From the NCBI GenBank assembly GCA_025450575.1, contig JANWHE010000007.1, positions 1-41,294 on the forward strand: a stretch of 41,294 nucleotides of DNA. Reading direction: 5' to 3'. Position 1 is the first letter of the stretch, and each line of letters begins with the position of its first letter. A model generated the notes under the pieces. That model made no database searches and was not told the DNA's origin. It was given only the letters and a program-made list of their open reading frames with translations. Shown here one piece after another: positions 1 through 41,294 of this stretch. The position numbers and the translations under genes are program-made. The DNA comes from Candidatus Saccharimonadales bacterium (lineage in GTDB: Bacteria > Patescibacteriota > Saccharimonadia > Saccharimonadales > UBA10212).

Positions 1-2
1 AC

Positions 3-584
3 CGCAGCGCCCGCATCGCCCGTGTCAAAGATGACAACGGCGCCTACCATTACATCTTAGCGACCCGCGGCATGAAACCCGGCCGCAAGTTCACGGTCAA
101 TGAAGAAGCTTCCATCGAGCAGGCTAACCGTTTGCCGCTTAAAAATATCCCTACCGGCACCCAGATTCATGCTATCGAACTTCAGCCCGGCCGCGGCGCC
201 CAATTGGTGCGCAGCGCCGGCGGCAGCGCTCAGCTGATAGCTAAAGAGGGCGATTATGCCCAGGTGCGCCTGCCCAGCGGCGAAGTCCGTATGATTAACG
301 CCGAATGTATGGCGACCATCGGAATCATCGGCAATGAACAGCACCAGAACATCAAGGTCGGCAAAGCCGGCCGCAAGCGCCGGATGGGCATCCGCCCGAC
401 CGTCCGCGGCGTGGTCATGAACGCCGCCGACCACCCGCACGGCGGCGGTGACGGCGGACGCCACCGCATGGCCCGGCCGCCGGTTACGCCGTGGGGCCAA
501 AAGACCCTGGGTTACAAAACGCGCCGCCGCAAGGTATCCAGTAAATTCATCGTAAGGACCCGCCACCAGGCGAAAAGGAGATAA
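3..584 (+). CDS. rplB: 50S ribosomal protein L2, 5'-truncated by window start
   Basis: Frame is open from base 3 ([27 protein letters not shown]...); C-terminus [30 protein letters not shown] is the L2 signature. Confidence 0.98.
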
Positions 585-588
585 TTAG

Positions 589-873
589 ATGACCCGTTCA
601 CTTAAAAAAGGACCGTTTATAGACCCCAAGCTAGCCCGCAAAGTGGCGGCTTTGAGCAACGAAGACCGAACCATCATCCGTACTTGGGCGCGGGCGTCTA
701 CTATTTCTCCGGATTTCGTCGGCCGGACCATCGCCGTCCATAACGGCAAAGTGCACGTGCCGGTGTTTATCACAGAGAATATGGTCGGGCATAAGCTGGG
801 CGAATTCGCGCCGACCCGCAAGTTCCGCGGCCACGGCGGTAAATTAGCTAAAGCTCAAGGAAGTGTGAGTTAG
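589..873 (+). CDS. rpsS: 30S ribosomal protein S19
   Basis: [15 protein letters not shown]...[18 protein letters not shown] aggaga upstream. Confidence 0.98.
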
Positions 874-876
874 CGT

Positions 877-1266
877 ATGCCGGCCATAGCTTTTCAAAAA
901 GGCGTCCGTATCAGCCCCCGCAAAGTCGCGGTGGTAGCGGCTTTAGTCCGGGGTCGCAGCGTTGAGGACGCTCTGACTATCTTGGATTTCACCCCGCGCC
1001 GGGCTGCCGGCCCGGTCAAAGAAGCCATCAAGAGCGCCGCCGCCAATGCCGAGCACAACCACAGTTATAAACCGGGCACTCTGGAAATCACCGAAATCAG
1101 TGTGACTTCCGGCCCCCGCTTAAAGCGCTACATCCCAGCCGCTCGCGGCCGGGCCCGCCGCTTCCAGCGCAAGACCAGCCATATCAAAGTAATTGTCGAC
1201 GGCCAGATCCGCGAAAACAAGCGCGCCGCCGCCAATGCCGTAGAAACAGATAAGGAGACCGAATAA
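877..1266 (+). CDS. rplV: 50S ribosomal protein L22
   Basis: RISPRKVAVVAALVRGRSVEDAL...PRLKRYIPAARGRARR; operon position. Confidence 0.96.
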   Translation: MPAIAFQKGVRISPRKVAVVAALVRGRSVEDALTILDFTPRRAAGPVKEAIKSAAANAEHNHSYKPGTLEITEISVTSGPRLKRYIPAARGRARRFQRKTSHIKVIVDGQIRENKRAAANAVETDKETE

Positions 1267-1895
1267 TGGGCCAGAAAGTAAACCCCATCAGTATGCGCCT
1301 GCAGGTCAATAAGGATTGGCGCTCCAAGTGGTTCGTCGGCAAAAAAGATTACGCCGATTATCTTAAACAGGACTTAACAGCCCGTAAATTAATAGACCAG
1401 AAACTTGGTTCCCGGGCCGCCGTCAGCAAAGTGGATATCGAACGCTCGCCGAATCTGGTGACGGTCACTATCCAGACGGCCAAAGCCGGCGTGGTTATCG
1501 GCCGCGGCGGCGCTGGCGCCGCCGAACTTAAGAGCGACCTGGATAAGATTTTCCAGACGCCGTCGCGCGTCAACATCGAGGAGATAAAGCGTCCGGAACT
1601 GCAGGCTAAACTGGTCGCCGAGAATATCGCTCACCAGCTGGAGCGCCGCATCGCTTTCCGCCGGGCCATCAAGCAATCGGCCGCCGCCAGCATGCGGGCC
1701 GGCGCCAAAGGCGTCCGCATAGAAGTCGCCGGCCGCTTAGGCGGCATGGAAATGAGCCGCCGCGAAAAAGCCGTCGAAGGCAGCGTTCCGCTGCATACTA
1801 TCCGCGCCGACATCGACTACGGCTCAGCCCGAGCGTTGTACCCGGGCGCCGGAATTATCGGCGTGAAAGTCTGGATTTACAGAGGAGAATCGTAG
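1266..1895 (+). CDS. rpsC: 30S ribosomal protein S3
   Basis: [12 protein letters not shown]...VVIGRGGAG (KH)...[31 protein letters not shown]. Confidence 0.98.
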
Positions 1896-1896
1896 C

Positions 1897-2313
1897 ATGT
1901 TGATGCCCTCCCGAACCAAGTTCCGAAAAGTCCGCAAGGGCCGCATCCATGGCGGCACGGCTACGTCTTTGTCGACGATCGCCTACGGACGCTACGGCTT
2001 GGTAAGTCTGGAGAGCCAGCGGATAAATTCGCGCCAGATCGAAGCGGCCCGCCAGGCCATGACCCGTTATATCAAGCGCGGCGGCCAGATTTGGATTCGC
2101 ATTTTCCCGCATACCCCGGTCACTCGCAAGCCTCAGGACGTGAAAATGGGCAGCGGCAAGGGCAATCCGGAATTCTTCGTCGCCAAAGTCAAACCAGGCA
2201 CCGTGATGTTCGAGATGGACGGCGTCACCGAAGATCAGGCCCGCGAAGCCATGCGCCTGGCCGGACACAAACTTTCGGTCAAGACCCGCTTCGCCGTCAA
2301 GGAGGAGCAATAA
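1897..2313 (+). CDS. rplP: 50S ribosomal protein L16
   Basis: [17 protein letters not shown]...[34 protein letters not shown]; start may be the second ATG at 1903. Confidence 0.97.
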
Positions 2314-2513
2314 TGAAAATCGTTGACGTCCGCAAGATGACCACGGAAGAACTGACCAAGCAGACCACGGCTTTGCAGCAGGAAATCGTCGAAATGCGGC
2401 GCCGGCTGTACAGCGGCGAAGCCCAGAACGTGCGGGCGCTGCGCGGCAAGCGTAAGGATTTAGCCCGTATCTATACCGTTTTAGGTGAAAAACTTCAGAA
2501 GGAGAGTGCATAA
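2313..2513 (+). CDS. rpmC: 50S ribosomal protein L29
   Basis: ATG at 2313 inside the longer ORF 2091..2513: [35 protein letters not shown]...RKDLARIYTVL. Confidence 0.95.
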   Translation: MKIVDVRKMTTEELTKQTTALQQEIVEMRRRLYSGEAQNVRALRGKRKDLARIYTVLGEKLQKESA

Positions 2514-2872
2514 TGGCCCGACAAATTACCGGTACCGTAACCAGCGATAAGACCGACAAGACGATCGTCATAACCGTCCGGGCCCGCCGTACCCACCCGC
2601 TTTATAAGAAGCAGTATACGGTTAATACTAAATTTATGGCCCATGACGAAAAGAATGAGGCTAAGACTGGTGATTTGGTAACTATCATTGAGACCCGGCC
2701 GATAAGCGCCCGTAAGCGGTTCCGCCTGGAGCGGATAGTGGAGCGCGCCGGCGTACGTTTTGAGGAAACCGACGCCACCGCTGACGTGCCTCAAGAGGAA
2801 GAAAAGGTTTCCGCGCCGGAGCCCAAAGCCAAGAAGCCGCCTAAGAAAGAATCCGCAGAGGAAGATAAGTAA
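2513..2872 (+). CDS. rpsQ: 30S ribosomal protein S17 with charged C-terminal extension
   Basis: [43 protein letters not shown]-terminal [13 protein letters not shown] tail. Confidence 0.96.
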
Positions 2873-3243
2873 TGATACAGCAGGAAAGCAGATTGATCGC
2901 TACCGATAACAGCGGCGCCCGCCAGCTACTGTGTATCCGTGTACTCGGCGGCTCCCGCCGGCGTTATGCCCGGGTCGGCGATATCATCGTGGCTACGGTT
3001 AAGACGGCCAATCCGGCTGGCGGGGTCAAGCGCAAAAGCGTCGTCAAGGCCGTGATAGTCCGGACCCGCAGCCCGATACTGCGTCAGGACGGTTCGACCA
3101 TCAGATTCGACGACAACGCGGCGGTAGTCTTAGCCGAAGACAACAAGACGCCCCGCGGCACCCGCATTTTCGGCCCGGTCCCCCGCGAACTGCGCGACAT
3201 GGGTTACCAGCGCATAATTTCCTTGGCCCCGGAGGTCCTATAA
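2872..3243 (+). CDS. rplN: 50S ribosomal protein L14
   Basis: [28 protein letters not shown]...[11 protein letters not shown]. Confidence 0.98.
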
Positions 3244-3575
3244 TGGCGCAGGCTATATTCAAGATTAGAATCAAGAAAGGCGACACCGTGATGGTTCGCT
3301 CCGGCAAATTCAAAGGCAAGACCGGCAAAGTGCTGGCTGTCCACCCCAAAGAGAACAAGGTGACAGTAGAAGGCATCAATGTCGTCAAACGCCACCGTAA
3401 GCCTACCCAGGCCCAGCCCCAGGGCGGCATCATCGAGACGACCAAGCCCATTTGGGTCAGCAAGGTGGGCCTGCTGGATAGCGCCGGCAAAAAGCCGTCG
3501 CGCATCGGCTACAAGACCGACGCCAAAGGCAATAAGATCCGAGTCCTCAAGACATCCGGCAAGGAGATAAAGTAA
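3243..3575 (+). CDS. rplX: 50S ribosomal protein L24
   Basis: KIRIKKGDTVMVRSGKFKGKTGKVLAVHPKENKVTVEGINVVKRHRKP (KOW). Confidence 0.97.
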   Translation: MAQAIFKIRIKKGDTVMVRSGKFKGKTGKVLAVHPKENKVTVEGINVVKRHRKPTQAQPQGGIIETTKPIWVSKVGLLDSAGKKPSRIGYKTDAKGNKIRVLKTSGKEIK

Positions 3576-4156
3576 TGGCAAAAGCACCCGCCGCCGCGCC
3601 GGCTAAATACCAAGCCCGCCTCAAAGTCAGGTACAACGACCAGATAAAGGCCGAGCTTCAAAAAGAGCTCAAACTGGACAACATCTGGGAAGTGCCGCGC
3701 CTGGAGAAAATCGTGGTCAACGCCGGCTTAGGCCGCGCCAAAGATGACAAGAAGGTGTTAGAGGCCGCCGCCAACACTATCCGTAAAATTACCGGCCAGC
3801 AGCCGGTCGATACCATCGCCCGGATGTCCATCGCCAGTTTCAAACTGCGCGAGGGCAATAAGATTGGCATCAAAGTGACGCTGCGCGACGAACGCATGTA
3901 CGAATTCGCCGACCGCTTCATCAACATCATCCTGCCGCGCCTGCGCGACTTCCACGGCGTAGCCGAACGCTCGTTCGACAAGCAAGGCAATTACAGCATC
4001 GGCCTGACCGACCAATCCGTCTTTCCGGAACTGTCATTCGAAGAGACCTCCACGCCCCATGGCCTGCAAGTCATATTCAATATTAAAGCTAAACAGCCCG
4101 ACCATGCCCGAGCCCTACTGGAAAAACTAGGCATGCCATTCGAGAGGAGAAATTAA
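3575..4156 (+). CDS. rplE: 50S ribosomal protein L5
   Basis: Y.DQIKAELQKELKLDNIWEVPRLEKIVVNAGLG...RERMYEFADRFINIILPRLRDFHG. Confidence 0.97.
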   Translation: MAKAPAAAPAKYQARLKVRYNDQIKAELQKELKLDNIWEVPRLEKIVVNAGLGRAKDDKKVLEAAANTIRKITGQQPVDTIARMSIASFKLREGNKIGIKVTLRDERMYEFADRFINIILPRLRDFHGVAERSFDKQGNYSIGLTDQSVFPELSFEETSTPHGLQVIFNIKAKQPDHARALLEKLGMPFERRN

Positions 4157-4426
4157 ATGGCTAAGAAATCAATCCTGGCAAGAGACAAGAAGCGCGACAA
4201 GATGATCGCCAAGTATGCCGCCAAGCGCGCCGAGCTTAAAGCCGCCGGCGATCTGGAAGGTCTGGCCTTGCTGCCGCGTAACAGCAGCCCGACCCGCCAC
4301 ACTAACCGCGATTTCAAAACCGGTCGGCCTAGGGGCTACATGCGCCGGTTCGGTTTAAGCCGTATCTCCTTCCGCGAGCACGCCAGCAAGGGCGAGATTC
4401 CAGGAGTAACCAAGAGTAGTTGGTAA
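4157..4426 (+). CDS. rpsN: 30S ribosomal protein S14, Cys-free (non-zinc) form
   Basis: [30 protein letters not shown]...[51 protein letters not shown]; no cysteine. Confidence 0.97.
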
Positions 4427-4430
4427 GCAT

Positions 4431-4841
4431 ATGAATAAGACTAATCTAGTATCAACCGACCCCATCGCCGACATGTTCAGCCGCATCCGCAACGCCATCG
4501 CGGTCAATAAGCCGCAGGTCAGCCTGCCGCACTCCAACGTCAAGGAAACCATCGCCCGTATCCTGGCGGACAACGGCTTTATCAGCCATGTCGGCGTGAC
4601 GGAAGAAGAAGACCGTAAATTCTTAGTGATAACTATTAATAGCGAGGATGAATCAGCCAAGATTACCGAAATCAACCGTCTCAGCCGCCCCGGGCGCCGG
4701 ATGTATGTTAAATCGCCGGCCGTTCCGACCGTCAAGCGCGGCCGCGGCCTGGTCGTCATTTCCACTTCGCACGGTATCATGACCGGCCGCGAGGCCGTCG
4801 ATAAGAACCTCGGCGGCGAATTAATCTGCGAGGTCTATTAA
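4431..4841 (+). CDS. rpsH: 30S ribosomal protein S8
   Basis: TDPIADMFSRIRNAIAVNKPQVSLPHSNVKETIARIL...VISTSHGIMTGREA. Confidence 0.97.
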   Translation: MNKTNLVSTDPIADMFSRIRNAIAVNKPQVSLPHSNVKETIARILADNGFISHVGVTEEEDRKFLVITINSEDESAKITEINRLSRPGRRMYVKSPAVPTVKRGRGLVVISTSHGIMTGREAVDKNLGGELICEVY

Positions 4842-4842
4842 A

Positions 4843-5379
4843 ATGAGTCGAGTAGGAAAACAGCCCATCACCATTCCCAGCGGCGTGACAATCACTGTCG
4901 ACGATGACAAGGTGACCGTCAACGGCTCTAAGGGTAGCTTAGAACAGTTCACTATGCCCGGGATTAAAATTTCCCAGGCCGACGGCATGCTGAATGTCGA
5001 GCGCCAGAACGACGAGCGCCAGAACCGGGCCCGCCACGGCTTGATACGCACATTGATCAGCAACATGGTCACCGGTGTCAGCCAGGGCTTCGAAAAGAAG
5101 CTGGAAATCAACGGCGTCGGCTACCGCGTGCAGCAGCAAGGCACGGACTTAAAGCTTAACCTTGGCTTTTCGCACGATGTCATCTATCATATCCCGGCCG
5201 GCGTTACCGCTGCTGTCGAACAGAACGTCATCACCGTCAGCGGCATCGACAAGCAGCAAGTAGGCCAGGTGGCCGCCGAAATCCGGGCCTTAAAGAAGCC
5301 CGAACCTTATAAAGGCAAAGGCATCAAATACGTGGATGAACGCATCATCCGTAAGAGCGGAAAGAGCGGTAAGGAATAG
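4843..5379 (+). CDS. rplF: 50S ribosomal protein L6
   Basis: [17 protein letters not shown]...[22 protein letters not shown]. Confidence 0.98.
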
Positions 5380-5381
5380 AT

Positions 5382-5735
5382 ATGAACAGATTGGCTCATA
5401 AGACCCAAAACGCCGCCCGCCGGGCCGCCCGCGTCCGGACGGTAGTTAAAGGCACCACAGAACGCCCCCGATTGTCGGTCAATATCAGCAACCTGCACAT
5501 CACCGCCCAGATTATCGACGATACCAAGGGCGTGACCTTGGCCTATGCGTCAACGGTCGGCAAAGATATCGCCGGCAGCCGTACCGAGCAAGCCGCCCAG
5601 GTCGGCAAAGATATCGCCGCCAAAGCCAAAAAGGCCAAAGTCAGTAAAGTAGCCTTAGACCGCGGCCGCCGGGCCTATCATGGAAGAGTAAAAGCCTTGG
5701 CCGACGCCGCGCGCGAGGCAGGATTGGAGTTTTAA
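5382..5735 (+). CDS. rplR: 50S ribosomal protein L18
   Basis: [34 protein letters not shown]...[26 protein letters not shown]-type C-terminus. Confidence 0.96.
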
Positions 5736-5736
5736 T

Positions 5737-6276
5737 ATGCAGTCAGCCCAAAGAAGTCGCCCGCCAGCCGGAGTCCAAGAAGAAAAGCAGTTCGATGAAC
5801 GGGTCGTCTACGTCAACCGCGTGGCCCGGGTAGTCAAAGGTGGCCGGCGTTTCCGGTTTCAGGCTCTAATTGTCGCCGGTGACCATAAAGGCCGCGTCGG
5901 TATCGGCGTCAGCAAAGGCGCTGACGTGTCAGCCGCCGTCACCAAAGCTACGGACGTCGCCAAAAAGAATATGGTCAAAATATCGCTTTATAAAGGCACG
6001 CTGACTCATGAGGTGGAAGGCCGCGTCGGTGGCAGCAAGATCTTAATCATGCCAGCCGCTCCCGGTACCGGTCTGATCGCCGGCGGCGTAGTCCGCACCG
6101 TCCTGGAAGTCGCCGGCATAGAGAACGCCCTCAGTAAATCCCTGGGTTCCAGTAACCGGATCAACACCGCCTACGCTGCCGTCAACGCCCTGATGAGCAT
6201 GCAGCCTTCCAGTAAATGGATAACCAAACCGGCCGCGGCTAAGAAACCGGCAGCTAAAGCAAAGGCCAAGGCTTAG
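5737..6276 (+). CDS. rpsE: 30S ribosomal protein S5
   Basis: FDERVVYVNRVARVVKGGRRFRFQALIVAGDHKGRVGIGVSKG...RVGGSKILIMPAAPGTGLIAGGVVRTVLE. Confidence 0.98.
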   Translation: MQSAQRSRPPAGVQEEKQFDERVVYVNRVARVVKGGRRFRFQALIVAGDHKGRVGIGVSKGADVSAAVTKATDVAKKNMVKISLYKGTLTHEVEGRVGGSKILIMPAAPGTGLIAGGVVRTVLEVAGIENALSKSLGSSNRINTAYAAVNALMSMQPSSKWITKPAAAKKPAAKAKAKA

Positions 6277-6279
6277 ACT

Positions 6280-6753
6280 ATGAAATATAACGAATTAACC
6301 CTTTCTAAGCAGAAAAAGGCCACCCGGGCCGGCCGTGGCATCAGCGCCGGCCGTGGTAAGACCGCCGGCCGTGGTACCAAAGGGCAGGGTGCCCGCAAAA
6401 GTCCCGGCAAAGCCGGCTTCGAAGGCGGTCAGATTCCTTTATACATGCGCCTGCCCAAACTGCGCGGCTTTAAGAACAATCGCCAGGGCGCTGAAGAGGT
6501 CTATACCGGCCACTTAGAGCAGATCAAAAAGCCGGCCATCGATACGGCCGTACTTCATGAGGCCGGCCTTATCAGCAGCCCGCACGCCAAAGTCAAACTG
6601 CTGCTAAACGGCGAGCTGACCGCTAAAAAGATCGTTCAGCTGCAATCGGCCAGCGCCAAAGCTATCGAAGCCATCGAAAAAGCCGGCGGCAGTTTCACGC
6701 CGGTCGCCCGGGTTCCGCGTCCGGCCAAAAAAGCCGAAAAAAAACTCGAATAA
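6280..6753 (+). CDS. rplO: 50S ribosomal protein L15 (directly follows rpsE; no rpmD/L30 between)
   Basis: GRGISAGRGKTAGRGTKGQGARKSPGKAGFEGGQIPLYMRLPKLRGFKN. Confidence 0.96.
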   Translation: MKYNELTLSKQKKATRAGRGISAGRGKTAGRGTKGQGARKSPGKAGFEGGQIPLYMRLPKLRGFKNNRQGAEEVYTGHLEQIKKPAIDTAVLHEAGLISSPHAKVKLLLNGELTAKKIVQLQSASAKAIEAIEKAGGSFTPVARVPRPAKKAEKKLE

Positions 6754-6791
6754 CATTCCTAAAAACGGGGGTTAACCAGCTGACGCTGGTG

Positions 6792-6797
6792 TATAAT
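6792..6797 (+). promoter_or_regulatory. -10 box (TATAAT), 8 nt before the GTG start of secY; leaderless architecture
   Basis: ggtgTATAATaactgcaaGTGaat; short inverted repeat ACCAGC-TGAC-GCTGGT at 6775-6790 just upstream; no convincing -35. Confidence 0.6.
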
Positions 6798-6805
6798 AAC
6801 TGCAA

Positions 6806-8326
6806 GTGAATTGGGGCATAATTTTAAAGTCTTTGGGTCAGAGCGAGATGCGCAAGCGCATCGGCGCCGTATTGGGCATGCTGCTGGTCTTCCGTATCTT
6901 AGCCCATGTTCCGGTCCCTTTAGCCGACCCCCACACCTTAAAGCAGGTTCTGCAGAACTTATTCACCCAGTCCAACTCCAACCAACTGCTAGGCTTCCTT
7001 AACGTCTTATCGGGCGGGGCTCTTGCCAACTTTTCCATCATGCTGGTCGGCCTGGGTCCCTACATCAACGCCAGCATTATCATGCAGATGCTTACCAAAG
7101 CCCTCCCTAAGCTGGAGGCCATGAACAAAGAGGGCGAATACGGTCGTAAGCGTATCAACCAGTACACCCGCATGCTGACTTTCCCGCTGGCCATCATCCA
7201 GTCTATCGGCACCATCTATCTTATCCGCCAGGAAGCCTCCAGTATCGGCGGCCTGGGCGACATAACCGCCCACACTTCATTCATGCAGTGGTTCGTGATG
7301 ATCGCCGCGCTGACCGGCGGCTCCATGATACTGATGTGGCTGGGCGAACTGATTACCGAGCGGTCTATCGGCAACGGCATATCCTTACTGATTACCGTGG
7401 GTATCGTCAGCCGCCTGCCGACCTTATTCACGCAGTTATGGACCTCTACCTACTGGGTAAAAGGTACCAACGCCGCGGCCGATAAATTTTACTTTCTGCA
7501 CCGGAACTTCAGTAAACACGGGATGATCCTGTTCTGGGTGGTTATGCTGGCGATCGTATTCATAACCTGGGCGGTGGTGAAGCTTAACGAAGCCTCCCGG
7601 CGTCTGACGGTCAATTACGCCAAAAGGGTGCAAGGCAATCGCACCTACGGCGGAGTTACGACCACTTTGCCGGTCAAGCTGATTACCGCCGGCGTCATTC
7701 CCATCATCTTCGCCGTCGCTTTCTTGTCGGTGCCTAACTTCTTGGGCCAGATACTGACGCACGGCCAAGGGATTAATTATGTACCGCATACCCACTGGGG
7801 GCACATCGGCGTCCAGCTGGCTACCTGGTTCCAAAACCCCAGCGCTCAGACTTTCGCCGCCGGCGGCTGGCAGCCCTGGATCTATCCTCTCACCTACTTC
7901 CTGCTGGTGTTCGTATTCACTTATTTTTATACCAGCGTGACTTTCAATTCTAAGGAGATTGCCGAGAACCTGCAGAAACAAGGCGGCTTTATCGCCGACG
8001 TCCGTTCCGGTAAACAGACCGAAAAGTATCTTAGCTCCATCGTCAACCGGCTGACGCTGTTCGGCGGCTTGGCGCTGGGCTTCTTGGCGGTCCTGCCAAT
8101 TCTCGCCCAGGTCAAGCTGAACCAAAACATCGCTATTGGCGGCACCAGCATCCTTATCTTGGTATCTGTATCGCTTGAGACACTCCGTCAGATTGAGTCC
8201 CGCGCCCTAATGATTACCTACGACCAATACGAAGCCCCGGAATATTTTTACGAAGGCGGCAACGCCGTCGAATCTGCCCTAGGTGCCCGCCGTCTGCGGT
8301 TCGGCGTCCCGCGCCGCAGAAAATAA
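6806..8326 (+). CDS. secY: Preprotein translocase subunit SecY
   Basis: Multi-TM protein with SecY signatures: GLGPYINASIIMQML, WLGELITERSIGNGISLLI, FTYFYTSVTFNSKEIAENLQKQGGFIADVRSGKQTEKYL; GTG start. Confidence 0.98.
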   Translation: MNWGIILKSLGQSEMRKRIGAVLGMLLVFRILAHVPVPLADPHTLKQVLQNLFTQSNSNQLLGFLNVLSGGALANFSIMLVGLGPYINASIIMQMLTKALPKLEAMNKEGEYGRKRINQYTRMLTFPLAIIQSIGTIYLIRQEASSIGGLGDITAHTSFMQWFVMIAALTGGSMILMWLGELITERSIGNGISLLITVGIVSRLPTLFTQLWTSTYWVKGTNAAADKFYFLHRNFSKHGMILFWVVMLAIVFITWAVVKLNEASRRLTVNYAKRVQGNRTYGGVTTTLPVKLITAGVIPIIFAVAFLSVPNFLGQILTHGQGINYVPHTHWGHIGVQLATWFQNPSAQTFAAGGWQPWIYPLTYFLLVFVFTYFYTSVTFNSKEIAENLQKQGGFIADVRSGKQTEKYLSSIVNRLTLFGGLALGFLAVLPILAQVKLNQNIAIGGTSILILVSVSLETLRQIESRALMITYDQYEAPEYFYEGGNAVESALGARRLRFGVPRRRK

Positions 8327-8944
8327 CTATCCTAGGATTTTCAGCAGGCCCTTAGGCGAATCGGCTATAAAGTCTGGCTTGGCGTCTTTTATGGCGGCCG
8401 GGTCGTTAAAACCCCAGGTAACGCCGACTGACGTAACGCCGGCTTTTTTGGCCGCCAGTATGTCTCGGACCTCGTCCCCGATGTAGTAGCAGCTGCTTTT
8501 ATCTAGCTTGTATCTGCCGATAATCTTCTTTAAGGCCGAAGCTTTGCCCTGCAGGCCGATATCGCCGGAGATGCCGGCAAAGTAGCCATCCAAGCCGTTC
8601 TTTTTCAGGAATCTGTCGATATTATCAGCGCTATTGGTGCTTAATATATACATCCCGCAACCGTTATTGCGAAGCTGTTTTAAGGTTTCCGGCATATCCG
8701 GAAAAGTTTTTATCTCCGTTATTCTCACACCGATCAGTTTCTTGGCTTTAAAGACCATGCCGGGCAGTTGCCACTTCTTTATCTTCAGGTACTTGATGAT
8801 CTGGCGCAGGCTTTGGCCGCGCAGTATATCAATCTCTTCGGCGGTTAATTTTTCCGGCCGTTTGGTTATTTCCTCGAATATCGTCAGCACGGACTCGAAA
8901 CTGTCGGCAATCGTGCCGTCAAAATCAAAAATCACCGTCTTCAC
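8327..8944 (-). CDS. HAD-superfamily hydrolase (phosphoglycolate phosphatase-like)
   Basis: MKTVIFDFDGTIADSFESV (motif I), LSTNSADN, YYIGDEVRDILAAKKAGVTSVGVTWGFND. Confidence 0.9.
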   Translation of the reverse strand: MKTVIFDFDGTIADSFESVLTIFEEITKRPEKLTAEEIDILRGQSLRQIIKYLKIKKWQLPGMVFKAKKLIGVRITEIKTFPDMPETLKQLRNNGCGMYILSTNSADNIDRFLKKNGLDGYFAGISGDIGLQGKASALKKIIGRYKLDKSSCYYIGDEVRDILAAKKAGVTSVGVTWGFNDPAAIKDAKPDFIADSPKGLLKILG

Positions 8945-9046
8945 TTGCCTAAATCATACCAAAAAAGGTGCTCAGGAAGGTATTGTGCTCAAGCTCTCTA
9001 TCTCGGTATTGCTTAAATTGAGAAAAGATGGTAATATATTGCCGTT

Positions 9047-10675
9047 ATGTCTCCACTTTTCAAGCGACAAGAAACCGTCGTTCCTGAACCTGCAGAATTT
9101 GAACCGGACGCTTTGGTTGCTGACCCGGTATTACCCGAAGCCGCCGAAGCCGTTGCTCAATATCCTATAGGAAGCCAGGAATATTTTATTCTAGCCCGTG
9201 AGGTACAGAAGATGGTCGGCTATTCCAAGGCTACTAACGCTAACGGCATTTTATCTTTAATGCGCGGGACAACCGTTCAGACCATAAACCAAAAAATCGA
9301 CCAGTCCAACATGGACCGCCGCACAAAAAGAGCCATGATAAACAGCGGCCTAGGCGTTAGAGCCGTCGGCGCCGCCCAGGCTTTGGCCCAGTTAATGACC
9401 GAGCCGGGCAGTTATGAGACCGGCAACGTGCAGGACCGTTATGGCTTGGCCACGGCAGCCCTGGCTCCTTACCGCGGACGCATTAGCAGATTGATAAGCG
9501 AAGACGTTATTTATCATGATATTTATCAGGCAGCCGGGAACCTAGAAAAGGACCTGTTGATTTACAGGACTAGGAGCGAATCCTTGGGCGCCCGGCTGGC
9601 AGCTGACTTGGCGGATAACCCTGACGCCAGATACGAACTAGCCAAACTAGTCGCTGGCACCGGCTTTTCTGACACTGACGACGCGCAACTCTCAGATGAA
9701 AAAAACGCTCGCCAGTGGTTGGTAAAACTGCTAAATAGCCCCTACGAAAACAATGGACGGATACTTAGGGCAGTGGTGAAAGAAGCCCAGGACGGTGGCT
9801 ATGACCAATACCTCGCCCTAGAGCTGCTGCAAGGCGCCGGCCGCTCCAATCCGGCCATCAGCAATATGCTGACGCTAGCCGGGATTAGCGGAGAGGCTGA
9901 CGAGGAATCCTATGTGAGACTGGCCGGGGCGGTCGGCTATTGGCCGAAAGAAGCCGCCATCCTTCTGGCAGACGAGCGGGAAGAACTTACGAACGCCATG
10001 AAGCTGGCTTGCGAGGGCGCTAAAGCCGATCTGGCAGCCAAACTCGGTTTGGTATCGGATGGTCTGACCTCGGCTGAACGGTTCAATAAAATGATGGAGA
10101 AGATGATAGACACGGTTTGGGGTGTATCCCGGGCCGCTTTGGCGAACGCCCCGCCCGAAGTTAAAAAGAAACTTCTATCGCCGGCCACGCCAGCTGTAAG
10201 GCAGACGGTCGCTTATAGGCCGACGCCGGAAATTGGCCGAGAAATCAACAATACGGTTAAATTCGTTGATAAAAGCGGCCGCGTCTTTGAAAATGGCTCC
10301 CCGGAATATGAGGAGATGCTGCAGCAGGCTCTCAGCCGGTATAAAGGCACGAAGGAATTCCCGACGGATGTCGCGGCGGCAATCGAATATATCTCACATA
10401 TTGACTTTAGGAGACCGACCGGCCGGGTCGGCTTGGATAAGATTGAAAGCGGCGACTGGATCGTCGAGATGCCGGACGGCCCCAGGCAGCGGCCTTTATA
10501 TAGGTTCAAAGTTCAGGCGGCAGTGGGCATTTCCGCTAAAACCCAGGTTATAAAAGATCATAGGATTATGTTCGCGTTGATAGACAATGATACCGTGGGA
10601 CTGGTGGGAATAGTGCTGCGCCGGGATTTAAACGATTTTCTGAAACGCGCCGGCATCAATACCGCAGCCAAATAA
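9047..10675 (+). CDS. Hypothetical protein, 542 aa, mostly helical; no family recognised
   Basis: Long ORF with codon composition like its neighbours; candidate TTGCTT-N17-TAATAT promoter 9 nt before the ATG. Confidence 0.8.
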   Translation: MSPLFKRQETVVPEPAEFEPDALVADPVLPEAAEAVAQYPIGSQEYFILAREVQKMVGYSKATNANGILSLMRGTTVQTINQKIDQSNMDRRTKRAMINSGLGVRAVGAAQALAQLMTEPGSYETGNVQDRYGLATAALAPYRGRISRLISEDVIYHDIYQAAGNLEKDLLIYRTRSESLGARLAADLADNPDARYELAKLVAGTGFSDTDDAQLSDEKNARQWLVKLLNSPYENNGRILRAVVKEAQDGGYDQYLALELLQGAGRSNPAISNMLTLAGISGEADEESYVRLAGAVGYWPKEAAILLADEREELTNAMKLACEGAKADLAAKLGLVSDGLTSAERFNKMMEKMIDTVWGVSRAALANAPPEVKKKLLSPATPAVRQTVAYRPTPEIGREINNTVKFVDKSGRVFENGSPEYEEMLQQALSRYKGTKEFPTDVAAAIEYISHIDFRRPTGRVGLDKIESGDWIVEMPDGPRQRPLYRFKVQAAVGISAKTQVIKDHRIMFALIDNDTVGLVGIVLRRDLNDFLKRAGINTAAK

Positions 10676-10714
10676 CCATATTAAATAGCCATAGCTGGAC
10701 AGTGGTAGAATAAA

Positions 10715-10978
10715 GTGATGGAATTTAACTGGTGGGGAGCTGTCGGACTGTTCTTTGCCAGCGCAGCGCTGGAATCGATTTTTGCTTTATACACTTTGGC
10801 GGTTACTAAGAATAAAGCCTTGGAAGCTTCGACCTGGAGCCTGGTGTCTTATTTTCTGCTGGCCCTTGGAATCTTGAACTTCATACACAATAAATGGTAC
10901 GTCATCCCCTTGGCATTAGGTGCATTTTGCGGAACTTTCGCAGTGGTTAAGTGGGAATCCGGCAAAAAGTCCAAATAA
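10715..10978 (+). CDS. Small integral membrane protein (2-3 TM), hypothetical; start could be ATG 10718
   Basis: [31 protein letters not shown]...[35 protein letters not shown]. Confidence 0.75.
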
Positions 10979-10982
10979 CCCC

Positions 10983-11011
10983 TTGCAGACCCTTGTAGAA
11001 TTTGCTACAAT
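10983..11011 (+). promoter_or_regulatory. Candidate promoter for infA: TTGCAG-N17-TACAAT
   Basis: -35 at 10983-10988, -10 at 11006-11011, ATG at 11028. Confidence 0.55.
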
Positions 11012-11027
11012 TACTTCGTTATATTTT

Positions 11028-11249
11028 ATGGCGAAGGATAAAGAGGTCATCGAGCTGGCGGGTACCGTCGTAGAGGCGCTGCCTGGCACCCAGTTTCGAG
11101 TAGAACTTGAAAACGGCCATCGAATCATAGCTCATGTCGCCGGACGCATGCGGAAACACTACATCCGCCTGGTGCCCGGAGACCGCGTTAAGGTAGAATT
11201 GACTCCTTACGATCTGACGAAGGGTCGGATAACTTACCGCGAAAACTAA
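11028..11249 (+). CDS. infA: Translation initiation factor IF-1
   Basis: [73 protein letters not shown]; internal start within ORF 10920..11249. Confidence 0.97.
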
Positions 11250-11296
11250 TTAATCTAAGTGCAGTGTGTCACTACCTGTAAAAGGAGATGATCCGG

Positions 11297-11413
11297 ATGA
11301 AAGTCCGTGCCAGCGTCAAAAAAATCAGCCCCGATGATAAGATTGTCCGCCGCAAAGGGCGCGTCTATGTCATTAACAAGATGAAACCCAAGCATAAGCA
11401 GAGGCAAGGTTAG
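11297..11413 (+). CDS. rpmJ: 50S ribosomal protein L36, Cys-free form
   Basis: [38 protein letters not shown], strong SD aaaggag; not in the supplied ORF list. Confidence 0.93.
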
Positions 11414-11416
11414 TTT

Positions 11417-11803
11417 ATGGCCCGAATTTCCGGCGTAACCATTCCAGACAACAAGCAGGTTCAGATTGCCCTGACTTATATCTATGGGATCGGGCCAAAA
11501 ACTAGCGCCGACATCCTGACCGAAGCCCGGATCGAGCCGACCGTCCGCGTCAAGAACCTAAACGACGGCGAAATCTCCAAATTACAGGACATCATTACCG
11601 CTAATTACACCACCGAGGGCGAGCTGCAGCGGGTCGTCAACGGCAATATTAAGCGTCTGCGGGACATCAACGCTTACCGGGGTCTGCGCCACAAGAACAA
11701 CCTGCCCAGCCGCGGCCAGCGCACCAAGACCAACGCCCGCACTAGGCGAGGCAAGAAACTGACTGTCGGCGGTACGGCGAAGAAGGCGCCAAGTAAGACT
11801 TAA
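11417..11803 (+). CDS. rpsM: 30S ribosomal protein S13
   Basis: MARISGVTIPDNKQVQIALTYIYGIG...YRGLRHKNNLPSRGQRTKTNARTRRG. Confidence 0.98.
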   Translation: MARISGVTIPDNKQVQIALTYIYGIGPKTSADILTEARIEPTVRVKNLNDGEISKLQDIITANYTTEGELQRVVNGNIKRLRDINAYRGLRHKNNLPSRGQRTKTNARTRRGKKLTVGGTAKKAPSKT

Positions 11804-11814
11804 GAGGACTAAAT

Positions 11815-12288
11815 ATGGCAGAAGCAGTTATAGACGAAAAAGAGAATTTGGAAGCCGCCCAGGCTGAAGGCGAGCAGCCGGCCGAGCAGACAGCCGCCGC
11901 GCCGGCAGCTGCCCCGAAACGCAAGAAAAACAAGCGGACGGTCAGCGAAGGCCACATCCACGTGCTGGCGACCTTCAATAATACCCTTATCACTATTACC
12001 GATACCAAAGGCAATACCCTGAGCACCGGCAGCGCCGGCGCCGCCGGATTCCGCGGCAGCAAGAAGGGCACGGCGTACGCTGCCCAGGTAGCCGCCGAAA
12101 AGGCTATCGAGACTGCCAAACAGAACTACGGGCTGACTAAGGCCGACGTATTCGTCAAAGGCGTAGGCCTGGGCCGTGACGCGGCTGTGCGCACCCTGAT
12201 AAACCAGAAAATCCAGATAGAGAACATCAAGGACATCACGGGCATACCGCACGGCGGCGTCCGCCCCAGGAAGGCTAAGAGGAACTAG
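11815..12288 (+). CDS. rpsK: 30S ribosomal protein S11 with Ala/Glu-rich N-terminal extension
   Basis: HIHVLATFNNTLITITDTKGNTL...GAAGFRGSKKGTAYAAQ...IPHGGVRPRKAKRN. Confidence 0.97.
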   Translation: MAEAVIDEKENLEAAQAEGEQPAEQTAAAPAAAPKRKKNKRTVSEGHIHVLATFNNTLITITDTKGNTLSTGSAGAAGFRGSKKGTAYAAQVAAEKAIETAKQNYGLTKADVFVKGVGLGRDAAVRTLINQKIQIENIKDITGIPHGGVRPRKAKRN

Positions 12289-12290
12289 TC

Positions 12291-12908
12291 ATGGCTAGAG
12301 AATCACGACCAATTGTTAAACTATCCCGCCGCGAAGGCTACGCCCTGCACCCTAAAGCCCATAAAGCCCTGGTTAAGCGCAGCGGACCTCCAGGCCAGCA
12401 GGGCACCTATAGCGGTCGTAGCAAGTCCAGCCAGTATTCCCTGCAGCTGCGCGAGAAACAGAAGGTGAAGCGCCTCTATGGGCTTTTAGAGAGGCAATTC
12501 TCCAAGCTGATGGAAGAAGCCAGCCGGACCCGCGGCCAATCCGGCACTACCCTGCTGGAATTTTTAGAGCGCCGCTTGGACAATGTCATTTACCGGGCCG
12601 GTTTCGCACCCAGCCGTAATGCCGCCCGCCAGCTGGCCACTCACGGTCATTTTATGCTGAACGGCAAGCGCGTGGACGTGCCGTCCATCAGGCTGAAAGC
12701 CGGCGATAAGCTGGTCCTGCGCGATGCCAGCAAGAAGAACGAGTACTTCAAGCAGATAGACGAACTTAGTCCGGCTCCCGGCAACCTGCCCGGCTGGATA
12801 AAGGTCAACCGCAAGCAGTTTTCAGTAGAGGTTACAGGCAACCCATCGCGTGATGACGCCGAACCTGATATCAAAGAACAACTAATCGTAGAGTACTACT
12901 CACGCTAG
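12291..12908 (+). CDS. rpsD: 30S ribosomal protein S4
   Basis: SQYSLQLREKQKVKRLYGLLERQF...FLERRLDNVIYRAGFAPSRNAARQLATHGHFMLNGKRVDVPS. Confidence 0.98.
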   Translation: MARESRPIVKLSRREGYALHPKAHKALVKRSGPPGQQGTYSGRSKSSQYSLQLREKQKVKRLYGLLERQFSKLMEEASRTRGQSGTTLLEFLERRLDNVIYRAGFAPSRNAARQLATHGHFMLNGKRVDVPSIRLKAGDKLVLRDASKKNEYFKQIDELSPAPGNLPGWIKVNRKQFSVEVTGNPSRDDAEPDIKEQLIVEYYSR

Positions 12909-12931
12909 TACTGAAGATAGGAGATACATAA

Positions 12932-13879
12932 ATGAGTAAACTAATCCAGTCCCCGGCGCTTTCCAGTGTCACGGACCACAGCCCCACCAGCGCGACTTTC
13001 ACCGTCGAGCCACTGCACCCCGGCTATGGCATGACGCTGGGCAACAGTTTGCGCCGCGTCCTGTTATCAAGCATTGCCGGCGCTGCCGTGACCGGCTTTA
13101 GGATTAACGGCATCAGCCACGAATTTACCACAGTCAAAGGTGTCAAAGAAGACGTGGTCCAGATTATGCTGAACCTTAAAGGCATCCGTTTCCGCGTTTT
13201 TTCCGACGAGCCCCAGACACTGACCCTCACAAAAAAAGGCAAAGGTGTCGTTAAGGCCAAGGACCTGGAGTTGAACGCCGACGTAGAGGTGGTCAACCCT
13301 AACCAAGTTATCTGTACTATCGATGACGACAAGGCTAACGTAAACATGGAGCTGACCGTCGAGACCGGCCGTGGCTATCAAGCGCTGGACGAGACCGGCT
13401 CCGGCCGCACCATCAGTGACATGATTATGCTGGACGCTCTATACACTCCTGTTATGCGAGTCCGCTACAAAGTCGAGAATACCCGTGTAGGCACCCGTAC
13501 CGATCTGGACCGCCTGTTGTTAACAGTCGATACCGACGGTTCGATCACGCCGCGCGACGCCTTTGAGGAAGCCGCTGCTATCTTAGTCAACCAGTACACG
13601 GCGCTGGCTGGCCAGACCCGCGTGGAAACCATGCCGACGCCCAAGAGCGAAGCCGGCGAAGAAGGCATAATCAGCGACGGCGACGAGCCGGCCGAACTAA
13701 TGACTTCGATCGAAGACCTTAACTTAAGCGCCCGGACGACCAACGCCCTCATCAATAACGACATCCACACCATCAAGGACCTGCTGAGCCTGTCCGAAGC
13801 CGAATTGCGCGACCTGAAAGGCTTTGGCAACAAAGCTTTAGACGAAGTCAAAGAAAAAATGGCGGAACTGGAGCTTTAG
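12932..13879 (+). CDS. rpoA: DNA-directed RNA polymerase subunit alpha
   Basis: FTVEPLHPGYGMTLGNSLRRVLLSSIAGAAVTGFRI; alpha-CTD LSARTTNALINNDIHTIKDLLSLSEAELRDLKGFGNKALDEVKEKM. Confidence 0.98.
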   Translation: MSKLIQSPALSSVTDHSPTSATFTVEPLHPGYGMTLGNSLRRVLLSSIAGAAVTGFRINGISHEFTTVKGVKEDVVQIMLNLKGIRFRVFSDEPQTLTLTKKGKGVVKAKDLELNADVEVVNPNQVICTIDDDKANVNMELTVETGRGYQALDETGSGRTISDMIMLDALYTPVMRVRYKVENTRVGTRTDLDRLLLTVDTDGSITPRDAFEEAAAILVNQYTALAGQTRVETMPTPKSEAGEEGIISDGDEPAELMTSIEDLNLSARTTNALINNDIHTIKDLLSLSEAELRDLKGFGNKALDEVKEKMAELEL

Positions 13880-13888
13880 GAGACAATA

Positions 13889-14353
13889 ATGCATCGCCAC
13901 GGATACAAAGGCCGCAAATTCGGCCGCGAGACCGACCAGCGCAAGGCCCTTATAAAAGGCCTGGCTGATTCGCTGGTGCTGCGCGAATCCATCGAGACGA
14001 CTCTGCCTAAAGCCAAAGAAGTCCTGATGTACACCGAAAAACTGATTACCAAAGCTAAAAAAGGCGGCCTGCATAACCGCCGCCAGGTGATCTCTGGCTT
14101 ATCGACGCTGGAAGCAGCCCATAAACTGGTGGATGATATCGCCCCTAAGCTTGGCGGGCGCCCCAGCGGCCACCTGCGCATCGAAAAGACCGACATGCGC
14201 CGCGGCGACTCCACCCAGATGGCCAAAGTCAGTTTCGTGGACGACCTGGCAAAGAAAGCTCCGGCCAGGGTCGAAAAACCGGCGCCGGCTAAGACCGCCC
14301 GAACGCCAAAAGCCGCCAAACCGGCGGCCAAGGCCAAGAAAGAGGCTAAATAA
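13889..14353 (+). CDS. rplQ: 50S ribosomal protein L17 with Ala/Lys-rich C-terminal tail
   Basis: MHRHGYKGRKFGRETDQRKALIKGLADSLVLRESIETTLPKAKE. Confidence 0.96.
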   Translation: MHRHGYKGRKFGRETDQRKALIKGLADSLVLRESIETTLPKAKEVLMYTEKLITKAKKGGLHNRRQVISGLSTLEAAHKLVDDIAPKLGGRPSGHLRIEKTDMRRGDSTQMAKVSFVDDLAKKAPARVEKPAPAKTARTPKAAKPAAKAKKEAK

Positions 14354-14793
14354 TGAAGACTTATAGCCAGAAGCCAACCGAAGTCATCCGCAAATGGTAT
14401 GTCCTGGACGCCTCGACGGCGCCTTTCGGCCGGGTGGCAACAACGGCCGCCGGCCTTTTGCTGGGCAAAGGCAAGCCGACCGTCACGCCGCACACCGACG
14501 GCGGCGACTACGTGATTATCATCAACGCCGGCAGTTTGGTAGCCACCGGCGGCAAGGAAGATAAGAAAATCTATTACCGCCACAGCGGTTTCCCGGGCGG
14601 ACTGTATTCGCGCACTCTGGCCGAACAGCAGCTTCAGGACCCGACCAAAGCTATCTATAAAGCTGTCCGCGGTATGCTGCCCGATAACAAGCTGCGTCCC
14701 GGGCGCCTGGAACGCCTTAAGATTTACGAAGGCGCCGACCACAATCATAATGCCCAGCAACCGGAAACCTTATCCGTGAAAGGAATCAAATAA
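14353..14793 (+). CDS. rplM: 50S ribosomal protein L13
   Basis: KWYVLDASTAPFGRVATTAAGLLLGK...GDYVIIINAGSLVATGGKEDKKIYYRHSGFPGG. Confidence 0.97.
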   Translation: MKTYSQKPTEVIRKWYVLDASTAPFGRVATTAAGLLLGKGKPTVTPHTDGGDYVIIINAGSLVATGGKEDKKIYYRHSGFPGGLYSRTLAEQQLQDPTKAIYKAVRGMLPDNKLRPGRLERLKIYEGADHNHNAQQPETLSVKGIK

Positions 14794-15195
14794 ATGGCAT
14801 CCAGCAATTATTTCTACGGCCTCGGCCGCCGCAAAAGCGCCACCGCCCGTGTCCGCGTACTATCCGGCAAGGGAGAGATAAAGATCAACGACAAAGCCGC
14901 CGCCGACTACTTTGACGGCAGCAAAGGTCTGGTATCGGAGCTCACCCGGCCATTTAACGTATTAGAGCTGGATCCCGAAAAGTACACCGTCACCGCCAAG
15001 GTCGCCGGCGGCGGCCACGCCAGCCAAGTGGACGCTATCCGCTTAGGCATCGCCAAAGCTCTAGTGGAAATCAACGAAGATTTCCGCGGCACTTTGCGTC
15101 GCGCCGAACTACTGGGCCGCGACCCGCGCGAAAAAGAGCGCAAGAAATTCGGCCTAAAGGGCGCCCGCAAACAGCGCCAGTTCACCAAGCGTTAA
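14794..15195 (+). CDS. rpsI: 30S ribosomal protein S9
   Basis: YGLGRRKSATARVRVLSGKGEIKIND...GGGHASQVDAIRLGIAKALVE...KKFGLKGARKQRQFTKR. Confidence 0.98.
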   Translation: MASSNYFYGLGRRKSATARVRVLSGKGEIKINDKAAADYFDGSKGLVSELTRPFNVLELDPEKYTVTAKVAGGGHASQVDAIRLGIAKALVEINEDFRGTLRRAELLGRDPREKERKKFGLKGARKQRQFTKR

Positions 15196-15200
15196 ACAAA

Positions 15201-15226
15201 AGACCGCTCCGCAAGGGGCGGTTTTA
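15201..15226 (+). terminator. Intrinsic terminator after rpsI
   Basis: agACCGCTCC-gcaa-GGGGCGGTtttaag: GC-rich stem plus U-tract. Confidence 0.75.
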
Positions 15227-15229
15227 AGA

Positions 15230-15235
15230 TATAAT
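15230..15235 (+). promoter_or_regulatory. -10 box TATAAT, 6 nt before the GTG (9 nt before the ATG) start of trpS; leaderless architecture
   Basis: gaTATAATcgaacaGTGATGagtaaa. Confidence 0.6.
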
Positions 15236-15241
15236 CGAACA

Positions 15242-16402
15242 GTGATGAGTAAAGAAGTCATCCTGACCGGTATCAGAGCCAATAACGACCTCCATATAGG
15301 TAATTATTTCGGAGCGCTTTTGCCTATGGTCGACATGGCCAAGAATCGTTCTGGTGAATACCAGATAAACCTGTTCGTGCCGGACCTGCACAGCTTTACC
15401 ACGCCTATCGACCACGCCAAGTTATATGAACAAACCATGCACAATCTGAAGATTTTCGCGGCGGCTGGACTGCCACTGGACAACCCAGATATCCATATTT
15501 ATCGCCAAAGCTACATCCCGGCCCACAGTGAGATGACCTGGATCTTAGATTGCTTCACCGGCTTCGGTGAAATGCTAAGAATGACACAATTTAAAGACAA
15601 ATCCAGAATCGGAAAGGCAAAAAGTACTCTAAAAAATATCACAGATGAGAATCAAGTAGCTTCAATAGCTGAGGTGCACGGTTTCCCTGTCGATTATATA
15701 GAGGCTGAAAATGAATTGAACGAAATATTGTTTAATGCAAAAAACGAAAGAGTTTCTGTTGGTCTTTATAACTACCCGGTCTTGATGGCGGCGGATATTC
15801 TTCTATATGGCGCCAAATACGTTCCGGTCGGCGACGACCAGTCCCAGCACTTGGAGTTTACCCGCGATATCGCCCAGCGCCTGAACCAAAGATTCAATCA
15901 AGAGTTATTCAAGATTCCAGAACCGGTCGCCAAACAGCATGAATTCTTCGGTAAGGACCAGGGCCTGCGCATCAAGGATTTAGTCGACCCTAAGAAGAAG
16001 ATGAGCAAAAGCGACGACAGCGGCAAGGGCGTGATATTCATGGGTGATAATCCAGATGAAGCCGCCAAAAAGATTATGAGTGCCACCACCGACAGCGAAT
16101 CAGCAGTCGGCAGTCCTACTATGGACGAACGGCCCGGCGTCGCCAATCTGCTGCAGATCCTAAAATTACTCAAACCGGACGCTCCCGACGCCAGCGCAAT
16201 GAATTATAGCGAATTCAAAGGTTTGGTAGCTGGCGCGGTCAAGGAATTCTTGGCGGACTTCCAGTCCAAACTGGCTCAAGTCGACGAATCCGCTATATTA
16301 GCCAAGCTGGCTGAGGATGAGGCCAAGATGACCGAAGACGCCGGCAAGACACTATATAAAGTCCAGCAGGCTGTCGGCCTGCGCCCATCTGACGTAAAAT
16401 AG
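15242..16402 (+). CDS. trpS: Tryptophanyl-tRNA synthetase with a ~47-aa insertion
   Basis: LTGIRANNDLHIGNYFGALLP, VPDLHSFTTP, SVGLYNYPVLMAADILLYGAKYVPVGDDQSQHLEFTRDIA, KKKMSKSDD. Confidence 0.96.
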   Translation: MMSKEVILTGIRANNDLHIGNYFGALLPMVDMAKNRSGEYQINLFVPDLHSFTTPIDHAKLYEQTMHNLKIFAAAGLPLDNPDIHIYRQSYIPAHSEMTWILDCFTGFGEMLRMTQFKDKSRIGKAKSTLKNITDENQVASIAEVHGFPVDYIEAENELNEILFNAKNERVSVGLYNYPVLMAADILLYGAKYVPVGDDQSQHLEFTRDIAQRLNQRFNQELFKIPEPVAKQHEFFGKDQGLRIKDLVDPKKKMSKSDDSGKGVIFMGDNPDEAAKKIMSATTDSESAVGSPTMDERPGVANLLQILKLLKPDAPDASAMNYSEFKGLVAGAVKEFLADFQSKLAQVDESAILAKLAEDEAKMTEDAGKTLYKVQQAVGLRPSDVK

Positions 16403-16406
16403 AAGG

Positions 16407-17282
16407 ATGAAGGAGTTTTCTGTCGGTCCGGACCAGGCGGGCCAGCGCCTGGATGTTTTCGTGGCTACCCAATACCCGCAGTTTACGCGTTCATCACTTC
16501 ATAGCATGTTCAAAAATGACCATATACTGGTTGGAGGACAGCCCCAAAAAGCCGGATATAAGCTGAAAGCGATAGATATCGTAGTAGTTAATAATGATTT
16601 GCTGATGTCTGAACCGCCGGAAATTAAGCTGCCGGTCATTTACGAAGACGAAAGTGTAATGGTTATCGATAAGCCGGCCGGTATCCTGACGCACTCCAAA
16701 GGCACTTGGAATAACGAGGCGACGGTCGCCAGTTTTATAAAAAATAAGATCAAAGATGAGCAGCTGCAGGGCAACCGGGCCGGGATAGTCCACCGCCTGG
16801 ACCGCCATACCAGCGGAGTGATGATCACGGCTAAGACCAATGAGGCCTTAAAGCAGCTGCAGAAACAGTTCTCGCAGCGCAAGACCAAAAAAACCTACAT
16901 AGCGGTGGTGGAGGGTAATTTGGAGCCGGCCGAAGCCGTCATCGAGGCGCCGATTACCCGTAATCCCAAAAGACCCCAGACTTTTATTGTCAGCGCCAAC
17001 GGCAAGCCGGCGGTTACGAATTATAAAAAACTGAAAGATTTTGAACGCGGCGGCCAGGTTTATTCATTGGCGGAGCTCAAGCCGCAGACCGGCCGGACCC
17101 ATCAGCTGCGGGTACATATGGCTTATATCGGGCACCCGATAGTCGGCGACCGGGTATATGGCCAAGCCGCGGACGGAATGCTGCTGCATGCCAAATCTCT
17201 GGAGCTGACGCTGCCGGGCGGCGCCAGGAAGACTTTTGAATCTGAATTGCCTAGCAGAATTAAGGAGTTCGCCGGCCTATGA
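16407..17282 (+). CDS. RluA/RluD-family pseudouridine synthase
   Basis: S4-like N-terminus, VMVIDKPAGILTHSKG, GIVHRLDRHTSGVMITAKT, KPQTGRTHQLRVHMAYIGHPIVGDRVYG. Confidence 0.94.
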   Translation: MKEFSVGPDQAGQRLDVFVATQYPQFTRSSLHSMFKNDHILVGGQPQKAGYKLKAIDIVVVNNDLLMSEPPEIKLPVIYEDESVMVIDKPAGILTHSKGTWNNEATVASFIKNKIKDEQLQGNRAGIVHRLDRHTSGVMITAKTNEALKQLQKQFSQRKTKKTYIAVVEGNLEPAEAVIEAPITRNPKRPQTFIVSANGKPAVTNYKKLKDFERGGQVYSLAELKPQTGRTHQLRVHMAYIGHPIVGDRVYGQAADGMLLHAKSLELTLPGGARKTFESELPSRIKEFAGL

Positions 17283-18148
17283 CGAAAGAGGTATTGCTGC
17301 ACCGGCGTACGGATAATCAGATAAAGGCGCTGCTGAAAAAGCCGCCGCACGCCGTGTTGGTCATCGGCTCACCCGGCAGCGGTAAACGGACCCTCGCCCG
17401 CTATCTAGCCAGTCGTCTGCTAGACGTGCCTTCGGATAAGCTGGAATCCCAGCCTTACTACGTCGAGCTGGCCAGACCGGCCGGCAAGACGGAAATCCCG
17501 ATTGAAGCTGTCCGCGGGCTGACACGGTCGCTAAGGCTGAAAACGGCCGGCCGGCGGCGGGTTGTGTTGATAGACGAAGCCCACAGTTTAAGCGAAGAGG
17601 CCCAGAATGCCTTGCTCAAGGCCATCGAAGAGCCGCCGCCCGATACGTTGTTCATATTGACCACTATCGCCCAAGACGGCGTCCTGCCGACCATCGCTTC
17701 GCGCAGCCGTAAACTGAATGTTGCGGCGGTCGGCCGAGAAGAGGCCATGCAGTTCTTTAGCGATTTTGACGCCAAAGATATCGAGGGGGCGTGGAGCCTT
17801 ACCCGCGGCAGCGCCGGGCTGATGGCCGCTATCCTGCGGGACCAGGACGGCCACGAGGTCAAGCAGGCCGTCGACCAGGCCAAATCATTCTTGAGAATGG
17901 ACAAGTTCGAGCGGTTGATATTCCTAGATAAGATGAGCGCCGACAAACAGCGACTTAGTGTCTTTTTAGAAGCCTTAAGCCGGGTTTACGCCGCGCTGTC
18001 CGATATCGCCGTTAGTAAAAACAACACGAATCAACTGCGCAGACTTGTGGTCTGCCGGCGGCAGGTGAACCAAGCCGCCGAAAGCTTGGCCCGCAATACT
18101 TCGGCTCGCTTGATCTGCCTGGACCTGGCTCTCTCGCTGAGTCTGTGA
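17279..18148 (+). CDS. DNA polymerase III delta'-like AAA+ ATPase (HolB-like)
   Basis: VLVIGSPGSGKRTLARYLASRLL (Walker A), VVLIDEAHSLSEEAQNALLKAIEEPPPDTLFILTT (Walker B). Confidence 0.88.
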   Translation: MTKEVLLHRRTDNQIKALLKKPPHAVLVIGSPGSGKRTLARYLASRLLDVPSDKLESQPYYVELARPAGKTEIPIEAVRGLTRSLRLKTAGRRRVVLIDEAHSLSEEAQNALLKAIEEPPPDTLFILTTIAQDGVLPTIASRSRKLNVAAVGREEAMQFFSDFDAKDIEGAWSLTRGSAGLMAAILRDQDGHEVKQAVDQAKSFLRMDKFERLIFLDKMSADKQRLSVFLEALSRVYAALSDIAVSKNNTNQLRRLVVCRRQVNQAAESLARNTSARLICLDLALSLSL

Positions 18149-18157
18149 GCGTTTTAC

Positions 18158-18166
18158 TGGTATAAT
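18158..18166 (+). promoter_or_regulatory. Extended -10 promoter (TGgTATAAT), 10 nt before the ATG of the TPR gene
   Basis: ttttacTGgTATAATgtagcttaatATG. Confidence 0.6.
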
Positions 18167-18176
18167 GTAGCTTAAT

Positions 18177-18830
18177 ATGTACGCTATAGCGCTGCTGTTG
18201 GTGTTCGCTTACGTGGTCTTCAGGCACGGTAAAAACACCGAGCTGGAAATGGTCATTATCCCGCGCCGTATCGGCGACCGGCTGACCCGGCTTTGGGAGA
18301 TAGCCCATCACGGCATGCGCGAAAACCGTTTTCTACGGGCCGAAAAAGCTTTGCTGACTATCCTTAAGATCGACGAAAAGAACGCCGCCGCCTATAACCG
18401 TCTGGGCATCCTCTACGCCAAGCAGCGGGAATACAAGGACGCCATCGACTGCTTTGAAATCGCCAGCAGTATCGAGCCTAGCGCCTCCAGCCTACATAAC
18501 CTGGGCCTGATTTACTACGAGACCGAAAACTACGAAAAAGCCGCTACCGCCTTCGAGGAAGCCCTGAAGATAGAGGATAACCTGGCGGCCCGGCACATCG
18601 CTTACGCCAAAGTCCTGGAAAAAATGGGCAACGACAAGCTGATGCTCCAGGAACTGGAGAAAGCCGTAGAGCTCGAACCTAATCGCGAATCTTATACGCT
18701 GCTGGGCCGGGCTTACGAAACCCAGGGCATGACCGCTGAAGCCCGAACCATCCAAAGGAGCCTGGCCAAGATGGCGCTGCCGGCTGGTAAACCCAAAAGG
18801 GTACTACGCCCCAAGCGGGTTGTTATCTGA
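18177..18830 (+). CDS. TPR-repeat protein with N-terminal membrane anchor
   Basis: MYAIALLLVFAYVVF hydrophobic start; TPR units AAAYNRLGILYAKQREYKDAIDCFEIASSIEP, SASSLHNLGLIYYETENYEKAATAFEEALKIE. Confidence 0.88.
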   Translation: MYAIALLLVFAYVVFRHGKNTELEMVIIPRRIGDRLTRLWEIAHHGMRENRFLRAEKALLTILKIDEKNAAAYNRLGILYAKQREYKDAIDCFEIASSIEPSASSLHNLGLIYYETENYEKAATAFEEALKIEDNLAARHIAYAKVLEKMGNDKLMLQELEKAVELEPNRESYTLLGRAYETQGMTAEARTIQRSLAKMALPAGKPKRVLRPKRVVI

Positions 18831-18860
18831 CCCCTGTTTTGCTAGACTTTTAAAGGTTAC

Positions 18861-18937
18861 GCCGACATAGCTCAGTTGGTCAGAGCGGCTGTTTTGTAAA
18901 CAGCGGGTCGTGGGTTCGAATCCCTCTGTCGGCTCCA
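18861..18937 (+). tRNA. tRNA-Thr (anticodon TGT), encoded CCA
   Basis: GCCGACA...TGTCGGC acceptor; anticodon loop TTTGTAA; GGTTCGAATCC T-arm; TCCA end. Confidence 0.95.
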
Positions 18938-18946
18938 AATTAACGT

Positions 18947-19032
18947 GCTGGGATACTCAAGCGGCCAACGAGGGCTGACTGTAAATCAGCTGGCATTCGC
19001 CTACGGGGGTTCGAATCCCTCTCCCAGCACCA
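18947..19032 (+). tRNA. tRNA-Tyr (anticodon GTA), long variable arm, encoded CCA
   Basis: GCTGGGA...TCCCAGC acceptor, AAGCGGCCAA D-loop, CTGACTGTAAATCAG anticodon arm, A discriminator, CCA. Confidence 0.95.
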
Positions 19033-19040
19033 TTAACCAG

Positions 19041-20075
19041 ATGAGAAATACTATCAACTATTCCGAGCGGCTAGCAGAACTTCTGGACTCTTCGAGTAGG
19101 ATTCTAATCATAACGCATATTTCGCCGGATCCCGACGCTCTGTGCTCACTGCTGCTGGCCGGTACGACGCTGAAGGAAAATTATCCTGATAAAGAAGTTA
19201 CGCTGAGCTGCGAAGAACTAACCGGAGATTTGGAATTCCTGGCCAGTTATCAGGATATTAAGCTGCAACCGCTGGCCGAAGCTATCGAGAATCATCAGCC
19301 TGAGTTGATAATCATGGTCGATGCCATGAATTTCCAGCGGTGTACCAGGGACGACTACCTGGCGGTTTCGGCGAAGGTCAAATCAAATAACATTCAGCTG
19401 ATAATCATCGATCATCACGAGCCGGAAGCTATAGAGGGTAACGATTTATACATTAATAACTCCAGTCCGGCGGCCACCCAAGATGTATACGAGCTATTTT
19501 TCAACCAGATGAAACTGCAAAAACCCGAAGGCTACGCACAGACCGCCATGCTGGGAATCGTCAGTGACACCAACCGTTTCATGTATGACAACCCGCGCCA
19601 CCGGGACACTTTCGCGGTCGTCGACGAGCTATTGGACGCCGGAGCCAGTATCGAGGAGCTGGAGAATAAGCGTAACAGATACACGAAAAATGAAATGCTG
19701 GTTCTAGCCGAACTGTCAGCTAATGTCACTTTGGAGAATGATTTTACATATAGTTTCGTGAGCGACTCGTTCAAGGCCCGGTGGTTCGATTCCGGCAAGA
19801 CCGCCGAAGAGCTGAAGCTGGGCTGCCAGATATTCGTCAACGACTATATCCGTAATATCGGGACTAATAGGTGGGGTTTTATGATCTATCCGGACTTGCT
19901 GGGCGGCTCGAATCTGTACTCGGCGTCCTTCCGTTCGGTCAGCACCGCTAAAGATGTGGCGAAAATTGCCAAAAAACTCGGCGGCGGCGGCCATAAAGCC
20001 TCGGCCGGGGCCAAGTTTGAAGCTGGGTCCGCTAAAGAAGCCATCGATAAAGTTCTGGCAGCTCTAGCTGCCTAG
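19041..20075 (+). CDS. DHH/DHHA1-family phosphoesterase (NrnA-like bifunctional oligoribonuclease/pAp phosphatase)
   Basis: ITHISPDPDALCS, IIMVDAMNFQR, IIIDHHEPE, GGGGHKASAG; ATG at 19041 begins just after the tRNA-Tyr CCA. Confidence 0.9.
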   Translation: MRNTINYSERLAELLDSSSRILIITHISPDPDALCSLLLAGTTLKENYPDKEVTLSCEELTGDLEFLASYQDIKLQPLAEAIENHQPELIIMVDAMNFQRCTRDDYLAVSAKVKSNNIQLIIIDHHEPEAIEGNDLYINNSSPAATQDVYELFFNQMKLQKPEGYAQTAMLGIVSDTNRFMYDNPRHRDTFAVVDELLDAGASIEELENKRNRYTKNEMLVLAELSANVTLENDFTYSFVSDSFKARWFDSGKTAEELKLGCQIFVNDYIRNIGTNRWGFMIYPDLLGGSNLYSASFRSVSTAKDVAKIAKKLGGGGHKASAGAKFEAGSAKEAIDKVLAALAA

Positions 20076-20115
20076 ATTCAGACCGCTAAATCTAGTAAAA
20101 TACTACAGTTATCGC

Positions 20116-20190
20116 GCCGTGATAGCTCAGTGGTAGAGCACCTCCATGGTAAGGAGGGGGTCCCGGGTTCAAGTCCCGGTCACGGCTCCA
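20116..20190 (+). tRNA. tRNA-Thr (anticodon GGT), encoded CCA
   Basis: GCCGTGA...TCACGGC acceptor; anticodon arm CCTCCATGGTAAGGAGG; T-arm GGGTTCAAGTCCC; TCCA. Confidence 0.95.
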
Positions 20191-20208
20191 CCGATTTTTT
20201 AGCTCACG

Positions 20209-20214
20209 TATAAT
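20209..20214 (+). promoter_or_regulatory. -10 box TATAAT, 9 nt before the ATG of the Cys-pair protein
   Basis: cacgTATAATataaccattATG. Confidence 0.6.
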
Positions 20215-20223
20215 ATAACCATT

Positions 20224-21333
20224 ATGTTTAAAGGTAAAGGGCAAACAATAGGCCTTTTTCTAGGAGTCGTCGGTGTGGCTCTACTGGCAGCGGCTATTTT
20301 TCATTTTAAGTCTTCGTCCCAGTCGTATCAGCTAGGGGCTTACAGTTTCAATAATCAGCAAGCAAATCTTCAGGAATTTGAAAAGGAAATACAGACTTTC
20401 GGAGATAAGCGCGCTTACAACCGGCTAGCCGCCGCGGTAGCTAACCTATCGGCCGACGATCAGCACGAATACGGCCACTTATTTGGTGAAGCCCTGTATA
20501 AAGAGGAGGGCCTGAAGGCGATCGCGGTCTGCGATACGAGATTTTCTTATGGTTGCTTCCACCAGGTTTTATCCGACGCGCTGATTCATTACGGCCCTTC
20601 AGCGGTGCCGATGCTCGACCAAAGGTGCAAGCAGGTTCTAAAAGAGGCTTATTTATCTTGTCAGCATGGACTGGGTCATGGCATCTTGGTGTCGATCGGC
20701 CTGAATAGGAACGGCTATGATGAAACCCGTCTCCAAGAGGCTTTGGCGGATTGCGCGAAACTGCCGGACGATCAACCACTGGGCGGTTGTGATGGCGGCG
20801 TTTATATGGAATATAACCTGCGTACCGTCGCCGACGTAGAGCTGAATCAGAGAGCGATCCGCCCCATGCAGCCGGACGATTCCAATTTTCCTTGCGACCA
20901 GCTGGAGCTTAAGCAGCAGCCCACCTGTTATTTTTGGATGCCGCAATGGTGGGCTTTAGCCGGCGCTTTGCGTTACGCCAGCACTCAGAGCTTAAGCGAC
21001 GATAAGCTCTACCAGATAACAGGCTCCTTCTGCGATAAGCTTCCCAAGGAGTCCAGCCGTACCTGTTTTGAGGGTATCGGCTATGCCTCCATCTCCACGG
21101 CCAAATTTGAGGCCGAGCGTACCTTAAGTCTATGTAACCTCGCTTCTTCCGATAAGCTGAACAACCTATATTGCCGCTCGTTCGCGGCCAGTATGCTCAA
21201 GAGCGTCACGCGGGATGGCTCTACCGCCCTGGCGATGTGCCGGGGCTTGGAGGGCAGCAGTCAGACTTTCTGCGTGGCGTACGCCAAAGAGGAGGGTAAT
21301 TTCTTCACGTCGTTACCCGACCCGGTTTTATAG
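20224..21333 (+). CDS. Membrane-anchored extracytoplasmic protein with seven Cys-pair repeats; hypothetical
   Basis: N-terminal TM TIGLFLGVVGVALLAAAIFHF; 14 cysteines, all in seven CX7-12C pairs; HEYGH and CQHGLGHG motifs. Confidence 0.85.
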   Translation: MFKGKGQTIGLFLGVVGVALLAAAIFHFKSSSQSYQLGAYSFNNQQANLQEFEKEIQTFGDKRAYNRLAAAVANLSADDQHEYGHLFGEALYKEEGLKAIAVCDTRFSYGCFHQVLSDALIHYGPSAVPMLDQRCKQVLKEAYLSCQHGLGHGILVSIGLNRNGYDETRLQEALADCAKLPDDQPLGGCDGGVYMEYNLRTVADVELNQRAIRPMQPDDSNFPCDQLELKQQPTCYFWMPQWWALAGALRYASTQSLSDDKLYQITGSFCDKLPKESSRTCFEGIGYASISTAKFEAERTLSLCNLASSDKLNNLYCRSFAASMLKSVTRDGSTALAMCRGLEGSSQTFCVAYAKEEGNFFTSLPDPVL

Positions 21334-21415
21334 TCATCCGGCGTGTGAGAAAAACTACGCTTGATATGTGAGATAGCATACAGCGGGCAGTGGCATCGTA
21401 GTATTAAATAGACTT

Positions 21416-21492
21416 ATGCTTGATTAGCCCGGACCAATTATAGGCATCAAGCATGAACCCTGCGGGATGTGGAGACGCAGGGTTCTTTGTTT
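21416..21492 (+). terminator. Two abutting hairpins, the second followed by a T-rich tract; terminator, possibly the 3' end of a small RNA
   Basis: ATGCTTGAT(21416-21424)/ATCAAGCAT(21446-21454) and GAACCCTGCG(21455-21464)/CGCAGGGTTC(21476-21485) then tttgttt. Confidence 0.65.
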
Positions 21493-21507
21493 GGCGCTGC
21501 TCAACCG

Positions 21508-21536
21508 TTGTAAACATCATTTCTATCTGTTATAAT
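21508..21536 (+). promoter_or_regulatory. Promoter of rpmG: TTGTAA-N17-TATAAT, 9 nt before the ATG
   Basis: TTGTAA at 21508-21513, TATAAT at 21531-21536, ATG at 21546. Confidence 0.7.
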
Positions 21537-21545
21537 TTCTGGGTT

Positions 21546-21749
21546 ATGGCGAAAAAAGGTGACAAACGTAAAATTATCGGTCTGACATGCGAGGCTTGCA
21601 AGCAGCGCCATTATTACACAACCAAGAACACCATGAACACCCCCGATAAGGTGGAGCTTATTAAATATTGTCCGGTCAAGCGGGTCCAAGCCAAGCAAAC
21701 CGAAACTAAAAAGAGTTTAGGCCGCAACGAAGTCAAGCCCCGCCGCTAA
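21546..21749 (+). CDS. rpmG: 50S ribosomal protein L33 (partly degenerate zinc site)
   Basis: MAKKGDKRKIIGLTCEACKQRHYYTTKNTMNTPDKVELIKYCPVKRVQAKQTETK; internal start in ORF 21453..21749. Confidence 0.92.
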   Translation: MAKKGDKRKIIGLTCEACKQRHYYTTKNTMNTPDKVELIKYCPVKRVQAKQTETKKSLGRNEVKPRR

Positions 21750-23671
21750 GAGTTGGCGAGTTTCAAGACGGTCTCTAAGAAAGTAGAGTGGCTCCAGACC
21801 AGTGGGCAGACGCCGACGCCGATACCGGTGGTCGGGTCGGCCTGCTCGGCCAGCATGCCGCTGTCGCCGGCCCTGGCTTGGACCCAATCTATCAGTTTGA
21901 CGGCTTCATCGCGCCGCCCGTTAGCCATATAATACTGAGCCAGCCAAAGGCTGGTAATCATCCAGGGGTTGCCTAGTTTCGTTTTGTCGGCCAAGAAGTA
22001 GTCATCGTGCTCGTAGCGCGGGACTCCGCCGATAGGCGTGGGAGCCAATAGCGTTTCTTCCACAGCTTTGACGCTGGCCGCCAATTTATCTGAGTCGGCC
22101 TGGGCGTATTGGAAAGCGCCGAAGAAGGTCGCCGCGTCGACCGTAGCGTCCGATTTGATCTCGTTGTGCGGCTGAAGCAAGAGACTTTTTATATAAGCAC
22201 CGTCAGCGCCCACCAGGGATTTAAGACCCGTATCAATCCGGGCCTTGGCGGCCAGCCAGCGTTCCTTGTCGTCTGTCTTATTGAATCTCTCGGCGATTTT
22301 CGCGGACGCCTCCACGGCCATCAGCGTCACGAAAACCGTGTAAGTGAAGGTCGCGAACTTCTGCTCCCATAAGTCATAGCTGGCATGCGGCAGACTGGTC
22401 TGATCGTCAATGAACTTAGCCATGAAATCGGCGCAGGGCTGGATGAACCTGCCGTACAGGTTACGGACAAAGTCCTCGTCGTTAGAAGACTCCAGATATT
22501 TGTACAGCGCATAGATTACGATAGCCGTTTCATCCTCCTGGATTGGCAGTTCGGGGTGATTCAAGTGCAGAAGCGGGTGCCAAGTGCTGCCCAGAGCCCG
22601 GTCGGGCTGGTATTTGTGCATCATATAGCCGTCGGGATTCATCGTGTCGGCGCAGAATTGGAAGAACCGGCGCGGCTCCTCTTTATAGCCTAGCTCTATC
22701 AGCGGCAGGATGGCATAAGCGCCGTCGCGCGGCCAGACATAACTGTAATAATCGCGTCCATAATTATAGATTGACGAGTCGGCGCTGGCGATGATGCCAC
22801 CGTGGCGATCGATGTGGGCCTTTACGATCATCAGCGATTTGGTGGCTAGTTGACGATAACGCTCATCGATTCCATCTAGGTGGTCACCGGAAATCGCTAG
22901 CCAGTCCTTCCAGGTCTGGCGCGTGGCTTGGAACCTTTCGTTAACTCCGTCTTTTAGGAATAGTTTGTGGAATTTTTCAGCATCGCGCTGAGAGTCGGCG
23001 GCTACCACCCAGTAATTAATGGTTTTCGACTGGTTGGGCTCCAAGTTGAGAACCGTCCGCATGACGCTGTCCACGCCGCCATGTTCCACTAAGCTGCCGG
23101 ACAGTTCGCCGTCCTCGGCGTCTTTGAATGTGCCCTCCTTGCCCTCGATACCGCAATTGCCGACGGCGAACTGGTCGAAGGGGCGGCCATCCTGGTCCTC
23201 GGCATAGATTAAAAGCGACGACCAGCCTTTGTAATCTAAGATATAAGGGCCTTCCGGCACATATAGGGCCGTATCGCTGCGCCCAGCCCGCGAGATCTGA
23301 AAGGCCTGATGGTTAAACAGCCGGATTTCGCGCGGACCGTCGGCCAGGTTCGTGACTTTTATCATACGGACCAAGACCGGATAGTGGGTGTCGACGAAGT
23401 CCTGGAAGTCCAATCGGACTTTCAGCTTCGGGTGTTCGGCGCTGATACGGCTGACTAAAGCCCTATCCTCGAAGTCCATCCTGATGTCCCAGCTGTCGTC
23501 GTCCAGCCAGCTGAACTTGCCATCGACCCACACGCCTATCTTGTGGTTAAGATTACGCGATGAGGATAAGTTCTCTAGGCCGACATAAGGGAAATAAAAA
23601 TCGTGGACCGTGGCGTGTTCGTCCAAACCGACTAAGATATGCGAATTGCTTAAGATAACCGGTCTGCCCAC
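21746..23671 (-). CDS. Glycoside hydrolase family 15-like protein (glucoamylase/trehalase type)
   Basis: N-terminal MGRPVILSNSHILVGLDEHATVHDFYFPYVGLENL; (alpha/alpha)6 motifs YGRDYYSYVWPRDGAYAILPLIELGY, SYDLWEQKFATFTYTV. Confidence 0.9.
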   Translation of the reverse strand: MGRPVILSNSHILVGLDEHATVHDFYFPYVGLENLSSSRNLNHKIGVWVDGKFSWLDDDSWDIRMDFEDRALVSRISAEHPKLKVRLDFQDFVDTHYPVLVRMIKVTNLADGPREIRLFNHQAFQISRAGRSDTALYVPEGPYILDYKGWSSLLIYAEDQDGRPFDQFAVGNCGIEGKEGTFKDAEDGELSGSLVEHGGVDSVMRTVLNLEPNQSKTINYWVVAADSQRDAEKFHKLFLKDGVNERFQATRQTWKDWLAISGDHLDGIDERYRQLATKSLMIVKAHIDRHGGIIASADSSIYNYGRDYYSYVWPRDGAYAILPLIELGYKEEPRRFFQFCADTMNPDGYMMHKYQPDRALGSTWHPLLHLNHPELPIQEDETAIVIYALYKYLESSNDEDFVRNLYGRFIQPCADFMAKFIDDQTSLPHASYDLWEQKFATFTYTVFVTLMAVEASAKIAERFNKTDDKERWLAAKARIDTGLKSLVGADGAYIKSLLLQPHNEIKSDATVDAATFFGAFQYAQADSDKLAASVKAVEETLLAPTPIGGVPRYEHDDYFLADKTKLGNPWMITSLWLAQYYMANGRRDEAVKLIDWVQARAGDSGMLAEQADPTTGIGVGVCPLVWSHSTFLETVLKLANS

Positions 23672-24898
23672 CTAAACGGTCTCCTTTTGGATTATATTAT
23701 CCTGAAATATGGCTGTCCGCCAGTGTAAATCGTGGTAAACGTTCATAAAGTTCAAAAACGCGTCGTAGGGCGACTTATAAGGACTGAAGTAAGCGTGGAC
23801 GTCGCCGTCGCTGAACCACTTGGTGCACATGTAATAAAAATGGTCGCTGGCCTGCAGCCGCCGCCAGTCGTCAATCAGCTGCCAGTCACCACTGCCCATG
23901 ATTGTCTCGCCCAGGTCATAAACGGCTTTGATGGCTTCCTGCTGCATGGAGTTACCCAGCCAGGCGGTCAGATCGCGCTCGGTATCCGCCCAAGTCACCG
24001 TATTCTGAATGTCGATGTCATCCTTGACCTCCAGCTTGTCGATTGCCTCGCTGAAATTCATGAACGAATGGTCTGGCTTGGACAGCCATTTTTCCGGCAG
24101 GTCTTCTAGGAAGTCAAAGATGCCGGTGTCTTCCCACTGGTGCTCGCCGAAAGTCTCATAATCCATAAAAAGGTTGAAGACTTCGCCGTGGTCGGTGCCG
24201 TTGATCCAGTTGATGAATTTGTCGACCGTCAGCGGCCAGCCCTCCCAGTCCCGATTACCAAACCGGAAGGCGATATCGTCACTTAAACGGTAGTTCTTAA
24301 GAAGTAATTTTATATTTTCAGCGCCGGCCGGCCGATAGAGGAAGTTGGGGCTGCGCCACCCCAGAACCGGGTCCCAACCTTCGGCCAGTATTCCCTTAAA
24401 ACCGGCTTGGTCGGCCCATTGGCCCAGCTGGTTGTTATAGGCCAGCTCGGTGTTCCGAAAGACCGTCGGCGTCTGGCCGAACAGCTGCTCAATCTTTCGT
24501 TTATGCTGTTCGACTTGGCGCTCGAACTCCGGCCGGTCATAAAAAAAAGCCAAGCTGTGGTAGTAGGTCTCGCTGGCGATTTCCAACCGCCCGGTGCTCG
24601 CCAGGTCCTGGAAGCTGGTCAGCACGTCCGGCGCCCAGGCTTCCAGCTGTTCCAGCAGCAGGCCGGTTATCGACAGGTTGATTTTGAAATCAGGGTGCTT
24701 ATCCAGCAAAGCATTCAGTTTCCGGTTGGTCGGTAAGTAGGATTTTTGGGCGACTTTCTCTATGACCCGGCGGTTGCTGTTGCTGTTAGCATCATCCGTA
24801 TCGAAGTAATTGTGGGACTGGGTGGCCTCAAAAATTGTGTAATTACGCAGTCTCCACGGCTGATGGGCGTGCAGATAAAAAATTATGGAGCGGCTCAT
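23672..24898 (-). CDS. Glycoside hydrolase family 57 protein (alpha-amylase-like)
   Basis: SIIFYLHAHQPWRLR, FRNTELAYNN, LFMDYETFGEHQW, typical GH57 N-terminus and catalytic region. Confidence 0.92.
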   Translation of the reverse strand: MSRSIIFYLHAHQPWRLRNYTIFEATQSHNYFDTDDANSNSNRRVIEKVAQKSYLPTNRKLNALLDKHPDFKINLSITGLLLEQLEAWAPDVLTSFQDLASTGRLEIASETYYHSLAFFYDRPEFERQVEQHKRKIEQLFGQTPTVFRNTELAYNNQLGQWADQAGFKGILAEGWDPVLGWRSPNFLYRPAGAENIKLLLKNYRLSDDIAFRFGNRDWEGWPLTVDKFINWINGTDHGEVFNLFMDYETFGEHQWEDTGIFDFLEDLPEKWLSKPDHSFMNFSEAIDKLEVKDDIDIQNTVTWADTERDLTAWLGNSMQQEAIKAVYDLGETIMGSGDWQLIDDWRRLQASDHFYYMCTKWFSDGDVHAYFSPYKSPYDAFLNFMNVYHDLHWRTAIFQDNIIQKETV

Positions 24899-26091
24899 GC
24901 ATAGGCTCCGGCCATCTTCTGATAGCGGCTGTTAATCTTATCGGCGGTCTGCTGCCAGCTGAGCTTCTCGAATTCTATGCGGGCGTTGCGGGACAGCTCG
25001 TCCAGTAGCGCCTGGCTGCGCAGCGCACCGATGATCTTGCTGGCCATCAGATCGATATCCCAGAAATCGACCTTCAGGCAGCTTCTTAGGACTTCGCTGG
25101 CCCCCGACTGATAACTGATAAGCGACGGCGTGCCATAACCGGCGGCTTCGAACGGTGTCAAGCCGAATGGTTCGGATATCGATGGCATGACGAATAAATC
25201 GGCTATCGAAAAGGCGTCGCGCAGCCGCTGGCCGCGCTGGAAACCGGTGAATATCACATTGCGGGCGATACCGTTGTCGGCCGCCAGGCGGATAAGTTCG
25301 TCTTTCTGTTCGCCGTCGCCGACAATCAGAAAAACTGTCCGCGGGTTGTAATCCACCACCTGTCGGGCGGCGGCCAAAAGATGGGGCAGGCCTTTTTGAA
25401 CCGTCAGGCGCCCGGCGTTCGCCACCACCCGCCAGCCCTTGTCTTTCAGATACTTAAGGTAGTGATAGCTATTGTTGCCGTCCGAAAACTCGAAAACGTC
25501 GGGATCAATGCTGTTATGGGCGACTTCTATCTTGTCGGCGGGAATACCATAATCATCCACTATCATCTGTTTTGTCCGTTCGCTGACGGCGAAGACATGG
25601 TCGGCCAGCAGCATCGACGTAGCTTCGACTTTCCGTACCAGCGGATTGCCGCCGTGGCCGCCGGCTCGGTCGCGCTCAATAGAATGGACGTGCAGGACTA
25701 TCGGACAGCCATGTCTTTCCCTGAGCAGTAAAGCCGCCCGGAAAGTCAGCCAGTCGTGGGCGTGCACGATATCGAATTCCATCGATTCCGCCAAAAGACC
25801 GACGCGGTGCGCGTAAAGCTCTTGCTGGTCGTGAAGATCCAGGTCAAAGCTGCCGCTGGCGGTCAGGTATTTATAGCTTTCATAAACGCCCGTGGCGTAG
25901 GGGATAGGCGCTGTGGCGTCCGACGCGCCGAGGACTTTCATAAAATCATAGCCGGCAGTCGGCGAGTAGGGGAGTATGAAACTGATATCGGCCCCGGATG
26001 ATGCCAAAGCTTTGCTAAGCTGCAGGCATGCTACGCCTAAACCACCACTGTTGTGAGGAGGCAGCTCCCAACCGAGCATGAGTACCCTCAT
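24895..26091 (-). CDS. Glycosyltransferase family 4 (glycogen-synthase-like)
   Basis: MRVLMLGWELPPHNSGGLGVACLQLSKAL, HAHDWLTFRAALLL, VANAGRLTVQKGLPHLL, DLFVMPSISEPFGLTPFEAAGYGTPSL. Confidence 0.93.
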   Translation of the reverse strand: MRVLMLGWELPPHNSGGLGVACLQLSKALASSGADISFILPYSPTAGYDFMKVLGASDATAPIPYATGVYESYKYLTASGSFDLDLHDQQELYAHRVGLLAESMEFDIVHAHDWLTFRAALLLRERHGCPIVLHVHSIERDRAGGHGGNPLVRKVEATSMLLADHVFAVSERTKQMIVDDYGIPADKIEVAHNSIDPDVFEFSDGNNSYHYLKYLKDKGWRVVANAGRLTVQKGLPHLLAAARQVVDYNPRTVFLIVGDGEQKDELIRLAADNGIARNVIFTGFQRGQRLRDAFSIADLFVMPSISEPFGLTPFEAAGYGTPSLISYQSGASEVLRSCLKVDFWDIDLMASKIIGALRSQALLDELSRNARIEFEKLSWQQTADKINSRYQKMAGAYA

Positions 26092-26149
26092 TTTTTTTGC
26101 GACAAGCCCCTTTTTTCTTTGATGTTAACGCACTATTTATGTTGTTTAA

Positions 26150-26178
26150 ATTATATCTCTATACCCCTTCAAGCACAA
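26150..26178 (-). promoter_or_regulatory. Candidate promoter of the GT4-GH57-GH15 operon: TTGTGC-N17-TATAAT
   Basis: Reverse complement reads ggTTGTGCttgaaggggtatagagaTATAATttaaac; ~50 nt leader to the ATG at 26091. Confidence 0.55.
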
Positions 26179-26210
26179 CCATAATTAAAGGAGAAACCGC
26201 ATTCCGCTTA

Positions 26211-26226
26211 TGTGATTCAAATCACA
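26211..26226. promoter_or_regulatory. CRP/FNR-superfamily-like operator TGTGA-N6-TCACA
   Basis: TGTGATTCAAATCACA in the tRNA-Trp/GT4 divergent intergenic region. Confidence 0.5.
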
Positions 26227-26283
26227 AACGATCCATTGGTAGAGTCATAGGTGCGATAACAGGAGAAATATCCGTACATACGA

Positions 26284-26289
26284 TATAAT
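26284..26289 (+). promoter_or_regulatory. -10 box TATAAT of tRNA-Trp
   Basis: acgaTATAATcacattgcgt then tRNA 5' end at 26300. Confidence 0.6.
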
Positions 26290-26299
26290 CACATTGCGT

Positions 26300-26375
26300 A
26301 GGGGAGTAGCTCAGTTGGTAGAGCATCGGTCTCCAAAACCGAGGGTCGCAGGTTCAAGTCCTGTCTCCCCTGCCA
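26300..26375 (+). tRNA. tRNA-Trp (anticodon CCA), encoded CCA
   Basis: AGGGGAG...CTCCCCT acceptor, anticodon loop CTCCAAA, T-arm AGGTTCAAGTCCT, GCCA end. Confidence 0.95.
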
Positions 26376-26467
26376 CGCACAAAACGGATAGATCTTATCA
26401 CGGCGGAAGCAGTATAGGCGTTATCACTTTATGATAAGAGGGCGGGGTGATAATATTTAGGTCAGAT

Positions 26468-27127
26468 ATGGCAAAAATCGAACTATCCAGGCCGGTGTTG
26501 ATTTGTCTCTATGGCTATCCGGGGTCGGGCAAAAGCTACTTATCGCGGAACCTGTCCAACGAGATCCGGCTGGCCCAGGTCAGCGCCGATCGCATCCGTA
26601 ATGAGTTGTTCCAGAACCCGCGCTATGATTCCCAAGAGAACGCCATAGTCACCCACCTGATGGATTATATGAGCGAGGAATTCCTAAATGCCGGGGTCAG
26701 CATGGTTTATGACACTAATGCTCTGCGGGTAGCCCAGCGGCGCAAACTGCGCGAACTGGCCCGCAAACACAAAGCCGAGTACCTGCTTATCTGGATACAG
26801 GTAGATCTGGAGACGGCCTTCCTGCGCACCCAGGACCGGGACCGCCGGACCATGGACGACCGCTATGCCGAACCGCAGACCAAATCGACTTTCGACCGTC
26901 AACTATCCGGCATGCAGAACCCGGAAGGCGAAGATTACCTTGTTATTAGCGGCAAACACACCTTCTCTACCCAGAAAAACCTGATCATCAACCGGCTATA
27001 CCAGCTGGGGCTGCTGGGCAGCGATACCGTCCAGCACAAAGTCGCCATGCCGGATCTTATCAACCTAGTTCCTAACCCCCAAGCCGGACGAGTCGACTTT
27101 TCCCGGCGCAATATCACGATAAGCTGA
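26468..27127 (+). CDS. P-loop kinase / zeta-toxin-like AAA ATPase
   Basis: MAKIELSRPVLICLYGYPGSGKSYLSRNLSNEI (Walker A), VYDTNALRVAQRRKLRELARKHKAEYLLIWIQVD; likely start 26468 rather than 26447. Confidence 0.85.
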   Translation: MAKIELSRPVLICLYGYPGSGKSYLSRNLSNEIRLAQVSADRIRNELFQNPRYDSQENAIVTHLMDYMSEEFLNAGVSMVYDTNALRVAQRRKLRELARKHKAEYLLIWIQVDLETAFLRTQDRDRRTMDDRYAEPQTKSTFDRQLSGMQNPEGEDYLVISGKHTFSTQKNLIINRLYQLGLLGSDTVQHKVAMPDLINLVPNPQAGRVDFSRRNITIS

Positions 27128-27131
27128 TCCT

Positions 27132-27845
27132 ATGGCACAAAAAATCGTCAGCCTGCCAGGTATCGGCGAAGTGGTGTTAGCTAAACGCAAAGGCACGCGC
27201 AACCTGCGCTTAAGCATCGGCGCCGACGGCCGGATCCGTGTCGGCCTGCCGTATTGGGCGCCATATCAAGCCGGCATCAGCTTCGCCTTAAGCCGCGCCG
27301 ACTGGATCAAGCGGCACGCGCCGGAACCGGCCAGCGTTTTTCTGGCCGAAGGGATGCGGGTCGGCAAATCGTACAGACTGCATTTTATCCGGGATAATTC
27401 CCTTAAGAACGTCAGGAGCCGGCTGGCCGCCAATCAGATAATTATTAAGAGTCCGGTCGATTCGTCTCATCCGGCGGCTCAGAAAGTAGCGGCGGCAGCC
27501 TGCGAAAGGGCCCTTAAGAAAGACGCCGAAAAACTATTGCCCCAGCGGCTTGAGGCGCTGGCCAAAACCGGGAGTTTTTATTACAGATCGGTGCGCGTCA
27601 AGCGGCTGCGCTCAAGATGGGGAAGCTGCTCGAACCAAAAGGATATAACCCTGAACTATTACCTTATACAGCTGCCTTGGTCTCTGATAGATTACGTAAT
27701 CCTGCATGAGCTGACGCATACTAAGCACCTGCATCATGGATCGGCCTTCTGGAAGCATCTGCAGGCCTTATCGCCGCAGGTCAAGCAGCACCGCCAAGAC
27801 ATCAAACGGCATAAACCCGTTTTGACGCCGCAGGCCCTTGCATAA
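27132..27845 (+). CDS. YgjP-like (DUF45) metallopeptidase-family protein
   Basis: RSRWGSCSNQKDITLNYYLIQLPWSLIDYVILHELTHTKHLHHGSAFWKHL. Confidence 0.9.
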   Translation: MAQKIVSLPGIGEVVLAKRKGTRNLRLSIGADGRIRVGLPYWAPYQAGISFALSRADWIKRHAPEPASVFLAEGMRVGKSYRLHFIRDNSLKNVRSRLAANQIIIKSPVDSSHPAAQKVAAAACERALKKDAEKLLPQRLEALAKTGSFYYRSVRVKRLRSRWGSCSNQKDITLNYYLIQLPWSLIDYVILHELTHTKHLHHGSAFWKHLQALSPQVKQHRQDIKRHKPVLTPQALA

Positions 27846-27876
27846 CTGTTTAAAACCTACTATACTTGACACCGGT

Positions 27877-27903
27877 AAGCCTACTTTAAATAGTAGGCTT
27901 TTA
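27877..27903 (+). terminator. Intrinsic terminator before secE
   Basis: AAGCCTACT-ttaaat-AGTAGGCTTttatt. Confidence 0.7.
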
Positions 27904-27958
27904 TTGAACCAAAAAACATCAGGAGTTCGGTAGGACCTCTTTGGTGGTAAGGAGAAAA

Positions 27959-28369
27959 GTGGCCCGATCAGCAGATCAAAAACGGCGGCCGAGGGTGCGT
28001 AAAAGCGCTCCGACGGTGCGTGAACGCGTAGAGGCGGCCAGCGCCAACGCTGAGACAGAGAAAAACCGGCCGGTCCGGCGGGTTTTAGCCAAGGGTGCCA
28101 AGCCATTTAAAAAAATAAGTCTGGGCGACCGTCCGGCTCTGCAAAAAGCCGCCGCGCCGCTGAGGATCCTTAAACGGATCACTCGCTGGCTGGTGCCTCG
28201 TTATCTGGTCAATTCCTGGCGCGAGCTGCGGCAGGTCTACTGGCCCAACCGCCGCGAGACCCGGCGTTTGACCCTGGCGGTGTTTGTTTTCGCCATAGTC
28301 TTCGGCGCCCTGGTGGCCGGAGTCGACAAAGGCCTCGATGAGATTTTCAAGAAAGTCATATTAAAGTAA
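27959..28369 (+). CDS. secE: Preprotein translocase subunit SecE with basic N-terminal extension
   Basis: YLVNSWRELRQVYWPNRRETRRLTLAVFVFAIVFGALVAGVDKGLDEIFK; GTG start at 27959 with SD AAGGAG (ORF opens at 27941). Confidence 0.9.
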   Translation: MARSADQKRRPRVRKSAPTVRERVEAASANAETEKNRPVRRVLAKGAKPFKKISLGDRPALQKAAAPLRILKRITRWLVPRYLVNSWRELRQVYWPNRRETRRLTLAVFVFAIVFGALVAGVDKGLDEIFKKVILK

Positions 28370-28382
28370 GGATTAACCCATA

Positions 28383-28925
28383 GTGAGTAAACGTTACGAT
28401 TCAAGCAAGCAGTGGTACGCCATCCACACCTATAGCGGCTACGAAGAGAAGGTCGCCGAAAGCATCCGCCAGCGCGCGGAGAGCCTGGATATGGGCGATA
28501 AGATCTTCCAGGTCCTAGTGCCCAAGGAAAAAATGATCGAAATCAAGAACGGGAAGCGCAAAGTGGTCGAAAAGCGGATTTTCCAGGGATACGTACTGGT
28601 AGAGATGAAACTCAGCGAAGACGCCTGGTACATCGTGCGCAACACTCCCAATGTCACGGGCTTCGTGGGTACCGGCACCGAGCCGACCCCAATCAGCGCC
28701 GATGAGATCGCCAAAATCATGAAGCGCATGGGCCGCGAAGAGCCCAAGCACAAGTTCGATTATGAGGTAGGCGAAGTGGTCAACATCGTCGACGGCCCCT
28801 TCAAGGGCTTCGACGGGGCGATCAATGAGATCGATGCCCAAAAAGGCAAACTAAAGGTCCTAGTCAGTATGTTCGGCCGCGAGACGCCGGTCGAGCTGGA
28901 CGGCTTGCAGGTAAAGAGGGTTTAG
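28383..28925 (+). CDS. nusG: Transcription termination/antitermination protein NusG
   Basis: QWYAIHTYSGYEEKVAESIRQRAE...YVLVEMKLSEDAWYIVRNTPNVTGFVG...VVNIVDGPFKGFDGAINEID. Confidence 0.97.
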   Translation: MSKRYDSSKQWYAIHTYSGYEEKVAESIRQRAESLDMGDKIFQVLVPKEKMIEIKNGKRKVVEKRIFQGYVLVEMKLSEDAWYIVRNTPNVTGFVGTGTEPTPISADEIAKIMKRMGREEPKHKFDYEVGEVVNIVDGPFKGFDGAINEIDAQKGKLKVLVSMFGRETPVELDGLQVKRV

Positions 28926-28934
28926 GAGACATTT

Positions 28935-29366
28935 ATGGCACAAACTAAAGAAGTTAGAGCAAGTTTAAAACTAAAGATTCGCGCCGGCCAAGCCAGCGCC
29001 GCGCCGCCGGTCGGCTCAACGCTGGGCCAGTACGGCGTAAATATGATGGACTTCATCAATCCGTTCAACGAACAGACCAAAGACCGTATGGGCCAGAGCG
29101 TGACCGTCCATATCCGGATTTTTGACGACCGGACCATGGACTGGCGGGTGGTCGGTACGCCGACCGACGAGATGATTTTAGCGGCCCTGAAAGTCGACAA
29201 AGGTTCCGGCGAACCCAATAAGGCCAAGCTTGATAAGAAACTTAGCCAGTCCCAGTTGACGCAGATCGCCGAAGCCAAAGCCGCCGATATGAACACCCAG
29301 GACGTCGAAGCCGTTAAGAAGATGGTCGCCGGCACCGCCCGCAGCATGGGCGTAGAAATCGAATAA
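28935..29366 (+). CDS. rplK: 50S ribosomal protein L11
   Basis: LKLKIRAGQASAAPPVGSTLGQYGVNMMDFINPFNEQTKD. Confidence 0.98.
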   Translation: MAQTKEVRASLKLKIRAGQASAAPPVGSTLGQYGVNMMDFINPFNEQTKDRMGQSVTVHIRIFDDRTMDWRVVGTPTDEMILAALKVDKGSGEPNKAKLDKKLSQSQLTQIAEAKAADMNTQDVEAVKKMVAGTARSMGVEIE

Positions 29367-29381
29367 TTAAACTAACTAGAC

Positions 29382-29415
29382 GTGGGAGGCCTATAAAGTA
29401 GGCCGCCAGCACCAC
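29382..29415 (+). promoter_or_regulatory. Candidate L1-binding mRNA operator in the rplK-rplA spacer
   Basis: GTGGgaGGCCTAtaaagTAGGCCgccagcaCCAC: nested stems with a GGGAGG-like side. Confidence 0.45.
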
Positions 29416-29427
29416 TAAAGGAGTAAT

Positions 29428-30306
29428 ATGGCACAAGCCAAGAAGAAAGCAACCCAACTTAAAGAAGCCGAGCTAATCGTCGAAGCCGCTCCGGTGAAAG
29501 CCGAGCCGGCTACCGAGGCCGCGGAAAAAGCGACGGCCAAGGCCGGCAAACGTAGCGCCAAAGCCGTTAAAGAGTTTGAAGATAAGCAAGCCAAGCAAGA
29601 GCGCAAGGCAACGGCACCGGAGACCGAATCTAAACCTGCGCCCGCTAAGGCTTCTAAGACCCGGGCCGAACGGGCCGGCAAGAAGTACCGTGAAGCCTTT
29701 AAGCTGATAGACAGGACCAAAGAGTACGCCCTGCCAGAAGCTTTGGAACTGGCCGCCAAGTCGTCTCCAGTTAAGTTCGATGCGTCAATTGAATTACATA
29801 TCAACCTGGGCGTTGACCCCAAACAGGCCGATCAAAACGTTCGCGACACTGTTGTTTTACCGGCAGGCACCGGCAAAGACATAAAGGTAGCGACGGTTTC
29901 AGACGACGCCAGCGCAGAAAAGCTATTCGCTAAGCTGGACAAAGAAGACATCGATTTTGACGTCCTTATTTCCACGCCAGACATGATGCCAAAACTGGGC
30001 AAATATGCTCGCCTGCTGGGACCACGCGGCTTGATGCCGAACCCCAAAAGCGGCACGGTTACTACAGATATAGCCAAAGCCCAGGCCGAGGCCAAAGCCG
30101 GCCGCGTGGAGTACCGGGTGGACCAGGCCGGCATCATCCATCTGGCGATCGGTAAGGTCAGCTTTGGGAAGGATAAGCTCAGCCAGAACGCCGAAGCCGT
30201 CATGGCCAGTGTCCGGGCCGCCAAGCCAGCCAGTTTAAAGAGTATTTACATCAAGAGCATCTACGCCAGCTCGACCATGGGCCCCAGCGTCAAAATCGCG
30301 GTCTAG
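29428..30306 (+). CDS. rplA: 50S ribosomal protein L1 with ~80-aa Ala/Lys/Glu-rich N-terminal extension
   Basis: KYREAFKLIDRTKEYALPEALELAAKSSPVKFDASIELHINLGVDPKQADQNVRDTVVLPAGTGK...LGKYARLLGPRGLMPNPKSGTV. Confidence 0.97.
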   Translation: MAQAKKKATQLKEAELIVEAAPVKAEPATEAAEKATAKAGKRSAKAVKEFEDKQAKQERKATAPETESKPAPAKASKTRAERAGKKYREAFKLIDRTKEYALPEALELAAKSSPVKFDASIELHINLGVDPKQADQNVRDTVVLPAGTGKDIKVATVSDDASAEKLFAKLDKEDIDFDVLISTPDMMPKLGKYARLLGPRGLMPNPKSGTVTTDIAKAQAEAKAGRVEYRVDQAGIIHLAIGKVSFGKDKLSQNAEAVMASVRAAKPASLKSIYIKSIYASSTMGPSVKIAV

Positions 30307-31073
30307 CTATTTAGCTTTGAGCGTCCCCAGTCAAACGCCTGTGTAACATAGGCGAAGTGATCGGCGCTGATTTGCCCCAGTTCCTCGTAGTGATACAGGA
30401 CTTCATCACGGCTAAACCAGCCTGCGGCCTCGGCATCATCATGTGAGGCCAAATCAAAGCTCATCTCTATTTCCGGCAGAAGGACCACCTCAACCTGCGA
30501 ACTAATGTAGCCTAGGTCAACCGACCGGCTTGAGTTTGGCTTAACCTGCTCCGGGACTAGAGTCTCGCTCTGATCATCCAAAATAGCGAGATTCATACCG
30601 GTCTCTTCAGTTCCTTCACGCAGTGCGGTATTCTTCAGGTTCCCGCTGTCACTTTCTTCTATGAAACCGCCGGGCAGACGCCATTTCCCGCGGTTGAACA
30701 CTAAGGCGATTTCTAGTTCCGCGGCAGGATTATCGCGCATGATGGCCATGTCGGCCGTTTGCGATTTCCCGGCTTTCCAAAAAACTCCGGTGCCGTTGAT
30801 TCCCGTCCGGCCTAGGGGGTGTCTGATGTCGGCGATAGCCGGGCCATAGATTTCTACGGCTTGTCGGGTGGATAGTTTAGCCAGTTCCATCAAACTATGG
30901 ATGTTGGCAATTTCGACGCCCGCCGCGTCCAAACGTTCTTGGATTAATTCAAATTCGGGACTAAGGGAAGGTGTGTATAAATTCGAGTTTTTGTCCCAAG
31001 CGGCGTAATTATCGGGTATGACGAATCTGGGCGGATATTTTTTCTCGGTCGGAATCAAAGTCTGGTTTACCAT
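30303..31073 (-). CDS. NUDIX hydrolase
   Basis: Nudix box-like GGFIEESDSGNLKNTALREGTEETGMNL. Confidence 0.87.
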   Translation of the reverse strand: MVNQTLIPTEKKYPPRFVIPDNYAAWDKNSNLYTPSLSPEFELIQERLDAAGVEIANIHSLMELAKLSTRQAVEIYGPAIADIRHPLGRTGINGTGVFWKAGKSQTADMAIMRDNPAAELEIALVFNRGKWRLPGGFIEESDSGNLKNTALREGTEETGMNLAILDDQSETLVPEQVKPNSSRSVDLGYISSQVEVVLLPEIEMSFDLASHDDAEAAGWFSRDEVLYHYEELGQISADHFAYVTQAFDWGRSKLNS

Positions 31074-31166
31074 ATTTGGATTCTATATCATCTTAGGACG
31101 CCGGCATATTGGTAGCGCTTTAACCGGCCGGATATGTCTGCTAGACTTATCTTAAAGCGAGGGAAA

Positions 31167-32060
31167 ATGTACAAAGCTTACGAGAACCGTCAGCCGGATT
31201 ATCAGTACCAGAACATCTTAAAAGCAATCTTAAAAGATGGCGTTTGGAGCAGCACGCGTCAAGGGCCCAGGGCCAAGACCCTAATGGGCGTGCAGATGCA
31301 TTTTGAGCTGGCTAACGGCTTCCCGGTGATAACCGACCGCAGTATTAAAAGCTTCTGGCAGAAGCCCATCGGCGAACTGTGCGCCTTTATCAACGGCGCC
31401 CGGACCCGGGAGCAGTTGGCGGAATTCGGCTGTACCTGGTGGGACGCCTGGACATCCGAGGCAAAGACTAAGAAACGAGGCCTGGAGCCGGGCGACATCG
31501 GCCCCGGTTCATACGGCGCCGCTTTCCATGATTTCCCGACCGCCGACGGCGGCAGCTTTGACCAGTTCAAGCATCTGGTCGAACAAATCAAGGAGCTGCC
31601 TGAACTGCGGACACATTTTATTACTCCCTGGATCCCCCAGTACATCGTAAGGGGTAAAGGCAAACAACAGAAGGTAACCATAGCTCCCTGCCATGGCTGG
31701 GTACACGTACGGATACTTGACGACAAACTTTATCTGCATATGTACCAGCGCTCCGGCGACATGCCAATCGGCGTGCCATCTAACATGATCCAATACGCCG
31801 CCCTGGCTTTAATGCTGGGACATCTTACAGGGTACGAGCCAGTCCAATATGTCCATACCATTTCAGACGCCCACATTTATGAGGACCAGGTAGAGGCCCT
31901 GATGCCGATGCTGGAGCGCCAGCCCCGGCCATTCCCGACGGTTACCTTAACAGAGGAGGGAAAGCGCATCAAAGATATCCACGATTTCCGAGGCGAACAC
32001 TTCCAGTTAAGCGATTACGACCCGCAACCTTCAATCCCTAAGATTCCGGTGGCCACATGA
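31167..32060 (+). CDS. thyA: Thymidylate synthase (ThyA)
   Basis: FPVITDRSIKSFWQKPIGELCAFINGA, CTWWDAW, IAPCHGWVHVRI (catalytic Cys), LYLHMYQRSGDMPIGVPSNMIQYAALALMLGHLTGYEP. Confidence 0.97.
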   Translation: MYKAYENRQPDYQYQNILKAILKDGVWSSTRQGPRAKTLMGVQMHFELANGFPVITDRSIKSFWQKPIGELCAFINGARTREQLAEFGCTWWDAWTSEAKTKKRGLEPGDIGPGSYGAAFHDFPTADGGSFDQFKHLVEQIKELPELRTHFITPWIPQYIVRGKGKQQKVTIAPCHGWVHVRILDDKLYLHMYQRSGDMPIGVPSNMIQYAALALMLGHLTGYEPVQYVHTISDAHIYEDQVEALMPMLERQPRPFPTVTLTEEGKRIKDIHDFRGEHFQLSDYDPQPSIPKIPVAT

Positions 32061-32551
32061 TATCCCTAGTCGTCGCTTACGCTAAAAACGGGGTCATAGG
32101 ACGCGACAACGAGCTACCTTGGTATATTCCGGACGACCTTAAACGATTTAAGCAGCTGACGACTAATAAGACCGTTGTGATGGGCCGCAATACTTATGAA
32201 TCGATTGTCCGCCGCCTGGGCAAGCCGCTGCCGAACCGGCGCAATATCGTGGTTTCCGGCAGCCTTAAAGGACCGATAGACGGCATAGAGATCGCTCCGT
32301 CGCTGGAAGCAGCCCTAAAGTTAGCGGAAGATGATGAGGAAATCGTCCTTATCGGCGGCCAGCGGATATTCGAAGAAGCTATCGATAAGGATTTGGCGAA
32401 GCGGATCTACGCCACCGAAATCGACGCGGACATCGAAGGCGATACTTATTTCCCTGATTTAAATCCCGCGCATTGGCAGGTAAAGTCCACCGAGGATGGC
32501 GCCAGTCCCGATTATAAATACAAGTTCGTCCTATACGAAAGGGACGTTTAA
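32057..32551 (+). CDS. Dihydrofolate reductase
   Basis: MISLVVAYAKNGVIGRDNELPWYIPDDLKRFKQLTTNKTVVMGRNTYESI...VLIGGQRIFEEAI. Confidence 0.95.
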   Translation: MISLVVAYAKNGVIGRDNELPWYIPDDLKRFKQLTTNKTVVMGRNTYESIVRRLGKPLPNRRNIVVSGSLKGPIDGIEIAPSLEAALKLAEDDEEIVLIGGQRIFEEAIDKDLAKRIYATEIDADIEGDTYFPDLNPAHWQVKSTEDGASPDYKYKFVLYERDV

Positions 32552-32554
32552 AGC

Positions 32555-32998
32555 ATGGCGCTCTATAATTTCAACGCTGCCCGCTCCGAAGCCCAGTTAG
32601 CGGACATGAAAGATTTGGACGGGCGAGGCATCTGCATATTTTGCCCCGAGCACATACGGGAAGACGCTAATAAACTAGTCCTGGAAACCGACCATTGGAT
32701 GGTCAAACCGAACTCGTTCCCTTATAAGAACACGAAACTGCACCTTCTGATAATCCCTAAGGCGCACGTAGCGACTGTTAAAGAACTGCCCCAAAAAACC
32801 CAAAGCTCATTTTTGTCAGTGGTGGCGCAGCTAGAAGCTAAGTACATACTAGACAGTTACGCCCTAGGTATGCGGGCCGGAGACATGCGCTATAACGGCG
32901 GCAGTATAGAGCACCTCCATGCCCATTTGGTCGTAGGCGAGATAGACATGGCGGAATTCGAACCAGTGCGCTTTAAAATGAGCAGCCAGACGGATTAA
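32555..32998 (+). CDS. HIT-family protein
   Basis: CIFCPEH, TKLHLLIIPKAHVATV, GSIEHLHAHLVVGEID (HxHxH triad). Confidence 0.9.
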   Translation: MALYNFNAARSEAQLADMKDLDGRGICIFCPEHIREDANKLVLETDHWMVKPNSFPYKNTKLHLLIIPKAHVATVKELPQKTQSSFLSVVAQLEAKYILDSYALGMRAGDMRYNGGSIEHLHAHLVVGEIDMAEFEPVRFKMSSQTD

Positions 32999-33888
32999 GA
33001 AGAGCCGACGTAGGGGATATCGGCTGTGTGGCCACTCTTAGGCGGATCGGCGATTTCGACTTTCCGGACCCGGACGTGGTAGTCGTCTAAGATCCGCTTT
33101 CCGTCCAAGACGGCGTAGCCATCCTTGTAATAAAGGTTTTTGATGCCGCTATGGGCGATCAGTTTGGCGCAGGCCGGGCAAGGGAAGGCCGTCACATACA
33201 TCGACGCCCCTTTGGTGCTGTGCCCGGCATTGGCGGCTTCGGCTACCAGCCGGGCCTCGGCGTGGGTGAATAGCGACATTTCAATACCCACACCCCTGTT
33301 AAATACGTTCCGCGGATCACCTTCGGCCCACGGCGAATGCTCTGTCGGCTCCCCTCGGTTGCAAGCCGCTCCTAACTCGCGCCCGTCGGCACTGACCAGT
33401 ACGGCTCCCACCCGCCGCCATATATCAGAGCTTGAATCGGCTGCCTTAGCCGCTTGGCGCATCAGCTTTTGGTCAGCTTGGCGGCGGGAGACTTCGGCGC
33501 TCTCGTCAGGCTGGTCGACATTGTGGCGGTCCCAGCGCAGGAAAATCGGATAGAATGTCACCTTGGCTTTCTTGATGTCTTTGGCTATCTCACGGCTGAT
33601 GTCTTCGTCCGGCATGATGATTTCAACGTTCGGCTGATCTAATTTCTTAAGGCCGGCCGGGCTCAGTTCGGCTACCACGGAAAATCTGGTAATAGCTTCT
33701 AAACTTTTAACTGCTTTCGCCGGCGTTAAGGCCCGCAGGTCCTTGCGCAGGTAGTCGACTTTCTTAATCAGCTGGGGACCAAAGACATATAACTCGGCGG
33801 CATCGGAGTTAGCTTCCAGAAAATGCAGGTAGCCGCGGTGAATTACCGGTACATAGGCGGTGATGACTTTTTTAGAGCTGGCGCTCAT
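32995..33888 (-). CDS. dCMP-deaminase-like zinc deaminase fused to an N-terminal nucleotidyltransferase-like domain
   Basis: HAEARLVAEAA and TAFPCPACAKLIAHSGIKNLYY (deaminase motifs); N-terminal VITAYVPVIHRGYLHFLEANSDAAELYVFG. Confidence 0.85.
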   Translation of the reverse strand: MSASSKKVITAYVPVIHRGYLHFLEANSDAAELYVFGPQLIKKVDYLRKDLRALTPAKAVKSLEAITRFSVVAELSPAGLKKLDQPNVEIIMPDEDISREIAKDIKKAKVTFYPIFLRWDRHNVDQPDESAEVSRRQADQKLMRQAAKAADSSSDIWRRVGAVLVSADGRELGAACNRGEPTEHSPWAEGDPRNVFNRGVGIEMSLFTHAEARLVAEAANAGHSTKGASMYVTAFPCPACAKLIAHSGIKNLYYKDGYAVLDGKRILDDYHVRVRKVEIADPPKSGHTADIPYVGSS

Positions 33889-34490
33889 GCGTCTTTGATC
33901 ATTTTTTCGAACGTCTCGTTAATCGAGTCGGTAATAGCGTCCTTCATTTTTTGTGATAAACCGATATTCAGTCGTCTAAGTTTGGCTGTCGTAGAAGTCA
34001 CGGCCTGGGGCTCAAGAATAAAGACCTGGCCGCAGAATTTCTTCAGCTGCTTTACCTGCGCCGGGCTATAAGTCCCTTTAGTGGCAATCAGCACGTCCGG
34101 CTTAACTAGCTTTATAAGCGACCATTTGGGGTCGCTATCCTGTTTTAGGGCGACGATGTCGACATGCCTTACATGGGTCAACATCTGCACCCGCTCCTTT
34201 TCGCTGACGATAGGCCGGTCCGGCCCTTTGCGCCGGCGTACCTTTTTATCACTGTCGACACCTACAATCAGGACATCGCCGTGCTGTTTGGCCTTCTCCA
34301 GATACAGAAAATGGCCGATGTGGATAAAATCGAACGTGCCCTGGGTCAGTACGATTTTGGCGCCGATTGTCCGAAGCGCGTTTATCACTTCGGCCAGCTG
34401 GCGCTTATCTTCAATAAACCTGCCCTTAGAATCGAGCAGAAAGCCGGTCTGAGCGGAATCCAATTTCTTAACTTTTCCCCCGTTAGCCAT
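33885..34490 (-). CDS. RfaE/HldE C-terminal-like cytidylyltransferase
   Basis: VLTQGTFDFIHIGHFLYLEKAKQHGDVLIVGVDSDKKVRRRKGPDRPIVSEKERVQML; start likely ATG 34490 (MANGGK). Confidence 0.9.
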   Translation of the reverse strand: MANGGKVKKLDSAQTGFLLDSKGRFIEDKRQLAEVINALRTIGAKIVLTQGTFDFIHIGHFLYLEKAKQHGDVLIVGVDSDKKVRRRKGPDRPIVSEKERVQMLTHVRHVDIVALKQDSDPKWSLIKLVKPDVLIATKGTYSPAQVKQLKKFCGQVFILEPQAVTSTTAKLRRLNIGLSQKMKDAITDSINETFEKMIKDA

Positions 34491-34549
34491 CCTATATAAA
34501 ATATTACCTTTCGCCGGTTTTAGCAATTTTATTATCTTATAAGTTAACC

Positions 34550-34555
34550 TATAAT
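34550..34555 (+). promoter_or_regulatory. -10 box TATAAT upstream of the Tmk-ThyX-like fusion
   Basis: ttaaccTATAATacaccttAGAAGGAGaagacgcgCTG. Confidence 0.55.
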
Positions 34556-34578
34556 ACACCTTAGAAGGAGAAGACGCG

Positions 34579-36513
34579 CTGAAAGGTATTTTTATTGCTT
34601 TGGAAGGTTCGGAAGGCTCCGGCGTGGCCGCTCAGCTTGGCCTGCTGGCCGAACGGCTTAAAGCCGTCGGCTATGAAGTGGCCGTCTACTCTTTCCCCAG
34701 ATACCAGGCCGGCTCCAGCCACTTTATAAAAGAATATTTAAACGGCGGCTACGGTCCGTCCGACGAAATAAGCCCTTATACGGCTACTCTATTTTACGCT
34801 TTGGATAGGTATGAAGCGTCAAAAGCCATCAACCGGGACCTTAGCGACGGCAAAATCGTACTGGCCAACAATTATGCCGGGGCGAATATGGCGCTGCAGG
34901 GCGCTAAGTTCGGCGATCCGGTCGAACAAAGAGGGTTTTTCGTCTGGAACGATAATTTAGAGTATGAACTTCTTAAATTGCCGCGCCCCGACACCAACAT
35001 GTTTTTACGAGTGCCCGCTGCGGTGTCGCGTGAGCTCGTAGAAAAAAGCGATGGGGCTAGTTCCGTCGAACAGCTTAAAAAGTCGGTAACGACTTATGAT
35101 CTTTTGTGCCGGCTGTTCCCTAAGGATTTCAAAGCCATAGACTGCGTCAAAAGCGGCCAGCTGCTGAACATCCCGGATATCAGTAACTTGATATGGGATA
35201 AGATTAAGCCGATACTGCCCGCCGATAAGCCCAAAGCCGGCCGCAGCACCGTAGTGACCCTGGGTGGTGCTGCCCCAAGCACCTCCGAGTTGCCGAAAGA
35301 GTCCGCGCCGGACAAACTAAGAATGCCGTTTAAGTCATCCAGCTTGCTGCTTAGGCTGGAAATCGAAAAGGCCAGTCCCGGCAGTACCGGGCCGAAAGAC
35401 GGCCCGTGGTCTGACGCCGGCTATGAATTTTATACGCCGCGGGAACTGCCTAAAGAGCTCAAGGCAGATTACCGGGATATTATCAGCGGCCTGGCGGACA
35501 AGCAGAGTCGGCTGGTCGAAAAACTGATCGATTACATCGAAAAGCGGCCAGCCGCCAAAAGACCTAATTTAAGCGTTTCTTATCTGGCCGCGCCGGTGAC
35601 ACCGTTAGGCGCGATAGCGCCGTTCGAGGTGGCGCTAGATAAGTCGTCAGTCCTGCCTTTGGTACAGCGCCTGCTGGAGGCTGCCTTGCCGGAAGCCCAA
35701 TGGGCCGCCAAGCAGCTTTACTTAACGGCCCGGCAGGTCTGGCCGGCTGATTTTAAGCAGCCCCTAGAAACCAGCGACGACGTGACGCCTATCGGCAGCA
35801 TCATCGCCAGGCTTGCCCAAGAGAGGCTGTCGTCATCAAACGCCGACCAGCCGGTCAAGCTGCTAGAAGCAGTGCCCAGGCAGGAATTTGACCTTTTAGC
35901 GGAGACTATCTACCCTTTCAGTAATCTGCCGCTCGACGAGATTACAGAAGAAGTGGCCGAGTGGCCTTACCAGCAAAAATATGACAATCTGCGCCGGGCG
36001 GCCTCCCAGCCGGATGTCCTGAGCAAAGTGCATTACAAAATGGACGTTATCTCTGATCAGATAAGCATGATATCGCTGGCTCAAGCGGCCGGGCTTAAGC
36101 ATCTGCAAGCCCAGCCGGTCAGTCCAAGGTATGGTTTTGAAGTACCGCAGATTTTCGAAGACGCCAACCTAGACGATTTATATAACGATTGCTTCGACGG
36201 AAGCCTGCGTCTTTACAGCCTGCTGCAGGCCGCCGGCCAGGAAGAAGCCGCCGGCTACGCGGCTCTTATGGGGCACAAAGTCAGGTGGCAGCTTAATGCC
36301 AGCGCCGCTGGCTTTTACGCCGCTTATAAAGCAGATGATTCACCCAAAAAACTGCTTAGTGCGGTTATCCGAACCGCTGCCGAAGCTCACCCCCTGCTAT
36401 GGGATATGCTAGTAGAGCCGGCTGACGCGAAAAAAGATGTCAGTCGTCCCGCCGTCCAGACCCGCGTCAAACCGGCCCAGCGCCACCGCGGCGGCAAACC
36501 CAAAAAATCCTAA
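34579..36513 (+). CDS. Fusion: thymidylate-kinase-like domain (degenerate P-loop) + ThyX-like region (catalytic motif apparently lost); apparent CTG start
   Basis: LKGIFIALEGSEGSGVAAQLGLLAERL...LFYALDRYEASKAINRDLSDGKIVLANNYAGANMALQG (Tmk-like); EFDLLAETIYPFSNLPLDEI, SPRYGFEVPQIFEDANLDDLYNDCFDGSLRLYSLL, MGHKVRWQLNASAAGFYAAYKADDSPKKLLSAVIRTAAEAHPLLW (ThyX-like). SD AGAAGGAG 8 nt upstream of CTG 34579. Confidence 0.75.
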   Translation: MKGIFIALEGSEGSGVAAQLGLLAERLKAVGYEVAVYSFPRYQAGSSHFIKEYLNGGYGPSDEISPYTATLFYALDRYEASKAINRDLSDGKIVLANNYAGANMALQGAKFGDPVEQRGFFVWNDNLEYELLKLPRPDTNMFLRVPAAVSRELVEKSDGASSVEQLKKSVTTYDLLCRLFPKDFKAIDCVKSGQLLNIPDISNLIWDKIKPILPADKPKAGRSTVVTLGGAAPSTSELPKESAPDKLRMPFKSSSLLLRLEIEKASPGSTGPKDGPWSDAGYEFYTPRELPKELKADYRDIISGLADKQSRLVEKLIDYIEKRPAAKRPNLSVSYLAAPVTPLGAIAPFEVALDKSSVLPLVQRLLEAALPEAQWAAKQLYLTARQVWPADFKQPLETSDDVTPIGSIIARLAQERLSSSNADQPVKLLEAVPRQEFDLLAETIYPFSNLPLDEITEEVAEWPYQQKYDNLRRAASQPDVLSKVHYKMDVISDQISMISLAQAAGLKHLQAQPVSPRYGFEVPQIFEDANLDDLYNDCFDGSLRLYSLLQAAGQEEAAGYAALMGHKVRWQLNASAAGFYAAYKADDSPKKLLSAVIRTAAEAHPLLWDMLVEPADAKKDVSRPAVQTRVKPAQRHRGGKPKKS

Positions 36514-36538
36514 GTTATCAGTCTGGTAAGATAAAAAT

Positions 36539-37093
36539 ATGAGAAAACTGATTATGTGGAATCTGATTACGCTCGATGGGTTTTTCGAGGGTGAAAAGCC
36601 GTGGGATCTTGGTTTCCACGGTCTGGTTTATGACGACGAGCTTGAGGATTTTACAATCAAGCAGCTACAGACGGCCGACGCGGTCATTTATGGCGAGAAT
36701 ACGTATAAAGGCATGGCTGACTATTGGACCGCGCCCGACCAAGCCGCTGATGTTAAGACTGAACCCATCAACACTATGAAAAAATACGTCTGTTCCCCTA
36801 CTTTAGAAACCGCCGACTGGCAAAATACTACGATCATAAAAGACGCCGTGGCCGAGATACCCAAACTGAAGCAGGACGGCGACGGCAATCTGTTTGTTTT
36901 CGGCAGCGCGATTCTATCCGACTCGCTGATGAAGGCGGACCTGTTCGACGAGTACCGCCTATGCGTTGTCCCGGTATTTCTAGGCAAAGGCCGCCGGCTG
37001 TTCAACGACGGCCTGCCATATCAGAAATTAAAGCTCCTAAATTCCCAGCCGCTAAAGTCCGGCGCCATAATCCTTACTTACACTCCGAACTAA
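36539..37093 (+). CDS. Dihydrofolate reductase-like / RibD C-terminal-domain protein
   Basis: MRKLIMWNLITLDGFFEG...AVIYGENTYKGMADYW...LFVFGSAILSDSLMKADLFDEYRLCVVPVFLGKGRRLF. Confidence 0.9.
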   Translation: MRKLIMWNLITLDGFFEGEKPWDLGFHGLVYDDELEDFTIKQLQTADAVIYGENTYKGMADYWTAPDQAADVKTEPINTMKKYVCSPTLETADWQNTTIIKDAVAEIPKLKQDGDGNLFVFGSAILSDSLMKADLFDEYRLCVVPVFLGKGRRLFNDGLPYQKLKLLNSQPLKSGAIILTYTPN

Positions 37094-37659
37094 TGGACTA
37101 CGAAATCGTTGAATTTGCAGATCAGGCGGCTTTTAGGGCTTGGCTGGCTAAGAACGCTAAAAATGTGCCGGGTATCTGGCTGAGGATTTATAAAAAGGAT
37201 TCAGGCGTTGCCACGATCACCTACGCCCAGGCTCTGGACGAGGCTTTATGCTATGGCTGGATAGACGGCCAGAAGAAGGGCTATGACGAACTGTCTTTTC
37301 TGCAGAAATTCACACCACGTCGGCCCAGAAGCATGTGGTCTAAAAGAAATATCGATAATGTGCAGCGTTTGACTGCCGCCGGCTTAATGACAGAGGCCGG
37401 GCTGCAAGAGGTGCGTAATGCCCAGGCCGATGGTCGCTGGGCGGCCGCCTATGATAAGCCGAGCGAAATGCAGGTTCCTAAGTTTTTCCTGGATATGCTG
37501 CAGCAGCATCCCAAGGCCCAGGCATTTTATAAAGAACTGAACAAAGCCAACACCTACGCCATAGCCTGGCGGCTGCAAACCGCCAAAACCGAGGCAGCTC
37601 GTCAAAAACGAGCCGAAAAGCTGATCGCCATGCTAGACGCCGGTCAAAAACTGCATTAA
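37093..37659 (+). CDS. YdeI/OmpD-associated-like family protein
   Basis: FRAWLAKNAKNVPGIWLRIYKKDSGVATITYAQALDEALCYGWIDGQKKGYDELSFLQKFTPRRPRSMWSKRNIDNV. Confidence 0.9.
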   Translation: MDYEIVEFADQAAFRAWLAKNAKNVPGIWLRIYKKDSGVATITYAQALDEALCYGWIDGQKKGYDELSFLQKFTPRRPRSMWSKRNIDNVQRLTAAGLMTEAGLQEVRNAQADGRWAAAYDKPSEMQVPKFFLDMLQQHPKAQAFYKELNKANTYAIAWRLQTAKTEAARQKRAEKLIAMLDAGQKLH

Positions 37660-37676
37660 TACTAATAAATAATGTT

Positions 37677-38303
37677 TCAGAACCGAACCTTAATTCTCCC
37701 GCGGATGTAAGTGTGTTCTTCTGTATATTTATCAATTATCCCTTCAATTTTTTCTATTTCTTCGAGAAGCAAACGCGGCGCAAATATCCCCGCTATTAAT
37801 GCGTCCGGTGGTTTCTGGGTGTTGTAATAGCCCGGGAAAACAAGTGCATCGGGCGATAGGTCTTTTAATAATCCTGATCTGTTTTTGGTTGTTTCTAAAT
37901 ACCATCGCAAGGACTTTGTTTTACTATTAACTGGAATTTTTGGTTTTTCCTTATAATAAAAATACTTCTGCGTGTTCTCCCAATGTTCTCTTAGATTTCT
38001 CAGGTGATGAACTGTATCCCTCAATTCTTGATTGAGTGCGGAACTTATAGCTTTCCTGGCGTTTTTATTAAATCCATTTGAGTCAACTGTCTTGTACCAC
38101 TGGACACCTTCACGCAATATTAAATCCGACATCCGCACATCATCCTTTAACAGTATCGCATTATCATTCTCGCGATCAGTTTCGCTTAACCATGTTTTGA
38201 TGTCTTTCTGTAATACTCGAGCTCTTGTCTTGAATTCTGAATATGCATATTGCTGATCTCTCGACAGACTTAAATACTCATTACGCTCTTCCTCGGGTGT
38301 CAT
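37677..38303 (-). CDS. Hypothetical protein, AT-rich gene, no family recognised
   Basis: 208-aa ORF, charged/helical; codon usage distinctly more AT-rich than neighbours. Confidence 0.7.
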   Translation of the reverse strand: MTPEEERNEYLSLSRDQQYAYSEFKTRARVLQKDIKTWLSETDRENDNAILLKDDVRMSDLILREGVQWYKTVDSNGFNKNARKAISSALNQELRDTVHHLRNLREHWENTQKYFYYKEKPKIPVNSKTKSLRWYLETTKNRSGLLKDLSPDALVFPGYYNTQKPPDALIAGIFAPRLLLEEIEKIEGIIDKYTEEHTYIRGRIKVRF

Positions 38304-38353
38304 GTTGGAATTATACTCTTAGGGGTGAGAGATATTATGATTGCCGCATTCTG

Positions 38354-38382
38354 TTGCTCTAACGTGTAAAATTTGCTAAGAT
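38354..38382 (+). promoter_or_regulatory. Promoter of rplJL leader: TTGCTC-N17-TAAGAT
   Basis: -35 at 38354-38359, -10 at 38377-38382. Confidence 0.55.
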
Positions 38383-38388
38383 AACAGG

Positions 38389-38510
38389 GAACTTGAGCCG
38401 GAGACAGTAGCCGCAACGTAAGTTGCTTAATCCGCTACCTAGGAACAAGAAAGTCTTATAACAGATTTTTGAGTAGCCTTCGGTCCCTAACGGGCCGTTT
38501 TTTATAGCTC
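38389..38510 (+). ncRNA. L10-leader-like autoregulatory RNA with terminal attenuator hairpin
   Basis: gccGGAGACAGTAGccgcaacgtaagttgcttaatcCGCTACctaggaac (L10-leader-like core) followed by CGGTCC-ctaa-CGGGCCG-TTTTTT at 38481-38503. Confidence 0.75.
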
Positions 38511-38556
38511 AAGCAACCTTAACAATTCGGTCGATATCAATTAAGGAGAACAATAT

Positions 38557-39081
38557 ATGGCATTATCGAAAGACAAGAAAGCCGAAGTCGTTAATGAAGT
38601 AACGCAGCTATTGAAAGATTCCAAACTGACGGTCCTGGCCAAGTACCAGGGCACATCGGTTAAATCTATGCAGGAGCTGCGCCGCTCGTCCCGCGACAAC
38701 GGCACCAAAGTAATGGTCGTCAAGAACCGCTTGTTTAAAAAAGCGGCGAGCACTGACGAGCGTTTCAAAGACACCGATCTGGCGCAGATTACGGGCCAGC
38801 TGATTTACGCCTTCAACAGCGAAGATGAAGTCGCCCCGGCCCAAAGTCTGGCGAATTTCGCGAAGAATGAGCCGCAGATCGAGTTCGTAGCCGCCCTAAC
38901 CGCGGAGGGTAAACTTCTGCCGGCCGAGGAGGTCAAAGTCTTGGCCAGCTTGCCAAGCAAGAACGAGCTGATCGCTCAAACGGTCGCAATGCTGCTAAGC
39001 CCGGTTAACGACGTTACTAACGCGTTATCTGGCAACTTGCACGCGCTGCTGGACGGCGTAGAAGCCAAAGCAGCCGCGTAA
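38557..39081 (+). CDS. rplJ: 50S ribosomal protein L10
   Basis: MALSKDKKAEVVNEVTQLLKDSKLTVLAKYQGTSVKSMQELRRSSRDNGTKVMVVKNRLFKKA. Confidence 0.97.
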   Translation: MALSKDKKAEVVNEVTQLLKDSKLTVLAKYQGTSVKSMQELRRSSRDNGTKVMVVKNRLFKKAASTDERFKDTDLAQITGQLIYAFNSEDEVAPAQSLANFAKNEPQIEFVAALTAEGKLLPAEEVKVLASLPSKNELIAQTVAMLLSPVNDVTNALSGNLHALLDGVEAKAAA

Positions 39082-39108
39082 ATCAAACTAATTTAAGGAG
39101 AAAATCAT

Positions 39109-39486
39109 ATGGCAGATGTAAAGAAACTGGCAAAAGACCTTACTGGTCTGACTGTCCTGGAAGTAAATGAACTAAAGAACGTCCTTAAGGACGAATACGG
39201 CATCGAGCCGGCCGCCGCGGCTGTTGCTGTTGCCGGCCCGGCCGGTGGCGGAGACGCCCCAGCCGAGGAAGCTAAGAGTGAATACGACGTCATCTTAAAG
39301 GACGCCGGCGCTCAGAAAGTAGCCGTCATCAAGGCCGTTAAGGACCTGACCGGTCTGGGCCTGGGCGAAGCCAAGGCGATTGTAGATAGCGCACCTAAGG
39401 CCGTGAAAGAAAAAGTCAGTAAAGACGAGGCCGAAGAAGCCAAGAAAACCTTAGAGGACGCCGGCGCCACCGTCGAGCTTTCCTAA
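39109..39486 (+). CDS. rplL: 50S ribosomal protein L7/L12
   Basis: [69 protein letters not shown]. Confidence 0.98.
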
Positions 39487-39497
39487 AACGAATGTAG

Positions 39498-39537
39498 AAC
39501 CGCCCCGGGTCGTTACTGGGGCGGTTTTATTTTTTAT
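39498..39537 (+). terminator. Intrinsic terminator after rplL
   Basis: AACCGCCCC-gggtcgttact-GGGGCGGTTttatttttt. Confidence 0.9.
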
Positions 39538-39643
39538 CCACAGGAGTGTCCGCTAGTTTTGACTTGACATTCCTTATATGGTACGTTTGGGATGAATATA
39601 GGCAAACAAATACCTATAGAGAGGTTGAGGGAAACTAAAACAA

Positions 39644-40156
39644 ATGGCAGACATACCAGATAAGCAGATAAAGAGGCTCCGGGCTTTGATAGCCGAGGCC
39701 GAGACAGCTTTGGCGGCCACTAAGGAGTTATTAATCAGCCTGGTCGGCGACGACTCGGTATTGACTGAAAAGGTTAAAGATAAGGCGCTTGGTAAAGTTA
39801 TAGAAGGCGTCTTTGACGGCCAGAATATGGTTGGAAGCGACGGCAAAACCTACCCGGTACCAGCTAACTACGCCAGCAAATCCAAGCTCGTCCAAGGTGA
39901 TATCCTAAAACTGACCATCGCCGATGACGGCGCGTTCATGTATAAGCAGATAGGCCCGATTCCGCGCCGGCAGGTAGTTGGCGTGTTGCAGCAAAAGGAC
40001 GGCCATTACTTCGTGGACGTGGACGGCAAGCAATACCGCGTGCTGCTGGCCAGCGTCACTTACTTCAAGGCCAAGCCCGGCGACCAAGTCAGCGTGAACA
40101 TTCCGGAAGATACGTCGGTAGACGCCGAGTGGGCCGCTTTAGAAGCTGCGCTCTAA
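39644..40156 (+). CDS. Conserved hypothetical with N-terminal coiled coil and beta-rich C-terminal half
   Basis: KRLRALIAEAETALAATKELLISL; FDGQNMVGSDGKTYPVPANYASKSKLVQGDILKLTIADDGAFMYKQIGPIPRRQVVGVL. Confidence 0.8.
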   Translation: MADIPDKQIKRLRALIAEAETALAATKELLISLVGDDSVLTEKVKDKALGKVIEGVFDGQNMVGSDGKTYPVPANYASKSKLVQGDILKLTIADDGAFMYKQIGPIPRRQVVGVLQQKDGHYFVDVDGKQYRVLLASVTYFKAKPGDQVSVNIPEDTSVDAEWAALEAAL

Positions 40157-40228
40157 CGACTTTTACCACAGGAAATCTACAGGCACCAAATCACAACAGA
40201 CCGCTGTTCGTAAGAACGGTATAATTAT

Positions 40229-41294
40229 ATGACCATGGAGCAGGCACTATACCGGAAATACCGTCCTAGGAGTTTTAACGATACGGTCGGCCAAGACCAT
40301 ATTACTAAGACCCTGCAAAAAGCCTTAAAAGTCGGCCGGATTAGCCACGCCTACTTATTTACCGGCCCCAAAGGTGTCGGCAAGACCAGCGTGGCCAGAA
40401 TTTTAGCCCACGAAGTCAATAATCTAGCTTATAAAGACGATTCGATTCACCTAGATATCATTGAGATTGACGCCGCCAGCAACCGCCGGATAGACGAAAT
40501 CCGGGACCTGCGCGACCGGGTGCGCATAGCGCCGACCAGCTCCAAATATAAGGTCTATATCATCGACGAGGTCCATATGCTGACCCGCGAGGCTTTTAAC
40601 GCCCTGCTTAAAACCTTGGAGGAGCCGCCGGCCCACTGCATTTTTATCCTGGCCACCACTGAGGCCCACAAACTGCCCGAGACCATCATCAGCCGCACCC
40701 AGCGCCATGAGTTCAAGCCGGTCAATAAGGTGCAGATGTCAGCCCACCTTGGCGATATCGCTAAGAAGGAAAAAATCGAGATTAGCCGCGAGGCCCTGGA
40801 TCTGCTGGCCGAATACGGCGAAGGCAGCTTCCGCGACAGCATCGGATATTTGGACCAGCTCAGCTCCCAGGGGAAGAAAATCACCGAGGACGATGTCCGC
40901 GAAGTCCTGGGTATGCCGGCCGGCAGAGACGTCGGTAAACTACTGGATGCTATCCGTAAAGGCGACATCCAGGCGGTAGCCGCCAGCCTGACAAGCATCC
41001 AGGGGCAGGGAGCCGGCGCGGCCGAGCTGGCCGCGGCCTTATCTAAAGAGATCCGCGAATCAATCGTAGCCGGGCAGGCCGATGCCGGCGACACGAAATT
41101 ATTAAAAGACTTAGTGGACGTCAAAGCCAGCTCCCGGCCGGCCGAATACCTGGAAATAACCTTATTTGACGCGGCCGCCGGTCGCCAAATCACAAAGGCC
41201 GAGAGTAATGACGCCAGCCCGCAGGCGTCCGTTAAAGAAATCCGGATCAGTACGCCCTCGACAGACCGTAAACATCAACCAGCTAAGCCCCCGG
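40229..41294 (+). CDS. dnaX: DNA polymerase III gamma/tau subunit, 3'-truncated by window end; start could be ATG 40235
   Basis: ALYRKYRPRSFNDTVGQDHITKTLQKALKVGRISHAYLFTGPKGVGKTSVARILAHEVNN...IIEIDAASNRRIDEIRDLRD...VYIIDEVHMLTREAFNALLKTLEEPPAHCIFILATTE; not in the supplied ORF list; TATAAT at 40220-40225. Confidence 0.95.
   Translation, partial: MTMEQALYRKYRPRSFNDTVGQDHITKTLQKALKVGRISHAYLFTGPKGVGKTSVARILAHEVNNLAYKDDSIHLDIIEIDAASNRRIDEIRDLRDRVRIAPTSSKYKVYIIDEVHMLTREAFNALLKTLEEPPAHCIFILATTEAHKLPETIISRTQRHEFKPVNKVQMSAHLGDIAKKEKIEISREALDLLAEYGEGSFRDSIGYLDQLSSQGKKITEDDVREVLGMPAGRDVGKLLDAIRKGDIQAVAASLTSIQGQGAGAAELAAALSKEIRESIVAGQADAGDTKLLKDLVDVKASSRPAEYLEITLFDAAAGRQITKAESNDASPQASVKEIRISTPSTDRKHQPAKPP

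Follow-up and report, generated by a model that had tools for sequence, protein, structure and literature searches.

The window, the whole 41,294-nucleotide stretch of DNA analyzed in this work, comes from a member of the Saccharibacteria (CPR/Patescibacteria). Between the ribosomal protein genes rplA and rplJ it harbors a cassette of five genes, followed by a gene coding for a dTMP kinase (Tmk) domain fused to a remnant of tandem ThyX domains. The features of the locus are as follows.

29428..30306, + strand: rplA (L1), left anchor
31134..32060, + strand: cassette thyA, of a divergent type and with its active-site motifs
32057..32551, + strand: dihydrofolate reductase (DHFR; PF00186, E=5.3e-53)
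32555..32998, + strand: HIT-family protein, HxHxH present
32995..33888, - strand: dCMP/cytidine deaminase-type protein with an extra N-terminal domain, HAE and PCxxC present
33885..34559, - strand: HUP-type nucleotidyltransferase (NTase) resembling RfaE domain II; the actual start probably lies downstream of 34559
34550-34555, + strand: TATAAT, seen by eye alone, without support from a promoter scan
34565..34570, + strand: Shine-Dalgarno sequence AAGGAG, a good match 8 nt before CTG 34579
34579..36513, + strand: Tmk::ThyX-remnant fusion gene (644 aa; AlphaFold mean pLDDT 88.4)
34579..35220, + strand: Tmk domain, catalytically degenerate (aa 1-214; PF02223, E=1.7e-13; Foldseek match to Tmk, TMt 0.84)
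34603..34635, + strand: dead P-loop EGSEGSGVAAQ (aa 9-19; D12E, K16V, T18A)
34867..34875, + strand: DR(Y) motif, reading NNY (aa 97-99); R98N is a new loss
35041..35067, + strand: site of the LID deletion (aa about 155-163); relatives have RxYTxxxRDxHEAD or at least DxHE
35221..35313, + strand: linker (aa 215-245), disordered in part, with pLDDT 38-54 around aa 221-240
35314..36423, + strand: tandem ThyX remnant (aa 246-615), which lacks the beginning of ThyX domain 1
36082..36090, + strand: position of the ThyX RHR motif, reading QAA (aa 502-504); the SPRYG after it is kept
36424..36510, + strand: disordered Lys/Arg-rich C-terminal tail, net charge +7 over the last 25 aa
38557..39081, + strand: rplJ (L10), right anchor, named from its sequence and position, with 59 homologues in relatives

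The coordinates, frame and motifs given for the fusion in the initial annotation were confirmed on the window sequence. The frame comprises 644 codons without a stop, and 652 codons from stop to stop. Its earliest canonical start is a TTG at 34600, whose use would remove strand beta-1 of the kinase; the CTG at 34579 is the sole start codon that retains this strand (KGIFIA), which agrees with that of relatives. Because of the Shine-Dalgarno sequence and of the match of beta-1 to the relatives, the protein is probably translated from this near-cognate codon. A promoter scan before the fusion found no consensus site, and TATAAT at 34550 is therefore an observation by eye only. The codon-position G+C of the gene is similar to that of expressed neighbors, and a search for repeats flanking the region, i.e., the sign of an inserted element, found none. 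On its other side, a RibD_C/DHFR-like protein (36539-37093) is 86% identical to the protein downstream of the fusion in genome G005 (L048:11910-12470). As this value far exceeds the closeness of the two species, the gene was probably transferred.

A relative of the window protein is present in 57 of the 61 genomes of the order. The common form of the fusion, 770-820 aa long, is composed of a Tmk domain with EGTDGSGKGTQ and NRF, followed by a tandem ThyX with RHRMVDD and ELRTSPQGHPGYR. Synteny in the relatives reads rplA, dCTP deaminase (PF22769), fusion, rplJ, and the deaminase gene lies directly upstream of the fusion in the majority of Saccharibacteria, at L108:7257-7982 and about 80 other loci. 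Judging from the functions of these families, the ancestral locus would have covered the route from dCTP to dUMP, dTMP and dTDP. The dCTP deaminase of the sister species is absent from the whole window genome, which is 87% complete. A literature search found neither a Tmk-ThyX fusion nor a ThyX pseudoenzyme; the Saccharibacteria Tmk::ThyX::ThyX fusion between rplA/DCD and rplJ was recognized here and is absent from the papers searched. The window gene corresponds to it in gene, place and domain order. However, both halves of the fusion are mostly intact outside the GTDB family of the window, whereas in the window neither is.

Degeneration of the Tmk and ThyX halves

The homology of the N-terminal half to Tmk is significant. 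It matches PF02223 with 51.1 bits for a gathering cut-off of 27 (E=1.7e-13), the NCBIfam dTMP kinase model PRK07933 with E=9.5e-25, yet under that model's own cut-off, and Tmk of Mycobacterium tuberculosis (Mtb; 4unn) with E=1.5e-11. Foldseek run on the window model matched this part to Tmk with a TM-score to the target of about 0.84. A fold search of the PDB returned Tmk throughout among the 50 matches listed, and it therefore gave no direct reading on ThyX. Compared with Tmk of the Mtb type, the window domain (aa 1-214) has the same fold and has largely kept the acceptor-pocket residues, but it lacks the P-loop Lys and Thr, the Arg of the DR motif and the LID, and it carries the ThyX remnant.

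The P-loop reads EGSEGSGVAA in the window and EGSDGSGK(A/T)T in sister species, such that GSEGSGVAA departs from the pattern GxxGxGK[ST]/[GT]T by substitution of both K and T; the replacement of the P-loop Lys noted initially is thus real (K16V, together with T18A). The reading of DR(Y/H) as NNY also stands and does not conform to DR[YHF], but it is not the double loss that it seemed: N occupies the D position in 54 of 88 homologues, so the D-to-N change is ancestral and only R98N is new. The LID segment, present in all 14 family members compared, is absent. In contrast to these losses, F36, R38, Y39, R74 and N100 of the acceptor pocket (Mtb numbering) are retained and F70 is a Tyr, as in relatives; the thymidine pocket is preserved apart from H/Y103, which is gone. 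K16V, T18A, R98N and the LID deletion are together predicted to abolish Tmk catalysis.

These losses are local. The P-loop, the catalytic Arg and the DxHE of the LID are present in 14 of the 14 other members of the GTDB family, the P-loop Lys is found in 75 of 80 homologues in which this column is represented, and among about 80 homologues its loss is limited to the window and three unrelated lineages. The idea that K to V and R to N might be old and fixed in CPR homologues was rejected, since the sisters are intact; because the other family members have an intact P-loop, the Tmk half of the window must have died recently, in its own lineage. Of the 63 Tmk residues identical in the 14 other family members, 10 are altered in the window (D12E, K16V, T18A, R98N, H106L, S70T, I134L and the deleted D, H and E of the LID). 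The changes affect 7 of 12 P-loop, DRY and LID sites versus 3 of 51 elsewhere (Fisher p=1.3e-4), leaving 48 of these 51 invariant residues intact. Dead Tmk parts have arisen independently in genomes G017, G052 and, in the form of a shorter remnant, G041, where the acceptor pocket has disappeared too.

The assignment of the C-terminal half to ThyX in the initial annotation proved correct. Residues 278-612 can be aligned, with E-values as low as about 2e-42, to the C-terminal region of intact fusions, each of which has two PF02511 (Thy1) stretches, and the family profile matches Mtb ThyX (3gwc). Among viral models, Foldseek retrieved a two-domain ThyX of 491 aa from Microcystis phage LMM01, with TMt 0.48 over 522 alignment columns, and further matches to THY1/ThyX entries. 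The AlphaFold model, whose pLDDT falls below 50 only at aa 227-240 and in the tail at 616-640, is confident; the input alignment of 49 sequences (the window and its relatives) includes intact relatives, so that the model leans toward the family fold. The remnant is homologous to tandem ThyX via the intact fusions and has a ThyX-like model fold, but it lacks RHR, the ELRTSPQGHP signature and part of domain 1, and it has an added basic tail. No PF02511 match was obtained at E<=1 with the window protein, and the scan of its genome was also negative. As first reported, the RHR-type motif is missing, QAA standing in its place; intact relatives read RHR(M/I)VDD, which differs from the textbook RHRxxS. 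The second active-site signature (ELRTSPQGHPGYR in relatives) is absent from the window protein. Its ThyX part is about 130 aa shorter than in intact fusions, and the intact relative at L149 (783 aa) has extra elements opening ThyX domain 1 that the window lacks.

Decay of this half concerns the whole GTDB family. With few exceptions, its fusions have shrunk to 557-699 aa, have neither RHR nor the second signature and have a Lys/Arg-rich end, RHR being absent from every degenerate member. The basic tail is found in 12 of the 12 complete degenerate members, with a mean charge over the last 25 aa of +7.7 versus -1.0 in intact fusions (Mann-Whitney p=1e-7, relatedness ignored). In the gene set of the window, most of the proteins with equally basic tails are encoded in the ribosomal region, which suggests a possible contact with RNA. 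In twelve genomes of the family, ThyA is present and Thy1 gives no strong match. Two others (G005 and G012) have no ThyA but a separate, RHR-bearing ThyX besides the degenerate fusion. In G010 the ThyX fusion is still intact and is joined to a different type of Tmk, G003 shows neither, and the ThyX half is wholly gone from G008 and G013. Given the separate ThyA or ThyX of relatives, thymidylate can be made without the remnant, which most members nevertheless retain. The family comparison indicates that the ThyX half died before the Tmk half, family-wide.

The thyA cassette and the dTMP kinase step

ThyA and DHFR had been described beside the fusion as part of a gene island, and the island is real: it represents a cassette, shared horizontally, that has taken the place of the older pathway genes. 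The thyA gene of the window shares 76% identity with its counterpart in L149 (MGCQ01000001), versus about 33% with that of a sister genome, and the cassette was therefore shared horizontally. Transfer of thyA into Patescibacteria has been reported (PMC12455944). The five cassette genes lie beside an intact fusion in L149 (10358-13756) and beside a dead one in G017. In G099, G128, G247, G259 and G327, the cassette occupies the rplA-rplJ interval, with no fusion and no recognizable Tmk. We infer from these states a replacement series, ordered from snapshots rather than from a dated tree, in which the window would stand midway. Among relatives, loss of ThyX tracks gain of ThyA, which supports stepwise replacement.

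The arrangement thyA-dhfr-HIT/deaminase-NTase at rplA-rplJ occurs across Saccharibacteria families (window:31134-34559, L149:10358-13756, L221, L222, L223, L224 and L225), and the N-terminal domain of about 130 aa in the deaminase-type protein (window:32995-33888) is conserved in the cassette. In G017, an apparent DHFR-HIT fusion comes straight after thyA (L081:2930-3880). A second type of cassette (L118:3413-7836, L089:3725-7645, L090:3372-7838) combines another class of thyA with DHFR/RibD_C, phosphotransferase (APH), NTase, HIT and deaminase genes, HIT being fused to the deaminase in some cases.

A concrete gap emerges from these genomes: several Saccharibacteria that have ThyA lack a recognizable dTMP kinase. 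The second intact tmk that the initial annotation proposed to look for was not found in the window genome by a PF02223 search; as this genome is only 87% complete, an intact copy may have escaped detection. Tmk is likewise missing from nearly complete genomes of relatives that carry this cassette, and no recognizable Tmk was found in other Saccharibacteria, two of them 99% complete. A plausible live Tmk is present in 3 of 11 genomes with the cassette type of thyA versus 343 of 385 others (p about 5e-6, uncorrected for phylogeny). This association is strong but confounded by phylogeny, although genus g86 comprises both Tmk-less cassette carriers and other species with Tmk.

The T4-type dNMP kinase (PF21448) was considered as a substitute and rejected for the window, whose genome does not have it. 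It adjoins the locus in many relatives and also in G052 and G026, where this DNMK-like kinase may substitute for the dead or lost Tmk. Related P-loop kinases lie near the locus in 17 of 61 relatives (e.g., L089:2925-3701, L090:9199-10029 and L088:4777-5538). No cassette gene has a Walker A motif. In the window organism, the candidates for the dTMP step are that it may be performed by an unrecognized kinase, bypassed through a route encoded by the cassette, or replaced by import of host nucleotides. In one chemically possible scheme, the HUP nucleotidyltransferase would adenylylate dTMP and the HIT protein would then perform phosphorolysis. That the cassette or a co-traveling gene supplies a novel dTMP-to-dTDP step, making both halves of the fusion dispensable and the dead fusion a fossil that reveals the replacement, is supported by the scarcity of live Tmk in genomes with this thyA and by the missing Walker A motif, but we consider it unlikely.

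Retention or decay of the fusion protein

Two degenerate dTMP-related folds in one chain, with catalysis expected from neither, had been proposed at the outset, and both the motifs and the folds bear this out. Sequence could hardly establish the origin of the fusion and the double loss of its catalytic motifs more firmly, and we consider both highly probable. Catalytic residues are lost, and the frame and the residues of the fold are still constrained. In a rough model of random substitutions that leaves out indels, about 73 changes, affecting 3.8% of bases, suffice to create a stop codon with P>0.95, and the chance that at least 7 of the 12 catalytic codons change within those 73 is about 1.5e-5; together with the 644 open codons, this indicates that the frame was kept after catalysis was lost. 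The branch length of the ThyX-like half is 0.70 in the window versus 0.76 in the sister, and that of the Tmk half is 0.77 versus 0.16 and 0.49 in sisters, the longer branch being the expected effect of relaxed constraint. The sister proteins are about 50% identical, a divergence at which silent sites would be saturated. These lengths are most naturally explained by a constraint that has not changed for the C-terminal module but has been partly relaxed for the Tmk half, which favors retention over decay. We therefore regard a retained double pseudoenzyme, caught midway through the replacement of a pathway locus, as the probable state of the window gene.

The serious rival, less probable in our view but a real possibility, is that the gene has been functionless since the arrival of the ThyA cassette, is unbroken as yet, and is headed for deletion as in other carriers. 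The accelerated Tmk branch, the CTG start and the disappearance of the gene where the cassette fills rplA-rplJ (G099, G128, G247, G259 and G327) all speak for it, as does streamlining, which is general in CPR genomes. Such a relic is nevertheless hard to reconcile with a frame of 644 codons that stayed open through several specific substitutions and a deletion, with changes that cluster at catalytic sites and not across invariant sites, and with a ThyX-like half that evolves at the rate of the sister's. Dead versions also persist in G017, G052 and G041, the last without ThyA and ThyX. Conversely, the loss of the ThyX half in G008 and G013, and of the whole gene in G026, G099 and G128, means that no common function forces retention.

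Continued dTMP kinase activity by an unusual mechanism is very improbable. The domain is the sole PF02223 protein found in the genome, and since thyA and dhfr are present something must phosphorylate dTMP, but the P-loop has lost both Lys and Thr, together with the loss of the catalytic Arg and of the LID, and the Saccharibacteria without a recognizable Tmk mentioned above live nonetheless. An error of assembly, binning or sequencing is less credible still, even though the genome is a draft of 26 contigs: for the losses to arise, codons at several sites had to change in more than one base and a deletion had to stay in frame, with no frameshift anywhere, the flanking ribosomal genes agree with the genus, and independent parallel cases exist.

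Retention as a double pseudoenzyme can be accounted for by the following scheme. A housekeeping Tmk with two ThyX domains and a dCTP deaminase would have formed a dCTP-to-dTDP locus between rplA and rplJ. Comparison of the relatives shows the next two steps. First, the FAD/dUMP motifs and a portion of domain 1 disappeared from ThyX of the family, which gained a basic tail, its chemistry passing to a separate ThyA or a separate ThyX. The thyA-dhfr-HIT-dCMP deaminase-NTase cassette then displaced the dCTP deaminase beside the window fusion, after which the Tmk half lost its ATP-phosphate site (K16V, T18A, LID) and its Arg (R98N), with survival of the fold and of most of the thymine/dTMP acceptor pocket. 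The protein would still be made from CTG and kept for a noncatalytic role, most likely as a binding protein whose folded core may hold dTMP-like ligands or partner proteins and whose disordered basic tail resembles the tails of ribosomal proteins that touch RNA. Given retention, the likeliest class of putative function is the one suggested at the outset, in which the protein would regulate thymidylate supply, sense nucleotides for it or act as its scaffold, with a relic as the serious rival.

Yeast Rnr4 and the PRPP-synthetase-associated proteins are retained pseudoenzymes of nucleotide metabolism. Like them, the window protein is catalytically dead and probably kept, and theirs is a structural or regulatory role; unlike it, they work beside a live paralogue, none of which was found in the window genome. 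The intermediates present in living lineages show how a dCTP deaminase and a Tmk::ThyX fusion are replaced by an unrelated cassette, active site by active site, and this in bacteria whose genomes supposedly hold nothing useless. Whether CPR bacteria, with their streamlined genomes, retain dead enzymes because these serve structure or regulation can be tested cleanly on this fusion.

Other states of the gene were observed in the order. In G041 (L095:5301-6824), the dead Tmk/ThyX remnant persists in a genome, 90% complete, in which neither ThyA nor ThyX was found. In G048 (L070:7034-9373), stop codons break an intact-looking fusion into two frames, one with Tmk and a portion of ThyX and one with the remainder of ThyX.
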